Positions 1-64,000 of a DNA stretch of 64,000 bases are shown one piece after another. Source of the DNA: Eggerthellaceae bacterium (GTDB lineage Bacteria; Actinomycetota; Coriobacteriia; Coriobacteriales; Eggerthellaceae); the NCBI GenBank assembly GCA_009782605.1, contig WRIR01000001.1, positions 1 to 64,000 on the forward strand, in the 5' to 3' direction. The translations under genes and the position numbers were made by a program. Under the pieces are notes generated by a model, which saw only the letters and a list, made by a program, of their open reading frames with translations, searched no databases and was not told the origin of the DNA. Position 1 is the stretch's first letter, and each line of letters begins with the position of its first letter.

Positions 1-182
1 GGGTGCCGAGTTCTGCCAGCCCATCAAAGACAGGGTTGCCGCGCTCGAACTCGATTATCGTCGAGGATTCGTCGGCGTGGGCGCCGACGAGGTCGCCCGG
101 CAGGAGCCCCGGCCAGGTGAAGACGAGCACTGCGGCGAGCACCAGGCGCACGAGAGCATAGGGCGCCTGCCCCTTCACCGTG
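1..182 (-). CDS. N-terminus of a secreted/membrane protein, truncated by window edge
   Basis: Reverse strand reads (GTG)KGQAPYALVRLVLAAVLVFTWPGLLPGDLVGAHADESSTIIEFERGNPVFDG..., signal-peptide-like N-terminus; no stop before edge. Confidence 0.5.
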
Positions 183-548
183 TGGGATTTGCTTGCGTGT
201 GCCTTGCCCTCACAACAACGCACTCTACGACGTACGGGCACGATTCCGCCCCCCTGCCTCTAGTCCAACCTCTAGCGTCCAACCACGAACCACCTCGCGA
301 GCGCTTTATGCGGTCGCCCATGTTATATCCCGCATTCTGTATGAATCTTCCCGGTTATTCAATATTCGCCCCCCCCCCCCAAAGTAAAAACACACTTTTT
401 TCACAATTATGCAGGGAGGGCAAGACGAACCGGCAAGGGAAGGATTGCGGGTCAAGCCCGCAATGATGCGCACGGGGGGGTTATGCAGGGATGCGGCTGC
501 AAGGGAGGGATGTGCGGGTCAAGCCCGCAATGACGGACAACTCACAAC

Positions 549-600
549 GTGTCAGAAGATATGACCGATTCGACAACGAGTCGGTCATATCTTCTGACAC
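549..600. repeat. Perfect 20-bp inverted repeat (gtgtcagaagatatgaccga N12 tcggtcatatcttctgacac)
   Basis: Read directly from sequence. Confidence 0.9.
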
Positions 601-674
601 AAATGGCGGACTTCGCTTTCCGGGTTATGTGTATTATAATTGCCTCAAGCAGACAAACGACGAGGGGACAATGC

Positions 675-1151
675 GTGTACCTGTTTCACGGAAGTTACCT
701 GGAGGTAGCCCGGCCGAGGGTCGATGTCTCTGCCCGGCTGCTTGACTTTGGGTCGGGTTTCTACACTACCACCGATTATGAGCAGGCAAGACGTTTCACC
801 GAACGCTTCCCTCGGAGGAGCAAAGACCGAATCATAAATACCTATGACTTCCATGAGGAACCGGCCAAGGAAGCCCTTTCGATCAAAACTTTCACCAGTG
901 CAGATATAAGATGGCTTGAGTATGTCGTGGCCAACCGGCTCGGTACTGCCCAAAAAAACGACTTCGACCTCGTTGTCGGACCGGTTGCGAATGATCGTGT
1001 CTATGACGTAGTCGAAGCATTCGAGCTTGGCGACTACACCCAAGATGAAGCAATCCGGAGGCTGCTCGCCTTTAAGCTTACCGACCAGGTTGTGTTCAAG
1101 ACCGACAAGTCCCTGGATTACCTTGCGTTCTTGTCGTCTGAGAGTGTTTAG
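675..1151 (+). CDS. DUF3990-like protein, possible ADP-ribosyltransferase-fold
   Basis: LFHGSYLEVARPRVDVSARLLDFGSGFYTTTDYEQARRF motif; GTG start preceded by GAGGGG; TATAAT at 635-640. Confidence 0.65.
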   Translation: MYLFHGSYLEVARPRVDVSARLLDFGSGFYTTTDYEQARRFTERFPRRSKDRIINTYDFHEEPAKEALSIKTFTSADIRWLEYVVANRLGTAQKNDFDLVVGPVANDRVYDVVEAFELGDYTQDEAIRRLLAFKLTDQVVFKTDKSLDYLAFLSSESV

Positions 1152-1160
1152 GCGGAGATC

Positions 1161-1430
1161 ATGAATACGGTGACACGGGAGCAACGAAGGCACACCCGCA
1201 GGGTCTACAAAAAGGTAAGCGACATCGTCGGCCATATCGTCAGGACGGACGACAGGGATGAAATGGTCATTGTCGGCGAGGTCTACCGCTCCGACCTGTA
1301 CAGGCTGTTGGCAGACGAAAGCACGAAGCTCTGGTGGCTTTCGACTCCCGCCTTGCTGGAAGCCTACAGAACCGAGCGAGAGACGGGAGACATCGGCAAC
1401 TCGCCCTACGTTGACGGGTTGGCGGAGTAA
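1161..1430 (+). CDS. hypothetical protein between DUF3990- and DUF3791-like genes
   Basis: 89-aa ORF, same strand, 9-nt gap to upstream gene and 3-nt gap to downstream gene. Confidence 0.6.
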   Translation: MNTVTREQRRHTRRVYKKVSDIVGHIVRTDDRDEMVIVGEVYRSDLYRLLADESTKLWWLSTPALLEAYRTERETGDIGNSPYVDGLAE

Positions 1431-1433
1431 GAG

Positions 1434-1625
1434 ATGTCTGACCAAACACGTTACTTGATCTACCTGATAGAGCACTACGCGCTTCGCGAGGGCATTACCG
1501 GGACAGAGGCCTTCACGCTGCTTGAAGACCACGGGCTGCTGCCCTACGTCCATAACATGTATTACACCTACCATACGGAACGGGTCGAAAATGCCATCGC
1601 CGACATTAAAGGCCGCCTTGTTTGA
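1434..1625 (+). CDS. DUF3791-like small protein
   Basis: YLIYLIEHYALREGITGTEAFTLLEDHGLLPYVHNMYYTYHTERVENAIADI resembles DUF3791. Confidence 0.6.
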   Translation: MSDQTRYLIYLIEHYALREGITGTEAFTLLEDHGLLPYVHNMYYTYHTERVENAIADIKGRLV

Positions 1626-1660
1626 TGGCTCCGTGGACAGGGCCGTGTGACAGGGGACGC

Positions 1661-1767
1661 GTGTCAATGGGGACGTATAACTTTGACACCTTTTGCCGTA
1701 TGCCATGTGTGACAGGGGGCCGCGCTGTCACACAAAAGGTGTCAAAGTTATACGTCCCCATTGACAC
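1661..1767. repeat. REPIN-like palindrome, subfamily A
   Basis: 35-bp perfect arms GTGTCAATGGGGACGTATAACTTTGACACCTTTTG / reverse complement. Confidence 0.9.
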
Positions 1768-1782
1768 GTCCCCATTGACACG

Positions 1783-1806
1783 AAAGGCCCCCTTTGCGGG
1801 GGCCTT
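1783..1806 (-). terminator. Rho-independent terminator after rplW
   Basis: Minus strand AAGGCCCCC GCAAA GGGGGCCTT TCG, 12 nt after the rplW stop. Confidence 0.75.
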
Positions 1807-1817
1807 GGCTCGGGCTT

Positions 1818-2105
1818 TTAGTTGTTGGCGAAGAGTTCGATGGTGTCGCCTTCTTTGAGGGTTACCATCGCTTTTTTCCAGGTGCGGGTCTTGCCTATCT
1901 TGTAGCGGACGCGCTTGGGCTTCGCCTTGACGTTGAGCGTGTTGACCTTCACGACCTTCACGTTGAAGATGGCCTCGACAGCCTGGGCTATCTCGACCTT
2001 GTTGGAGGTCTTCGCCACCTCGAAGGTGTAGCAGTTCTCGCTCATCATGTCGTAGCTGTGCTCCGATATGATGGGGCGGATGATGACTTCGCGGGGGTCT
2101 TTCAT
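1818..2105 (-). CDS. rplW: 50S ribosomal protein L23
   Basis: MKDPREVIIRPIISEHSYDMMSENCYTFEVAKTSNKVEIAQAVEAIFNVKV... Confidence 0.97.
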   Translation of the reverse strand: MKDPREVIIRPIISEHSYDMMSENCYTFEVAKTSNKVEIAQAVEAIFNVKVVKVNTLNVKAKPKRVRYKIGKTRTWKKAMVTLKEGDTIELFANN

Positions 2106-2728
2106 TATGCAAGCACCTCCTCGATGCGCTTCAGGGCGGCAAGCGTGAGCACCAGGGCCTTGTTGTCGATGAGCTCGTAGGTGTTCGCCTCGGCGACGGG
2201 GATGACGTTGACCCGCGGTAAGTTGCGCAGGGAAAGGTAGGCGTTTACATCGTCGTCGGCAACGACCACCGTGGTGCGGCGGTCGCACCCGAGCGCCTTG
2301 AGCATGGCTGCGGCCTGCTTCGTGGAGGGCTTCTCGAAGCCGAAGGACTCGACGACAATCAGTTCCTTGTCGGCCAGCTTCGCCGAGAGCGCCGAGCGCA
2401 TTGCCAGCTTCACAACCTTGTTGGGGACCTTGAGTGCGTAGGACCGGGGATGCGGGCCGAAGACCACGCCGCCGCCGGTGTAGTGGGGTGCACGGATGGT
2501 GCCCTGGCGCGCACGGCCGGTGCCCTTCTGGCGGAAGGGCTTCTTGCCGCCGCCCCGGACCTGGCCGCGGGTGAGCGTGTTGCTGTTGCCGCCACGCCAG
2601 GCGGCACGCTGTGCGCGCACCACTTCGTGCATGGCGTGCATGTTCGGCGTGATGCCGAACACGTCAGCGGAAAGCGTGGCGCTCTTGACCTTCTTGCCGC
2701 TGGTGTCTTTTACTTCAATACTTGCCAT
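2105..2728 (-). CDS. rplD: 50S ribosomal protein L4
   Basis: RGGGKKPFRQKGTGRARQGTIRAPHYTGGGVVFGPHPRSY. Confidence 0.97.
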   Translation of the reverse strand: MASIEVKDTSGKKVKSATLSADVFGITPNMHAMHEVVRAQRAAWRGGNSNTLTRGQVRGGGKKPFRQKGTGRARQGTIRAPHYTGGGVVFGPHPRSYALKVPNKVVKLAMRSALSAKLADKELIVVESFGFEKPSTKQAAAMLKALGCDRRTTVVVADDDVNAYLSLRNLPRVNVIPVAEANTYELIDNKALVLTLAALKRIEEVLA

Positions 2729-2749
2729 CGGGGGTTCTCCTTAGACCTA

Positions 2750-3373
2750 CTAGCGTGCCAAGCGGATACGCACTACGGCATTCTTGCCGCCCGGCACCGC
2801 GCCTTTGATCAAGATAAGGTTCTGTTCTTCGTCGATTTTCACGACTTCGAGGTTCTTCGTGGTGACGGTGTCGCAGCCCATATGCCCGGGAAGCGCCAGC
2901 CCCTTGAAGATGCGCGAGGGGGTCGCGCACTGGCCGACCGCGCCGGGAGCGCGGTGGAAGTGCGACCCGTGCCCGCCGGGGCCGCCGCCGAAGTTGTGGC
3001 GCTTCATGACGCCGGCGAAACCCTTGCCCTTCGAGATGCCGGTCACATCGACCTTCTTCGCCTCGGCCAGGTTCGCAACAGTCACCTTGTCGCCCACGGC
3101 ATACTCAGAGGCCGTATCGACGCGGACCTCGCGCAGGTAGCGCGTCGGTTCTGTGCCCTGCTTTTTGAAATGCCCGGCCATCGGCTTGTTGACCTTCTTT
3201 TCCTTGATGGTGCCGAAGCCGAGCTGGACCGCGTTGTAGCCGTCGGTCTCCTTCGTCTTGACCTGGCATATCTTGTTGGGCTCCGCCAGGATGACGGTTA
3301 TCGGCAGGACGCGGTCGTCTTCGTTGAAGACCTGCGTCATGCCGAGCTTCTTGCCATAGATGGTGTTTATCAT
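2750..3373 (-). CDS. rplC: 50S ribosomal protein L3
   Basis: [47 protein letters not shown]. Confidence 0.97.
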
Positions 3374-3386
3374 GGTTCTCAGCCCC

Positions 3387-3695
3387 TTACAGCTTGATCT
3401 CGATGTCGACGCCAGCCGGAAGGTCCAGGCGCATGAGGGAGTCGACCGTGTTCGGGGTCGGCTCCAGGATGTCGATCAGGCGCTTGTGGGTGCGCATCTC
3501 GAACTGCTCGCGCGAGTCCTTGTCCACGTGCGGCGAACGCACGACGCAGTAGAGGTTGCGCTCCGTCGGCAGCGGGATAGGTCCGGAAACTCGGGCACCC
3601 GTCTTCTGAGCGGTGTCGACGATAAGCTTTGTGGACTGGTCCACTATCTCGTGGTCGTAGCCCTTGAGACGAATACGTATTTTTTGATTTGCCAC
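3387..3695 (-). CDS. rpsJ: 30S ribosomal protein S10
   Basis: [34 protein letters not shown]. Confidence 0.97.
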
Positions 3696-3742
3696 TTGTC
3701 ATACCTCCGTTGTGGGTAAGCGCATCGGTAAAGCCGGAGGGC

Positions 3743-5851
3743 TTACACGCTGCCGCCGGCCTTACTGATAATCTCTTCTGCAACACTTTTCGGAACAGGC
3801 TCGTAGGAGTCGAACTGCATCGTATAGACGGCACGACCCTGCGTAGCGCTGCGCAGGTCGGTTGCATATCCAAACATCTCGCTCAAGGGCACCTTCGCGT
3901 TGATGGTCTTGGCATTGGCGCGGTCGCCCATGCCCTGAATCTGCCCGCGGCGGCTTGAGAGGTTGCCCATGACGTCGCCCATGTAGTTCTCGGGCGTCTC
4001 GACCTCGACGGCCATGACCGGCTCAAGGATGACCGAGCCGGCCTTCTTGAGCGCGTCCTTGACCGCCATGGAGCCGGCTATCTTGAAGGCCGCCTCCGAC
4101 GAGTCGACCTCGTGGAAGGAGCCATCGACGAGGTGCACCTTGATGTCCACCACCGGGTATCCCGCCATGATGCCCGAGTTGAGGGCTTCCTGGATGCCGC
4201 GGTCGATGGGCGTGATGTATTCCTTCGGGATGACGCCGCCGACGATGCCGTTGACGAACTCGTAGCCCGTGCCCGGCTCCTGCGGCTCAAGGTTGATGAC
4301 CGCGTGGCCGTACTGGCCGCGCCCGCCGGACTGGCGGACGAATCTGCCCTCGGCGCCCTGCACCGCCTTGGTGGCCGTCTCGCGGTAGGCGACCTGCGGC
4401 TTGCCGACGTTCGCCTCGACCTTGAACTCGCGCAGCAGGCGGTCGACGATGATCTCTAAGTGGAGCTCGCCCATGCCGGCGATGATGGTCTGGCCGGTCT
4501 CCTGGTTCGTGGACACCTTGAAGGTCGGGTCTTCCTCGGCGAGCTTCTGCAGCGCGACGGCGAGCTTGTCCTGCTCGGCCTTCGTCTTCGGCTCGATGGC
4601 GATGTCGATGACCGGGTCGGGGAAGGTCATGGCCTCAAGGATGATCGGCGCTTTTTCGTTGCACAGCGTGTCGCCGGTCGTGGTGTCTTTCAAGCCGACG
4701 GCGGCGCAGATGTCGCCCGCCGAGCAGTTCTCGATGTCCACGCGGTTGTTCGAGTGCATCTCAAGCAGGCGCCCGATGCGTTCCTTCTTGTCCTTCGTGG
4801 CGTTGACCACGTAAGAACCGGCATCGAGCTTGCCCGAGTACACGCGGAAGTAGGTGAGCTTGCCGACGAAGGGGTCGGTCATTATCTTGAAGGCGAGCGC
4901 CGCGAAGGGGGCCTTCGTGTCGGAGGGGCGTTCCTCTTCCTTGTCGGTGTAGGGGTTGATGCCGCTGATGGCGGGGACGTCGATGGGGCTCGGCATGAAG
5001 TCGACCACCGCGTCGAGCAGTTCCTGGATGCCCTTGTTCTTGTAGGACGAGCCGCAGAACACGGGATGCATCTGACAGGCGAGGGTGCCTTTGCGGATGG
5101 CCTCGCGCAGGTCTTCGGTGGTGACTTCCTCTTCCATGAGGACCTTTTCCATGAGGGCGTCGTCGAAGTCTGCCGCGGCCTCGATGAGCGCCTGGCGGTG
5201 GAGTGCCGCCTCGTCGGCCAGGTCGGCGGGGATCGGCTCTTCGGCGGGGTAGATCATGCCCTTGTCGTCCTCGTTGAACTTCCAGGCGGTGTTGGTGACC
5301 AGGTCGATGAGCCCGTCGAAGTGGTTCTCGGCGCCGATGGGTATCTGGGCGGCGATGGCCGGGGCGTCGAGGCGGTCCTTCATCGTCTCTATGGCGTTGA
5401 AGAAGTCGGCGCCGATGCGGTCCATCTTGTTGATGTAGGCGATGCGGGGCACGTTGTAGCGGTGGGCCTGGCGCCAGACGGTCTCGGACTGGGGCTGCAC
5501 GCCGGACACGGCATCGAAGACCGCGACGGCGCCGTCGAGCACGCGCAGGGAGCGCTCGACCTCGACGGTGAAGTCGACATGCCCGGGGGTGTCGATTATC
5601 TGGATGCGGTAGTTCGTGGCGTCCTTGTCCCAGAAGCACGTGGTGGCGGCCGACGTGATGGTCACGCCGCGCTCCTGCTCCTGCACCATCCAGTCCATCG
5701 TGGCAGCGCCGTCGTGGACCTCGCCGATCTTGTGGGTCTTGCCGGTGTAGAACAGGATGCGCTCGGTCGTCGTCGTCTTGCCGGCGTCGATGTGCGCCAT
5801 GATGCCGATGTTGCGGGTGTCTTTCAGTGGTGTGCTTGACATACCGGGCAA
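3743..5851 (-). CDS. fusA: Elongation factor G
   Basis: [20 protein letters not shown]; full-length 702 aa. Confidence 0.98.
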
Positions 5852-5857
5852 CGCTCC

Positions 5858-6328
5858 TTACCAGCGATAGTGCGAGAACGCACGGTTCGACTCGGCCATT
5901 TTGTAGAGGTCTTCGCGCTTCTTCACGGAGGTGCCGGTGTTCTCGGCGGCGTCCATTATCTCGGCGGCGAGGCGCTGCTGCATGGTCTTTTCCTTGCGCT
6001 TGCGGGAGAAGTCGACTATCCAGCGGATGGCAAGCGTCGTCGAGCGGCGGGAGTTGACCTCCATGGGCACCTGGTAGGTGGCACCGCCGACGCGCTTGGG
6101 CTTCACCTCAAGCGTGGGGCGGACGTTGTCCATGGCCTTCTTGAAGACGCCGAGCGGGTCGGTGCCCTGCTTCTGCTCGATGATGTCGAAGGCCCCGTAG
6201 ACGATGGCTTCGGCGACGGACTTCTTGCCGTCGAGGAGTATCTTGTTGATCAGCTGGGTGACCAAGCGGTTGTTGTAGGTTGCATCCGGCTGCACTTCGC
6301 GGCGGATTGCTGCTGCACGACGCGGCAT
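5858..6328 (-). CDS. rpsG: 30S ribosomal protein S7
   Basis: [40 protein letters not shown]. Confidence 0.97.
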
Positions 6329-6498
6329 ATATCTTCTCCTTAACTCCTTGAGTTGCTCGATTTCTCGGTGAAATCATTCGCTTGCTTGCTCTTCGGGTGC
6401 TTGCTCTTGGGGGCTCTTGGGGTGCTTGCTTGCTCTTGGGGGCCGGGGCGGTTCCGGGTTGCGTTCCGGGGGCCGAGGCCGGGGGGCGGTTCCGCGTG

Positions 6499-6873
<375 letters not shown>

Positions 6874-7154
6874 ATCTCGCTCCTTTACGTGAAAACAAGC
6901 GCCCCTTCTCAAGGCGCGACGGAAAACTCTACCACCCATGAACAGGCTTGTCAAACGCCACGCATCCGGGAGTGTCTATTCGCTGTTTCCCGGAAAACCG
7001 CAGGTGGGCAGAGGGGTCAGGCAGGCAGCAGAGAGGTTGCCGAAAAAGATATTCTTTTTTAGAGGCCGCTGCCGGCGGCATGGAGGCCGCCGGGAAGAAG
7101 TATCCGCAGGGCGCCGCCCCACGCCCCGCGTCCCCTGCGTTCTGCGGCCTGCGT

Positions 7155-7235
7155 TTCCTGCGTGGCGCTGCGGCCCTGTGCTCCCTGCGTCGCGCTGCGG
7201 CCCTGTGCTTCCTGCGTGGCGCTGCGGCCCTGTGC
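7155..7235. repeat. 27-bp tandem repeat x3 (ttcctgcgtggcgctgcggccctgtgc)
   Basis: Three consecutive 27-mers with 2-3 substitutions. Confidence 0.9.
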
Positions 7236-7239
7236 TCCC

Positions 7240-7743
7240 CTAGGCGAAAAGCTCGCCTATCGGGGCGAAGTGCGTGCCCACCTTGGCGATCAGGTCGTTG
7301 AAGTCCGCCTTGTTGAGCGTGATGGCCGGCGAGAAGGTCGCAAGGAGACCGAGGACCGCGACGGTCTGGCCTTTGAGGCTCTTGAGCGCTGCGGTGATGT
7401 CGCCGGACTCGTTGTTCAGCAGCATCTTGAGGTCGTCGGCACCCAGCTTGATGCCCGTGGCGCCCGCCTTGGGAAGCTCGGCTTCCGGCACCACCTCGAA
7501 GGAGACCGGCTGGGCAAGCGTCGCCACGACGGGGGGCGTCGGCATATCGACGAGCTGGGCATACACCTTCTTTTTCCCACCTTGCGGAAAGATCCTGTCG
7601 ACCGCTCTGCGCTGGTTGTCGTTGAGGCTCTTCAAGAAGCCGTCGAACAGCTGCGGCATCTTGGCGTTTGCCTCGCGGACCTTGTCGCTGTAGTCGTGGG
7701 TCTTGAGGTTGTTGATGACGGTGTCTACGATGGGGTTTGCCAT
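7240..7743 (-). CDS. hypothetical protein (167 aa)
   Basis: Uninterrupted ORF, RBS-like AAAGGAG upstream. Confidence 0.75.
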   Translation of the reverse strand: MANPIVDTVINNLKTHDYSDKVREANAKMPQLFDGFLKSLNDNQRRAVDRIFPQGGKKKVYAQLVDMPTPPVVATLAQPVSFEVVPEAELPKAGATGIKLGADDLKMLLNNESGDITAALKSLKGQTVAVLGLLATFSPAITLNKADFNDLIAKVGTHFAPIGELFA

Positions 7744-7942
7744 AGGGGCTCCTTTCCTCTGGGCATGTCCGGTAAGTATACCCGAGCGGGCAGGCCGGTG
7801 GCGAGCCGAGGCCCCTATCTGTCAAAATCCCCATTCTCAGGCCAGCAAGGCGAACTCATGGGGACAGGTACCGTGAGCTCGCACCCGCCCCGGAACAAAC
7901 GACAGGCCAGAGTCGAATTGGCTCTGACCTGGGGGTATCTGG

Positions 7943-8015
7943 TAGCTCCGACCGGATTCGAACCGGCGACCTCCGCCTTGAGAGGGCGGCATCCTAACCG
8001 CTAGACGACGGAGCC
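7943..8015 (-). tRNA. tRNA-Glu(CTC)
   Basis: Cloverleaf: acceptor GGCTCCG/CGGAGCT, anticodon arm CCGCC-CTCTCAA-GGCGG, encoded CCA at 7940-7942. Confidence 0.95.
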
Positions 8016-8092
8016 ACGTGTATGGTGTGCCAAAGCAGTATACCCTAAGTGCGCGGCTGCGGGGGGAAAAGTTCCGCGACCTGCGCTTTTGG

Positions 8093-8163
8093 CTGGGGTG
8101 GAAGGAGTCGAACCCTCACATACGGCACCAGAAACCGCTGTCCTGCCATTAGACGACACCCCA
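8093..8163 (-). tRNA. tRNA-Gln(CTG)
   Basis: Acceptor TGGGGTG/CACCCCA, anticodon loop TTCTGGT, CCA encoded at 8090-8092. Confidence 0.93.
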
Positions 8164-8256
8164 ATGCTCGGCACGCGCCCTCGCCCCCGTCCGGAGGCGA
8201 ACGCAAGTGAACATTCTACTTTTCAAGCAATCCAGTGTCAACCTCCCTTGTCGCGG

Positions 8257-9045
8257 CTAGTCGCGGTATTCCCACATGTGGTTTATGGGGCCGCTGCCTT
8301 GCCCGAGGTTGATGCCGTTTTCGAGGGCGCCGGTGACGTAGTCCTTCGCCTTGCGCACGGCTGCCGCCATGTCGAGCCCGAGCGCCAGGTTGCAGGCGAT
8401 TGCCGACGAGAGCGTGCAGCCGGTACCGTGGGTGTTCCCGGTCTCGATACGTGCGCCGCGAGCCCACACGACCTCGCCCTCTTTGGTCGCGAGCACGTCG
8501 TCGGCCCTTTCCGTGTTGTGGCCGCCTTTCACGAGCACGGCGCACCGGGTAGACTGCGCCAGAAGCACGGCGGCACGGGCCTGCTCTTCGTCGGTCGTCA
8601 GGGAAAGCCCGCTCAGCACCTCTGCCTCGAACAGGTTTGGCGTGATGAGGTTTGCCAAGGGGATGAGCCTTTCCCTCAGGGCCCCGACGGCGTCGTCGTT
8701 GATGAGCTTCGCCTGCGAGGTCGCTATCATGACGGGGTCGAGCACGATGTTTTCCGCCTTCCAATGGGCCAGGCGCTCGGCTATCGCCTCGACGATGGCG
8801 GCCGACGAGACCACGCCGATCTTCACGGCAGCGGGGCGGATGTCCTCGAAGACCGCGTCTATCTGCTGTGCCACGAACCGGGGGCTGAGCTCTTCGAGGG
8901 CGAAGACCCCTGTCGTGTTCTGCGCCGTCAGCGCGGTAAGCGCCGTTTCCGCGAACAGGCGGTGCGCCGCTATCGTCTTGATGTCGGCCTGGATGCCGGC
9001 ACCGCCGCTCGAATCCGACCCCGCTATACTCAATACTGCCAGCAT
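8257..9045 (-). CDS. thiD: Hydroxymethylpyrimidine/phosphomethylpyrimidine kinase
   Basis: VLSIAGSDSSGGAGIQADIKTI; THGTGCTLSSAIA. Confidence 0.95.
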   Translation of the reverse strand: MLAVLSIAGSDSSGGAGIQADIKTIAAHRLFAETALTALTAQNTTGVFALEELSPRFVAQQIDAVFEDIRPAAVKIGVVSSAAIVEAIAERLAHWKAENIVLDPVMIATSQAKLINDDAVGALRERLIPLANLITPNLFEAEVLSGLSLTTDEEQARAAVLLAQSTRCAVLVKGGHNTERADDVLATKEGEVVWARGARIETGNTHGTGCTLSSAIACNLALGLDMAAAVRKAKDYVTGALENGINLGQGSGPINHMWEYRD

Positions 9046-9077
9046 CTCTATCCCCCGTAATCTTTGTCGTCTTGCAT

Positions 9078-9734
9078 CTACCCCGCCCGTCCCTCAAGCT
9101 GCCTGACGCAGCGGGCAAGGTTTCTTGCTGCTTCCACTATATCATCTTGGGCGAATACTGCCGAGACCACCGCGACGCCGTCGAGACCACACCCCGCGAG
9201 TTGGGGGATGGTCGCCTCGTTGAGGCCGCCGATTGCGACCACCGGAACGGACGCGGCGGCGCAGACGGCGCGCAGGCCGTCGACCCCCATGTCGGGGGAC
9301 TCCGGCTTCGTCGCCGTCGAGAAGACCGCTCCCGCACCGAGGTAGTCGGCGCCGGCAAGCTCGGCGGCGGCTGCCTCTTCGCAGGTCTGCACCGACACCC
9401 CGACTATCTTGCCGGGCCCCAGGAGTGCCCGCGCCCGGGCACAGGCCGTGTCGTCCTGCCCGACGTGCACGCCGTCGGCATCGACCTCGCGCGCCAGATC
9501 GACGTAGTCGTTCACGATAAAGGGGACGCGGGCCTGTGCGCACAGGGCGCGCAGCTCGGTTGCGAGGGTCTTCAACCCTGCCGGGGGGATATCTTTTTCC
9601 CGCAGCTGGACGCAGGTGACGCCGCCTCGTATGGCATCGGCGACGCAGTCGGCGAGGCTGCGGCCGCGCAGCCAGGCGCTGTCGGTCACCGCGTAGAGCC
9701 GCAGGCTCTCGCGGACCTCCCCCGGCGTGAACAC
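9078..9734 (-). CDS. thiE: Thiamine-phosphate synthase
   Basis: RLYAVTDSAWL...VTCVQLREKDI...VNDYVDLAREVDADGVHVGQDD; GTG start chosen. Confidence 0.9.
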   Translation of the reverse strand: MFTPGEVRESLRLYAVTDSAWLRGRSLADCVADAIRGGVTCVQLREKDIPPAGLKTLATELRALCAQARVPFIVNDYVDLAREVDADGVHVGQDDTACARARALLGPGKIVGVSVQTCEEAAAAELAGADYLGAGAVFSTATKPESPDMGVDGLRAVCAAASVPVVAIGGLNEATIPQLAGCGLDGVAVVSAVFAQDDIVEAARNLARCVRQLEGRAG

Positions 9735-9736
9735 GG

Positions 9737-10768
9737 CTATGCCCCTGCGGCGGGGGCGGCGGGGGCTCCCGCGGCGGGAGGGGCGGTTGCCGCGGCGGCT
9801 CCCGCGGCGGGGGCTCCGGCGGCGTCGGAGGCGGTTGCCGCCCCTTCTGCCTCCCCTTCCGCAGCGCTTTCTGCCGCCCCTTCGGCATCCCCGGCATCGC
9901 TGGCGTCCCCGGCATCCCCGGCATCTCCGGCATCCGGAAGCTGCTCGACCCGGGCGCCCGCGCACAGCGCGTCTTTGTCCATGGTGAACAGGGCGTCGAG
10001 CAGGTAGCCGCGGAAGGCCCCGTTGCCGTCCTGGCCACCCATGCGCGCCGCAGCCTGCTCGCCCGCGAGCCCCATGTGGACGACGGCGGCGAGCACCCCT
10101 TCGAGCAGGTCATCCCCGTTGGCCGCGGCATAGGCGGCACAGATGCACGACAACATGCAGCCGGCGCCGGTGATCCTGCCCTGCAGGGGGCTGCCGTTCG
10201 AGACCGCGAAGGCCCGGCGGGCGTCGGCGACGAGGTCGATCGGCCCGGTGACCGCGACCACGGTGCCGGTCCGGGCGGCAAGGTCGCGCGCAAAGCGGGC
10301 GCTCTCGGTTAGGTTTTTGCGGGTCACCACGTCGTCGGGGCACACATCGACCCCGCGCGTCGTGGCAGCGGCTCCGGCCACCGCCCGCGCTTCGGACATG
10401 TTGGCGCGGATAACCGTGACCGGCAGCCGGTCGAGCAGGCCGGAGGCCGTGTCGGTGCGCAGCTTCGAGGCACCCGCGCCCACCGGGTCGAGCACTATCG
10501 GGTGGCCGAGCTCCCCCGCGCGGCCGCCCGCCAGGAACATCCCTTTGATGCTCTGCTCGTTCAGGGTGCCGATATTGATGGTGAGCGCGTCGCAGATGCC
10601 CGCGATGTCTGCCACATCGGCAGGCTCGTCGCTCATGATGGGGCTTGCGCCGATGGCAAGGAGCGCGTTCGCGCAGTCGTTGACGGTCACGTAGTTCGTG
10701 ATGCTGTGGACAAGCGGCGGCTTCATGGACAGGGCCTCGAATGCCCTGCCTATCAGGGGTTTCTCCAT
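9737..10768 (-). CDS. thiM: Hydroxyethylthiazole kinase with Ala/Gly/Asp-rich C-terminal tail
   Basis: MKPPLVHSITNYVTVNDCANALLAIGASPIMSDEP; tail DAGDAGDASDAGDAEGAAESAAEGEAEGAA... Confidence 0.93.
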   Translation of the reverse strand: MEKPLIGRAFEALSMKPPLVHSITNYVTVNDCANALLAIGASPIMSDEPADVADIAGICDALTINIGTLNEQSIKGMFLAGGRAGELGHPIVLDPVGAGASKLRTDTASGLLDRLPVTVIRANMSEARAVAGAAATTRGVDVCPDDVVTRKNLTESARFARDLAARTGTVVAVTGPIDLVADARRAFAVSNGSPLQGRITGAGCMLSCICAAYAAANGDDLLEGVLAAVVHMGLAGEQAAARMGGQDGNGAFRGYLLDALFTMDKDALCAGARVEQLPDAGDAGDAGDASDAGDAEGAAESAAEGEAEGAATASDAAGAPAAGAAAATAPPAAGAPAAPAAGA

Positions 10769-10835
10769 ACTATTCCCTTCCTTCTTGCTTTTCTTCCGGG
10801 CTTCGGCGAATCCTTTTGGGCGTTCTTGCACGGGG

Positions 10836-10926
10836 ACTCCCTTCGTTGGCATTACCCATGTCAGGTTCGAGGGTCGAAGCGTGACGCGCTTCCTCTCAGC
10901 CTGCCACCAGCAAGCTCCCCTGTGTC
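10836..10926 (-). promoter_or_regulatory. TPP (THI-box) riboswitch upstream of thiM
   Basis: Minus strand contains GGGGAGC...GGCTGAGAGG...GACCCTCGAACCTGACATGGGTAATGCCAACGAAGGGA. Confidence 0.95.
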
Positions 10927-11150
10927 TGTCGCTTTCCCGCGGCACCCGGGCTGTCCTGGGGCTGCTGTTCGGAAAGACCGCTCGATTATAGCCCCTCGCC
11001 GGGCGAAAAGACTCGAAACAGGGACATGCGGCAGGAATTTTGCCGATATTTGCCCGAAGTGGCCCGAGGGGGCTGCCGTATCCGAGGGGGCTGCCGTATA
11101 ATGGCACCACGCATACCACACGCACGCCGCAGCTATCCTAGGCCGCGGGC

Positions 11151-11966
11151 ATGCCGCACGAAGACGGACGGGGGACGCCGGTGGAGGGAAGCAGGGTCGA
11201 GGCTATCGAGTTCGACAACATGAAGGTCGCCATCAGGCGGCAGGCGACGCATGAAACCTATATCGCCTTACAACCCCCCGATGCCGCGGCCTATATCGTG
11301 GCGCCCCTCGACAAGAAGCCCGAGGAGATAGTCGCCTTTGTCAAGGAATGGATAGGGGTCATCAGGGAGGTCCGTGCCGACATGCTCAAGCGCTTCGAGA
11401 AGTCGAAGTCCCCGAAGTGCCACTACCAGACGGGCGACGTGGCCTTCCTGTTCGGGCGCCCCTTTATGCTGCGCGTCTTCCCGATAAGCTCGACGGGCGG
11501 CAAGAAGAAGGCCTCGCGCGTGCGTGCCAACGTGAACGCCGCCATCCGCTCCGAGGTCAGCGTCATCGACCTCTTCCTTTTCAAGACCGGCGACTACGAC
11601 CAGGCGCGCCTTGCCTTCCTGGCCATGGCAAAGCCCATTTTCGCGCGGAACGCGGAGGGCCTCGTGCGCCAGTGCATGGGGCGTGCCTTCCCCGAGGCGC
11701 CCGTCCCCGCGCATGTCAAGGTCCGCCCGCTGCGGGGCGACTGGGTGCAGATCGACCGGGCCCGCGACACGGTCTGGGTGTCGGAGGGCCTTATCCCCTA
11801 CCCGCCGGAGTGCATGGTCTATGCCTACCTCCACGAGATGGCCAAGATCCTTGCCCCGGAGGCAGGGGAAGAGGAACGCCATGCCCTGCTGGACCGGGGG
11901 CTCCCCGGCTGGCCAAAGCTCAAGGCCATCCTCGCCGACGCCGACTCCCCTTACGCGCACCAGTAG
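11151..11966 (+). CDS. YgjP/M48-like metallopeptidase-family protein with degenerate HExxH
   Basis: Overall YgjP-like layout; catalytic region reads LHEMAKIL. Confidence 0.5.
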   Translation: MPHEDGRGTPVEGSRVEAIEFDNMKVAIRRQATHETYIALQPPDAAAYIVAPLDKKPEEIVAFVKEWIGVIREVRADMLKRFEKSKSPKCHYQTGDVAFLFGRPFMLRVFPISSTGGKKKASRVRANVNAAIRSEVSVIDLFLFKTGDYDQARLAFLAMAKPIFARNAEGLVRQCMGRAFPEAPVPAHVKVRPLRGDWVQIDRARDTVWVSEGLIPYPPECMVYAYLHEMAKILAPEAGEEERHALLDRGLPGWPKLKAILADADSPYAHQ

Positions 11967-12020
11967 GGCGTCCGGCCCGGCGAGGGCCGATTGCCTTCGG
12001 CGGCCCCTCGGCGGCCCGCA

Positions 12021-12110
12021 GGTCAGCTGCCGAGGATGCGGGGGGCTACCTGAACAGGCACGATGCGCGGGGTTGTGCGGTCAGCTGCCGAGGATGCGGG
12101 GGGCGACCTG
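12021..12110. repeat. 32-bp direct duplication (12021-12052 and 12079-12110)
   Basis: ggtcagctgccgaggatgcggggggc(t/g)acctg. Confidence 0.9.
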
Positions 12111-13454
12111 CTTCTTGCGGCTGAGTATGCCGGGCATCCAGGTGCCGCCGACGCCGGTGCAGTTGATGTTGAAGACGCGGTTGACGATGCGCCGGTTGCC
12201 CTCGCAGATGAACTGGGAGCCCTCGGCCATGATGTCCGTCACCATGAACAGCACGAACTCGTAGCCGTGCTCGTCAAGGACCGTGCGCATGTAGGCGCGG
12301 ATTTCCCCCTCGCGCGCCATAACCGCCGCCAGGTCGACCGTCTCGTGCTGTGCTATCAGCACCGTCGCGTCCCCTATCTGGAACTCCTTCGCGTCCATGC
12401 CGACCAGCTTGTCGACGGGGTCGTCCCCGCCGCCGCTGCGGCAAGCGAAGACCTCAAGGGCGAACTCGTCCGGGTCGACCTGCGCGATGGCGGCAAGGCG
12501 GGCGACCTGGTCCTTGTCTGTCTGCGTCGTCGTCGGGGACTTGCAGATGACCGTGTCGGTCAAAACCGCCGAGAGCAGCACCTTCGCGATGCGTGCGGGC
12601 ATGTCGACGCCGTTGCGCTCGAACTCCATCGACACGATGGTCGCAGTCGAGCCGACCGGCAGGTTCACGAAGTGGATGGGGTTGGCCGTGGACACGTCCC
12701 CGATGCGGTGGTGGTCGATGACAGCCATGACCTCGGCGTCCTCGATGCCGCGCACCGCCTGGCTCGTCTCGTTGTGGTCGACGAGCGCCACCTTGCGCCT
12801 GGGGCGCGTCGTGATGTCCGACCTGGTCACAATGCCGATGCAGCGCTGGTCGTCGTCGAGCACGACGGCCTCGCGCAGGGAGCTTGCCATGAGGTCTTCG
12901 ACGGCCTCCTTCAACAGCCCCTCCTTGTCGAGGACAAGCACGTCGGTCTCGGTGATGTCGCACACCTTCTGCGCCAGCGAGGCGACGAGGTCCGCGGCCA
13001 CCGCCATGGAGTTCGAGCCGTCCTCGGCAAGCACGTCGGTCGCGGCGATGTAGCGCTCGGCTATCATGCGGGTCGTGATGAGGCCGTAATAGCGCCCCTC
13101 CGAGTCGGTCACGACGAGCGAGCGCAGGTTGTTGCGCCGAAGGGTCTGGCCCGCGTCGATCAGCGCGGCGTCCTTCATGATGGAGATCGGGTCAGGGGTC
13201 ATGACGTCCAAGACGCGCGCGTAGACGTGGCTGATGGTCTTTGGCGGAGGGAAGCCGTTCGACTCAAGCACCCAGGCGCTCTCGGGCGGCAGCTGCCCCA
13301 AGCGCGCGGGCTCAAAGGCAAAGGGCCGGTAGGCGGGGTCGGCCACCTGCCTGCGCCCCTCGACCTCGTTTCTCAGGTAGGCGTAGGCGACGGCCGAGCA
13401 TATCGAGTCGTTGTCCGGGTTCTGGTGGCCCACTACGACGACGGAACGTGTCAC
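12081..13454 (-). CDS. ppaC: Family II Mn-dependent inorganic pyrophosphatase with CBS/DRTGG-type regulatory insert
   Basis: VVGHQNPDNDSICSAVAYAYL; VALVDHNE; VIDHHRIGD; DVMTPDPISIMKD. Confidence 0.9.
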   Translation of the reverse strand: MTRSVVVVGHQNPDNDSICSAVAYAYLRNEVEGRRQVADPAYRPFAFEPARLGQLPPESAWVLESNGFPPPKTISHVYARVLDVMTPDPISIMKDAALIDAGQTLRRNNLRSLVVTDSEGRYYGLITTRMIAERYIAATDVLAEDGSNSMAVAADLVASLAQKVCDITETDVLVLDKEGLLKEAVEDLMASSLREAVVLDDDQRCIGIVTRSDITTRPRRKVALVDHNETSQAVRGIEDAEVMAVIDHHRIGDVSTANPIHFVNLPVGSTATIVSMEFERNGVDMPARIAKVLLSAVLTDTVICKSPTTTQTDKDQVARLAAIAQVDPDEFALEVFACRSGGGDDPVDKLVGMDAKEFQIGDATVLIAQHETVDLAAVMAREGEIRAYMRTVLDEHGYEFVLFMVTDIMAEGSQFICEGNRRIVNRVFNINCTGVGGTWMPGILSRKKQVAPRILGS

Positions 13455-13524
13455 ATCTGGCTCCTTTCTTGGAGGCGCGGGTCGCGCCTTGGCGGCGGGG
13501 GCGGCCTTGGGTCACGGCGGCCCT

Positions 13525-16026
13525 CTAGCGGTTGACCTTCACGATGGGGGCGAACTCCTGCATGAGCTGCTTGGTGGCCCCCGTCTGCGCGAACCTGACG
13601 TGGATCGCGCCGCCGCCGACCGCGGTCACCTCGCCGCGGCCGAAGACCTTGTGCTCGACGGTGTCCCCCGGCGCAAACACCATGTCCGCGGCGGGCTTGC
13701 GGTGGATGCCGGCGTCGACGCCCGCGCCGAAGCTCGCGCCTGTGTCCTGCGCGTGCGCGTGTGCGGCGTGCGCGGCGGCGGGGCTCCCGGGCATCCAGCC
13801 TCCCGGGGCCTGCCTGGAGCGGGCCTCGGTGCCATAGGCCTCGGTGCCGGAGCCGGAAATGCCCCTGCGGCTCCCCCGCTTCTCCCAGCCGGTCCCCGCA
13901 AAGCCCGCCGAGCCGAGCCCCGTTGTCGAACGGAGCTCCGAGGGGATCTCGCCGACGAAGCGCGACACCGGGTTCGCCGAGGTGGTGCCGAATATCTTGC
14001 GTGTGGAGGCGCAGGTGAAATGCAGGTTCTTCCGCGCGCGGGTTATCGCCACGTAGGCCAGCCGCCTCTCTTCCTCAAGCCCGGTGGGGTCGGAGGCGGA
14101 GCTCATGTGGGGGAAGAGGGTCTCTTCCATGCCGGCGACGAAGACGGTGTCGAACTCAAGGCCCTTTGACGAGTGGACGGTCATGAGGGTGGCCGCCTGC
14201 CCCCCCTCGTCCATGGTGTCCAGGTCGGTGCGCAGGCGTATCCACTCGATGAAGTCGGCGAGCGAGCTGCCGGAAAGCGTGCTGCTGGCGAGGGCGGCGG
14301 GCGCGGCGGCGCTGCCTGCGCTGGCGGGCGCGGCGGCGCTGGCGGGGGCGCTACCGGGGGCTGTGGCGCTGCCGGGGGCGCTGTTGGCGTAGCCGCCAAC
14401 GCTGTCGGCGCTGCCGAGGACTCCCCCGCCGTCCCCTGCGTAGGCCTCGGCGAACTCCTCGACGACCCCGAAGAACTCCTGGATGTTCTCGATCCGGCCA
14501 CGGGCCTCGTCGCTGTCCTCAAGCCCGAGGGCGGCGATGAGCCCGCTCTTGTCGACTATCGCCTCGACGAGCTTGCGCAAAGGGCCGCTGTAGCTTTCCG
14601 CATCCTTGATTATCTGCACGAACTCGCCCAGGGAGCGGCGGGCGGCCGGGCGGATGTCCTCGTCGGCCAGGGCGAGCTCGGCCGCTTGGAGGAAGGGGAT
14701 GCCCTGCGTCCAGGCCAGGCGCTCGACCTTCTCGACCGTACCCTTCCCTATCCCCCGCCGGGGCAGGTTGACGACGCGCTTGGCCGCGATGTCGTCCGCG
14801 GGGTTCACCGTCAGCGTGAGGTAGGCCATGACGTCCCGTATCTCGGCGCGGTCGAAGAAGCGCGTGCCGCCGACGATGCGGTAGGGCACGCCGGCGCGCA
14901 GGAACATGTCCTCGATGACGCGGCTCTGCGCGTTCGTCCGGTAGAAGACGGCGGCCTGGCTGTAGGAGGCCCCCTGCCGGTGCGCGCGCTCGATCTCGCC
15001 CGCGATCCAGCGCCCCTCGTCGCGCTCGTCGCTTGCCATGTAGACAGCAAGCTCGGCACCCGGGCCATCCTTCGTGAAGAGCTCCTTGTGCTTGCGGTGC
15101 TGGTTGTGGGCGATAAGCGCGTTGGCGGCCGCGAGGATGTTGCCCGCGGACCGGTAGTTCTGCTCAAGTTTGACGACGTGGGCCTCGGGGTAGTCGGTCT
15201 CGAACTCAAGGATGTTGCGGATGTCGGCGCCGCGCCAGGAATAGATGCTCTGGTCGTCGTCGCCCACAACCATGATGTTGCGATGCGCCGCCGCGAGCAG
15301 GGTCGTGATGGCGTACTGCGCGTGGTTCGTGTCCTGGTACTCGTCGACGTGCAGGTAGCGGAAGCGCTGCTGGTAGGCCTCAAGCACGTCGGGGTGGTGC
15401 TTGAGCAGCAGGTAGGCGAAGAGCAGAAGGTCGTCGAAGTCGAAGGCGTTGGCCAGTTTCAGCCGCTCCTGGTAGCGCGTGTAGACCCGGGCCGTCAGCC
15501 TGCTGGGGGCGTCGAGCGCCTGCGCCTCGAAATCCCCGGGCACGACAAGCTCGTTCTTCGCCGCCGATATGCGGCTGCGCACCAGGGCAAGCGGAAAGCG
15601 CTTCGGGTCGATGTCGAGCTCCGCCATGACCTCCTTTGCCAGCCGCTTCGCGTCGGTGTCGTCATAGATGGTGAAGCCCGGGTGGAAGCCGAGGCGTTCG
15701 CAGTCCGCCCGCAGCATCCGCACGCACATGCTGTGGAAGGTGGACACCCACATGCCCCGGGTAGCGACCACAAGCGAGCCCAGGCGCTCGCGCATCTCGG
15801 CCGCAGCCTTGTTGGTGAAGGTGATGGCAAGTATTTCCCAGGGGGCGACGCCCTTGTCCTGAATCAGGTGGGCGATGCGGTAGGTCAAAACGCGGGTCTT
15901 GCCGCTTCCCGCGCCCGCCAAGACCAGCAGCGGCCCTTCGGTGCAGTGCACCGCCTCTGCCTGCGCCTCGTTGAGCACGCCGTAGTCCAGGGACAGGGGG
16001 GCCTTGTCCTTTAGCCCTTCGTCCAC
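13525..16026 (-). CDS. pcrA: UvrD/PcrA-type ATP-dependent helicase
   Basis: LNEAQAEAVHCTEGPLLVLAGAGSGKTRVLTYRI; VDEYQDTNHAQY; low-complexity insert in 2B region. Confidence 0.93.
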   Translation of the reverse strand: MDEGLKDKAPLSLDYGVLNEAQAEAVHCTEGPLLVLAGAGSGKTRVLTYRIAHLIQDKGVAPWEILAITFTNKAAAEMRERLGSLVVATRGMWVSTFHSMCVRMLRADCERLGFHPGFTIYDDTDAKRLAKEVMAELDIDPKRFPLALVRSRISAAKNELVVPGDFEAQALDAPSRLTARVYTRYQERLKLANAFDFDDLLLFAYLLLKHHPDVLEAYQQRFRYLHVDEYQDTNHAQYAITTLLAAAHRNIMVVGDDDQSIYSWRGADIRNILEFETDYPEAHVVKLEQNYRSAGNILAAANALIAHNQHRKHKELFTKDGPGAELAVYMASDERDEGRWIAGEIERAHRQGASYSQAAVFYRTNAQSRVIEDMFLRAGVPYRIVGGTRFFDRAEIRDVMAYLTLTVNPADDIAAKRVVNLPRRGIGKGTVEKVERLAWTQGIPFLQAAELALADEDIRPAARRSLGEFVQIIKDAESYSGPLRKLVEAIVDKSGLIAALGLEDSDEARGRIENIQEFFGVVEEFAEAYAGDGGGVLGSADSVGGYANSAPGSATAPGSAPASAAAPASAGSAAAPAALASSTLSGSSLADFIEWIRLRTDLDTMDEGGQAATLMTVHSSKGLEFDTVFVAGMEETLFPHMSSASDPTGLEEERRLAYVAITRARKNLHFTCASTRKIFGTTSANPVSRFVGEIPSELRSTTGLGSAGFAGTGWEKRGSRRGISGSGTEAYGTEARSRQAPGGWMPGSPAAAHAAHAHAQDTGASFGAGVDAGIHRKPAADMVFAPGDTVEHKVFGRGEVTAVGGGAIHVRFAQTGATKQLMQEFAPIVKVNR

Positions 16027-16027
16027 C

Positions 16028-16831
16028 TTATACGATATCCTTCCCGAATACCGCGGCGACCTTGCGCAGCTCTTCGACCAGCTCCGCGAACTGGGAGAGC
16101 GTCAGCTGCTGCGGGCCGTCGCTCAGGGCCGCCTGCGGGTTGGGGTGCACCTCTATCATGAGCGCGTCGCAGCCGGCGGCGATGGAGGCCTTCGCAAGCG
16201 AGGGCACCAGGTCGCGCGTGCCGGCGGGGTGCGACACGTCGACGCATACCGGGAAGAGGCTCTGCTTGTGGATCACCGGCACCGCCGAGATGTCGAGCGT
16301 GAAGCGGGTCGCCGTCTCGAAGGTGCGCAGGCCCCGCTCGCACATCATCACCTGCTCGTTGCCGCTCATCGTGATGTACTCGGCGGCGGCAAGCCACTCG
16401 GAGATGGTCGCCGCCATGCCGCGCTTGAAGAGCACCATCTTGTGCGACTCGGCGGTGACCAGGCCGATATTCTTCAACAGCGAGAAGTTCGCCATATTCC
16501 GGGTGCCTATCTGCAGGCCGTCCACGTAGGAGTGCACCAGCGAGCAGTGGGCCGAGTCGATGACCTCGGTCAGGGTCTTCAGGCCGTAGGCCTTCCCCGT
16601 CGCCCGCATTATCTTCAGGCCCTCTTCGCCCAGGCCCTGGAAGGAGTGGGGGTTGGTGCGCGGCTTGAAGGCGCCGCCGCGTATCCAGGTGAGGCCGAGG
16701 CCGGCGACGCAGGATGCGACCGCGTCGAACTGCTCGGCGCTCTCGATGGAGCAGGGGCCCGCGAAAATCCGTATCTCGTCGCCGCGTGTGCCCAGGTCGG
16801 GCAGGGAGGCGTTCATATTCTCGTTGCTCAT
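16028..16831 (-). CDS. aroF: 3-deoxy-7-phosphoheptulonate synthase
   Basis: IFAGPCSIES...IRGGAFKPRTNPHSFQGLGEEGLKI. Confidence 0.93.
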   Translation of the reverse strand: MSNENMNASLPDLGTRGDEIRIFAGPCSIESAEQFDAVASCVAGLGLTWIRGGAFKPRTNPHSFQGLGEEGLKIMRATGKAYGLKTLTEVIDSAHCSLVHSYVDGLQIGTRNMANFSLLKNIGLVTAESHKMVLFKRGMAATISEWLAAAEYITMSGNEQVMMCERGLRTFETATRFTLDISAVPVIHKQSLFPVCVDVSHPAGTRDLVPSLAKASIAAGCDALMIEVHPNPQAALSDGPQQLTLSQFAELVEELRKVAAVFGKDIV

Positions 16832-17109
16832 AGGGACGGCATCTCCTTCATGACTTTCAGGATGCCCTTGTATATCTCGCGGAGGTTGTCGTTGTAGAGC
16901 GGTCCCTCGTTGAAGCGGTACACGCGCTCGAATATCTCTTCCTCGCGCCGCGGGTCGTACAGGCCCATGCGTGCGTCCGGCTTCAATGCGCGGATCGCAA
17001 GCGAGTGCTCGGTGCGGGCGTTCAGCAGCCCGACTATCTCCTTGTCGATTGCGTCGATCTGGGCGCGGTATTCCTGAATCCGCGAAAGCGCGTCGTTCGC
17101 CTGTGCCAT
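16828..17109 (-). CDS. Chorismate mutase (AroQ type)
   Basis: YRAQIDAIDKEIVGLLNARTEHSLAIRALK...YDPRREEEI; overlaps aroF start. Confidence 0.88.
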   Translation of the reverse strand: MAQANDALSRIQEYRAQIDAIDKEIVGLLNARTEHSLAIRALKPDARMGLYDPRREEEIFERVYRFNEGPLYNDNLREIYKGILKVMKEMPSL

Positions 17110-17204
17110 CGGTGTTCCTTTCATGGATGCTGTTCCCCTCCATGATAGCAAATGAATCCCCCGCGACGGCCCGAAGCCCGCAATCAACCAAATCTCTAGG
17201 ACGG

Positions 17205-17316
17205 GGTGTCAATGGGGACGGGTGTCAATGGGGACGGGTGTCAATGGGGACGGGTGTCAATGGGGACGGGTGTCAATGGGGACGGGTGTCAATGGGGACG
17301 GGTGTCAATGGGGACG
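17205..17316. repeat. Seven tandem copies of 16-bp GGTGTCAATGGGGACG (subfamily A half-arm)
   Basis: Exact repeats counted in sequence. Confidence 0.97.
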
Positions 17317-17639
17317 TATAACTTTGACACCTTTTCATCCAGGTTGCCCTGCCGCTGGGTGTCAGGGGGTGTCAGGGGGCAGGGTTTCGCACGATTTGGG
17401 GAGTTATCGCATCAAAAATGAAGTTGTGTATGGATTTTACGCCTTTTTTCACGGGAGGTAGCGAAAATTCACGCCAAAATGGCATTTTGCCGTGAATTTT
17501 TTCCGGCTCATGCCGAGAATTCATACACAAGTTCGTTTTTGATGCGATAACTCGGTAAAAATCTTCAGCGGGGTGCCAGGTGTCAGGGGGACGTGTCAGG
17601 GGGACGAGGTGTCAAAATCATACGTCCCCATTGACACCC
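17301..17639. repeat. Composite region bounded by subfamily A arms of opposite orientation
   Basis: Left GGTGTCAATGGGGACGTATAACTTTGACACC, right GGTGTCAAAATCATACGTCCCCATTGACACC. Confidence 0.85.
17401..17553. repeat. Nested foldback element (34-nt outer arms, 18-nt inner arms)
   Basis: gagttatcgcatcaaaaatgaagttgtgtatg... / ...catacacaagttcgtttttgatgcgataactc; inner aaaattcacgccaaaatg g cattttgccgtgaatttt. Confidence 0.9.
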
Positions 17640-17649
17640 TGGCAGCTGC

Positions 17650-18297
17650 TCAGTTGCGCAGCTCGTGGCAGGTTCCGCATTGGAAGGTGCCGCGGTGGTG
17701 GCATTGTGCGCAGTACCTCACCGCATCCCTGCCCAGGTTCTCCGAATGGTTGTTGTGGCAGTCGGTGCAGGTCGCCGGGCTCTCGTCGTGGGTGGCGCCG
17801 GGCGGCCGGGAGTGGGGGTTCACCACAAGCCCGTTGCTGTCGGCAAGCGCCGTGCTCCCCCCGGTCTTTTGGGCCATCTCCCCCAAGCTGCCGTGGCAGG
17901 CAATGCAGGCCTGCGAATCGACGCTGCCGCCCTTGGCCTGCGCGGAGGGCCGGTCGGCGAAGGTGACGCCCTCATGCGCCTCGGCCAGGAAGGCCTCGTG
18001 GGAATGGCAGCTGCCGCAGTCCTCGTCGCGGTGCGCTGCCGCCTGGGCCTGGCCGGGGCCGGCTCCCAGGCCGGCCTCGCCTTCATGGCAGATGGCGCAG
18101 TCGCTGTCCGGCGTCCAGCCTATCTGCTCGCTGCCCCAGGCCGCGCCCCCTTCGCCTGCAGGGCTGCCGGCCGGGGAGGCATCGGCAGATGCCTCCCCTC
18201 GGCCTTGGTTCGGCGCACAGGAGGCCAGCGGGAACAGGCCGGCTCCCAGCGCAAGGGAAAGCACACACGCAATCAGCGCGAGCTTCGGCTTGCTCAT
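17650..18297 (-). CDS. Multiheme c-type cytochrome (six CxxCH), lipoprotein-like signal
   Basis: CAICH, CGSCH, CIACH, CTDCH, CAQCH, CGTCH; N-terminus ...LFPLASCAPN. Confidence 0.9.
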   Translation of the reverse strand: MSKPKLALIACVLSLALGAGLFPLASCAPNQGRGEASADASPAGSPAGEGGAAWGSEQIGWTPDSDCAICHEGEAGLGAGPGQAQAAAHRDEDCGSCHSHEAFLAEAHEGVTFADRPSAQAKGGSVDSQACIACHGSLGEMAQKTGGSTALADSNGLVVNPHSRPPGATHDESPATCTDCHNNHSENLGRDAVRYCAQCHHRGTFQCGTCHELRN

Positions 18298-19976
18298 GCC
18301 TCGTCCCAGTTCCCGAGCCCCGCGCAATGGCGGCCGGAGATGCGCCCCCAGACCATGTTCTCGGCGTTGTTGCCGCCGGTGATGCCATAGGTGTGGCTTT
18401 GGAAGTTGCCGAAGCTGCCCGCTGCGTACAGGCGCGGGATAACCTCGCGGGCGGGGTCGAGCACCTGGCCGTTCGCGTTCTTCATCGGCCCTCCGAGCGT
18501 CGAGCACGAACCCGGGTACAGCGATATGGCGTAGTAGGGGCCCTCGTCGAGCTTCACAAGCCGCTCGGGGTTGCGGTCGAAGCGGGCGTCCTTCTTGCTC
18601 TCGCAGAAGCCCTGGTACTCGTCGAAGGTCTCCCGCAGCGTGTCGATGTCCATCCAGTGGTCGAAGTCCTTGATCTTCTGCCCCAGTTCCTCAAGGGTGT
18701 CCCCCTTCAGTATCCAGCCGCGGTCGAGCTCCGCCTTGTTGTCCGTGCTCCAGCCGTCCCAGGCCCGCAGCGAGTCCGGGAGGTCGGAGGCGAAGTTCCC
18801 GCATTCGAAGAAGTCGCCCTGGCTCGTGCTCAGCTTGCCCGCGTCGAAACAGCTCTGGTCGAAGATGCTCCAGCTGGGGATGCGGTCGAAGTCGGCTATC
18901 TTGTCGTCGAAGTGCAGCAGGGTGTGCCACCCGTTGTGCGGCGTGCCCATGCTGCCCTCGTTGACGTAGCGCCGCCCCAGGCGGTTCACGGTGAAGTAGG
19001 AGAAGGCCGGCATGAAGGCCAGGATGGAGAAGTCGTACTCGGGGTCGCGCGTCCACATGGAGTACATCGAGATGGCCATGTCCATGTGCCACAGCTTCGC
19101 GCCCACGTCCTCGACCATCTTGATGCCGTCGCCCGTGTTCCATTCCCAGCCCTCGAACTTGAAGGGGTAGCATTTCAGGTACTCGTTCTTCAGTTCCTCG
19201 TTGAACTCGAAGCCGCCGGTGCACATAACGACGCCTTTGCGGGCCTTGATGGCCTTCTGCGTGCCGTCCGCGCCGACAAGCGTGTATGCGCCAAGGATCT
19301 CCTTGGTTGCGGGGTTTTGGATCAGGCGCTGGTCGTGGCAGTCGAACAGGACCTCGATGCCGAGCTCTTCCCGCTTCGCGTCGAGCTCTTTGAAGGTCAC
19401 CATGCCGAAGCCGTCTATGGAGGCCAGCTTCTGGGCGCCCTCGAAGGCGCCGCCCTCAAGGAAGGCGTATTCGGGGATGGAGCCGGCGAGCGCCTTCTCG
19501 ACGACCTCGTAGGTCATGTTGTACTTGTCGGCGTACTCGACGTTGCGGACGCACTCTGCCACCCAGGCGTCTATCATGTCGTCGGGCGTCTTGCCGTGCG
19601 TGAAGGTCTTGATGTAGCGCTTGAAGAGGTCGGCCTTGTCCGGCTCGATGATAGTCCATTCGCCGTTGTTGATCGAGCTGTTGCCGCCGCCGCGCAGGGG
19701 GACCTTCTCAAGCACGATAACCTCCTGGCCGCCCTCGTCGGCGGCGATGAGCGAAGCCCACATGCCCGCGCCGCCGTACCCGATGACCAGCACGTCGCAC
19801 TCGTGGTCCCAGGCCTTCGGCAGCCAGTCGCCGCCTGTGCCTGCCGCGTCGGCCGTGCCTGCCGCGTCGGCCAGGCCGCAGCCCGCAAGCGTTGCCGAGC
19901 CTGCTGCGGCGGCGCCGGCGAGGGCAGCGCCTTTCAGGAACGAGCGGCGCGACAGGCCTTTGTTGCTTTGATCCAT
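18294..19976 (-). CDS. Tat-exported FAD-dependent reductase (fumarate/urocanate reductase-like flavoprotein)
   Basis: LSRRSFLKGAALAG...TLAGC; DVLVIGYGGAGMWASLIAADEG; ITGGNNAENMVWGRISGRH. Confidence 0.88.
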   Translation of the reverse strand: MDQSNKGLSRRSFLKGAALAGAAAAGSATLAGCGLADAAGTADAAGTGGDWLPKAWDHECDVLVIGYGGAGMWASLIAADEGGQEVIVLEKVPLRGGGNSSINNGEWTIIEPDKADLFKRYIKTFTHGKTPDDMIDAWVAECVRNVEYADKYNMTYEVVEKALAGSIPEYAFLEGGAFEGAQKLASIDGFGMVTFKELDAKREELGIEVLFDCHDQRLIQNPATKEILGAYTLVGADGTQKAIKARKGVVMCTGGFEFNEELKNEYLKCYPFKFEGWEWNTGDGIKMVEDVGAKLWHMDMAISMYSMWTRDPEYDFSILAFMPAFSYFTVNRLGRRYVNEGSMGTPHNGWHTLLHFDDKIADFDRIPSWSIFDQSCFDAGKLSTSQGDFFECGNFASDLPDSLRAWDGWSTDNKAELDRGWILKGDTLEELGQKIKDFDHWMDIDTLRETFDEYQGFCESKKDARFDRNPERLVKLDEGPYYAISLYPGSCSTLGGPMKNANGQVLDPAREVIPRLYAAGSFGNFQSHTYGITGGNNAENMVWGRISGRHCAGLGNWDEA

Positions 19977-20297
19977 GTTCTCCTCCTTCGTGATGTGGTA
20001 AAAGCCCCTCTCGGACCTCCTTGTGGAGCGTCCTTGTGGTCGGACCACCTTAATGCCGCCCGCCCCTTTGCGCATCAGACGCTCGATAGGATTTCCCATT
20101 TCCCGCCCCCACCCCTGCGAATTGCCTTAAAATAACGAGGGATAGGATGCTCAATCCGATATGGACGGAGGGAAGAAGCCCTATACTCGGAATCCGACTC
20201 GATGGCGGGGCTTTGCCCGGGTAGGGCCATCGCCTCGCATTGTTGCCTTGTATTGCCGCCTCGTATTGCCATTGCACGTTGGAAGGAAGATTGCGCA

Positions 20298-21995
20298 GTG
20301 TCCAAGAAGCTCGACGAACCTGATTTCGGCCGCGCTGGGAGCGCGGGTGCCCGCGACGGCGCCGGGGGCGCGGGGGCTCGCGACGGCGCGAGGGGCGCGG
20401 GGGGGCGCGACGGCGCGGGGGGGCGCGACGGCGACGCGCTCAACTACCTCACGGTGGTGCTCGGCTTCGGCCTGTGCCGCGCCTGGATCGTGTTCTGCCT
20501 CTCCGCCTCCTTCCTCCACAGCCCCTGGATGCAGTCCCTGCCGCTGGCGGACACCGTGCTGGCGGACACCCTCGGGCTCGGCCATGCCCCCTATTGGCTC
20601 TACCTCGTCGCCGGGGCGCTCGCCGCGCTCTTCGCCGCCTTCGTCGCAGGGAACTTCCGCGAGGACGAGCAGGGCGTCCGCGTGTCGATGTACCGGGCCT
20701 GCGGCGCCCTGCTCGCCCTGTCTGCGGTCATCATCCCCTTTGCGCTTGCCCAGCACATCGAGCTGCTTATACTGAGCGGCTTTGTCATCGGCGGCGCCGG
20801 CGCCGGGGTGCTGCAGGTCTTGTGGGGCGAGCAGTTCGCGAAGCACGAGATACGCTTCGCGACCATCGCCTCCCCAGCGGCCGCCATCGTGACGGCGGTG
20901 CTCGTCGCCCTCACGTCGGCCGGGATAAGCCTGGTCGGCTATATCGTGTTCCCCCTGCTCTCCTTCGGCCTGCTGGTGTCCGGGTGGACAGGGGACGAGG
21001 TGTCAATGGGGACGTATAATTTTGACACCTTCGTTCGACTTCGTGACAGAAGAGAGCGTAAAAAGGTGTCAAAATTATACGTCCCCATTGACACCTCCAT
21101 TGACACCTGTCCGCAGGAGCTCGACGACAGGGTCAAGAGGTCCTTTGCCATCAAGGTCGGGAAGCTCATGTTCTCCATCATGGTCTTCTCCTTCCTCTGC
21201 CGCATCTTCGACACCCTCCCGCAGAACGGGCCCGACCCCTTTGCGCTCTTCGGCGGCAGCGTCCTGTTCTCCCTCATCATCGTCGGGGGAAGCTTCCTGG
21301 CCCTCAGTGCGGTGCTGGGGCAGCGCTTCAACCCGACCTTCACCTACCGCCTGTCCCTGCCCATCATGGTGGCGGGCTTCGTGGCCATCGTCCTGTTCTT
21401 CGACACCCATGCGGCGGTGTGCATCCTGCTTATCAACATCGGCTATGAGTTCTTCGACATACTGGTCTGGATACTTTTCACCGAGACGGCGCGGCGTGCG
21501 GGAGAGAGCCCCCTGCGTATATTCGGCCTCGGCGTGGCCTTCATGTTCACCGGCATGGCGCTCGGGTACCTCGTGGGCGACGTCCTCAACTCGCATATCG
21601 CGGGCGGGGGCGTCCAGGTGACCGCCGTCGCCGTGCTTTCCATCCTCAGCCTCGTCGTCGTCGCCTTCCTCGTCATCCCCGAGCAGACGGTCGAACAGCT
21701 CCTGCACGCCGTTCGGCCCGACAGGAGAAGCGAGCCCGACAGGCCCGCGGAGGCAGGCGCGCCCAACAACAAACTTGAGGTGAACTGCGGACGCGTTGCC
21801 AAGGCCTTCCGCCTCACGCCGCGCGAGGGCGAGGTCTTGGTGCTGCTTGCCCACGGGCGCACGCTTTCCATCATCGCGCGCGACCTCTTCGTGGCGAAGG
21901 GCACCGCACGCACGCACATGGAGAACATCTACCGCAAGCTCGACGTCCACAAGCAGCAAGAGCTCATCGACCTCGTGGAGCAGTTCGGGCCGTGA
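20298..21995 (+). CDS. Multi-TM LuxR-family transcriptional regulator carrying an in-frame REPIN-like insertion
   Basis: TM-rich N-terminus; C-terminal LTPREGEVLVLLAHGRTLSIIARDLFVAKGTARTHMENIYRKLDVHKQQELIDLV; GTG start. Confidence 0.9.
   Translation: MSKKLDEPDFGRAGSAGARDGAGGAGARDGARGAGGRDGAGGRDGDALNYLTVVLGFGLCRAWIVFCLSASFLHSPWMQSLPLADTVLADTLGLGHAPYWLYLVAGALAALFAAFVAGNFREDEQGVRVSMYRACGALLALSAVIIPFALAQHIELLILSGFVIGGAGAGVLQVLWGEQFAKHEIRFATIASPAAAIVTAVLVALTSAGISLVGYIVFPLLSFGLLVSGWTGDEVSMGTYNFDTFVRLRDRRERKKVSKLYVPIDTSIDTCPQELDDRVKRSFAIKVGKLMFSIMVFSFLCRIFDTLPQNGPDPFALFGGSVLFSLIIVGGSFLALSAVLGQRFNPTFTYRLSLPIMVAGFVAIVLFFDTHAAVCILLINIGYEFFDILVWILFTETARRAGESPLRIFGLGVAFMFTGMALGYLVGDVLNSHIAGGGVQVTAVAVLSILSLVVVAFLVIPEQTVEQLLHAVRPDRRSEPDRPAEAGAPNNKLEVNCGRVAKAFRLTPREGEVLVLLAHGRTLSIIARDLFVAKGTARTHMENIYRKLDVHKQQELIDLVEQFGP
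20986..21112. repeat. REPIN-like palindrome, subfamily A, inside LuxR ORF
   Basis: 33-bp perfect arms GGTGTCAATGGGGACGTATAATTTTGACACCTT / reverse complement, loop ~31 nt. Confidence 0.95.
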
Positions 21996-22045
21996 GGGGC
22001 AGCGGGGCGGACAGCGTGGCGGGCGGCGTGACGGGCGACAGGCCC

Positions 22046-22588
22046 CTACACTATCTCGATGGAGCGGATGGCGTCGCCGACGCGGAGCGCCAGCACGACG
22101 TCGATGCCTTCGGCCGTCGTGCCGAACGCGGTGAAGGCGTCGTCGAGCTCGGGCTGCCGTGCCAGGGAGAAGTAGAACTGGCAGCTGCCCGAATCGGGCT
22201 GCGACTTGTGGGCGAGGCACAGGCTGCCCAGCTCGTGGCGGTTGTTCGGCTTGCCTGCGTACTCGTCCTTGATGGTATAGCGGGCGTCCCCCGTGCCGGG
22301 GTGGATGCCCCGCAGGACGCCGCGCATCGCGGCATCGACCTGCGCCGGGCCGAGCCCCCGCGTCGTCGGGCAGCCGCCCAGCACCACCGAGCCCTGCTTG
22401 TAGGCGTGGAACTTGGTCTTCTCATAGAAGCCCTTCCGGGCAAGCTCGATGAAGTTCCCCACCGCAATCGGGGCGTCGTGTCCGGCAAGTCTTACCGTGA
22501 CCACCCCCTTGTCGGTCGTGATGATCGCGACCTCTCCCCCCTCGGGCACATACTGCGGGGTGTACAGCGGCAATACGACGCGTCCCAT
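22046..22588 (-). CDS. Cyclophilin-type peptidyl-prolyl cis-trans isomerase
   Basis: APIAVGNFIELARKGFYEKTKFHAY...SGSCQFYFSL. Confidence 0.88.
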   Translation of the reverse strand: MGRVVLPLYTPQYVPEGGEVAIITTDKGVVTVRLAGHDAPIAVGNFIELARKGFYEKTKFHAYKQGSVVLGGCPTTRGLGPAQVDAAMRGVLRGIHPGTGDARYTIKDEYAGKPNNRHELGSLCLAHKSQPDSGSCQFYFSLARQPELDDAFTAFGTTAEGIDVVLALRVGDAIRSIEIV

Positions 22589-22737
22589 CGGACATCCTTT
22601 CCCTCGCGTTCCAAGTCCCCCCAGACACTAGCCCCAAAGCGCCCGCCCCGCATCAGACGCTCCGTCCGATTTTCTGCCAATTTGCCCTGTTGGGCCTCTC
22701 AGCTCTAGACCAGCCAGGCGGGGACGCGCCAGTTGCC

Positions 22738-22911
22738 TTTGTCGATGGGGACGACGTCGGGCGACACGTGTGACAAGGGGGTGGACAGGGGACGGGGCGT
22801 TTGTCACCTTTGGATACGTTCGGGGACGAGCGTCAATGGGGACGAGTGTCAATGGAAAAAGAGCACCCCGACCAGTAAGAGGCCCCCTGTCACACTCACC
22901 ACTCGTCCACC
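22738..22911. repeat. Degenerate REPIN-like cluster downstream of uppP
   Basis: gtcgatggggacg, gtggacaggggacg, cgtcaatggggacg, gtgtcaatgg; gtgacaa...ttgtcac hairpin. Confidence 0.7.
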
Positions 22912-22913
22912 GG

Positions 22914-23849
22914 CTATGTGAGGGCGAAGTAGGCGAGGACGACTATGCCTACGGCGATGCGGTAGATGCCGAAGGGGATGAAGCTGTGCTTTTGCACGAA
23001 GCCGATGAGGAACTTGATGGACGCGACCGACAAAAGGAAGGCTGTCACGACGCCCACGGCGAGCACGGCCACTTCGGTGGAGCTTATCGAGAGCCCTGTG
23101 GAAATGAGGTATTTGACGGTCTTGAGCAGGCCCCATCCGAACATGACGGGGACCGCGAGGAAGAAGCTGAACTCCGCGGCGGCGACGCGGGAGCACCCGG
23201 CCAGCAGGCCGCCGATGATGGTCGAGCCCGAACGGGAGGTGCCCGGGATGATCGCAAGCGTTTGGAAGGCGCCGATGACGAGCGCCGTCTTCATGTCTAT
23301 CTCGTCCACCGTCTCGACCCGGTAGCCCGGCAGGGCACGGGGCTTGCCCGCCATGGTCCCGGCCGTGATGCTGCTGTCCAGGCGGGCATGCCTTCCCCGC
23401 GACGGCGCTTCCTCGACGGTCGCCGTCCCGTGCTTTTCCTTGTGACGGAGCTCGATGACGATGAACGCGATCCCGTAGACGATGAGCGCTATCGAGACCG
23501 TGACCGCGCCGTAGAAGTTGTCGTGGGCCCAGTCGTCCAGCGCGAGGCCGACGATGGCGGCGGGGATGCACCCGACGACCACCATGCCCCACAGCTTCCA
23601 CGTGCGCTTCTTCGAGGCTGCGGCCTTCTGCGGAGAGAAGGGGTTGAGCTTGTGGAAGTACAGGATGATGACCGCCAAAATGGAGCCCAGCTGGATGATC
23701 ACGAGGAAGAGTTCGAGAAATTCGGTGCTTACCTGGAGTTTCACGAATTCGTCGACGAGTATCATGTGTCCCGTCGACGAGACGGGCAGCCATTCGGTGA
23801 TGCCTTGCACCACGCCGACAACGAAGGCCTTCAATGCTTCAAGAATCAT
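22914..23849 (-). CDS. uppP: Undecaprenyl-diphosphatase
   Basis: VVQGITEWLPVSSTGHMILV; PGTSRSGSTI. Confidence 0.95.
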   Translation of the reverse strand: MILEALKAFVVGVVQGITEWLPVSSTGHMILVDEFVKLQVSTEFLELFLVIIQLGSILAVIILYFHKLNPFSPQKAAASKKRTWKLWGMVVVGCIPAAIVGLALDDWAHDNFYGAVTVSIALIVYGIAFIVIELRHKEKHGTATVEEAPSRGRHARLDSSITAGTMAGKPRALPGYRVETVDEIDMKTALVIGAFQTLAIIPGTSRSGSTIIGGLLAGCSRVAAAEFSFFLAVPVMFGWGLLKTVKYLISTGLSISSTEVAVLAVGVVTAFLLSVASIKFLIGFVQKHSFIPFGIYRIAVGIVVLAYFALT

Positions 23850-24043
23850 AGCTGCGCTTCCTTATCGCCCGCTTGCGCGGGCCTGTTCTCGCGGGCCCGA
23901 CGAACGGCGAGGGCCCGGGGGTTCCTGTATTCTGCCTTTGATTGTACACGAGCGCGGGCGGGAGTACGCTGGCACGCACCATAATACCTCAAGAATCCCC
24001 TCCCCTGTGGGGGGTGCGTGCCAATGGGGACGGATGGACAAGG

Positions 24044-24140
24044 GGATGGACAAGGGTACGTATAATTCGTCCATCGGTGGACAGGGGACGGTACTGAGTG
24101 TGGCAATAGATGGACGAATTATACGTACCCTTGTCCATCC
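24044..24140. repeat. REPIN-like palindrome, subfamily B
   Basis: 32-nt arms ggatggacaagggtacgtataattcgtccatc / reverse complement. Confidence 0.95.
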
Positions 24141-25549
24141 CGCTGGCGGGAGGCGCTTCCCGGGATGCCCAGCACGTTGCGGTACTTGTTCACCGTCCGG
24201 CGGGACACCTCGACCCCCTGGCCTGCAAGGAGCTCCACTATCTGGGAGTCGCTGAAGGGGCGGCTCTTGTCCTCCGAGTCGACGAGGGCCTTGATGGCCT
24301 GCTTCGCGCCCAACGACGAAGGGCCGCCTGGCGCGCCTCTCAGCGCCGGGCTCGGGAAGAAGGAGCGGAGCTCGAATACCCCGTGGGGGGTTTGGATGTA
24401 GTTCCCGTTGACAATGCGGCTCACCGTCGACTCGCTCACCCCTGCCTGGCCGGCAATCTCGGACATGGTGAGGGGCCGCATCCCCCGCAGGCCCTCGGCG
24501 AGGAAGCCGGCCTGGGAGCGCATGATGCAGCACGCAATGCTGTGCAGGGTCGCCTGGCGGCGCTCCACGCCGGTCATGAGCGCTTTTGCGGCCTTGAGAT
24601 TTTCCCTCAGATAGGCCTGCGTCTCCTTGTTGGTGTTGCTGTCCCCCATGAGGTCGAGATAGCTTTGCTCCAAGGCGAGCTGGGGGATGCCGAGGTCGAA
24701 GAGCTCGACGAGGATTTCCTTGCCTCGGAGCCTGACCGAGACCTCGGGGATGACCGACCCGTCGGCCTCGTGGCAAAAGGAAAGGCCGGGGCGCGGGTTC
24801 AAGGCCCTTATCTGACCGACTATCCTCTGGATTTCGCCTATCGGCGCCCCGAGGCGGTCAGCGACCTTGCAAAGGCTCCCCGACGCGATGTCGCCGAGGT
24901 GGTCTTCCACCACCTTTTGGGCCAGGGCGCTGTCCTCGCCCCGCGCCTGCAGCTGTAGCCAGAGGCATTCCCCCAAATCGCGTGCGGCCACGCCGGTCGG
25001 CTGGCACAGCTGCAGCAGGCCGACCATCCGCTCCACCTCTTCGGGCGCCTGGTTCAGGCAGCGTGCCGCCTCCCCCACCGTGATGCGCAGGTAGCCGTTG
25101 CTGTCGATGTTGCCTATCAGGTATGACGCCGCCAGGCGCTCGCCGGGCGTTCGCACGTCGAAGCGGACCTGGTCTTCCAGGTGGCTTTTCAGGGAGGGCC
25201 GTTCGGTGAAGAACTGCTCGAAGGAATAGTCCTGCCGCTGCTTGTGTTCGCTGTGCGAGCCGACCGGCCGCCTGCGCTCAAGGCGGTCGGCCAGTGCGGT
25301 GACGCTCGTGTAGTCAAGGGCCTCGGGCGGGCCGCTGTCTTCGCTGGCGGGCAGTGCTTCTTCGCCGAAGGGGTCGGCCTCGTGCTCATCGAGACACAGA
25401 AGCGGGTTCTCGCGCAGGGCGTTTTGGACGAACTGCGACAGCTCGACGGCAGACATCCCGAATATCTGGATGCCGAGCTTCATTTCCGCAGATAGCCTTA
25501 ACCCGTTTTTTTGCTCAAGCGAAATGCTGTGGTACATGCCTTCGTTCAT
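24119..25549 (-). CDS. rpoN: RNA polymerase sigma-54 factor
   Basis: GLRLSAEMKLGIQIFGMSAVELSQFVQNALRENPLL; TGVAARDLGECLWLQL; SRRTVNKYRNVLGIP (RpoN box). Confidence 0.92.
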   Translation of the reverse strand: MNEGMYHSISLEQKNGLRLSAEMKLGIQIFGMSAVELSQFVQNALRENPLLCLDEHEADPFGEEALPASEDSGPPEALDYTSVTALADRLERRRPVGSHSEHKQRQDYSFEQFFTERPSLKSHLEDQVRFDVRTPGERLAASYLIGNIDSNGYLRITVGEAARCLNQAPEEVERMVGLLQLCQPTGVAARDLGECLWLQLQARGEDSALAQKVVEDHLGDIASGSLCKVADRLGAPIGEIQRIVGQIRALNPRPGLSFCHEADGSVIPEVSVRLRGKEILVELFDLGIPQLALEQSYLDLMGDSNTNKETQAYLRENLKAAKALMTGVERRQATLHSIACCIMRSQAGFLAEGLRGMRPLTMSEIAGQAGVSESTVSRIVNGNYIQTPHGVFELRSFFPSPALRGAPGGPSSLGAKQAIKALVDSEDKSRPFSDSQIVELLAGQGVEVSRRTVNKYRNVLGIPGSASRQRDGQGYV

Positions 25550-25731
25550 TCCTGCCTGAGGGGGGCGTGCCCCGTGCCTCTGTGTTCCATAGGAAGGAGT
25601 ATAGGGCATGTGCCGGCAAAGGCCCGCCCACACGGCGGCGCAGCGTAAAAATTTCAAAGATTTCATGCAGTATCGGAGCGCGGCGGCGGCCAGGGATCCG
25701 ATATGGTACAGTTCTCCTTCCTAGGAGGATT

Positions 25732-27546
25732 ATGATTGGTAGTATTGCCCCCGGGTTTGCCGAACTTGAGCAGACCCTTCTCAAGAACCAGCCGCCGGCG
25801 GCCAGGAAGGCCTGGGATGCGCTCGCCGAGGCGAAGCGCGGCTTCCTCGAAAGCGCGGCCGACCCCCGGCTCTCCGGGGCGGTGCGCACCGAGATCGCCG
25901 AGTCGTGGCTGCGCAGCCGCGAGGCGGGCCTCGACCCCCATGCCGCCCGGGTCTGCGCCCCCCTTGACGAGCAGGCCTTCGAGGGCCTTTGTGCCCGCCA
26001 CCGACAGCTTATCGAGGCCGCCGAGCCCGTGCTGAACGCGATCAACGGGCTTGACCTGGCAAACGACTACGTCTTTGAGATAACAGACCCTTCCGGGGTC
26101 TCGCTCCTGCAGACCGGCAACTTCGGCCTCCATGAGTTCACGGGGCCCCGGTCGGTCTTCAACGAGGCCACCATGGGGACCTGCGCCCACTCGCTGTGCG
26201 TGCGCTACAAGACCTCGTTCCAGGTGGTGGGCCCCGAGCACTACAGCACGGTGCTGCAGAACCTCAACGCGATCGCCGCGCCCATATTCGACGAGCGTGA
26301 CGAGGTGGCAGCGACGCTCCTGCTTACCCAGCCGCTTGTCGGGGACCCCTGGCTCCCCGAGTCCCTGCGCCTCCAATCGCACACCCTGGGCCTTGTCTTG
26401 AGCCTCACTTCCGCGATCGGCTACAAGCTACAGCTGCGCAGGTCGCAGGCACAGCTCCGCAGGATGCAGAGGGGCGGGGCGGGGACGGCGGGGGCGGCGG
26501 ACGCAGGGCGGGGGCGCGGCTCCCTGGGCCCGGTCGGGGACGATGCCGCCACCGGCTTCGACGACATCTTGGGGAACTCGAAAGGCTTCCGAGACACCGT
26601 CGCGCTGGCAAAGCGCTTCGCCCTGACCGGCGAGCATATCATCCTCAGCGGGGAAAGCGGCACCGGGAAGGAGCTCTTCGCCCAGGCCATCCACAACTAC
26701 TCGAAGGCGGGCGGGGCCTTCATGTCGATCAACTGCGCCGCCATACCTCCCCGGCTTATCGAAAGCGAGCTGTTCGGCTACGAGTCCGGCAGCTTCACGG
26801 GCGCCGAGAAGGGCGGGCGCCCCGGAAAGGTGGAGCTCGCCGACGGCGGCACCCTCTTCCTCGACGAGATCGGCGACATGGCGCTCGACCTGCAGGCGAC
26901 CCTGCTGCGCGTCTTAGAGAACAAGAGGGTCATGAGGGTCGGCGGCAGGAGCTACCGGCAGATAGACTTCCGGGTGATTGCCGCAACCAACAGCGACCTG
27001 GGCGCGATGGTCGAGTCGGGCAGGTTCCGCGCAGACCTGCTCTTCCGGCTCTCCGTCCTGGCCGTCGCCCTGCCCCCCCTGCGGGAGCGCCCCGAAGACA
27101 AGCGGCTGTTCGCCCACTTCTTCTTGGACGAGTGCAGGCAGAAGGGCATTCCGGGCCCGGGCGGGTTCGCCCCGGAGACGCTTGAGGCCATCGAGGGCTA
27201 CGACTGGCCGGGCAACGTGCGGCAGCTCAAGAACGCGGTCACGGCAGCCTTCTATTCCGCGGCCGGGCCGACCATCGCGGTCGGCGACCTTCCCGCCTCT
27301 GTGGCGGCGGGCCACTGTGCCGGGGCTGGCGGAGACGCGGACGGGGACGGGGGCGAAGCCGGAAACGGGAACGGAGATGTGGCCGGAGACGGGGGCCTCT
27401 CGCTCGGCCTCCAGGAAGAACGGCTCATACGGGCCGCCCTCGCCAGGACGCAGGGCAACATCGCCCAGGCCGCCGCCCTGCTCGGCATCAGCAAGGCGAC
27501 CCTCTACCGCAAGCTCGACAGGTACCGCATCCGCCCCGAGTTTTGA
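25732..27546 (+). CDS. Sigma-54-dependent enhancer-binding regulator (AcoR-like)
   Basis: GESGTGKELFAQAIH; GSFTGAEKGG; GTLFLDEIGDM; Fis-type C-terminal HTH; ATG preceded by AGGAGG. Confidence 0.93.
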   Translation: MIGSIAPGFAELEQTLLKNQPPAARKAWDALAEAKRGFLESAADPRLSGAVRTEIAESWLRSREAGLDPHAARVCAPLDEQAFEGLCARHRQLIEAAEPVLNAINGLDLANDYVFEITDPSGVSLLQTGNFGLHEFTGPRSVFNEATMGTCAHSLCVRYKTSFQVVGPEHYSTVLQNLNAIAAPIFDERDEVAATLLLTQPLVGDPWLPESLRLQSHTLGLVLSLTSAIGYKLQLRRSQAQLRRMQRGGAGTAGAADAGRGRGSLGPVGDDAATGFDDILGNSKGFRDTVALAKRFALTGEHIILSGESGTGKELFAQAIHNYSKAGGAFMSINCAAIPPRLIESELFGYESGSFTGAEKGGRPGKVELADGGTLFLDEIGDMALDLQATLLRVLENKRVMRVGGRSYRQIDFRVIAATNSDLGAMVESGRFRADLLFRLSVLAVALPPLRERPEDKRLFAHFFLDECRQKGIPGPGGFAPETLEAIEGYDWPGNVRQLKNAVTAAFYSAAGPTIAVGDLPASVAAGHCAGAGGDADGDGGEAGNGNGDVAGDGGLSLGLQEERLIRAALARTQGNIAQAAALLGISKATLYRKLDRYRIRPEF

Positions 27547-27577
27547 GGGCGCAAAGGGGCGCTCCCCCTTGTGTCCC

Positions 27578-28537
27578 TTACTCCCAGAACCCCTTGACTG
27601 GAACGTCGATCTGGTCGGCGATGTCGTCGAGCCGCTGCATCTCGCCGGCACCCAGTTCAAGACCCAAAGCCATAAGGGGGCTCTCAAGGTGGTGTTGCTT
27701 GGTGACGCCGATTATCGGCAGCGTCCCTTTCGCGATAGCCCAGGCTATCGCGACCGCCGGAATGTCGGCGCCATGGGCCTGGGCAAGGCGGGAGAGCTCG
27801 GCCATAAGGGGCTCTATGCTGGCAAGGAGCCCCGGCGTGTACCTCTTGCCGCGCACGCCTCCCGGCAAGGGCTTGTCTTTGGAGTAGCGCCCGGTCAGTG
27901 CGCCCTGCTCAAGCACCATGTACGAGAAGAACACAAGGCCGTTCTCCCTGCAGTACGCTACGACCCCGTCCTTCTCATGGTGGCGGTACAGGAGGCTGAA
28001 ATGGCTCTGGACGGCGCCGAGCCTCAGGCCCTCGCTTTCCAGGATGGCACGGGCCTCGGCAATCTGCTCCAGGCTGTGGTTCGACACACCGGCAACCCGT
28101 ATCTTGCCGGACTTCATCAGGGGGACAAGCTCCTTCGTCCATTTCTCGACGTTTTGCGGCACATGGATCCAGTAGACGTCGATCCCGTCCACGCCCAAGT
28201 TCTTGCAGCTCTTCTTCAAGGTTGCCGCAAGGGAGCCTTTTCGGCTCGTCGCCATCGGGAAGAACTTTGTGGAGAAGACGGCCTCGCCATGCTTCCGGCT
28301 GAAACCGCCGAGCAGCTTCTCCGCGCTGCCTTTTCCGTAAATCTCGGCGGTGTCCCAAAAGGTCAGCCCCGCCTCAGCAGCGCGTGCATAGACCCGCTCC
28401 AGCTCCTGCGGGTCTACGGGGCTCCCGAAAATCATCTTGGAGCCGTTGAACCCCGTTCCCCAGGCCCATGTCCCCAGCGCGATCGGGGGAACGCTCAGCC
28501 CTTGCAGGGAAACGCCCTTGATTCCTGTGGCCATCAT
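27578..28537 (-). CDS. Aldo/keto reductase
   Basis: FWDTAEIYGKGSAEKLLGG; VDGIDVYWIHVP; AGVSNHSLEQI. Confidence 0.93.
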   Translation of the reverse strand: MMATGIKGVSLQGLSVPPIALGTWAWGTGFNGSKMIFGSPVDPQELERVYARAAEAGLTFWDTAEIYGKGSAEKLLGGFSRKHGEAVFSTKFFPMATSRKGSLAATLKKSCKNLGVDGIDVYWIHVPQNVEKWTKELVPLMKSGKIRVAGVSNHSLEQIAEARAILESEGLRLGAVQSHFSLLYRHHEKDGVVAYCRENGLVFFSYMVLEQGALTGRYSKDKPLPGGVRGKRYTPGLLASIEPLMAELSRLAQAHGADIPAVAIAWAIAKGTLPIIGVTKQHHLESPLMALGLELGAGEMQRLDDIADQIDVPVKGFWE

Positions 28538-28590
28538 GTGATACCTCTCGATTCTCTCTCGGTCTTATATGTGCACTCCGGCACGGGGGC

Positions 28591-30729
28591 TCAAGGGCCC
28601 ACCTTGACACGGATGCCGCCACGCAGGTTGGCAAGGCCCTGTTCCGGGTCAAGATTCCACCCTGCGTCGGTAAAGACCATCCCGTCGTTGTGGAGCATTG
28701 CCGCAGAAAGGCTCCCGGAAAGGCCGGGCGATGCCTCGGGCTTCCACCACCCGTGGGGGATGCGGACGGTGCCTGCCGGCTGGCGCTCGTCGGGCCTGGC
28801 TACAAGCTCGACGGTGCCGTGCGTTGAGGACACCTTGGCCCACTGGCCGTTCCCAAGCCCCAGCGCCGCGAGGTCGAGGGGGTTGATATACAGCTCCGGC
28901 TCAGGCTCGCGGGCACGGAGCTTCGGCATCTGGTGCAGCGCGGTGTTATAGGAGCACTTGTCGCGTGCGCCCGCAAATGCGACATAGGGGAACTCGGCCT
29001 CGTCGATGCCCGGCTCGGCGTGCTCGCAGTAATAGGGCAGCGGATCGTGGCCCAAGGACTCAAGCACCGAGCTTTTCAGCTCGATCTTACCCGACGGCGT
29101 AAGGAAGGTGCCCATCGCGGCAGGCTTGAGGGGGATCGTCGGGCTTCCCTGCGCCGCGCTGTAGTCCAAGCCCAAAGGCTTGAGCAGCCAGTCGAAATAC
29201 TCCAGGCTGTCTTTCCAGGGGAACAGCTCTGTGAACCCCAGCCTGTCGGCCAGCCCCTTCATCACAAAGTAGTGGTCTTTGCACTGGCCCGCCGGCTCGG
29301 CAAGCTTCTGCGAGACCGTATAGAGGGGGGCCACGTCGAAGGGCGGCCCGACCACGTCGCGTTCAGCCCACATGTCCCCGGGCAGCACGTAGTCTGCCAG
29401 CTGGGCTGTAGGGGTCATGAAGGTCTCGAAGACGACGACCAGCTCCTGATTCATGAACGCGTCGACGATGCCCTGCATCCCGGCGTAGCTCATAGCGGTG
29501 TTGTTGGCGAGCGAGAGGAAGGCCTTGACCGGGTAGGGATTGCCGCTGCGCATGGCCTCGAAGAGCGTCGTGGGATGCGCGGAGCAGGAAAGCCCCATGA
29601 CGTCCATGGTATAGTCGATGCCCGCCTTGGCCAGGGCTCCGCGGTACAGGGGCTCGGTCGCAAACGACAGCAGGGGGTAGGTGTCGTGCCCCAGCTGAAG
29701 GCTGCGCTGCCCGGGGGAGATGAGGTCGAAGCGGCTGACCTCGGAGTTGGTGATCCCCCCGGAAGCGGGGTTGAAGACCAGCTCGGACTTGTTGACTGCG
29801 CCCACCAGCGCCCGCAGGATGCACTGGCAGCGTATGGCAGACGTCGAGTTGCGCTGCATGTCGCACGTGGCGCCCCAGGGGATGATGGGCATTGCCGCCG
29901 CAGCATACATCCGGGCGGTCTCCCGCACAAGCCCTTCGTCGATGCCGCAGATGGCGGCCACCTTGTCGGGCGGGTAGTCCTCGGCACGGGCGGCCAGCTC
30001 GTCGAAGCCGACCGTCATCGCCTTGACGAAGCCCGCGTCATAGAGCCTCTCGTTGATGATGACGTTGATCCAGCCGAGCATCAGCGCGGCGTCGGTGCCG
30101 TAGCGTACCGGCAGGTGGACGTCGGCCTGCTCGGCAGTCTCGCTCCTGCGCGGGTCGACGACAATGAGCTTCGCCCCGCGCTTCTGCGCAGCCTTGAGTT
30201 TCAGGTATTCCGCAGGCCAAAGCTCCGGCCCGCGGTTCTGGCCGAAATAGACGACCAGGTCGGCCATGTCCCACATGGGCGTGACGTAGTACCCGAGGGT
30301 GGTGCGGCAGACCTGCGCCGTGTTCCCCATGCAAAGCTCGATGGGGGCGATGTAGTTGGGAGCGCCCAGGGCGTTCATGAGGCGGCGCGTCAGGCCGCCG
30401 AAACCGTGGTTCAAGGGCATCTCGGAGACGCCGATGGCCTCGGGGCCGTACTGCTCGATCACGGCTTTCAGCCGCTCGGCGATCTCGTCCAGGGCCTGAT
30501 CCCAGCTTATTTCCTCCCACACCGGCTCGCCGCGCCTGCCGGTGTTCTTGAGGGGCGCGGTCAGGCGGCCGGGGTGGTTGCGGTACTCGTCGAACATAGT
30601 CGCCTTCGAACAGATGGCCGGGGCCTTGGGGTCGAGCGGGAAGAGCTTGATTTCCCCGCCTTCTGTCTCGGCCGCAAGCACGCAGCCACCGTCGCAGAAC
30701 ACACAGCCGACATGCTTGGTTTCGCCCAT
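28591..30729 (-). CDS. Molybdopterin-dependent oxidoreductase
   Basis: CVFCDGGCVLAAE...CSKA; WDQALDEIAERLK; no Tat leader at chosen AAGGAGG-preceded start. Confidence 0.9.
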   Translation of the reverse strand: MGETKHVGCVFCDGGCVLAAETEGGEIKLFPLDPKAPAICSKATMFDEYRNHPGRLTAPLKNTGRRGEPVWEEISWDQALDEIAERLKAVIEQYGPEAIGVSEMPLNHGFGGLTRRLMNALGAPNYIAPIELCMGNTAQVCRTTLGYYVTPMWDMADLVVYFGQNRGPELWPAEYLKLKAAQKRGAKLIVVDPRRSETAEQADVHLPVRYGTDAALMLGWINVIINERLYDAGFVKAMTVGFDELAARAEDYPPDKVAAICGIDEGLVRETARMYAAAAMPIIPWGATCDMQRNSTSAIRCQCILRALVGAVNKSELVFNPASGGITNSEVSRFDLISPGQRSLQLGHDTYPLLSFATEPLYRGALAKAGIDYTMDVMGLSCSAHPTTLFEAMRSGNPYPVKAFLSLANNTAMSYAGMQGIVDAFMNQELVVVFETFMTPTAQLADYVLPGDMWAERDVVGPPFDVAPLYTVSQKLAEPAGQCKDHYFVMKGLADRLGFTELFPWKDSLEYFDWLLKPLGLDYSAAQGSPTIPLKPAAMGTFLTPSGKIELKSSVLESLGHDPLPYYCEHAEPGIDEAEFPYVAFAGARDKCSYNTALHQMPKLRAREPEPELYINPLDLAALGLGNGQWAKVSSTHGTVELVARPDERQPAGTVRIPHGWWKPEASPGLSGSLSAAMLHNDGMVFTDAGWNLDPEQGLANLRGGIRVKVGP

Positions 30730-30869
30730 TGCCCCTGCCTCCTTCGAGGTCGCGCGCCGTGGATGCTTGGGTTTCTTCGCCCGGGAGCTCATCACGCCGA
30801 AGAGCAGCCTGTACCCCCAGGGGAACACGCGTGACAGCGGGTATTTCAACCTTATAGCCATAGGGGCAT

Positions 30870-30883
30870 CATACAGGTGTATG
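30870..30883. promoter_or_regulatory. Candidate TetR operator CATACAGGTGTATG
   Basis: Inverted repeat in divergent intergenic region; TACAAT -10-like at 30892-30897. Confidence 0.4.
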
Positions 30884-30938
30884 AAATACTGTACAATAGA
30901 CACAAACGCAGAAGTGTTTGGAACTTGGAGGCGAAGCA

Positions 30939-31529
30939 ATGGTCGAGACGGGCACAACCAAGGACAGGCTGGCAGACGCCTTCCGCACCTGCCTGGAAGA
31001 GGCGGGCTATTCAAAGACGAAGGTCAGCACGGTTGCGCGGATGTGCAACGTGGACCGCCAGACCTTCTACTATTGGTTCAAAGACATCGAGGACGTGCTG
31101 CGCTTCCTCTACCGCCGCGAGTTCCACCCTGACCGCGAGGAAGGGTTTTGGCCGGACGACCTGGCTCAAGGCAGGATGCTGTTCCTTGACCTGGCTGAAA
31201 GAAACCGCAGCCTCGTCAATACCGTTTTGGCAAGTCCCGTCAGGGACGAGGCGATCATGGCATGGTTCGAGCTCATGGTATGGGGCTATGGCCGGCGCTT
31301 CGACGCCATGACCGGGCAGATCGCCGACAAGAGGCTACAAAGGAACCTTGAGCCTGAGAAGGGGTATTTCACGACAACGATGTCTGTCTCCACCATCGCA
31401 TTGGACGAGTGCTGGATACGCGGCGGCATGTTCGACGTCTCAAAGGAAAACCTCGTCGAGATGGAGCTCAGGGTCGCCGACGACTGCCTACAGGGCATCC
31501 TGGCCCGCCACACGCAAGCAGCCCTATGA
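30939..31529 (+). CDS. TetR-family transcriptional regulator
   Basis: LADAFRTCLEEAGYSKTKVSTVARMCNVDRQTFYYWFKDIEDVLRFLYR. Confidence 0.88.
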   Translation: MVETGTTKDRLADAFRTCLEEAGYSKTKVSTVARMCNVDRQTFYYWFKDIEDVLRFLYRREFHPDREEGFWPDDLAQGRMLFLDLAERNRSLVNTVLASPVRDEAIMAWFELMVWGYGRRFDAMTGQIADKRLQRNLEPEKGYFTTTMSVSTIALDECWIRGGMFDVSKENLVEMELRVADDCLQGILARHTQAAL

Positions 31530-31677
31530 CGAAAGGCCGCAACAACGAAGGCAAACAGGCTGGCGTCTTTTTGTCCTTCCTGCCCCGCGCGGCTGGCGGC
31601 TCGTCCGATGCTTTATACTGATGCGGGGATGCCTTGACGCGGCGTCTCGTTTTCTGTTCCTTGGAAGGGAGGGGCTT

Positions 31678-32361
31678 ATGTACGCCCTCGTTTATCTTGC
31701 TTGTGCGCTCGCGCAGGCGGTCCTCGCGGTTCTTGCAGTCAGGCTTTTCGTGCGCCGGCCTTCGGTTTCCGCGTTCATGCTTATCCTGCCCATCGCGGCA
31801 GTGGTGTGGGACAACACGGTCATCGCGCTCGGGGCGGGCATCGGGGACGGGCCCTTGCTCCAGGCGCTTTCCTGGCCGCGCTTCATCGGGCATGCGCTGT
31901 TCACCCCTGCCTGGATCGTGGCGGCAGTCGGCTTTGCCCAAAGGGCCGGGCGGGGGCAGCCGGGGGTGCAAGGCCTCGACACGAAGGTTCTCAACGCAGG
32001 GCAGTGGGTGGTGTACGCTGCCTGCGTGGTGCTGGGCCTCCTGCGCTCGGTGGTGTTCCTGGTAATGAAGCCGGTAGAAGAGGCGGGGCTTTTCTACTAC
32101 GGCAATGCCGGGTCGTTCCCCGGCCCTCCCTTCGGGTCTATCACCATGCTTTTCGTGGTGCTGGTCTTTGCGGTGCTTGTATGGCGGCGCATCAAGTCGC
32201 CCTGGATGTTTGTGGGCGCGCTGGTGATGCTGTTCGCGTTTGCCGTCCCGCAGGCTGTCCCCCTGGAGGGCATGGGGCATGTGCTTGAGAACGCCGGGGA
32301 GGTTGCCATGGCGGCATCCTTGGTGTACACCGAACGCCTCTTGCAAAAACGCGGTGCTTAG
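31678..32361 (+). CDS. Multi-TM membrane protein of unknown function
   Basis: Hydrophobic 227-aa ORF; ATG preceded by GGGAGGGGC. Confidence 0.75.
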   Translation: MYALVYLACALAQAVLAVLAVRLFVRRPSVSAFMLILPIAAVVWDNTVIALGAGIGDGPLLQALSWPRFIGHALFTPAWIVAAVGFAQRAGRGQPGVQGLDTKVLNAGQWVVYAACVVLGLLRSVVFLVMKPVEEAGLFYYGNAGSFPGPPFGSITMLFVVLVFAVLVWRRIKSPWMFVGALVMLFAFAVPQAVPLEGMGHVLENAGEVAMAASLVYTERLLQKRGA

Positions 32362-32792
32362 GGGTAGCGGGACGGGGACATGGAGGGGGCGTTGTCCCCT
32401 TCTCCCGTCGTCAGACGCCGGTCATCAATGATAGAAGCATGGCCCGAAGCTTTGCTTGGTCCCTGTCGTTCATATACCTGCTTCCTTTCGCGCAAGACAT
32501 TTTCCCTGAAAGCACGCCTCGATTGCGCTAGGTGGCGGGGTTGGGCAACTAGGCTTCCAGTGGTTATCATATCGACGTTCCCCGCACCGAACTGGTTTTC
32601 AAAAGCTGCAAAGATACCACTGCACATCCACTCGGTACCGATTGCACCTTCAATATCAATAAGTAGGTCTACGTCGCTGCCGGCACCTGCCTCATCCCTT
32701 GCATACGACCCAAAAACCCATACTGCCTTGAGGTTGTGCTCTTCTGCAACCGGGGCAACTCTGTCTGCAATCTGTTCTAACGACAAGTGCAC
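32358..32792 (-). CDS. MNT-type nucleotidyltransferase antitoxin-like
   Basis: VWVFGSYARDEAGAGSDVDLLIDIE (GSYAR...DVDLL). Confidence 0.85.
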   Translation of the reverse strand: MHLSLEQIADRVAPVAEEHNLKAVWVFGSYARDEAGAGSDVDLLIDIEGAIGTEWMCSGIFAAFENQFGAGNVDMITTGSLVAQPRHLAQSRRAFRENVLRERKQVYERQGPSKASGHASIIDDRRLTTGEGDNAPSMSPSRYP

Positions 32793-32970
32793 AAAGCCAT
32801 CCTTCTGTCTTTCCTTCGGCAGCTATTATATCGCCTGCCCGCTATGATATCATCAAAAACCGTTCAACTAGGGGGCAGTATGCCAATCAGTAGGTGAGGG
32901 CGAACCAGCACAGCAAGAGTTTGAGCGTCTGCCGCTCAACCTGCCGACTACCTTCGGTTTGGAAAGGCGA

Positions 32971-33023
32971 CACGATAGGGACGTTCCTTTTTGTGTCGCA
33001 CAAAAAGGAACGTCCCTATCGTG
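32971..33023. repeat. REPIN-like palindrome, subfamily C (25+3+25)
   Basis: cacgatagggacgttcctttttgtg tcg cacaaaaaggaacgtccctatcgtg. Confidence 0.97.
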
Positions 33024-33157
33024 CTCTCTATTTTGTTCCCCGTGGTATGATGGCCGTCTTAGGGCAGGCCTCCCGGAGAATGCGGGCAGCCGTGCCGTAT
33101 GTGACCGGGAGCAGGGCGCGGGGAGCATCCCTTTTGCCTCTGAAAGGAGTGGCTACT

Positions 33158-33577
33158 ATGACAGGCCAAGAGGGTTTCGAGGACTTCAAGCAAAAGCTCG
33201 TTGACGAGAACGAGCAAAAGTACGGCAAGGAAGCCCGGGCAAAGTACGGCGACGCGGCCGTCGACGAGTCCAACGCAAGGGTCAGGGGCTTGACCAAGGA
33301 GCAGTACGACAAAGGCGAGCAGCTGCGCATCGGGGTCGAGGAAGCCTTGCAAGCCGCATTCGAGGCCGGCGACCCTGCGGGAGAGCTGGCTCAAAGAGCC
33401 TGTGACCTGCACAGACAGTGGCTTTGCGTGTACAATCCCGAATACAGCAAAGAATACCACCGGGGATTGGGCGAGATGTACGTTGCCGACGAGCGCTTCC
33501 GGGCGAACTACGACAAGCTCGCCCCCGGCTGTACCGAGTTCTTCCGCGACGCAATCAACATTTTTTGCAGAGAATGA
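33158..33577 (+). CDS. Stand-alone TipAS-like domain protein
   Basis: TKEQYDKGEQL...ACDLHRQWLCVYNPEYSKEYHRGLGEMYVADERFRANYDKLAPGCTEFFRDAINIF; no MerR HTH; AAAGGAG upstream. Confidence 0.75.
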   Translation: MTGQEGFEDFKQKLVDENEQKYGKEARAKYGDAAVDESNARVRGLTKEQYDKGEQLRIGVEEALQAAFEAGDPAGELAQRACDLHRQWLCVYNPEYSKEYHRGLGEMYVADERFRANYDKLAPGCTEFFRDAINIFCRE

Positions 33578-33592
33578 GAGAGTATTGCAGAA

Positions 33593-33649
33593 AGCACAAT
33601 AGGGACGTTCCTTTTTGTGCGACACAAAAAGGAACGTCCCTATTGTGCT
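33593..33649. repeat. REPIN-like palindrome, subfamily C
   Basis: agcacaatagggacgttcctttttgtg cga cacaaaaaggaacgtccctattgtgct. Confidence 0.97.
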
Positions 33650-34776
33650 CTAAAATACTGCTTAAGTTCGCGCGTCTGTTCTGCAATCTCTTTTGCTGTT
33701 GTTTGTGCCCAGCGAAGCGAAAGCCCCGCATAATCGGCAACTTCTTTTATCTCGGCAAAACCGGGGGTTTTCCCATTGCCGGCGACTGTCGTTGCATGTT
33801 CGCCATTTAACGAAGAACTGTATGTCAGGTCATAAGCAGGAGCAAGATACCAACTTGCCTGCTCTTCATCAAAGAGGAATGAAAAGTTTTTTGAGTGGTC
33901 GTCTCGGTTATGCGCAAAGACGTTAAAACACATGCGCCGAAAAAGCTGCTTGACGTCCCTTGTGCCGTCTGTCAATTTCAAGGTAAGTTTCATCAAGATT
34001 TTGTAATCAAGGTTTGGTAAGCGATGGCTCGTTTCCAAAAGCCCCGCAACAGAAGCCATGTGGATTCTTTCTCCTTGAATACCTCGGTCAAACCGCCTGA
34101 CTCCAAAATACCCGGAAGTGCGCCTTGAAGGGAAGAGGCGCACTTCCGGCATCGTGATGCCACATTTTTGCGCGCAGCAGGCATAATGGTATTCCTGGGC
34201 ACCGATGTCTTTCGGATCATAGGAAGAGGGGAATTTCACCATCCAGTCTTGCCCCTCGATTTCGGTAAGGATTTTCGGTCGTGCACCGCCCGATGAACCG
34301 CCCAAAGCGAACAAAGTATCTAGGTCGTTAGATGGCTTGTGGGCAAGAATCGCTGTACACTCTTTTGCGAGGTGGTCAAAATCAGTGTTGGGCGAAGCAG
34401 CACCTTCCGTTTCCCAGGCAGGCTCATAGCACAGTGCCCCCATACCAGAGTGCCCTACCAGCGCAAGACGAGCAAGCCCATCAACAGACGCAGGGTCTTT
34501 GCCATGGGCTTGAAGTGTCCTGTCCACCAAAAGACGTCCCCACCCATCAGGCAAGCTGTCGTCAAAAACCCCAAACATACCGTGTAGGGGGTCAAGTTTT
34601 GGCATGAACACGCCCCTTTTCAAAGGAAGGATAAGGGGGTTGAGAGAAAAGCCATCGGCAAGCCAACGTGTGCAATACTCAAAAGGGGAAAGCCCCTCGG
34701 CAGTTCTTGCGATACTGCCTACTTCCCTTCCGTGATAGAAAACCGTAATTCTCTTGAGGTCATCAATGGGCTGCAT
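33640..34776 (-). CDS. hipA: HipA-like kinase toxin
   Basis: LHGMFGVFDDSLPDGWGRLLVDR; GGSSGGARPKIL; NVFAHNRDDHSKNFSFL; APAYDLTYS. Confidence 0.92.
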   Translation of the reverse strand: MQPIDDLKRITVFYHGREVGSIARTAEGLSPFEYCTRWLADGFSLNPLILPLKRGVFMPKLDPLHGMFGVFDDSLPDGWGRLLVDRTLQAHGKDPASVDGLARLALVGHSGMGALCYEPAWETEGAASPNTDFDHLAKECTAILAHKPSNDLDTLFALGGSSGGARPKILTEIEGQDWMVKFPSSYDPKDIGAQEYHYACCAQKCGITMPEVRLFPSRRTSGYFGVRRFDRGIQGERIHMASVAGLLETSHRLPNLDYKILMKLTLKLTDGTRDVKQLFRRMCFNVFAHNRDDHSKNFSFLFDEEQASWYLAPAYDLTYSSSLNGEHATTVAGNGKTPGFAEIKEVADYAGLSLRWAQTTAKEIAEQTRELKQYFRAQ

Positions 34777-35053
34777 CGCTGATTACATCCTGAATGGATT
34801 GATAGTGTTTTTGGGAGAAGAGCCTATCGAAATCGTCCTCGTACCCAAGCGCGAAGGACAGCTTAATGAGCGAATTGAGGGAAATGTTGCCGCTTGCTTC
34901 AAATCGTTTCAGGGAAGCAAGGCTTACATCTGCTTTGTTTGCAAGTTCTTGTTGGGATAGTTTTTTTTCCTTGCGCCGCAAACGGAAACGCTCACGCAAG
35001 GCGTTGCGTGTTTCAAAAGGTGTTTGCTGCTGTAAAAGAGAGTCAAAATTCAT
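34763..35053 (-). CDS. hipB: XRE/HipB-like antitoxin
   Basis: LRRKEKKLSQQELANKADVSLASLKRFEASGNISLNSLIKL; overlaps hipA start. Confidence 0.9.
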   Translation of the reverse strand: MNFDSLLQQQTPFETRNALRERFRLRRKEKKLSQQELANKADVSLASLKRFEASGNISLNSLIKLSFALGYEDDFDRLFSQKHYQSIQDVISDAAH

Positions 35054-35110
35054 AGCTTATATAATAGCTAAAACAGTATTATTTTGCAATACTAGCCTAT
35101 ATATGAGCTA
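35053..35110. promoter_or_regulatory. Two candidate HipB operators, TAGCY-N8-AGCTA
   Basis: TAGCT-TATATAAT-AGCTA (35053-35070) and TAGCC-TATATATG-AGCTA (35093-35110). Confidence 0.6.
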
Positions 35111-35255
35111 TAGAAGGAGGCGTTCCCCTGCGGCCTGTGGGCGGCCTGTGGGGGCCGCCCGTGTTGTTTTGCGTTTGTCCTGCGGCTGTCCCTTGGGGCC
35201 GCCCGTGTTGTCTTGCGTTTTCCCTCGCATCCATCGCGGGAATCCCCTCCCCTTT

Positions 35256-35292
35256 CCTGTGCGACACAAAAAGGAACGTCCCTATTGTGCTC
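35256..35292. repeat. Solo arm of subfamily C element
   Basis: cctgtgcgacacaaaaaggaacgtccctattgtgctc with no opposing arm nearby. Confidence 0.9.
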
Positions 35293-36526
35293 TCTTGTCA
35301 TAGGTCTTGACGAGGCACATGAGGATGCCGCCGAGGACTGCGGCGGCGGCCAGGGGGATGGTGGCCTCCTGCCAGCCGTAGTTCTCTATCATCCAGCCGG
35401 TGAGCGGGGGGCCGAGCAGGGTGCCGATGTTGAGCCCGACGTTCAGCACGCCCAGCGCCGTCCCTGCGTGCTCGGGGCTCTTCGCCGTCGACGGGCAGAC
35501 CGTCCAGTACACCGTCGGGATGGAGCCTTCCAAGAAGGGGTACACGATGATGAAGGGGATCAGCAGGCCGATGGCGTCCATGCGGAAGCAGAAGAACAGG
35601 ATGACCGCATACAGGAAGAAGCCGACCGCCCCCACGTACTTCCGCTTGTGGAGCTTCGTGCGGTTGAGCACCCAGCCAATGAGGATGACTATCGGTATCT
35701 CAATCGCATACATCAGGCTGACCCACAGGTTGCCCTCGTACTGGGCAAGCTCGATGTCGCCTGTCGTGGCGAGGAAGAAGGTCTCACCCCAGTAGACCGC
35801 GATATAGGTCGCGAAGCCGAAGCAGCAGAAGGTGAAGATGACCCCCACCGCCGACAGCAGCCACGACGAGGGCGACTTGAAGCCCTCCGCAAACGAGTAT
35901 TTCTCCTTGTCTTCGGCCTCGGCGAAGTTCGCAAGGCCGACGCCCGGGGCATCGACCTTCCACATGTAGAGGATGAGGACGAGCACGCTGAATCCGAGGG
36001 TGAACCACCACACGCCCTGCCACCCGAAGGCCGTGGTGATGCCTCCCGCGATGAGGAAGAGGATCGTCTGGGAGGCCATCATCCACGAGCCCCACAGCCC
36101 CATGGGAAGCCCGCGCTTCTCGGGCGGGAACCACATCGCGATGACCGCCGGGCCCACGACGGCGATGATGCCGACACCGATGCCCTCGATGACGCGGCTG
36201 GCCATCAGCAGCGCAAGGTTGTCCGAGAACACCCCGATCAAAGAGCCGACCGCGGCGCAGGCCAGCGATATGACGCCGATGTTCTTCGGCCCCAGCTTGT
36301 GCAGGAGCCACGATGCCGGAATGGCCGTGACCATGCCCATGATGGTGAAGATCGACGTCAGCCAGCCGGCCTCGGTATAGCCGATGTCGAAGTAGGCCAT
36401 GATGGCCTGCATGACCGGCGGCACCTTGTTCTGCACGTTGGCCAAGGCAAGGCCGCCCAGGAAGGCGATTATCACAACGATCCAAGCAGCGAGCACGTTT
36501 TTTTGCTTCTTTGTCAATTCAAACAC
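35282..36526 (-). CDS. MFS transporter
   Basis: 12-TM-like; LLMASRVIEGIGVGIIAVVGPAVIAMWFPPEKRGLPMGLWG. Confidence 0.92.
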   Translation of the reverse strand: MFELTKKQKNVLAAWIVVIIAFLGGLALANVQNKVPPVMQAIMAYFDIGYTEAGWLTSIFTIMGMVTAIPASWLLHKLGPKNIGVISLACAAVGSLIGVFSDNLALLMASRVIEGIGVGIIAVVGPAVIAMWFPPEKRGLPMGLWGSWMMASQTILFLIAGGITTAFGWQGVWWFTLGFSVLVLILYMWKVDAPGVGLANFAEAEDKEKYSFAEGFKSPSSWLLSAVGVIFTFCCFGFATYIAVYWGETFFLATTGDIELAQYEGNLWVSLMYAIEIPIVILIGWVLNRTKLHKRKYVGAVGFFLYAVILFFCFRMDAIGLLIPFIIVYPFLEGSIPTVYWTVCPSTAKSPEHAGTALGVLNVGLNIGTLLGPPLTGWMIENYGWQEATIPLAAAAVLGGILMCLVKTYDKRAQ

Positions 36527-36726
36527 CTACTCTCATTTTATCTCAGGATACGAAACGAACACGGATGCGGCGCGGCCGGTCGGCGGCGCGGCCGGTTGCG
36601 GACGGCGCCAATCGCGGTTGCAGCTGCGGGCGCGCCGGATCCCGGCTGCGCTGGCTGGGCCCCGGTCACGATCAGCGCCGGTTGCGCTCGGCTGCGGCTG
36701 CGGCTGCGGGCACGGGCGCAGTTGCG

Positions 36727-37080
36727 CTAGTCTCCGGGCGCAGTTGCCGGCGCGGGCGCAGACCCACATGCCTTGCACTCCTTGCGCGTCTTCAACACGT
36801 AGGCGCCGCACCGGGGGCATACCCAGGTCCTCCCCGCCTCCACACAGCCTGTGCAGAGCGGCTTTGCCAGGGGGTCGCACTGGAAGCACGGCCTGCGCGT
36901 TGCCGCAAAGCCCTGCCTCTGCGCGGCGGGAGCCTGAGGTACGGGGGTGTTGCACCTCAGACAAACCGCGCGGTCGGCAGGGTTGAAGCGGCCGCAGGAA
37001 GGGCATTCGACCGGCAGGAGGAAGCCTGGCTTGCGATGGCACCGCTGACAGGTCGGGTTACAGGTGCGGCAGCTCGGCAT
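36727..37080 (-). CDS. Cys-rich zinc-ribbon protein
   Basis: Eight CxxC motifs in 117 aa. Confidence 0.75.
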   Translation of the reverse strand: MPSCRTCNPTCQRCHRKPGFLLPVECPSCGRFNPADRAVCLRCNTPVPQAPAAQRQGFAATRRPCFQCDPLAKPLCTGCVEAGRTWVCPRCGAYVLKTRKECKACGSAPAPATAPGD

Positions 37081-37158
37081 GACGGGCTTCCCTCGGCCTT
37101 TCTCCGAGGGCCTTCCCGGTGGCCGGGGCGGCGCGCGGCGTCAGCGGTGTCGTGGAGC

Positions 37159-37476
37159 TCATGGCGCGGCAGGCGTGCCGGGGGCCTTCGGGGCAGCCGG
37201 CGCGGCGGGCGATGCACCCGCAGCAGCCGGCGCTGTACCCGGGGCCTTCGGGGCTGCGGGCGGCGCAACCGGCGGGGCAACCGCCCCGCCTGCGGCACCC
37301 GGGGCCTTCGGCGCGCCGACTGCCGGGGCGCCGCCGGCAGCCTGCGCGTTGGCCGCCTCTATCGAGGCCGCCATGTCGGCGCCACACTTCTGGCAGACGT
37401 CGTTGTCGGGCTTGTTGAAGGCGCCGCAGTCGAGGCATTTCACCACCATCGCGGTTCCTGCTGGTCTAAAACACAT
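37159..37476 (-). CDS. Zinc-ribbon protein with Ala/Pro-rich tail
   Basis: VVKCLDCGAFNKPDNDVCQKCGADMAASIEAANAQAAGGAPAVGAPKAPG; AAGGAG upstream. Confidence 0.75.
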   Translation of the reverse strand: MCFRPAGTAMVVKCLDCGAFNKPDNDVCQKCGADMAASIEAANAQAAGGAPAVGAPKAPGAAGGAVAPPVAPPAAPKAPGTAPAAAGASPAAPAAPKAPGTPAAP

Positions 37477-37528
37477 GGGGATTCTCCTTACTGTCTGTCC
37501 TTGCTTTCTTCCTGGCACGACACGGCGC

Positions 37529-37867
37529 CTAGCACGGCACGAACAACGAGCTCTTCGGCTTGCCCGCTGCCACTTTCGCAAGCTCCTCGACCGTTCCGAA
37601 GGACATGCATGCCGCCTGGCAGTGATGGACGCAGGTCGGGAGCTTCCCCATGGCGACACGGTCCTCGCACAGGTTGCACAGCGAGGTGGGCACGGGCAGG
37701 TAGGTGTACTCCCACCTGCCGCTGGGGAGCTGGCGCGGGCCGTCGGCGAAGAGCTTGATGCCGTATTGGCCTTCGGCCAGGCCGAGCTCGACCTTGCAGG
37801 CTATCTCGCAGGAATGGCACCCGGTGCACCAGTTGTAGTCGACAAGAAGTCCGTATTTACTTGACAT
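37529..37867 (-). CDS. 4Fe-4S dicluster electron-transfer protein
   Basis: CTGCHSCEIACK...CNLCEDRVAMGKLPTCVHHCQAAC. Confidence 0.92.
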   Translation of the reverse strand: MSSKYGLLVDYNWCTGCHSCEIACKVELGLAEGQYGIKLFADGPRQLPSGRWEYTYLPVPTSLCNLCEDRVAMGKLPTCVHHCQAACMSFGTVEELAKVAAGKPKSSLFVPC

Positions 37868-40217
37868 TTTGGAAGCCTCCTTTGCGGGTGACGATCTCAG
37901 AAGGCGAGCAGTCGTTCTCCTTGGTCACCAGATAGACTTTGCAGATTTGGTTGGCGTAGGGAGCGCCGTAGAGCGTGGGGCCCGTGACGCCCTGGACGGT
38001 CAGGTTGTTGATGTTCGAGTCGAACACGCCGAAGATATCGGGCTCGGCGCCCTCGCGCTCGGGGAACCACCAGCCATGCTCGGACCTGACGACCTTCGGA
38101 TGGAGCGTCGGGTTGAAGCGGATGCGTTGCTTGCACTTGCCGCGCATGTTCTCGACCCAGGCCCAGTCGCCCTCGACGATGCCAAGGGCTGCCGCCGTGT
38201 CGGGATGCATGTCGGTCAGGGGGTCGGGGTGCGACTCGCGCAGGCGGGGGACCTGGCGTTCCTCGCTGTGGAAGTATTCCCACGTCCGGGCACCCGTCGT
38301 CAGGACCAAGGGGTATTCCTCGGACAGCTCCGGCGTGGAAACAGGGCTCTCTGGCGGCTCCTCGTAGTAGGGCAGCGGGTCGAAGCCCCATGCCTCGAAG
38401 AGCGTGAGATAGAGCTCGCACTTGCCGGAGTTCGTGTTGAAGCCGGGCTGCCCGTCGTCGCGCAGCAGGCCCTTCTCGTACTTGCGGTAGGCCCAGTCCT
38501 CCGGCCAGTCGATGACTTTCTCCACCAGTTCGGGGAAGGTCTGGTCGGTCTTTGCCGGCCAACCCGCATGGAAGCGGTTGCCGCTTTGGACCCACCAGGT
38601 CATCAGTTCGACGTCGTCTTTCCAGGGGAAGAGCCGCGGGTTCAGGCGCTTGCCGATGTCGAGGATTATCTGCTCGTCGGACTTCGCCTCGTGGTATTCA
38701 CTGACCTTGACGATGGAGCGCAGCGGCCACCACCACACGCGCCCGCTGTTGCGCTCGCAGCTCATGGCGCAGGGCAGCACGAGGTCGGCGCACGCGATTG
38801 CCGTGGGCGTCATGAAGGCGTCCACCACCACGTTGAAGGGCACGCTGCGCATGGCGTTGTAGACGCGCGGCGCGTCGGCGGCCATGTTCGCTATCGGGTT
38901 GGTCGACTGGATGAAGAGCATCTTGATCGGGTAGGGCTTGCCGGTCTCTATCGCCTGCAAGACGGTGTCGCCGTTGGCGGTCGGATCGAAGCCGAGCGCG
39001 TGCAAAGGCGAGGTCTCCACGCCCAGCATCTTCTGCAGCATCTCGTCGGGGACGTTCCACAGGCCGCAGCCGTAGGAGTCGGATATGTCGTAGGCGCAGC
39101 GCGGGATCATGCAGCCGCCGGGCACGTCGAGGTCGCCGCAGATGGCCCCCAAGGAGAGCAGCGCATGGGCCAACGGGATGCCGCAGACCGTCTGGTCGAC
39201 CTTGAGCCCCCACTGGATGGAGGCCGGCATGGCCTTGGCGAAGGCGCGGGCGGCGGCGCGGATGTCCTCTGCGTCTATCCAGGCTATCTCGGCGGCCCGT
39301 TCCGGCGTGTACTCCTGCACACGCTCCTTGAGCTCGTCGAAGCCGTAGCACCAGTTCTCAACGAAGTCATGGTCGTAGAGGTCCTCGTTGATGATGACGT
39401 TGAGCATCGCGATGATGACTGCGGCGTCGGTGCCGGGGCGCACGCGCAGCCAGTGGTCGGCCTTCGAGGCGAGCCAGGTGCAGGAGGGGTCGATGACTAT
39501 CAGCTTGGTGCCCTCCTTCATCAAATCGACGACCCAGTGGCCGAAGAATCCGTCGCCGTTGCTGATAAGCGGGTTGTTGCCGACTATCAGCATGTATTCG
39601 GGAAGCACGTACTCGGGGTCCTGGTAGCGGCGCTCAAGGTGCTGGGAACAGTCCGCCACCATGAAGTCGCCCATGAAGCAGTGGCCGATGGTGGTACGCG
39701 GCAGGTAGCAGGCGTCGCCCGACAGGAAGCCCAGCACGAAGTTCGGGCTGCCGAAGGCCGAGTAGCTGAGGTAGGGGGTCTGCCAGCAGATGTTGCGGCC
39801 GGTCCCCTGCATCGACACGATGCATTCCGGGCCGAACTCCTCCTGAATCTGGCGGACGTTCTTCTCGATCTCGTCGTAGGCCTCGTCCCACGTGATGCGC
39901 TCCCAGTCGTTACCGCCGCGCTCGCCGACGCGCCGCAGGGGGTACTTCAGGCGCTCGGGGTGGTTCACTATCTCGACCATGTCGATGCAGCGCATGCACA
40001 GGCGTCCCTGGTTGTAGGGACTTAAAGGGTCGCCCTCGATCTTCTCGACCTTGCCGTCCTTCGTGTAGTACAGCACCGAGCAGCCGTTGTGGCAACCGGG
40101 CGCCGTCCATTGGTTCGTGCGCGTTACGGTGTACTCGCCTTCCTGCCACTGCCAGTCCGTCTTGTACACACTTTTGTTCACGCCTTCTAGTTCGTCTCTC
40201 ATCATAGCTAGGTTCAA
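37857..40217 (-). CDS. Molybdopterin oxidoreductase without Tat leader; transhydroxylase/catechol-dehydroxylase-like candidate
   Basis: CHNGCSVLYYTKDGKVEKIEGDPLSPYNQGRLCMRC; SEHGWWFPEREG; overlaps 4Fe-4S partner gene. Confidence 0.88.
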   Translation of the reverse strand: MNLAMMRDELEGVNKSVYKTDWQWQEGEYTVTRTNQWTAPGCHNGCSVLYYTKDGKVEKIEGDPLSPYNQGRLCMRCIDMVEIVNHPERLKYPLRRVGERGGNDWERITWDEAYDEIEKNVRQIQEEFGPECIVSMQGTGRNICWQTPYLSYSAFGSPNFVLGFLSGDACYLPRTTIGHCFMGDFMVADCSQHLERRYQDPEYVLPEYMLIVGNNPLISNGDGFFGHWVVDLMKEGTKLIVIDPSCTWLASKADHWLRVRPGTDAAVIIAMLNVIINEDLYDHDFVENWCYGFDELKERVQEYTPERAAEIAWIDAEDIRAAARAFAKAMPASIQWGLKVDQTVCGIPLAHALLSLGAICGDLDVPGGCMIPRCAYDISDSYGCGLWNVPDEMLQKMLGVETSPLHALGFDPTANGDTVLQAIETGKPYPIKMLFIQSTNPIANMAADAPRVYNAMRSVPFNVVVDAFMTPTAIACADLVLPCAMSCERNSGRVWWWPLRSIVKVSEYHEAKSDEQIILDIGKRLNPRLFPWKDDVELMTWWVQSGNRFHAGWPAKTDQTFPELVEKVIDWPEDWAYRKYEKGLLRDDGQPGFNTNSGKCELYLTLFEAWGFDPLPYYEEPPESPVSTPELSEEYPLVLTTGARTWEYFHSEERQVPRLRESHPDPLTDMHPDTAAALGIVEGDWAWVENMRGKCKQRIRFNPTLHPKVVRSEHGWWFPEREGAEPDIFGVFDSNINNLTVQGVTGPTLYGAPYANQICKVYLVTKENDCSPSEIVTRKGGFQNVK

Positions 40218-40250
40218 CCTCCTTATCAGGTTCTCACTCGCGAAACCGGC

Positions 40251-40427
40251 TCACACTTCCCCGTCTTTCAAGAAGGTTCTGGGTTTCGTCCAATCGCGGC
40301 CTTCGGTGTCGAGCACCTGCTCGCCGAACGCCTTCTCGTTCTTCTCCGGGTCGAGCATGTGCTCGGCCTTCCGCTTCTTCTGGGTCTCGGCATCCTTGCC
40401 GGGATTGACCTTCTTCTCGTCGCTCAT
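40251..40427 (-). CDS. 58-aa hydrophilic protein upstream of molybdoenzyme
   Basis: MSDEKKVNPGKDAETQKKRKAEHMLDPEKNEKAFGEQVLDTEGRDWTKPRTFLKDGEV; GGAGG upstream. Confidence 0.65.
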   Translation of the reverse strand: MSDEKKVNPGKDAETQKKRKAEHMLDPEKNEKAFGEQVLDTEGRDWTKPRTFLKDGEV

Positions 40428-40811
40428 CGCTTCCTCCTTCCTTTTATCGAGCTGCCAGCCACATGCGGCGCGGCCTCCTTGGGGCACATGCCGCCTCTAT
40501 TTATAGAGATGCAAGAAGCGTGCCAACCACAGTTCCTCCACATACACGGGGGGAAGGGGTGGAAAGAGGGCTGTTGGGGGCAGTTCGGGGACGGTCGGGG
40601 GGATGGGGAGGGTCGTTTTGAGAGGGCGCTGTCTCAAAATGAGACGGAGGCGTGCGGGAAGGCGCACGGGGCGAAGGCGGAAGGGGCCGCAGGGGGCGTC
40701 CCTTCCTGTCCTGCGGCTTCGGCGGGCGGGCGCGCCTAGGGGCGCGGGCGGCTCTCACGGGCTCAGCGTCCGGTGCCCTGGGCTCAGTGAGCCGGGGCTC
40801 GGGGCTCGGGC

Positions 40812-41354
40812 TCAGTGGGCCAGGGCCTTGCCTTTCGCGCATATCTCGTGTATCTCGTCGTACTTCGCCTCTATGAGCGGGGACACCTCTGCGGTGCGCT
40901 TCCCCACCAGGAGCTTGAAGAGGCTGTAGGGAACCGCCCAGCCGATGAGGCCGGGAATGCCAAGGAGGGCGCACAGGAGCACCAGCGGCGGCTCGTTCGT
41001 CACGGCGAAGACGGAGCCTGCCAAGAACGCGGTGCCGCCCAGGCCGATGGCGAGCGAGACGGCGGTCGCCCTCTGCGTCTTCGAGTGCTCAAGGGCTGCG
41101 ATCTCGTCCATGCAGGCCTCGAAGTGCTGCTGCAGCCGGGTCAGTTCCGCCTTGTTGAGGATCTTCCGGTCGCGTTTCAGCTTCAAGACAACTGTGCCGC
41201 CAAGCGGCCGTTCCTGCACCGCGCCGTCCGGCATCCAGCCGAAGTTCTCGTAGGCGTCCAGGTACAAGGACGCCTTGCCGCCCTCGACGGCCGCGGTCTT
41301 GTAGTCGTACCCGATATAGTCCTTGCCGCCTCGTGTTATCTCGTGTGGGCTCAT
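40812..41354 (-). CDS. Membrane protein of unknown function
   Basis: 180 aa with TM pair; stop-start overlap with histidine kinase gene. Confidence 0.75.
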   Translation of the reverse strand: MSPHEITRGGKDYIGYDYKTAAVEGGKASLYLDAYENFGWMPDGAVQERPLGGTVVLKLKRDRKILNKAELTRLQQHFEACMDEIAALEHSKTQRATAVSLAIGLGGTAFLAGSVFAVTNEPPLVLLCALLGIPGLIGWAVPYSLFKLLVGKRTAEVSPLIEAKYDEIHEICAKGKALAH

Positions 41355-42475
41355 GCCTTGCCGCTCCCCTCGGTATCGTCGGTCTCGTCGTATTCGATGG
41401 GCAGGCGGACGGTGAACTCGGAGCCCTGCCCGACGGTGCTTTTCGTGGTTATCGTGCCGCCGGACAGCTGGAGCACCCGCAGTACCAGCGCGAGGCCCAG
41501 CCCGTTGCCTTCGACGGCATGCGAGGTGTCGCCCTGGTAGAACTTGTCGAAGATGTGCTTGAGGGCCTGCTCGCCCATGCCGCAGCCGGTGTCTGTGACC
41601 GAGACGACGGCCTCGTTCCCGTCTGTCCGCTGCACGAGGCTCACGGTGCCGCCCCGGTCGGTGAACTTTATCGCGTTGGACAGCAGGTTGTTCCAGACGA
41701 GCTCCAGGAGGCTCTCGTCGGCCACAACCGTTGCGCAGTCCTCCAGGTCGGCCTCGAACCCTATCCCCTTTTCCTCCCACATGCCCTCGAACTGCAGGGC
41801 GCACCCGCTCAGCTGGGCGCAAAGGTCGTAGCGCTTCGGGGTCGGCTGTATCTTCTGCTGCTCAAGCCTGCCGAGCTTCAATATGTCCGTGACAAGCCCC
41901 GACAGCTTCTTGGCAGACTGGATGATGGCGGCGGCGTACTCCTTGCGCTGGGCGTCTGCGACCTTGTCCCTTTGCAGCAGCTCGGCATAGTTCTGGACGG
42001 CCGCGAGGGGGGTTTTCAGCTCGTGTGAGACGTTGGAGCAGAAGTCCGTCTTCAGCGTCTCGATGCTGCCGAGCTCCGCGACCATCGTGTTGAAGTCGCC
42101 GATCATCATGTCGAGGTAGTCCGCCTTGTCGGCGGTGTGCAGGGGCCTGACGTAGACGGAGAAGTCGCCGCCCGCGACATCCTTGGTCGCCTGCGCCAGC
42201 CGCTGCATGGGCTGGTCGTAGGTCTTCTTTATCTGCCAGCGGGTGAACAGGGTGAAGGCCGCCGAGACTAACACCCAATAGCCCACGATGACCGCCACGG
42301 AGCGCGCGGAGACGGCCGCGTAGTCGATGTGGGCGCCCAGGATGTAGTTCTGCATCGTTGTCAGGGCGGCCAGCGCGCAGAAGGACAGGACGAAGATGAG
42401 CACGGGGAAGTGCCGCGCCCGTCCCCGGACTTTGGCGGGCCGGCGCCTTGCCTGTTTCCTTGTGCGTTCCCTCAT
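41351..42475 (-). CDS. Sensor histidine kinase
   Basis: FCSNVSHELKTPLAAVQNYAELL; NNLLSNAIKFTDRGG; DTGCGMGEQALKHIFDKFYQGD. Confidence 0.95.
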   Translation of the reverse strand: MRERTRKQARRRPAKVRGRARHFPVLIFVLSFCALAALTTMQNYILGAHIDYAAVSARSVAVIVGYWVLVSAAFTLFTRWQIKKTYDQPMQRLAQATKDVAGGDFSVYVRPLHTADKADYLDMMIGDFNTMVAELGSIETLKTDFCSNVSHELKTPLAAVQNYAELLQRDKVADAQRKEYAAAIIQSAKKLSGLVTDILKLGRLEQQKIQPTPKRYDLCAQLSGCALQFEGMWEEKGIGFEADLEDCATVVADESLLELVWNNLLSNAIKFTDRGGTVSLVQRTDGNEAVVSVTDTGCGMGEQALKHIFDKFYQGDTSHAVEGNGLGLALVLRVLQLSGGTITTKSTVGQGSEFTVRLPIEYDETDDTEGSGKA

Positions 42476-43143
42476 CCGAGCACCGCCTTGTACCCGAGCC
42501 CGCGCACCGTGACTATCTTGAAGCCCGTGCAGGCCGAGAACTTGTCCCGTATCTTCGTCACATAGACATCGACCGCCCTCAGCGTCGTCTCGGAGTCGAT
42601 CCCCCAGAACTCGTCCATCAGCTGCGAGCGCGAGAAGGTCTTGTTGGGGTAGGACAGGAGCTTGTACATGATATTGAACTCGCGCGTGGTCACGGGGATT
42701 TCCTCGCCGCCCACCACCGCGGTCATGGCGTCGGCGTCCAGCTCAAGGTCGCCGGCCTTTATCTTCCGCTCCGTCTCGATGTTCGCGCGGCGCAGGAGCG
42801 CCCTGACCCGGAGAAGCAGCTCGTCGAGCTCAAGAGGCTTGACCATGTAGTCGTCGATGCCGAGGCGGAAGCCCCGCTGCTTGGAGGGCAGGTCGTCCTT
42901 CGCCGACATGAACAATATGGGGATGTATTTGTTCGTCTGACGCACGGTCTCGGCGAACTCGAAGCCGTCGATCTCCGGCATCATGATGTCCGAGACGATC
43001 AGGTCGTACATGTTGTTGTACATCAGGTCATAGGCGTCCGCTGCCCGCAGACACCCCTTCGCTGCAAAGCCGCTGTCGTTCAGGTAAGTACAGACAAGCT
43101 GGTTCAGCTTAGGGTCGTCCTCCACCACAAGTATGTTAATCAT
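42472..43143 (-). CDS. OmpR-family response regulator
   Basis: ILVVEDDPKLNQLVCTYLNDSGF; DLIVSDIMMPEIDGFE; winged-helix C-terminus. Confidence 0.95.
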   Translation of the reverse strand: MINILVVEDDPKLNQLVCTYLNDSGFAAKGCLRAADAYDLMYNNMYDLIVSDIMMPEIDGFEFAETVRQTNKYIPILFMSAKDDLPSKQRGFRLGIDDYMVKPLELDELLLRVRALLRRANIETERKIKAGDLELDADAMTAVVGGEEIPVTTREFNIMYKLLSYPNKTFSRSQLMDEFWGIDSETTLRAVDVYVTKIRDKFSACTGFKIVTVRGLGYKAVLG

Positions 43144-43415
43144 GAACGCAGCTCCCTCCGTCACTGTTACGCCATAAATATATCGCGTAATTGTTTGTGC
43201 TGTGTTTGGGAATTGTTTGAGGAATGTTAATGTGAAGGGCGCTCGGGGCTCGGGGCTTCGAATTGCTTAAAGCCGATGCGCCCCGAGCGTACATGGGAAG
43301 CAGGGGAAACGGCAAGCCTCCCCTACTCCCTTCACGTTGGACGCTTCGGCGATCGGCCTCGGCGGTCAAGGTCAGCAATCGATCTCGGCGATCGGCTTCG
43401 GCTATCGGCGGGCTC

Positions 43416-45092
43416 TTACTTTCCCAGGTATTCCGCAGCGCTCTTTGCAGCGATCCTGCCTGAGTTCAACGCCCAGGATGCCATCGAGCCAGTTGCGACG
43501 TTCACGTCATAGGTGTCGCCCATGAGGCCGCCCGCATCGTTCCCGCCAGCGTAGAGCCCTGGAATGGGCCTGCGGCCGACCGCCATGCATTCCATCTTGT
43601 CACTTATGTTCAACCCGCTGCAGGTGCCGAAAACACCGACCTGGCACTCAAGGGCATAGTAGGGCCCGGTGGCCATTGGCCGCAAATGCCTTGGATCCTT
43701 TCCGAAATCCTCATCCTTGCCCTTTCCGCATAGCTCGTTGTAGCGGTCAAGTGTCGCTTTCAACTTCACCGGGTCAAGGTCGGCTTGTGCTGCCAGGTCT
43801 TCGATGCTGTCGGCGATGTATACGGAATCGTAATCGTCCTTAATGTTCCCGAGGTCCGCTCGAATGGTGTCCATCGGGGTCTCTTCGGCAATAAAGGTGA
43901 ATACGGGGACATAGGGGCCCGTGCCCTCAAAATACTTGAGGTCGTCTTCGGTGAAGATATTCAAAAGCCTTTCTTGCGACCTCACTGCGTTGCCGGCATA
44001 TGCAAAGCTCTCAAGGAAGACATCCTCCCTTACTATGCGGTCGCAATCCTGGTTCAGCCATAAAGTAGGCTGGTTGGACAGGCAAAAGATGTAGGAACCC
44101 CACGATGTGCCCCGTACGACAGGGCCGCTGAAAAGCACTGTCCCTTGGTAGTCCCAGAGGGTGGCTCCTGCGTCGACCCCCATCTTGAGGCCGTCTCCCT
44201 CACGCCCCGGCACGCCGAGGTCATGCGGCTGCAAGACGCTCTTTGTAAGCTCTTTGAGCATTTCTTCGTTTTGCCCGTAACCGCCTGTTGCTATGATTGC
44301 AACCGGGGCCTCGATCTTGACAATAGTCCCATCTTTCTTCTCAATGATCACGCCGCTGACCTTGCCATTGTCGAGTACCAGCTTGCGGGCTGTGGTATCC
44401 AGCATGATTGTCGTGCCCAATTCCTCGGTCTTGGCGCCAAGCGTTTCTATGAAGAGCTTTCCGGGGGTTCCCTTCCATTCGTCGCCATGCTGATAGACGT
44501 GGAAGCAGGGGTAGCCGGTGCCTATCGTTGCAACAGTGGTGATTTTTGCGCCGAAGTCCTCGGCCCACTTTACCGTTTCGGCAGTCTGGCTGAAAAAAGC
44601 CTCGTACAAAGAATGGGCTGGCAAGAAGTGGTGGAACTGCATGCAGTCTTCGATCACCTCAGACATAGTGAAGTCTATCCCCATAGCCTGCTGAAGATGA
44701 GAGCCTACGGCAAACATCCCTTCCGTGCAAACCCAGGCTCCACCAAGGGTGCCCCCTCTTTCAACAAGGATCGTGTCCAACCCCAACTGGCTTGCTTGCA
44801 GGCTTGCGGCAATGCCCGTACCGCCTCCGCCGATAACAACCACCTCGGCAGTGATGGTTTCCGTTGGCTCCCCCACCGGCTCAAGCGCCCATATGCTGCT
44901 TGTTGGCGCCTCTTGCCCCGAAACCGCCCCCTTCGGCGCCTCCGGACCACTCGATGCACCTGAGCCGTCCGAACCCGGTGAGCAGGCGTTAAGCCCGAGC
45001 ACTCCGGCTGTCAGCGCGGCTGCGGTACCGCCTTTGACAAAGCTTCTTCTTGAGAGCACATGATTGTCCTGTGGTAGTTTTCTGTAAGTCAT
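43416..45092 (-). CDS. Tat-exported FAD-dependent reductase with lipobox
   Basis: LSRRSFVKGGTAAALTAGVLGLNAC; EVVVIGGGGTGIAASLQASQLGLDTILVERG. Confidence 0.9.
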   Translation of the reverse strand: MTYRKLPQDNHVLSRRSFVKGGTAAALTAGVLGLNACSPGSDGSGASSGPEAPKGAVSGQEAPTSSIWALEPVGEPTETITAEVVVIGGGGTGIAASLQASQLGLDTILVERGGTLGGAWVCTEGMFAVGSHLQQAMGIDFTMSEVIEDCMQFHHFLPAHSLYEAFFSQTAETVKWAEDFGAKITTVATIGTGYPCFHVYQHGDEWKGTPGKLFIETLGAKTEELGTTIMLDTTARKLVLDNGKVSGVIIEKKDGTIVKIEAPVAIIATGGYGQNEEMLKELTKSVLQPHDLGVPGREGDGLKMGVDAGATLWDYQGTVLFSGPVVRGTSWGSYIFCLSNQPTLWLNQDCDRIVREDVFLESFAYAGNAVRSQERLLNIFTEDDLKYFEGTGPYVPVFTFIAEETPMDTIRADLGNIKDDYDSVYIADSIEDLAAQADLDPVKLKATLDRYNELCGKGKDEDFGKDPRHLRPMATGPYYALECQVGVFGTCSGLNISDKMECMAVGRRPIPGLYAGGNDAGGLMGDTYDVNVATGSMASWALNSGRIAAKSAAEYLGK

Positions 45093-45417
45093 TTTCCGAC
45101 CCTCCCTATCCTTGGTTCCCTCCGTGTTTGCGATGTCCAAACAACACCGCATGCCCATGATTAACCGCGAGGACTCAAACATCAAGGGGCGGCGACTAAA
45201 CTAGTTGTATGTTTTGATGAACTGTTGGTTTACAGGTTCCCTTGCCCCCGTTGGCTTTGCGTCTGATATCATGGCAGGGTAAGGCTTTTGCTTTTCGTAA
45301 GAGGGATTTGTCGAAACAGAACCAAAGGCCGTTGCGCCGGTTGGCTGGCCTGCAAAGATTACTGGGCGGTTCGTGCCTCGTCTGCGCGTTCGAGCCTCAA
45401 GGACCTTGGTGATAGAT

Positions 45418-46338
45418 ATGCTCACTGAACACCTGCGGTACTTTTCCATAACCTATAAGACCAGAAGTTTTTCTCGGGCAGCAAAGTTGGTGCCCATGAC
45501 CCTCCAGGGTCTTATCAAGGCGATCAAGTCGCTCGAACAACAATATGACGTCCCCCTTTTTATTGCCGATGAAAACGGGGTCTTGGTGCCCACCAACTAT
45601 GCCGATGAACTCTATGGCTTTGCCGAAAAGTGGGATCAGAACAGCATTGCCCTCGAAGAGTCGTTCAACCGCATCCGTTCGCTCGAAAACCACATGATCC
45701 GCCTTGGCTCATGCTTGGGGATCATGGGAAACCTTGGGTCTCCTTTCCTTGAAGGCTTCAAGCGCCTCAACCCAGATATTGCCATCCAATATGGGGAGCA
45801 CAGTGATTTCAGCTGTGACAAGGGCCTGCTTTTAGGCTCATACGAACTGGCCCTTACCATGGCGCCTTTCGATCAGAGCTTTATCACCATGGAAATGTTC
45901 TCGGATAACTTCATCTTTTGGATCAACAAGAAAAACCCGTTGAGCATGAAGACGGAAGGGCTTCATCTTGAGGACCTTAGAAATCAGAACATAGCCATCC
46001 CCGGCGAGGGCTACAAATGCTACGACACCTTCATAATGAGGGGGAATTGCGAGGGGATTAATTTTGGGCGCATCTTTCAAACCGCCGAAATGTTTCAGAT
46101 TTTCGGATATGCCCTCTATGACCACGGCATCGGAATGGGTATCGAGTCCTTGACGGATCTCGAGGTCTTCCAAAAAGAGGAAGTGGTGGCCATTCCATAC
46201 CTTGATGCGAAATGGAGGTACGGCCTCTCGCATTTGTCAGCACACACCCTGACCAGCATCGAGCAGCGTTTCTGCGAATACTGCCTGGACTTCTCGAAAC
46301 GCTCACAAGGCAGCGGCATAAAACCCTGCCTTCCTTGA
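45418..46338 (+). CDS. LysR-family transcriptional regulator
   Basis: LRYFSITYKTRSFSRAAKLVPMTLQGLIKAIKSLEQQYDVPLF. Confidence 0.87.
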   Translation: MLTEHLRYFSITYKTRSFSRAAKLVPMTLQGLIKAIKSLEQQYDVPLFIADENGVLVPTNYADELYGFAEKWDQNSIALEESFNRIRSLENHMIRLGSCLGIMGNLGSPFLEGFKRLNPDIAIQYGEHSDFSCDKGLLLGSYELALTMAPFDQSFITMEMFSDNFIFWINKKNPLSMKTEGLHLEDLRNQNIAIPGEGYKCYDTFIMRGNCEGINFGRIFQTAEMFQIFGYALYDHGIGMGIESLTDLEVFQKEEVVAIPYLDAKWRYGLSHLSAHTLTSIEQRFCEYCLDFSKRSQGSGIKPCLP

Positions 46339-46397
46339 TGTCGACCAGGCAATTGATGGCGTATTCCCGCCATAGCTGCGCCCTTGTCCAGCTACGC

Positions 46398-46455
46398 GGT
46401 TGATTGCCATTGGAACCCCCTCATCAGGGGGGTGCGGATGCCTTGGCAATCAACC
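46398..46455. terminator. Nested foldback between convergent genes, probable bidirectional terminator
   Basis: GGTTGATTGCCA / TGGCAATCAACC 12-bp outer arms with inner CCCCCT/AGGGGG. Confidence 0.65.
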
Positions 46456-46462
46456 TGTCAGT

Positions 46463-46921
46463 CTACGCCGTCGCAGGTTCTTTGCGGGGGCGTCCGGCTC
46501 TTTGTGTGGAGGCCATGCGAGGCTCTATGGATGCCCTGTCCACCCAGGTTTCCGTTGCTGACTTGTTGGCGGTCAACTGACCGCTCCGTATCATTTGCGA
46601 GACCCGCCCACGGCTCACTCCCAGCATCCTCGCGGCTTCTGAGGGGGACACCGCATCAATGATGTAGCTTGTGTCGGTTTCAAACGACACGGCTACCACC
46701 ATTCCGCCCTTGGGTGCCTCATGCCCGAATTTTGGCGTCGGGATAGCTTCGCCGTACTTCAGCAGCGAGGCAACGTAGGTTATAAGGGCGTCGGATGCCA
46801 TATTAAGAGCATCCTCTACCGTGTCGCCTTGTGAGAAGCATCCTTCCAAGTCGGGGACGCTCACGCAGTAGCCGCCTTCTTCATCGGGCGTTAATTCGAC
46901 TTCATACAGGTATCTTGCCAT
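46463..46921 (-). CDS. HicB-like antitoxin with C-terminal DNA-binding domain
   Basis: YEVELTPDEEGGYCVSVPDLEGCFSQGDTVEDALNMASDAL; SPSEAARMLGVSRGRVSQMIRSGQL. Confidence 0.82.
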   Translation of the reverse strand: MARYLYEVELTPDEEGGYCVSVPDLEGCFSQGDTVEDALNMASDALITYVASLLKYGEAIPTPKFGHEAPKGGMVVAVSFETDTSYIIDAVSPSEAARMLGVSRGRVSQMIRSGQLTANKSATETWVDRASIEPRMASTQRAGRPRKEPATA

Positions 46922-47243
46922 TGGTGTTCCTCCTTTATCGCCAAGCAAGCGCCGGGGGATTACCTCCACCCAGCCTTCCTTGCCAGGTCCTCATAAGTTC
47001 CTTTGAATCACCCGAGCAAGAAGAAATACTCAGACTTTAGAATACGCTGTCTAGGAATCAAAAACAAACTTTCTTGGAACTGCTTCGGACCCTGTAGCCT
47101 AGGAGGTTTCGAGGAAGGCCCCGAACCCTGGGAGGCTCTGAGAGTTCGCCAAGAAAGACAAGGCCCCGTGATTCATCGAACTATGCTAATATGTCATTAC
47201 TCAAATGTGGTAGCTGCCAACTTGGAGGAAGGGGGTAGCCGCA

Positions 47244-47954
47244 ATGAGTAGAACGCGCATGCTTCATTGCTCGATATCCGATTATTGTCAAATCTACGCC
47301 TTGCTTTTGCAGGCTCCAACAAAACGCTTAATTGAAGCCATGGTCACGGGTGATTTCTTCGACGACTTTGAAAGCGTGCTCCATGAGCTTGGTGCTGATC
47401 TAGTCGTCAACGAGAATGACCTGGCATTTTTAAGATCTCACTGCTCGCAATGCAGTGTTGAAGACCTTTTACATGAGCTCCGAAGAGAGTATACACGCCT
47501 CTTTATTAAGACCTCGAAGGAACCTGTGGTGGGCATCTGGGAAGCATTGTTCAAATGGGATGCCGATCAAAGCGGGAACGCCGATCAAAACGCCCCGCAG
47601 CCTCTCTTGTTCATCAATGATGACGCGATGAAGCTCATGGATACCTACAAAATGATCGGGCTTGCACGCTCGTCAGACTTCAACAATTCTGAGGATCACT
47701 TTGCTTTCCAATTCATCTTCCTCTCGAAGATCCATCTCATATTGAGCTTGGCCGAGGATGAGTATTCCTCCATTGACGAACTGCTGCAGGATTATATGGA
47801 GACACGCTTCAAAGGATGGGGACCGGCGTTTTTTCTCCTGTGTGAGCAAAAGACAGAGGTAGAAGCCTATCGGGTCTTTTGGAGGATAGGACGAACCGTG
47901 TCAGAACTATTGTTGCGCTTGGCATTAGGAGACAAAGAAAGGAGCATGGAGTAA
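47244..47954 (+). CDS. TorD/DmsD-like molybdoenzyme chaperone
   Basis: ELRREYTRLFIKTSKEPVVGIWEAL layout; upstream of DmsA-like gene. Confidence 0.78.
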   Translation: MSRTRMLHCSISDYCQIYALLLQAPTKRLIEAMVTGDFFDDFESVLHELGADLVVNENDLAFLRSHCSQCSVEDLLHELRREYTRLFIKTSKEPVVGIWEALFKWDADQSGNADQNAPQPLLFINDDAMKLMDTYKMIGLARSSDFNNSEDHFAFQFIFLSKIHLILSLAEDEYSSIDELLQDYMETRFKGWGPAFFLLCEQKTEVEAYRVFWRIGRTVSELLLRLALGDKERSME

Positions 47955-48028
47955 GCACGAGGACACAACAAGGGAAGGCAATGGCCTGCGATTGGCAATG
48001 CGCAGGCGGAAGGAGGAGAGGTTGGTCT

Positions 48029-50527
48029 ATGTTAGAACAAATTGACACAAAGAGGGACTACACACTTAGTAGGCGGAAGTTTATTCAGGGGGCTGCAGCG
48101 GCAACGGTAGCCGCAGGGTTGTCGTCTTCGGCGCTGCTTGCGGGCTGTACGCCGTCTGAGTCGGCTGACAAGGAAGGGGCAACTCCGTCGAACGGCAGCT
48201 CTGAAGAGCGTACCTTTGTAGTATGCCACACGAACTGCAAAGGCCAATGCCCCACCAATGCACTGGTCAGAGATGGCAAGATAATTCACCTGGAGGCGGC
48301 TGATGTACCCGAAGGATATGAGGACATCAAGCGTCTGTGCTCACGTGGGTTGAGCCATATCCAAACTCTGTACGGAACACAGCGCTTGCAGGCCCCGCTT
48401 CGAAGAGTCGGCGAGCGCGGTGCGGGCGAATGGGAGCAGATAACCTGGGATGAGGCTATTGACGAGATCGCCACAAAATGGAAGGGCTATATTGAGGAGT
48501 TTGGGCCTTATAGCATCACGCGAGGAACCTGCGGAGGCAATACCGGCATGGTCGGCAAGCAGACCTATTCGCGCCTTTGGAACACCTTCGGTGGTGCCGC
48601 TTTGGGTGCAAATACAGACAATAACAACTTCGTAGGCATGCGCAACGCCTTGGGTAGCGGGCTTTATTGGAACGGCAACGAATTCCGGGATGCCTATAAC
48701 GCAAAGACCATCATCATATGGGGCTATGCGGTTGAAAGCCAGCCAATGTATTGGAACCAGCTGATAAGCCAGAAGGAGTCGGGGGTCAAGGTTATCGCTA
48801 TTGAGCCTCATTTTTTCTTAGGGCCCAGTGCTGCTGATCAGTGGATCCCCATTCAGCCGGGTACCGACGGGGCACTCGCCATGGCTCTCATTAGCGTGGT
48901 CATCGAAGAGGATCTCATTGATGTGGAGTTCCTTCAGACAAAAAGCTGTGCGCCTTTCTTGGTAAAGCCCGATGGCAGCTATCTGCGAGAGAGCGACTTT
49001 GGCGCAGAGCTTGAAGAAGGCGACCCCGATCGCATCATGGTGTTCGACCCGGCCTCGCAAAACATTGTTGTCGCCGATGAATGCCCAGCCCCCGATTTGC
49101 GTGCACGCACAACAGCTTCGATCGATGGCACGAGCGTGGATGTAACGACAACCTTCAACCTGCTGCTCAAACGCCTTGACGAGGAAGGCATTACCCTTGC
49201 CAAGGCCTCGCAGATGTGCGACATCCCCGAAGATGTTATCCGCGATCTTGCGCACACCATTGCAGACTCGCCGGTTACTTTTAGGGTGGGGTACGGGTTG
49301 GATCACTACTATAACGGCTATTACACAGTGTTCTCGGTCATGTCGCTTGCGATTCTTACCGGCAATATCGGCAAGCCAGGAGCCTCTGTTGGCGACGGTC
49401 TCAACACCTATGGCAACTTTGTCAACTATGGCTATCAGTTCCCCTTGGGCTATGGGGCCGTGTCGGCAAGCGGCTTTGCCATGGGCTTCAGCTATCCTAC
49501 GGTCGAGATTGACAACGTTTTAGCCACCGGGCAGTTCAACGGCGTCGAGATTCCCTTTAAGTCTATCTATATCCATGACACAAACTACGTCACCTGCTAT
49601 TCGGAGGGCGATAAATGGATAGAGCGTCTTAACAACTTTGAGCTCATCGTCGTTGCCGACCAATGGATGACCTCGACTGCCGAGATTGCCGATATTGTCC
49701 TGCCCGTATGTCATTGGTACGAAATGAGCGACCTTGCCGGGTTCTTTAACGCATCGACCTTTGCGACACTGAGCGATAAGGCAGTTGAGCCCCTTTATGA
49801 GAGCAAGCCCGATTATGAAATCGCACAACTGCTTGGCCGTGCACTGGGTTATGAGGATCTTTTCCAGCATAGCAATGACGAGATTATCGAAGAGATAATC
49901 GACAGCGACGGCGCCAAAGAGCTTGGTGTGAGCCTCGCAGCCCTGCGTGAAAAGCACTATATTCGCCAGATTCCTGCAAATGCGGATGGTAATTATGTTT
50001 ACGGGGAAGATGGATATTTTGGGACACCGACGGGAAGGGTGCAGTTCTACCTGGAAGACCCCGCGCCGGAACAAGAGTACGGGCAAGACGAGGTGGATCG
50101 AGAACTGGCTCGCCTCCCGCACTGGATGGAGCCTAACGAGGTCGGCCTCGACAACCCGCTCCGGGAAAAATACCCTTTGCAGTACTTCACGGAGAATACC
50201 AAGTATCGTTTGCATAGCCAGTGGGATTCGGTTAGCTGGCTGCGCGAGCTGGATCCAGAGCCGCTCATCAAGTTAAACCCCATTGATGCCGACGCACGTG
50301 GCATCAAGAAAGGCGACGTTGTGCGTGTCCACAATGACCGAGGTTTTGCCGTGATGAAAGCCGACATTAACGCAGGGTTGCGACCGGGTGTTGTGAGTGC
50401 GACCAAAGGATGGCGTGCCGAGGCCTACATAGAAGGCAATTTCCAAAACTTGACGACCCTTGCATACGATCGTTTCAACCTTAATCAGAACTTCTATGAT
50501 GCGGTCTGTGAAGTTGAGAAGGTATAG
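48029..50527 (+). CDS. Tat-exported molybdopterin oxidoreductase (DMSO reductase family, DmsA-like)
   Basis: LSRRKFIQGAAAATVAAG...LLAGC; CHTNCKGQCPTNALVRDGKI; AGGAGGAG upstream. Confidence 0.93.
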   Translation: MLEQIDTKRDYTLSRRKFIQGAAAATVAAGLSSSALLAGCTPSESADKEGATPSNGSSEERTFVVCHTNCKGQCPTNALVRDGKIIHLEAADVPEGYEDIKRLCSRGLSHIQTLYGTQRLQAPLRRVGERGAGEWEQITWDEAIDEIATKWKGYIEEFGPYSITRGTCGGNTGMVGKQTYSRLWNTFGGAALGANTDNNNFVGMRNALGSGLYWNGNEFRDAYNAKTIIIWGYAVESQPMYWNQLISQKESGVKVIAIEPHFFLGPSAADQWIPIQPGTDGALAMALISVVIEEDLIDVEFLQTKSCAPFLVKPDGSYLRESDFGAELEEGDPDRIMVFDPASQNIVVADECPAPDLRARTTASIDGTSVDVTTTFNLLLKRLDEEGITLAKASQMCDIPEDVIRDLAHTIADSPVTFRVGYGLDHYYNGYYTVFSVMSLAILTGNIGKPGASVGDGLNTYGNFVNYGYQFPLGYGAVSASGFAMGFSYPTVEIDNVLATGQFNGVEIPFKSIYIHDTNYVTCYSEGDKWIERLNNFELIVVADQWMTSTAEIADIVLPVCHWYEMSDLAGFFNASTFATLSDKAVEPLYESKPDYEIAQLLGRALGYEDLFQHSNDEIIEEIIDSDGAKELGVSLAALREKHYIRQIPANADGNYVYGEDGYFGTPTGRVQFYLEDPAPEQEYGQDEVDRELARLPHWMEPNEVGLDNPLREKYPLQYFTENTKYRLHSQWDSVSWLRELDPEPLIKLNPIDADARGIKKGDVVRVHNDRGFAVMKADINAGLRPGVVSATKGWRAEAYIEGNFQNLTTLAYDRFNLNQNFYDAVCEVEKV

Positions 50528-50535
50528 GTGATAAC

Positions 50536-51153
50536 ATGCGATACGGAATGGTAATAGACACAAAACGCTGCTTTGGCTGCATGGCTTGTGCTGTAACGTG
50601 TAAGTCGGCAAATGGCTTACCTGACGACATCTGGTGGAACAAGATTTACACCGTTGGTGGAGAAAGCGACGATGCTGCTGGAGGGGTCTATCCCAACCTT
50701 GAGAGGCACTATACTCCGGTGTCGTGCCAGAACTGCGAGAGCCCTGCTTGTGTGGCAGTATGCCCTACGGGTGCAAGCTATGTTGACGAGACGACCGGCA
50801 TAGTCTCTATCGACATTGAGGTCTGCATCGGGTGTCAACTCTGTGACACGGCATGTCCCTACAAGGCAAGAATGTACAACTCCGAAGAGCCTACGTGGAA
50901 CCATGGTTTTAAGAGCGGTTATTCTGACGCGCCTGATCACCTACCGACCAAGGCATCGAAATGCACCTATTGTGCAAATAGACTGGCGCAGGGCGAAGCT
51001 CCTGCATGCATGCATCTTTGCCCCGGACGTGCACGTTTCTTTGGAGATTTCGATGACCCGACCAGTGAGGTTTCACAACTGATAGAGGCAAGGGAGAATT
51101 ATCGCTTGATGGAAGAGCAAGGAACAGATCCGTCGGTCTTTTATCTTAAGTAG
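50536..51153 (+). CDS. DmsB-like 4Fe-4S ferredoxin subunit
   Basis: MVIDTKRCFGCMACAVTCKSANGLP; CQNCESPACVAVCPTGA; CIGCQLCDTACPYKA. Confidence 0.95.
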   Translation: MRYGMVIDTKRCFGCMACAVTCKSANGLPDDIWWNKIYTVGGESDDAAGGVYPNLERHYTPVSCQNCESPACVAVCPTGASYVDETTGIVSIDIEVCIGCQLCDTACPYKARMYNSEEPTWNHGFKSGYSDAPDHLPTKASKCTYCANRLAQGEAPACMHLCPGRARFFGDFDDPTSEVSQLIEARENYRLMEEQGTDPSVFYLK

Positions 51154-51340
51154 ATTGGTCATTAAGTAAATTGCTTCGGCATATTTGATGGCATAAGAAC
51201 AATGGAATGGGCGGGGATTTGGTCTGTTTTGACCTGATTCCCGTCCTGCTTCTTGCCGCGATATCAACAAGGGCAACAAGAGGGACACGGATATCGGATA
51301 GGCAATGAAAACACCGGGACGTGCAAGGAGGTAAGGTTCT

Positions 51341-52057
51341 ATGGCATTCGCTGGTTCATTGTTCGCTGCAATATTGTTCAGCCTTATCTTCAAGCCGCTT
51401 ATCAAGCGCTTTTCGATTTTCTTTTATGTCGCAGCGCTGCTTCTTGGGGTTTTTTACCTGGTTTCAATAAGCAGTGAGCTTCCCGGTTTCTTGACCCGGT
51501 TCTTGCCTTTGGTAATGCAGAAAGGCACTCTTGCGGTGTCCTTTTTCGTTATTGTTATGTTCATCGGTGTATTTGACGAGAGCTCTGAAGTCCGGAAGTA
51601 TCTAATGCCGATACGGGCTGAACTATCCATTATCGGTTCGCTTCTCATGCTCACCCATATTGTTCGCTATTTGATAACCTACGCCCCCCTTATCATCGGC
51701 GGTGCTCGCGTGGGCTTTAATATCTTCGCTGCATTCTTCTTGGCGCTTTTGTTGGTAGTCTTGCTTGCGATTTTAACAGGCACTTCCTTTAATGTGACAA
51801 AGAGGCGCATTCACCCTGATTCTTGGAAGCGCATCCAATGGCTAGCGTACCCCTTTTTCTTGCTTATCTATGTCCATCTACTATTATTCCTCTTGCCTTC
51901 TGCCTTGCTTGGTGGGACAACTGCGTGGATTTCAGTGGGTGTTTATACGGCAACGTTTATCGCCTACATTGTATTGCGGCTTCGACGTAGCAAATATGCT
52001 AATACTTCTTCCCCTGACATCCATGACACATCCAAGGACGCGTGGGTGGCGTTGTAA
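51341..52057 (+). CDS. Membrane subunit resembling ferric-reductase/YedZ(MsrQ)-type heme protein
   Basis: Six-TM-like; LTHIVRYL and WKRIQWLAYPFFLLIYVHLLLF; AGGAGGTAAGG upstream. Confidence 0.65.
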   Translation: MAFAGSLFAAILFSLIFKPLIKRFSIFFYVAALLLGVFYLVSISSELPGFLTRFLPLVMQKGTLAVSFFVIVMFIGVFDESSEVRKYLMPIRAELSIIGSLLMLTHIVRYLITYAPLIIGGARVGFNIFAAFFLALLLVVLLAILTGTSFNVTKRRIHPDSWKRIQWLAYPFFLLIYVHLLLFLLPSALLGGTTAWISVGVYTATFIAYIVLRLRRSKYANTSSPDIHDTSKDAWVAL

Positions 52058-52112
52058 GCGGTGAAGGGTATAATCATCCTGACACCGTGCAACGACACAG
52101 GAGGCTCTACTG

Positions 52113-53333
52113 GTGCAGAAAAGCGTGCGATACTTGGACTTGGATCCGCGGGTTGAACGGGCTATCCGGCAAGGCCTTGCGGGTGGGTGGGTCAATCCGC
52201 ACCGGGTGCCTGATGAGGCGGTGCTGCGGAGGGAGCGCAATGTGCATGACGAGGCGACGCTGACGCGGACGGCCTTCGGGCGCGACATCGAGAAGATTCT
52301 TAACCTGCCGGCCTACAGCCGCTATGCCGACAAGACCCAGGTGTTCTCCCTGATAAAGAACGACGACATATCCCGCAGGAGCCTCCATGTCCAGCTCGTG
52401 TCCCGCATCGCCCGCAACATCGGCAGGATACTCGGGCTGAACACCGACCTCATCGAGGCCATCGCACTCGGGCACGACGTCGGACACACCCCCTTCGGAC
52501 ATGCGGGCGAGCGCTTCTTGGGCAAGCTCTACCGTGAGAACACGGGGCGCTACTTCAGCCACAACGTCCACTCGGTCCGCGTGCTCGACAGGCTCTTCCG
52601 CCGCAACATCGGCCTCCAGACCCTGGACGGCATCCTGTGCCATAACGGGGAGTTCGCGCAACAGCAGCTCAAGGTCGGCCAGATGTCCGGCTTCGAGACC
52701 TTCGATGCCCTCGTCGAGAGCTGCTACGCCGACGAGTCGGTCATCGAGAGCCTGAGGCCTTCCTCGCTGGAGGGCTGCGTCGTGCGGGTGAGCGACATGG
52801 TCGCCTACCTCGGCAAGGACCGGCAAGACGCACTTGAGATGGGCGTGCTCTCGACGCTTGGGTGCTTCGACGCTGGCGTCATCGGGAACAGCAACGCGCA
52901 AATCATCAGCAACCTCACCGTCGACATCATCAACAGCAGCTACGGGAAGGACCACATCGGGATGAGCGGGGCGGTCTTCGAGGACCTGAAGCGCGCGAAG
53001 CAGCAGAACTACGACCTCATTTACCTCAACGAGGGCGTCATCAGCGGCGCCGGCAACATCGTCGAGGAGATGTTCTCGGACATGTACCGCGCGCTGCTGA
53101 AAGACTGCCGCAAGAAGAACGAGGGCTCGCCCCTCTTCAAGCACCACGTCAAGAACCTGGTTGCGCGGTCGAAGACCATCGCGGCGGCGGACTACCTGGA
53201 AGAAGAGCCGAACCAGATAGTCGTGGACTACATGGCGTCGATGACCGACAGCTACTTCATCGCCCTCTTCGAGCACCTTTTCCCACACAGCAAAAAGCGC
53301 ATCATCGCCAAAAGCTACAGCCACGACCTGTGA
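52113..53333 (+). CDS. HD-domain dNTP triphosphohydrolase-like (dGTPase family)
   Basis: LHVQLVSRIARNIGRILGLN...ALGHDVGHTPFGHAGE. Confidence 0.87.
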   Translation: MQKSVRYLDLDPRVERAIRQGLAGGWVNPHRVPDEAVLRRERNVHDEATLTRTAFGRDIEKILNLPAYSRYADKTQVFSLIKNDDISRRSLHVQLVSRIARNIGRILGLNTDLIEAIALGHDVGHTPFGHAGERFLGKLYRENTGRYFSHNVHSVRVLDRLFRRNIGLQTLDGILCHNGEFAQQQLKVGQMSGFETFDALVESCYADESVIESLRPSSLEGCVVRVSDMVAYLGKDRQDALEMGVLSTLGCFDAGVIGNSNAQIISNLTVDIINSSYGKDHIGMSGAVFEDLKRAKQQNYDLIYLNEGVISGAGNIVEEMFSDMYRALLKDCRKKNEGSPLFKHHVKNLVARSKTIAAADYLEEEPNQIVVDYMASMTDSYFIALFEHLFPHSKKRIIAKSYSHDL

Positions 53334-53502
53334 ACGACCTGTGAGCGGCCTGCGACCGCCACTCCGCAAGGACAGGCAGCAGGGAGCGGGGCTACCGTGC
53401 TAGAACCCGGAGGGGGGTGGAGCAGCATTCGCCCTCAGGGATCATGACTGTCATCTCCTTGTGGCGATCCGTTGCCTGCACTCCATTTACAAACAGGCGG
53501 GG

Positions 53503-54402
53503 TCACGGGGTTGGAATGGTTGCATATATCAAGACCTCGTGGATCACTAGGTAGGTTAGCGCGGCGACCCATGCGGTTGCTACGAGGATCCTCACCACGT
53601 TGGGCACCCTGAGGCTCTTGCTGGGGAGCATGAACATGGCGATGAGGCCGCCGAGCGCGCCGCCCAGGTGCCCGCTGACGGATATGTTGGGGATGAGGAA
53701 GGTGTAGACCACGTTGACGGCGATGATGCCGAGTATGCCTTTGCTGTACTGCATGAAACGGCTGCGGCCGCCCTTGTGGAGCACCCCCAACAGCGCGGCG
53801 GCGACGAAGAGCCCGAACACGCTCGTCGATGCCCCGGCAGAGACCACCGGCATGTTCGTGAAGTAGAGATCGGCGATATAGGACACGGCGTTGCCGGTGA
53901 TCCCCCCGACGAAGTAGAGCAGCAGGAAGTTCCGCTTCCCTAAGACCTCTTCGAGAAGCCCCCCGACGCTGAAAAGCGCCACCATGTTGAACGCGATGTG
54001 CATGGCGGTGACGTGCAGGAACATGGGGGTGACGAAGCGGTACAGGTCGCCTGCGGACTGTATGAAGGGGGCATACATCGCGCCCATGTCCACGAGCACG
54101 TTCGAGGGGATGGTGAAGCTGAACTCGGAGGCCACCACCTCGAAGCCGAACACGACGATGTTGATGACGATGAGGGCCAGGGTCACGATGCAATGCCTGT
54201 ATTCCTCGAACAGCGAGGGCCTGTCGGCGGCAAGCAGCTTCTTTAGCTGCGCGTCGTCGATGACTTCCCTGTTCTTCTTCCCTTCGGGTTGCTCCTGCGC
54301 AGGCTGTCCTTGCGCGGGTCGTTCTTGTACGGGTTGTCCTTGTCCTTGCACGGGCGCCCCTCTCGCGAAGCGGTGTTTCGGCCTATCCTGACATGCTACC
54401 AC
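53503..54402 (-). CDS. Rhomboid-family intramembrane serine protease; N-terminus uncertain
   Basis: YRFVTPMFLHVTAMHIAFNMVALFSVG; SAGASTSVFGLF; SGHLGGALGGLI. Confidence 0.87.
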   Translation of the reverse strand: MVACQDRPKHRFARGAPVQGQGQPVQERPAQGQPAQEQPEGKKNREVIDDAQLKKLLAADRPSLFEEYRHCIVTLALIVINIVVFGFEVVASEFSFTIPSNVLVDMGAMYAPFIQSAGDLYRFVTPMFLHVTAMHIAFNMVALFSVGGLLEEVLGKRNFLLLYFVGGITGNAVSYIADLYFTNMPVVSAGASTSVFGLFVAAALLGVLHKGGRSRFMQYSKGILGIIAVNVVYTFLIPNISVSGHLGGALGGLIAMFMLPSKSLRVPNVVRILVATAWVAALTYLVIHEVLIYATIPTP

Positions 54403-54453
54403 GTATGGCAGGGGCGTGGGCGGCGGTTTTTTCCGGGATGGTTGACAGAATGG

Positions 54454-54487
54454 ACAGGGCAGAACGAATGCTCCCATTCTGCCCTGT
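54454..54487. terminator. Stem-loop ACAGGGCAGAA N12 TTCTGCCCTGT
   Basis: 11-bp perfect stem. Confidence 0.5.
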
Positions 54488-54571
54488 GGCAGCCTGACCG
54501 AAACGGGCAGGATTGCGGGGCAAGCCCGCAATGACGCGGAGATGAGCGTGTCCCTGTCGCGCCCTTTACCG

Positions 54572-55552
54572 TCACAGCACCTTCAGCACGAGGTAGGTGT
54601 TGAGGTGCTTGGTCCGGCCGTCCGAGGTGAAGCGGGAGGCCAGGGAAGCCCTGCCCGCGACCGACTCGACGAGGCGGTCGATCTCAGGCTCGGAGAAGCT
54701 GTGGCAGTAGCGGTAGGTACCGGGGATGCCCTTCCAGCCGAGCAGGCGGTCGTTCCCGTCGAGCCTGCCATCCAGCTCCCGGAGGCCCCCTTCCGCAAGG
54801 GCGCGCTCGTGGGAGTGGCGGGCCTTCTCCCTCAGGGCGGCGTCGTTCAAGAACTGCCACAGCGAGACGGCGACGAAGCCGCCGGGGCGCGTCTGCGCCA
54901 CCAGGCTTGCCAGGACCTCTTCCCGCCATACCGGGAGCGGGACATGGTGCATGAAGCCGAACGAGACCGAGAGGTCGCATGCGGGCGCCTCCACCTTGTC
55001 GCCGATGCGCAGGCCCTGAAGCAGCGTGCCCAGGACATCGAGGCTCTGGTAGCTCACCGAGACCCCGGCCGGGGGGCTGCCGCCTGGGGGGCTGCCTGGG
55101 GGCGCCGACCCGCGGTCGGCCGGGGACGCCGGGGGACCGCCGATCGGCGCCGACTCGTCGGCTGCCGGAGCCGTCGGGAAAGCCGCCACCTCGCCGCCAG
55201 CCAGGACGCTGCCGCCTGGCGCACAGCCAGCCGCCGCCCCGAAACCGGCCAGGGAGTCGCAGTTGTCCACGGCGTAAAACGCGATATCCGCCCCGGGGAA
55301 GGCCGAGCCCAAGAAGGCCGCGAACCTGAGGTTTCCGCATGCGAGGTCGAAGGCCGAAAGCCCGCAGTCGGCAGCACGGCGGGAAAGGCTGCCCGGCCCT
55401 CCCCCTGTGCCATCCCCCGCATCCTCCATGGCCGCAAGGCACCTCTCCCACCCCGGCCAGGGGGCCCTGCGCGTCGCCGAGAAGGAGGCCCCGCAGTCCC
55501 GGTAGAAGCCATTGTTGAGTTTCCACAGTATTTCAGCAGTCCTGGTGTCCAT
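54572..55552 (-). CDS. Class I SAM-dependent methyltransferase (Trm9-like candidate) with Gly/Pro/Ala-rich insertion
   Basis: SAFDLACGNLRFAAFL; insert PADESAPIGGPPASPADRGSAPPGSPPGGSPPAG; divergent to Elp3. Confidence 0.65.
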   Translation of the reverse strand: MDTRTAEILWKLNNGFYRDCGASFSATRRAPWPGWERCLAAMEDAGDGTGGGPGSLSRRAADCGLSAFDLACGNLRFAAFLGSAFPGADIAFYAVDNCDSLAGFGAAAGCAPGGSVLAGGEVAAFPTAPAADESAPIGGPPASPADRGSAPPGSPPGGSPPAGVSVSYQSLDVLGTLLQGLRIGDKVEAPACDLSVSFGFMHHVPLPVWREEVLASLVAQTRPGGFVAVSLWQFLNDAALREKARHSHERALAEGGLRELDGRLDGNDRLLGWKGIPGTYRYCHSFSEPEIDRLVESVAGRASLASRFTSDGRTKHLNTYLVLKVL

Positions 55553-55594
55553 AGCCCGCCTATGCCGTCCTCTCTTGGTAGAATGCACTGTACC

Positions 55595-57400
55595 ATGGAA
55601 AGCGTTTTGTTGGAAATACTCGAAGGGCTGCGCACGGGGCGCTGCGTGGACGAAAGGCAGCTCGCAAAGCTGCTCCACCGGCACAACCGGGGCCTCGGCG
55701 ACGGGCAGCGCCACGCCGCGAAGAAGCGGCTGCTGCCCTATTACCTGAAGGTGAGGGAGGCCGACCCCGCACGCTGGGCCCGTTGGGACGTCCGCCCCGA
55801 CCTGGAACGGCAGCTCTTCGGGCTTTTGCGGGTGAAGCCCCGGCGGACCGCGTCGGGCGTGGCCACCATAAGCGTCATCACGAAGCCCTGGAAGTGCTCA
55901 AGCGCGTGTGCCTACTGCCCGAGCGATCTCAGGATGCCGAAGAGCTACCTTTGCAGCGAGCCCGCATGCCAGCGTGCCGAGCGCAACTACTTCGACCCCT
56001 ACCTGCAAGCGGCCTCGCGCCTGCGTGCCCTGACGCAGATGGGGCACCCCACCGACAAGGTCGAGCTCATCATCCTCGGGGGCACCTGGAGCGACTACCC
56101 GCCCGCATACCAGGCCTGGTTCGTCACGGAGCTGTTCCGGGCGCTCAACGACGGCGACGTCGAGCAGAAGGCCAAGGCGCGGCGCGCCTTCTACAAAGGC
56201 ACGGGGCTCAGCAGCTGCGCAGAAGAGCTGGCCGAGCGCGTCGCCGGGCTCCAGAAACGCGTGGATGCGGGCTCGTTGGGCTACAACCAGGCGGTGGAGC
56301 GCCTCTACGGGAAGGGCAGCGCCTGGGAAGAGGTCGCCGCAACACAGGAAGCAAGCCTCGGCGACCTGGCCGAGCAGCACCTCGCCAACGAGACCGCCCA
56401 GCACCGCGTGGTCGGCCTGGTCGTCGAGACGCGCCCAGACGCCGTCACCGGCGAAAGCCTGATGCTGCTCAGGCGCTTCGGCTGCACCAAGGTCCAGATG
56501 GGCATCCAGAGCATCGACCCCGGCGTCCTTGCGGCCAACGGCCGCGCCATCGGCGTCGAGAGGATCCGCGAGTCCTTCGAGCTGCTCAGGGTATTCGGCT
56601 TCAAGATACACGCGCACTTCATGGTGAACCTCCTGGGCTCGTCCCCCGAACAGGACAAGGAGGGCTACCGGCGCTTCGTCACCGAGGCGCCCTACCTGCC
56701 CGACGAGGTGAAGCTCTACCCCTGCGTCCTCGTCGAAGGAACGCCGCTCGGCACACATTTCGCCGACGGGTCCTGGCGGCCCTACGGCGAAGACGAGCTG
56801 GTGGACGTCCTCGTGGCAAACGCGCTTGCCACTCCCCCGTTCATCAGAATATCGCGCATGATCCGCGACATTTCCGCACAAGACATCGTCGCGGGGAACA
56901 GGAAGGCGAACCTGCGGCAGACGGTGGAGCGTCGCGTCGGCGAGACGGGCAAGGCCCTGCGCGAGATACGCTCCCGGGAGATAGGCACGGGCGAGGTCGA
57001 GGTCGAAGACCTCAGGCTTGAGACCCTTGACTACGAGACCGCCGTCAGCCGCGAATTCTTCCTCCAATGGGTCACCCCCGAAGACAGGATTGCCGGGTTC
57101 TTGCGCCTGTCCCTGCCAAGGCCCGCCTATGTGCAGGAGCATCAGGCAGACCTGCCCGTCAGCCCCTTCGAGGCCATGGTCCGCGAAGTCCACATCTATG
57201 GCGCCGTCGCCCAGCTGCACCGCACGGGCTCAGGCGCCCAGCACCTCGGGCTCGGCAGGCAGCTCGTCGAGGCCGCCTGTGCGCTTGCACGGTCACAGGG
57301 CTACCGAAAGCTCAACGTCATAAGCTCCGTCGGAACTCGCGAGTACTACCGCGCCCTCGGCTTCACCGACGTTGGCCTCTACCAGCAGATTCCCCTTTGA
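55595..57400 (+). CDS. elp3: Elp3-family radical SAM/GNAT tRNA uridine-modifying enzyme
   Basis: TKPWKCSSACAYCPSD; MGHPTDKVELIILGGTWSDYP; VVGLVVETRPDAV; C-terminal HRTGSGAQHLGLGRQLVEAA. Confidence 0.9.
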   Translation: MESVLLEILEGLRTGRCVDERQLAKLLHRHNRGLGDGQRHAAKKRLLPYYLKVREADPARWARWDVRPDLERQLFGLLRVKPRRTASGVATISVITKPWKCSSACAYCPSDLRMPKSYLCSEPACQRAERNYFDPYLQAASRLRALTQMGHPTDKVELIILGGTWSDYPPAYQAWFVTELFRALNDGDVEQKAKARRAFYKGTGLSSCAEELAERVAGLQKRVDAGSLGYNQAVERLYGKGSAWEEVAATQEASLGDLAEQHLANETAQHRVVGLVVETRPDAVTGESLMLLRRFGCTKVQMGIQSIDPGVLAANGRAIGVERIRESFELLRVFGFKIHAHFMVNLLGSSPEQDKEGYRRFVTEAPYLPDEVKLYPCVLVEGTPLGTHFADGSWRPYGEDELVDVLVANALATPPFIRISRMIRDISAQDIVAGNRKANLRQTVERRVGETGKALREIRSREIGTGEVEVEDLRLETLDYETAVSREFFLQWVTPEDRIAGFLRLSLPRPAYVQEHQADLPVSPFEAMVREVHIYGAVAQLHRTGSGAQHLGLGRQLVEAACALARSQGYRKLNVISSVGTREYYRALGFTDVGLYQQIPL

Positions 57401-57665
57401 GCTTGGTGCCTGCATGGTATCGGAGCGCTGCCGCGGATAGTGCGGGGGCACCGCTGAGCCACGGGTAAGGTCAGGGGCACGGATAACCACAATGCGGTTG
57501 GCTCCAAGGGCACTGTAACACAGGGGGACGGAGGCAGTTGCGTTATCCTGCAACTGGAAATCGGGCAGGGGCTGTGCTACACTCGGGATGCGCATGCCGG
57601 TCTTTTCTGCTTTGGAAGTGGGAGCGGGTGCGGAGTGTGTTGTTCGCATTGTAAGGTGCTGGGGA

Positions 57666-58448
57666 ATGATTGAAAACACGTTGAAACGCCCCGATTGTGA
57701 TGTTAGGTACTGGTTCGCAAAAGGCGGCGAACATCCACTCGTCTTTCTTCATGGCGCAGGTTGCGACCATGCTCTGTTCGCGCCGCAGTTCCCGGCATTC
57801 GCCGAAGAGACTGTCATCGCTTGGGATGCTCGCGGCCACGGCGAGTCAAGGCTCGACAAGGAGTTCGTCTTCTCGGATATGCTCGACGATCTGTCGGCAT
57901 TGCTTGACGATTTGGGAATCTGCAAAGCCACGTTGATCGGACAGTCTATGGGGGGCAACCTGGCACAGGCTTTCTGCAAAAGACACCCTTCCCGTGTCGA
58001 AAAAATGGTTCTGATCGACTGCACGCGAAATACCCAGAGGCTGTCCCCGATTGAGAGTTTTACGCTCAAGCTTACAAAGCCCTTGCTGGCATTATATCCC
58101 TTCAAGACGCTCGTGGAGCAAAGCGCGAAACAGTGCGGGCTGAGGGAGCAAACGCGTGACTATGCTCGCGATGTCTTCTATAGATCCAGCAAGGACAAAA
58201 TGGTCGAAATAACGCTCGCAGTCCTGAAATGCCTCGAAGAAGACAAAGGGTACACCACACCTGTTCCGACGCTGTTGTTATGCGGACGGCAGGACGTGAG
58301 TGGAAATATCCGCAAGTCTATGCCAAAATGGGCTGAGTCCGACCCGAATTGCAGGCTCGTTTGGGTTGAGAATGCCGGACACTGTTCGAATCTAGACGCC
58401 CCTGAGTTTGTGAACGGGGAAATCGAGGGATTCTTGAGGGCAGTATAA
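57666..58448 (+). CDS. Alpha/beta hydrolase
   Basis: LVFLHGAGCDHALFAPQFP; IGQSMGGNLAQAF; ENAGHCSN. Confidence 0.92.
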   Translation: MIENTLKRPDCDVRYWFAKGGEHPLVFLHGAGCDHALFAPQFPAFAEETVIAWDARGHGESRLDKEFVFSDMLDDLSALLDDLGICKATLIGQSMGGNLAQAFCKRHPSRVEKMVLIDCTRNTQRLSPIESFTLKLTKPLLALYPFKTLVEQSAKQCGLREQTRDYARDVFYRSSKDKMVEITLAVLKCLEEDKGYTTPVPTLLLCGRQDVSGNIRKSMPKWAESDPNCRLVWVENAGHCSNLDAPEFVNGEIEGFLRAV

Positions 58449-58459
58449 GGAATGAGACC

Positions 58460-61375
58460 TTGCTATTCCGTGCTATGAAGGCTCCGAAGAGTGCAAAAGG
58501 GGAGCTTGGATTCGATTACACAGGGGGCACAGCGGTGGTGGAAAAGGGCTTTACAGCAGAGGGCGAGGTCGAGATGAGCGACGAGGCCTTGGAGGAACTG
58601 GCGAAGCCGTGGGAGCGCGGCGAGGTTCCCAAAAGCAGCGCCAGCGCCTGGTATGAGCATACTGTGCAAGGAACGCTCGACGGGTTTTCGGTCGACCCAA
58701 CGACCGGGCTTTCCGAGCAGGAGGCGGCATCGCGCCTTGGGCGGCAGGGGCGCAACGAGTACGCGCAGCAGCCCACGGACGGCATCCTCAAGCTCACCGT
58801 GCACCAGTTCAGGGACCTTGCCAACCTCATCCTCCTTTTTGCCGGCATCCTGTCGCTTGCCCTCGCCATCCGGGAGGGCCACGGCTACCTTGAGCCGGCC
58901 GTCATCTTCGCCATCATCATCATGAACATCGCCCTTGCCGTCTCCCAGGAGCGCAGCGCCGAAAAGGCCCTTGAGGCGCTTCAAAACCTGAACAGCCCCA
59001 CCTGCTTCGTGCTGCGCGGCGGCTCGCAGGTCGAGATCGAGACGGCGCTTGCCGTGGAGGGCGACATACTCCTGCTGAAGACCGGCGACCATGTTGCCGC
59101 GGATGCCCGCCTTATCGAGTCGGCCGACCTCTTTGCCGACGAGTCCTCGCTCACGGGCGAGAGCGAGCCTTCCGAGAAGGACGCGGCTATGCAGGCGGAG
59201 CCCGGCGCACCCCTCGGCGACCAGGCGAACATGGTGTTTGCGGGCTGCCTCATCACCGGCGGCAACGGGCGCGCCGTCATCGTCGGCACCGGCATGCGCA
59301 CCGAGATGGGCAAAATAGCCGGGTACCTCAACAACGCCCAGAAGATACAGACGCCGCTCCAGAAGCGCCTCAACCGTGTGAGCCGCACCATCACCGCAGT
59401 TGCGCTTGCCTCGGCAGTCGTACTGCTCGTTGCGGGGCTCCAACAGGGGGAGGACTTCTGGACGATGATGCTCGCCGCGGTCGCGCTCGCCGTTGCCGCC
59501 GTGCCCGAGACCCTCCAGCTGATAGTCACGCTCTCCCTCACCCACAGCGTCCGCAAGATGGTCGAGCAGAACGCGCTCGTGCGCAAGCTGCCCGCCGTTG
59601 AGACGCTCGGCAACACCTCGGTCATCTGCTCGGATAAGACCGGCACGCTCACCCAGAACCGGATGAGCGTCCAGCGCCTCTGGATGCCCGGCGCAGAGCC
59701 TGTCGACGCCGACGGCACGCTTGGCGAGGGCGACACAGGTAGCACGTCCGACGCCGACGGCACGCTTGGCGAGGGCCCCCTCGCCTTCCTTGCACACCTT
59801 GCCCTCGCGAGCAACGCGACCATCGAGCAGGAGGGCGGGGCGCAGCGCATCATCGGCGACGCCACCGAGAGCGCCATCATCCGCCTGCTGCAGCAAAACG
59901 GCGTCGATGTCGCGGCCCTGCGCGCACAGTGGCCGCGCGTCGCCGAGGTGCCCTTCTCCTCCGACCGCAAGATGATGTCGAGCATCCACCGCGCCCCGGA
60001 GGGCGGCTACCTCGTCTTGACGAAGGGGGCCTTCGACCGCATCCCCTTTGCCCCCGCCTCGGATGCGGCGCTCGCCGAGCGCGGCGCGGTCCACGACCAG
60101 TTCGCGCACGATGCCCTGCGCCTGCTCGCCTTGGGCAGCGCACACATCGACGAGCTGCCCGCGTCGAAGGACTACGCCTCGCTTGAGAAGGACCTCGCCT
60201 TCGAAGGGCTTATCGGGCTCATCGACCCGCCACGCGAAGAGGCGGCGCAGGCCATCACGGTTGCACGCCACGCCGGGATACGGACGGTCATGATCACCGG
60301 CGACCATGCGGCGACCGCCGGCGCCATCGCGCAAAGGCTCGGCCTGATAAGCGAGGGGGAGCGCGTGGTCACCGGGCGTGAGCTTTCCGCCATGGACGAT
60401 CGCGAGCTCATCGAGAACATCCGCGGGTTTTCCGTGTATGCCCGCGTCTCCCCGGAAGACAAGATACGCATCGTGGAGGCATGGCAGGAGCACAGCGAGG
60501 TCGTTGCCATGACCGGCGACGGCGTGAACGACGCGCCCGCCCTCAAGGCAGCCGATGTCGGCATAGCCATGGGGCAGACCGGCACCGAGGTGGCGAAGAG
60601 CGCCAGCGACATCGTGCTGACCGACGACAACTTCGCGACCATCGTCAATGCCGTCCGCGAGGGCAGGAACGTGTTCGGCAATATCCGCAAGACCCTGTAC
60701 TTCCTGCTGGTATGCAACCTCTCCGAGATCGTCGTCCTCCTTGTCGCACAGCTGGCCGGCTGGGGCATGGCGCTCACCCCTGTCATGCTCCTGCTCATCA
60801 ACGTGCTCGGCGACGGCATACCGGGACTGAGCCTTGCACGGGAGGCCGGCACCGACAACATCATGAGGCGCGACCCTATAGCGCGCAACGAGAGCTTCTT
60901 CGGCGGCGGCCTGCTCAAGGTGATAGTCCAGCAGGCTCTCGCCTTCGCGCTCGTCGGGCTCACCGCCTATTACATCGGCTGCTTCGTTGCGCTACCCGGC
61001 GGCGCGGCCCCGTCGCAGGAGCTCGGGCAGACCCTGGCCTTCCTCGTCATCGCCTTCACCAGCATCATCCACATCTTCACGGTGCGCACGCGCGGATCGG
61101 TCTTCCAACACCCCCTGCGCAACAACATGCCGCTCGTCTACAGCGCGGCCGGCATGATCGTCCTCTTCGCGCTTATGGCGCTTATCGGGCCCTTCGGGGC
61201 GGTCTTCGGCATCAGCACCCTCGGCCTGGCCGACTGGCCTGTCGTCATCGGGCTCAGCGTGGTGCCGCTCCTGGTTGCCGAGGCCTGCAAGCTCTGGGAC
61301 AACCGTCACGAGCAGGCCGCCTACAGAAACCGCATTGTGGAGCACCGGCTCGACGAGGACGGGTGGTGCCTGTAG
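58460..61375 (+). CDS. Cation-transporting P-type ATPase; start uncertain
   Basis: SVICSDKTGTLTQNRMSV; TGDGVNDAPALKAADVGIAMG. Confidence 0.95.
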   Translation: MLFRAMKAPKSAKGELGFDYTGGTAVVEKGFTAEGEVEMSDEALEELAKPWERGEVPKSSASAWYEHTVQGTLDGFSVDPTTGLSEQEAASRLGRQGRNEYAQQPTDGILKLTVHQFRDLANLILLFAGILSLALAIREGHGYLEPAVIFAIIIMNIALAVSQERSAEKALEALQNLNSPTCFVLRGGSQVEIETALAVEGDILLLKTGDHVAADARLIESADLFADESSLTGESEPSEKDAAMQAEPGAPLGDQANMVFAGCLITGGNGRAVIVGTGMRTEMGKIAGYLNNAQKIQTPLQKRLNRVSRTITAVALASAVVLLVAGLQQGEDFWTMMLAAVALAVAAVPETLQLIVTLSLTHSVRKMVEQNALVRKLPAVETLGNTSVICSDKTGTLTQNRMSVQRLWMPGAEPVDADGTLGEGDTGSTSDADGTLGEGPLAFLAHLALASNATIEQEGGAQRIIGDATESAIIRLLQQNGVDVAALRAQWPRVAEVPFSSDRKMMSSIHRAPEGGYLVLTKGAFDRIPFAPASDAALAERGAVHDQFAHDALRLLALGSAHIDELPASKDYASLEKDLAFEGLIGLIDPPREEAAQAITVARHAGIRTVMITGDHAATAGAIAQRLGLISEGERVVTGRELSAMDDRELIENIRGFSVYARVSPEDKIRIVEAWQEHSEVVAMTGDGVNDAPALKAADVGIAMGQTGTEVAKSASDIVLTDDNFATIVNAVREGRNVFGNIRKTLYFLLVCNLSEIVVLLVAQLAGWGMALTPVMLLLINVLGDGIPGLSLAREAGTDNIMRRDPIARNESFFGGGLLKVIVQQALAFALVGLTAYYIGCFVALPGGAAPSQELGQTLAFLVIAFTSIIHIFTVRTRGSVFQHPLRNNMPLVYSAAGMIVLFALMALIGPFGAVFGISTLGLADWPVVIGLSVVPLLVAEACKLWDNRHEQAAYRNRIVEHRLDEDGWCL

Positions 61376-61388
61376 ATTGGAGCAGAGA

Positions 61389-62414
61389 ATGGGACATAAA
61401 CTGGAATTGGGGCTCGAACTGGAGCAGGTCAACAAGAAGAAGTCGCGGGTAGCGCTACTGTCGGTTGCCTCGAACACCGTGCTGACCACGTCGAAGATAG
61501 CGGTCGGCCTCATCAGCGGCTCGGTCAGCATCCTGTCTGAGGGTATCCATTCCGGGCTCGACCTGCTGGCCGCCTGCATCGCGTTCTTCGCGGTCAGGCA
61601 GTCGGGGAAGCCTGCGGACTCGAAACACGCCTACGGCCACGGCAAGATAGAGAACGTGTCCGGAACCATAGAGGCAGGCCTGATCATCGTGGCGGTGGTG
61701 TTGATCGTCATGGAGGCGGTGCGCAAGCTCATCGACATCCTGAACGGCGGCAGCGGCGAGGTGGGGAGCATGGCCCTGACCCTCGGCCTTGTGGTCATGG
61801 GCGGCGCGGCCCTGGCAAACCTCTTTGTCTCAAGCCGCTTGATGAAGGTGGCGAAAGAGACCGACTCTGTGGCGCTTGAGGCAGACGCCCTGCATTTGCG
61901 GACCGACGTCTTCACCTCCGCCGGGGTCTTTCTCGGCCTTATCCTGATCCGGCTCACCGGCTGGCACATCCTCGACCCCATCGTCGCCCTCGTGGTCGCC
62001 GTGATAATATCGAAGGCCGCATACGACCTGCTCAAAGAGGCCTTCCTCCCCCTTATCGACGTCAGCCTGCCCGAAGATGAGAGGGAAACCATCACGCGCG
62101 TCCTTGCCGGGCATGAAGAGCAGTTCGTGGAGTTCCACGACCTGCGGACCCGCAAGGCCGGGGCCGAGCGCTATGTGGACCTTCACCTCGTGATGCCGCG
62201 GAACATATCGATCGGCGAGGTCCATGAGCTTTGCGATGTGATCGAGGACGAGGTCAACGCGCAGCTTCGGGGCGCCCAGGTGCTGATCCATGCCGAGCCC
62301 TGCACCGTCAGCAAGGAGGCGTGCCCCCTTGAGCAGGGGCTGGCCACAACCTGCCAGCGCTGCCAGTCCGTGCAGCGCAATCTGGGGAAGCTCTCTGCCG
62401 CGCGGGCAGGCTAG
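61389..62414 (+). CDS. Cation diffusion facilitator family transporter
   Basis: SVSILSEGIHSGLDLLAACIAFF; HAYGHGKIENVSGTIEAGLI. Confidence 0.93.
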   Translation: MGHKLELGLELEQVNKKKSRVALLSVASNTVLTTSKIAVGLISGSVSILSEGIHSGLDLLAACIAFFAVRQSGKPADSKHAYGHGKIENVSGTIEAGLIIVAVVLIVMEAVRKLIDILNGGSGEVGSMALTLGLVVMGGAALANLFVSSRLMKVAKETDSVALEADALHLRTDVFTSAGVFLGLILIRLTGWHILDPIVALVVAVIISKAAYDLLKEAFLPLIDVSLPEDERETITRVLAGHEEQFVEFHDLRTRKAGAERYVDLHLVMPRNISIGEVHELCDVIEDEVNAQLRGAQVLIHAEPCTVSKEACPLEQGLATTCQRCQSVQRNLGKLSAARAG

Positions 62415-62434
62415 GTCTCTGCTGCGGGGCGCAG

Positions 62435-63409
62435 TCACGACCCCATATCCACCCACAGGGCAGGACGGACGCCGAAGCGGACGGAGGCAAGGAAGCCGTT
62501 CGGGCTGATGTCGCCGCCAAAGACATGCGCGGCGTTGAAGTCGAACAGGCCCGGCGAACGCAGCCACCAGGGGAAGCCTCCCGCCTCGCGTATGATCGCC
62601 TCGATGTCGAGGTTGTACTTGTTCTTCAGGTTCTCGATGGTCTCGCTGTTGAGGTCGATGCTTATCCGGCGGTCCTTCTTCGACGCGAAGTACCGCTCCG
62701 CCTCGTCGACGGAGAGCAGGAAGACCCTGTCCTCCGTGTAGTTCCCGTCCGTGATATTGGACTGCGGGTTGGCGTCGTTGTTCACGCGCGTGGTCACAGT
62801 GCGCTCACGCAGGGTCTCCGGCAGCCCGGCGTAGAAGCCGTCGTTGAGCCATTCACGCAGGTCACAGCCTTCCCAGCTTATCCCCTCGAACTTCTCGTGA
62901 TAGGGGCGGAAGTCGACGACATCCTCGGCTATGACAAGGGCGCGGCCGTCCTCGACCGCGAGCACCCGCCATTTGAGGTCCTTTGAGAACTCCCCTCCCC
63001 CGTAGTCGGTAAAGGCGACCTCCCCGAAGGAGACGACGTCGCCGACCTCCACGCCTTTCAGCGGGTCTCTGGGGATGAGGGTGACGAGCAGCACGACCGC
63101 CGCCACGACGATCGCGGCTGCGGCCAGGACCCCTATGACAGAGTTGCGCCTCCGTGCCGTCGCTGCGTCTTCCGGCGAGGGCTGCTGCTGCTGCGGGGCG
63201 GCAACCGGATGCTGCTGGGGCTGGGCGACCGGCTGTCCGGCGACTAGCTGTCCGGCGGTCGGATGCGGCTGGGGCTGGGCGGCCGGAACGGGCACCATGG
63301 GCACCGCTGCAGGGGGCACCTGCTGGATAGGGGTTCCGCACCTTGAGCAAAACACGGCGTCGCCTTCGAGCTGCCAGCCGCATTTCCTGCAATACATTCC
63401 TACCTCCAT
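62435..63409 (-). CDS. Zinc-ribbon membrane protein with DUF6273-like C-terminal domain
   Basis: MYCRKCGWQLEGDAVFCSRCGTPI; LREWLNDGFYAGL...VFLLSVDEAERYF...WWLRSPG. Confidence 0.8.
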   Translation of the reverse strand: MEVGMYCRKCGWQLEGDAVFCSRCGTPIQQVPPAAVPMVPVPAAQPQPHPTAGQLVAGQPVAQPQQHPVAAPQQQQPSPEDAATARRRNSVIGVLAAAAIVVAAVVLLVTLIPRDPLKGVEVGDVVSFGEVAFTDYGGGEFSKDLKWRVLAVEDGRALVIAEDVVDFRPYHEKFEGISWEGCDLREWLNDGFYAGLPETLRERTVTTRVNNDANPQSNITDGNYTEDRVFLLSVDEAERYFASKKDRRISIDLNSETIENLKNKYNLDIEAIIREAGGFPWWLRSPGLFDFNAAHVFGGDISPNGFLASVRFGVRPALWVDMGS

Positions 63410-63537
63410 CGTCCGGTCTTCCTGATAAATCCATAGTATACCCTTGTTATGAGCCCTTTTTGTCGTATAAGTTTTGCTATCATGGGAACTGCGGTATTCG
63501 GACTATGCCGCAATCATTCGGATGAAAGGTGGGCCCC

Positions 63538-64000
63538 ATGGTGAAGTCATCAGTCGTACAAGAAATCCTCGATTACAATGAACGTTTTGTCGCAGAAGGG
63601 GGCTATGAGCCTTTTGAGACCGACAAGTTCCCTACTAAAAAGCTCGCGGTACTTGCCTGCATGGACGTCCGGCTCATTGAGCTTCTGCCCGCCGCGCTCG
63701 GGCTGAAGAACGGCGACGCACACTTCGTCAAGGTGGCGGGAGGCGGCGTTTCCGACCCCCATGACTCTGCCGTACGCTCCCTGCTGGTCTCGGTTTGCGA
63801 GCTCGGCACCGAGGACATCATGGTGATAGCCCACAGCGAGTGCGGGGCCCAGCACATGGACTCCGACGGCATGTTCGCCGGGCTGCAGCGGCTCGGCGTC
63901 GCCCAGGAGGTTATCGACGAGTGCATCAACGGCGACTTCGACTACGCTTCGTGGTTCGCCGGCTTTGGCGAGCTCGAAGGCTATGTCCAGAAGAGCGTGG
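63538..64000 (+). CDS. Beta-class carbonic anhydrase-like protein, truncated by window end
   Basis: AVLACMDVRLIELLPAALGLKNGDAHFVKVAGGG...VIAHSECGAQHMDS. Confidence 0.88.
   Translation, partial: MVKSSVVQEILDYNERFVAEGGYEPFETDKFPTKKLAVLACMDVRLIELLPAALGLKNGDAHFVKVAGGGVSDPHDSAVRSLLVSVCELGTEDIMVIAHSECGAQHMDSDGMFAGLQRLGVAQEVIDECINGDFDYASWFAGFGELEGYVQKSV

Follow-up and report, generated by a model that had tools for sequence, protein, structure and literature searches.

A membrane-bound LuxR-type regulator in the 64,000-nucleotide window analysed here contains a palindromic mobile element within its open reading frame. The element is very probably a REPIN of a lineage-specific, RAYT-associated family, which was inserted in a variable loop of the regulator and is translated as a tolerated replacement linker. 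The window is the whole stretch of DNA under study, and all coordinates without a prefix refer to it.

Architecture of the element

The core of the element (20997-21097, not assigned to a strand) consists of two inverted REPs and a spacer. Positions 20997-21031 and 21063-21097 form an inverted repeat with 35-nt arms, which are 100% complementary (35/35) and separated by a 31-nt spacer. The RNA hairpin formed by 20997-21097 has a folding energy of -72.6 kcal/mol and a z of -15.6 against 200 shuffles, which places the palindrome far beyond chance and is in line with the very strong mRNA hairpin proposed in the initial annotation. A partly repeated outer frame, GGACAG...CTGTCC, extends the foreign segment to 20986-21112 (plus strand), that is 127 bp and residues 230-272 of the protein, WTGDEVSMGTYNFDTFVRLRDRRERKKVSKLYVPIDTSIDTCP; these outer limits are drawn from the GGACAG and CTGTCC repeats and not from an empty site. 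The whole segment has a low GC3 and no counterpart in orthologues from 19 other genomes. The previously described palindrome of about 127 bp thus stands when the outer frame is included, while its perfect arms measure 35 nt and not 33.

The REP unit, GTGTCAATGGGGACGTATAAYTTTGACAC, is a short palindrome in which a GTGTCAA...TTGACAC stem of 7-8 bp closes a G-rich loop of about 13-15 nt containing GGGGACG. Arm 1 (GTGTCAATGGGGACGTATAATTTTGACAC, 21000-21028, plus strand) forms a hairpin by itself (GTGTCAA / TTGACAC), and the identical arm 2 lies inverted at 21066-21094 (minus strand). Both match the family pattern with 0 mismatches. Comparison of the spacer (21032-21062, plus strand) places the LuxR copy in a subfamily with the copies at C4:84957, C4:85763, C15:34496, C29:2112, and C29:2912. 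Relative to these sister copies, the spacer carries three private G-to-A changes, and the arms carry none beyond one subfamily base. A direct repeat at 21085-21108 (minus strand) represents a tandem duplication of the REP end (CCATTGACACCT twice), and similar end-unit repeats occur at 17199-17316 and at C29:2912.

The REP family in the genome

The REP pattern, allowing up to 3 mismatches, has 38 matches in the draft genome, compared with 0 for the reversed-pattern control. Among these matches, 15 full inverted dimers with lengths of 95-113 bp can be recognised, namely the LuxR copy and 14 further full-length dimers. Together with singlets and weaker copies, 25 loci of the family were mapped in the draft assembly, which comprises 30 contigs and is 83% complete; the analysis covers the stretches around the copies. 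One of the full REPINs, with extra REP-end units, lies between predicted genes at 1649-1781 of the window.

According to gene prediction from codon usage, with these loci as the training set, 21 of the 25 are intergenic, three overlap the 3' end of a gene, and one, the LuxR copy, is located inside a predicted gene. The three overlapping loci (C16:31758, C16:39957, and C4:108823) were rejected as internal copies, as the overlapped gene ends with the TAA stop codon supplied by the REP, resulting in the C-terminus VNGDV-stop. The genes that end in this way encode an AMP-binding ligase, a second LuxR regulator, and an MMPL transporter (L105:1759-1778, L105:9958-9977, and L109:3500-3519). A candidate second intragenic copy at C4:104004, in a 410-aa ORF, was also rejected since this ORF is antisense; the REP sits between a homoserine dehydrogenase and a phosphatase-like gene. 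A single intragenic locus among 25 in a dense bacterial genome would imply strong removal or avoidance of intragenic copies.

The two arms of the dimers change together. Across the 15 dimers, 14 differences from the consensus have a mirrored counterpart in the other arm and 6 do not. When arms were randomly re-paired, at most 9 mirrored differences were obtained in 2000 permutations, none of which reached 14 (0/2000). The mirrored mutations fit either hairpin-templated correction or joint copying of the arms, and any choice between the two would be inferential.

Occurrence in relatives and association with RAYTs

The family appears to be confined to a narrow lineage. BLASTN returned no match to the family REPIN in 40 relatives, and no exact copy of this REP was present in the 85k genomes searched. 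With a looser REP pattern, only G018 and G132 matched besides the source genome among 140 genomes of the taxonomic family, and their REPs are divergent. The relaxed pattern also retrieved 15 Clostridia loci with similar REPs, near which tblastn found no RAYT.

RAYT genes encode tyrosine transposases. In the relative G132, the REP GTGTCAGTAGGGACGTTTCCTTTTGACAC precedes the Y1 domain of a RAYT gene by about 200 bp, and similar inverted REPs follow the gene. These flanking REPs differ from the REP of the LuxR copy at about 5 of 29 positions. Two RAYTs were found in the assembly of the source genome, both flanked by other REPs. The first, at C4:8829, lies between REPINs that share the architecture but not the sequence, while the second is bracketed by related single REPs. 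Neither of these two, found in an 83%-complete assembly, is the cognate RAYT of the REP in the LuxR copy. Within the order, short inverted repeats whose loops resemble GGGACG accompany several RAYTs. The link between REP and RAYT in G132, combined with these repeats in the order, suggests that the element belongs to the RAYT-associated REP class. Taken together, the dispersed family of inverted REP pairs and the occurrence of this type of REP beside a RAYT in a relative support the identification of 20997-21097 as a REPIN, as the initial annotation had proposed.

The host gene and the insertion site

The host gene (20298-21995, plus strand) encodes an MFS-like membrane LuxR regulator of 565 aa and is the best-scoring coding ORF over the site. 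The assignment is based on a GerE domain (PF00196), a weak MFS_1 match, and hydrophobic segments. From the GTG at 20298 to the stop ending at 21995, all 565 codons remain open through the palindrome, and the LuxR/GerE HTH domain (PF00196, residues 506-559, E 5.6e-13) follows in frame after the insert; the earlier claims that the palindrome keeps the ORF open and leaves the downstream HTH in frame are thus confirmed. In the hydropathy profile, two hydrophobic blocks flank the loop, which is consistent with about 12 helices, although adjacent helices merge in the profile; the topology rests on this profile and on the published description of a 12-TM family (PMC9734109). The N-terminus of the gene contains GC-rich in-frame tandem repeats (20332-20433, GARDGAGGAGARDGARG...), which are not evident in the aligned orthologues. 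Adjoining divergent genes encode a TAT-signal FAD reductase (18294-20099) and a multihaem cytochrome c protein (17650-18507), and it is a reasonable guess that the regulator controls this pair.

Orthologues were recovered from 19 other genomes at 21 loci, of which two repeat the same gene; one genome gives two proteins or fewer. The REPIN peptide is absent from all of the orthologues recovered from these 19 genomes, so the objection that the segment could be native sequence of the family fails. Its description as an insert tolerated through preservation of the frame is supported. In the eight orthologues examined, identity amounts to 38-52% before the segment and 50-66% after it, and drops to 4-13% over the segment, which falls in a hypervariable loop that varies more than any other part of the membrane domain. 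This loop has 61 residues with the REPIN and about 18 without it, compared with 45-126 in the orthologues. With 12 lysines and arginines, against 4-11 in the orthologues, it is the most basic loop of the set, in line with the basic loop that the in-frame element had been suggested to encode. Its fraction of A, G, S, P, and T is 0.26, compared with 0.40-0.59.

The loop start found across the orthologues, mostly of the FEANRTG type, is missing in this protein, and the length of the REPIN-containing loop stays within the family range. Thus, the REPIN seems to have taken the place of most of the native linker instead of simply adding to it, either by insertion combined with deletion or after an earlier loss of the linker.

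Age, translation and alternative explanations

The GC3 of the insert is 0.56, whereas the flanks show coding-type values of 0.92 and 0.90; the insert is therefore not adapted to the codon use of the genome. The low GC3 and the perfect arms point to a recent insertion, although the perfect arms could also reflect correction. The element is probably translated, which is the simplest reading because the frame is open and the flanks are intact. By itself, an open frame says little, as three of the six reading frames of this element are open. Translation of the element would entail candidate peptides from VSMGTYNFDTFVR.

In the proposed sequence of events, RAYT-mediated transposition would have placed the REPIN in the region coding for a central loop of the membrane domain, a variable, hydrophilic, and probably cytoplasmic target. 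Insertion and loss of most of the native linker would have left the frame open, so that the element would be translated as a basic replacement linker of about 43 residues, with the sensor helices and the HTH domain remaining intact. Selection would tolerate the insert because the loop is without conserved sequence, and the insertion would be neutral. The exact ends of the insertion, any lost native bases, and the age of the event are inferred.

There is a small chance that the gene is a decaying pseudogene, with a regulator disrupted by the REPIN and a frame that is only fortuitously open and not yet eroded. The recent appearance of the insert (arms 35/35, GC3 0.56) would agree with this, as would the weak evidential value of an open frame when 3/6 frames are open, and a 35-bp hairpin of -72.6 kcal/mol in the mRNA could lower expression. 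However, the flanks retain a GC3 of 0.90-0.92, no stop or frameshift occurs elsewhere, and the HTH domain is intact. The insertion also sits where the membrane domain varies most, and the loop length remains within the family range. A tolerated replacement linker is thus preferred over decay. That the basic loop encoded by the REPIN has been domesticated and alters the working of the sensor is improbable; the idea is prompted by two of the three private changes, which are amino-acid changes raising the positive charge relative to the sister copies (G to R and E to K), and by the takeover of the greater part of this central linker of the membrane domain.

An assembly error is unlikely. A misjoin or collapse driven by the repeat could have placed the REPIN in the gene or removed adjacent native sequence, and a draft of 30 contigs with 83% completeness and about 15 similar copies is prone to suspicion on this count; the missing native linker would likewise fit a collapsed longer insertion. 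Nevertheless, both sides of the segment match one orthologue in the same frame and order, and the three private spacer changes indicate that the copy was not taken from another assembled locus, leaving only a slight chance for such a chimera.

It is scarcely credible that the element remains untranslated, whether because ribosomes bypass the very strong hairpin, as they do in phage T4 gene 60, or because some members of the population excise the REPIN, which would switch the regulator: the open frame makes bypass needless, the loop would shrink on removal to about 18 residues, well short of the 45-126 in orthologues, and precise excision of 127 bp, which is not a multiple of 3, would shift the frame. 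Excision of REPINs has been seen in population sequencing of Pseudomonas (PMC3116915).

Relation to known systems

The REPINs of Pseudomonas fluorescens consist of two inverted REPs and a spacer, and are dispersed, predominantly extragenic, and RAYT-associated (Bertels and Rainey 2011, PMC3116915). The present family shares the inverted REP pair with spacer, the dispersed, multicopy, and mostly extragenic distribution, and, judging from the relative G132, probably the RAYT association. It differs in its REP sequence, in its copy number of tens rather than hundreds, and in the coding location of the LuxR copy.

Intragenic REP singlets and dimers of the GTAG and CGTC super-families mostly encode 20-30 aa, and clusters up to 43-82 aa (Di Nocera 2013, PMC3733652). 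REPs of another super-family donate stop codons to neighbouring ORFs (PMC3733652). The family described here resembles these in having a REP dimer within an ORF and in supplying stops to neighbouring genes. Unlike the GTAG/CGTC REPs, which have a terminal tag, and loops of 4-5 nt in the case of CGTC, it has a stem of 7-8 bp and a loop of about 13-15 nt, and the target is the loop of a membrane sensor. Membership of the CGTC family was considered and rejected, as CGTCCCC is located in the loop and is not a terminal tag; the REP also contains no GTAG. Eggerthella and Coriobacter are not mentioned in the 2013 survey (PMC3733652).

Rickettsia palindromic elements (RPE) are found in frame in protein genes, as are nearly half of the copies in R. 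conorii (Ogata 2000, 2002, in PMC10969869). Like RPE, the present element is palindromic, about 100-150 bp long, and in frame, and encodes a tolerated segment. The likeness concerns anatomy, and in contrast to the often intragenic RPE, this family is intergenic at nearly all loci, with 1 of 25 intragenic.

The host protein matches a large paralogous family of Coriobacteriia. In Eggerthella lenta, the LuxR regulators DadR, CadR, and HcdR, with 10-12 TM helices, activate nearby metabolic enzymes (PMC9734109). The many-helix membrane domain, as judged from hydropathy, the C-terminal LuxR HTH, and the location near metabolic enzymes are shared, while the REPIN-coded loop sets this regulator apart.

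The kind of event is already known, with intragenic REP dimers and RPE as precedents. Apparently new, by a literature check in an open library, are the host clade, the REP type with its short stem, GGGGACG loop, and lack of a terminal GTAG/CGTC tag, and the replacement of a membrane-sensor linker. The case is a well-documented example, beyond Proteobacteria and Rickettsia, in which a non-coding mobile palindrome has probably turned into protein sequence, and it shows where such insertions can survive, namely in a hypervariable linker within a large family of regulators. Two further results are a RAYT-linked REP class, with a short stem and GGGGACG loop, in a Coriobacteriia-type clade, and a coordinated change of both arms within REPINs. 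An effect on the sensor is testable by ordinary genetics in Eggerthella.

Further repeats in the window

Several other repeats lie elsewhere in the window. At 17199-17316, 7.3 tandem copies of a 16-nt unit, GGACGGGTGTCAATGG, lead into a single REP; both here and at C29:3026-3090, REP ends seem to undergo tandem multiplication. Degenerate REP-like ends (GGACAGGGGACG, GCGTCAATGGGGACG) are clustered between genes at 22733-22860 and form no long inverted repeat. A perfect inverted repeat with 33-nt arms and a 33-nt spacer at 24043-24141 belongs to a different REP family (GGATGGACAAGGGTACGTATAATTCGTCCATC) and is apparently intergenic.
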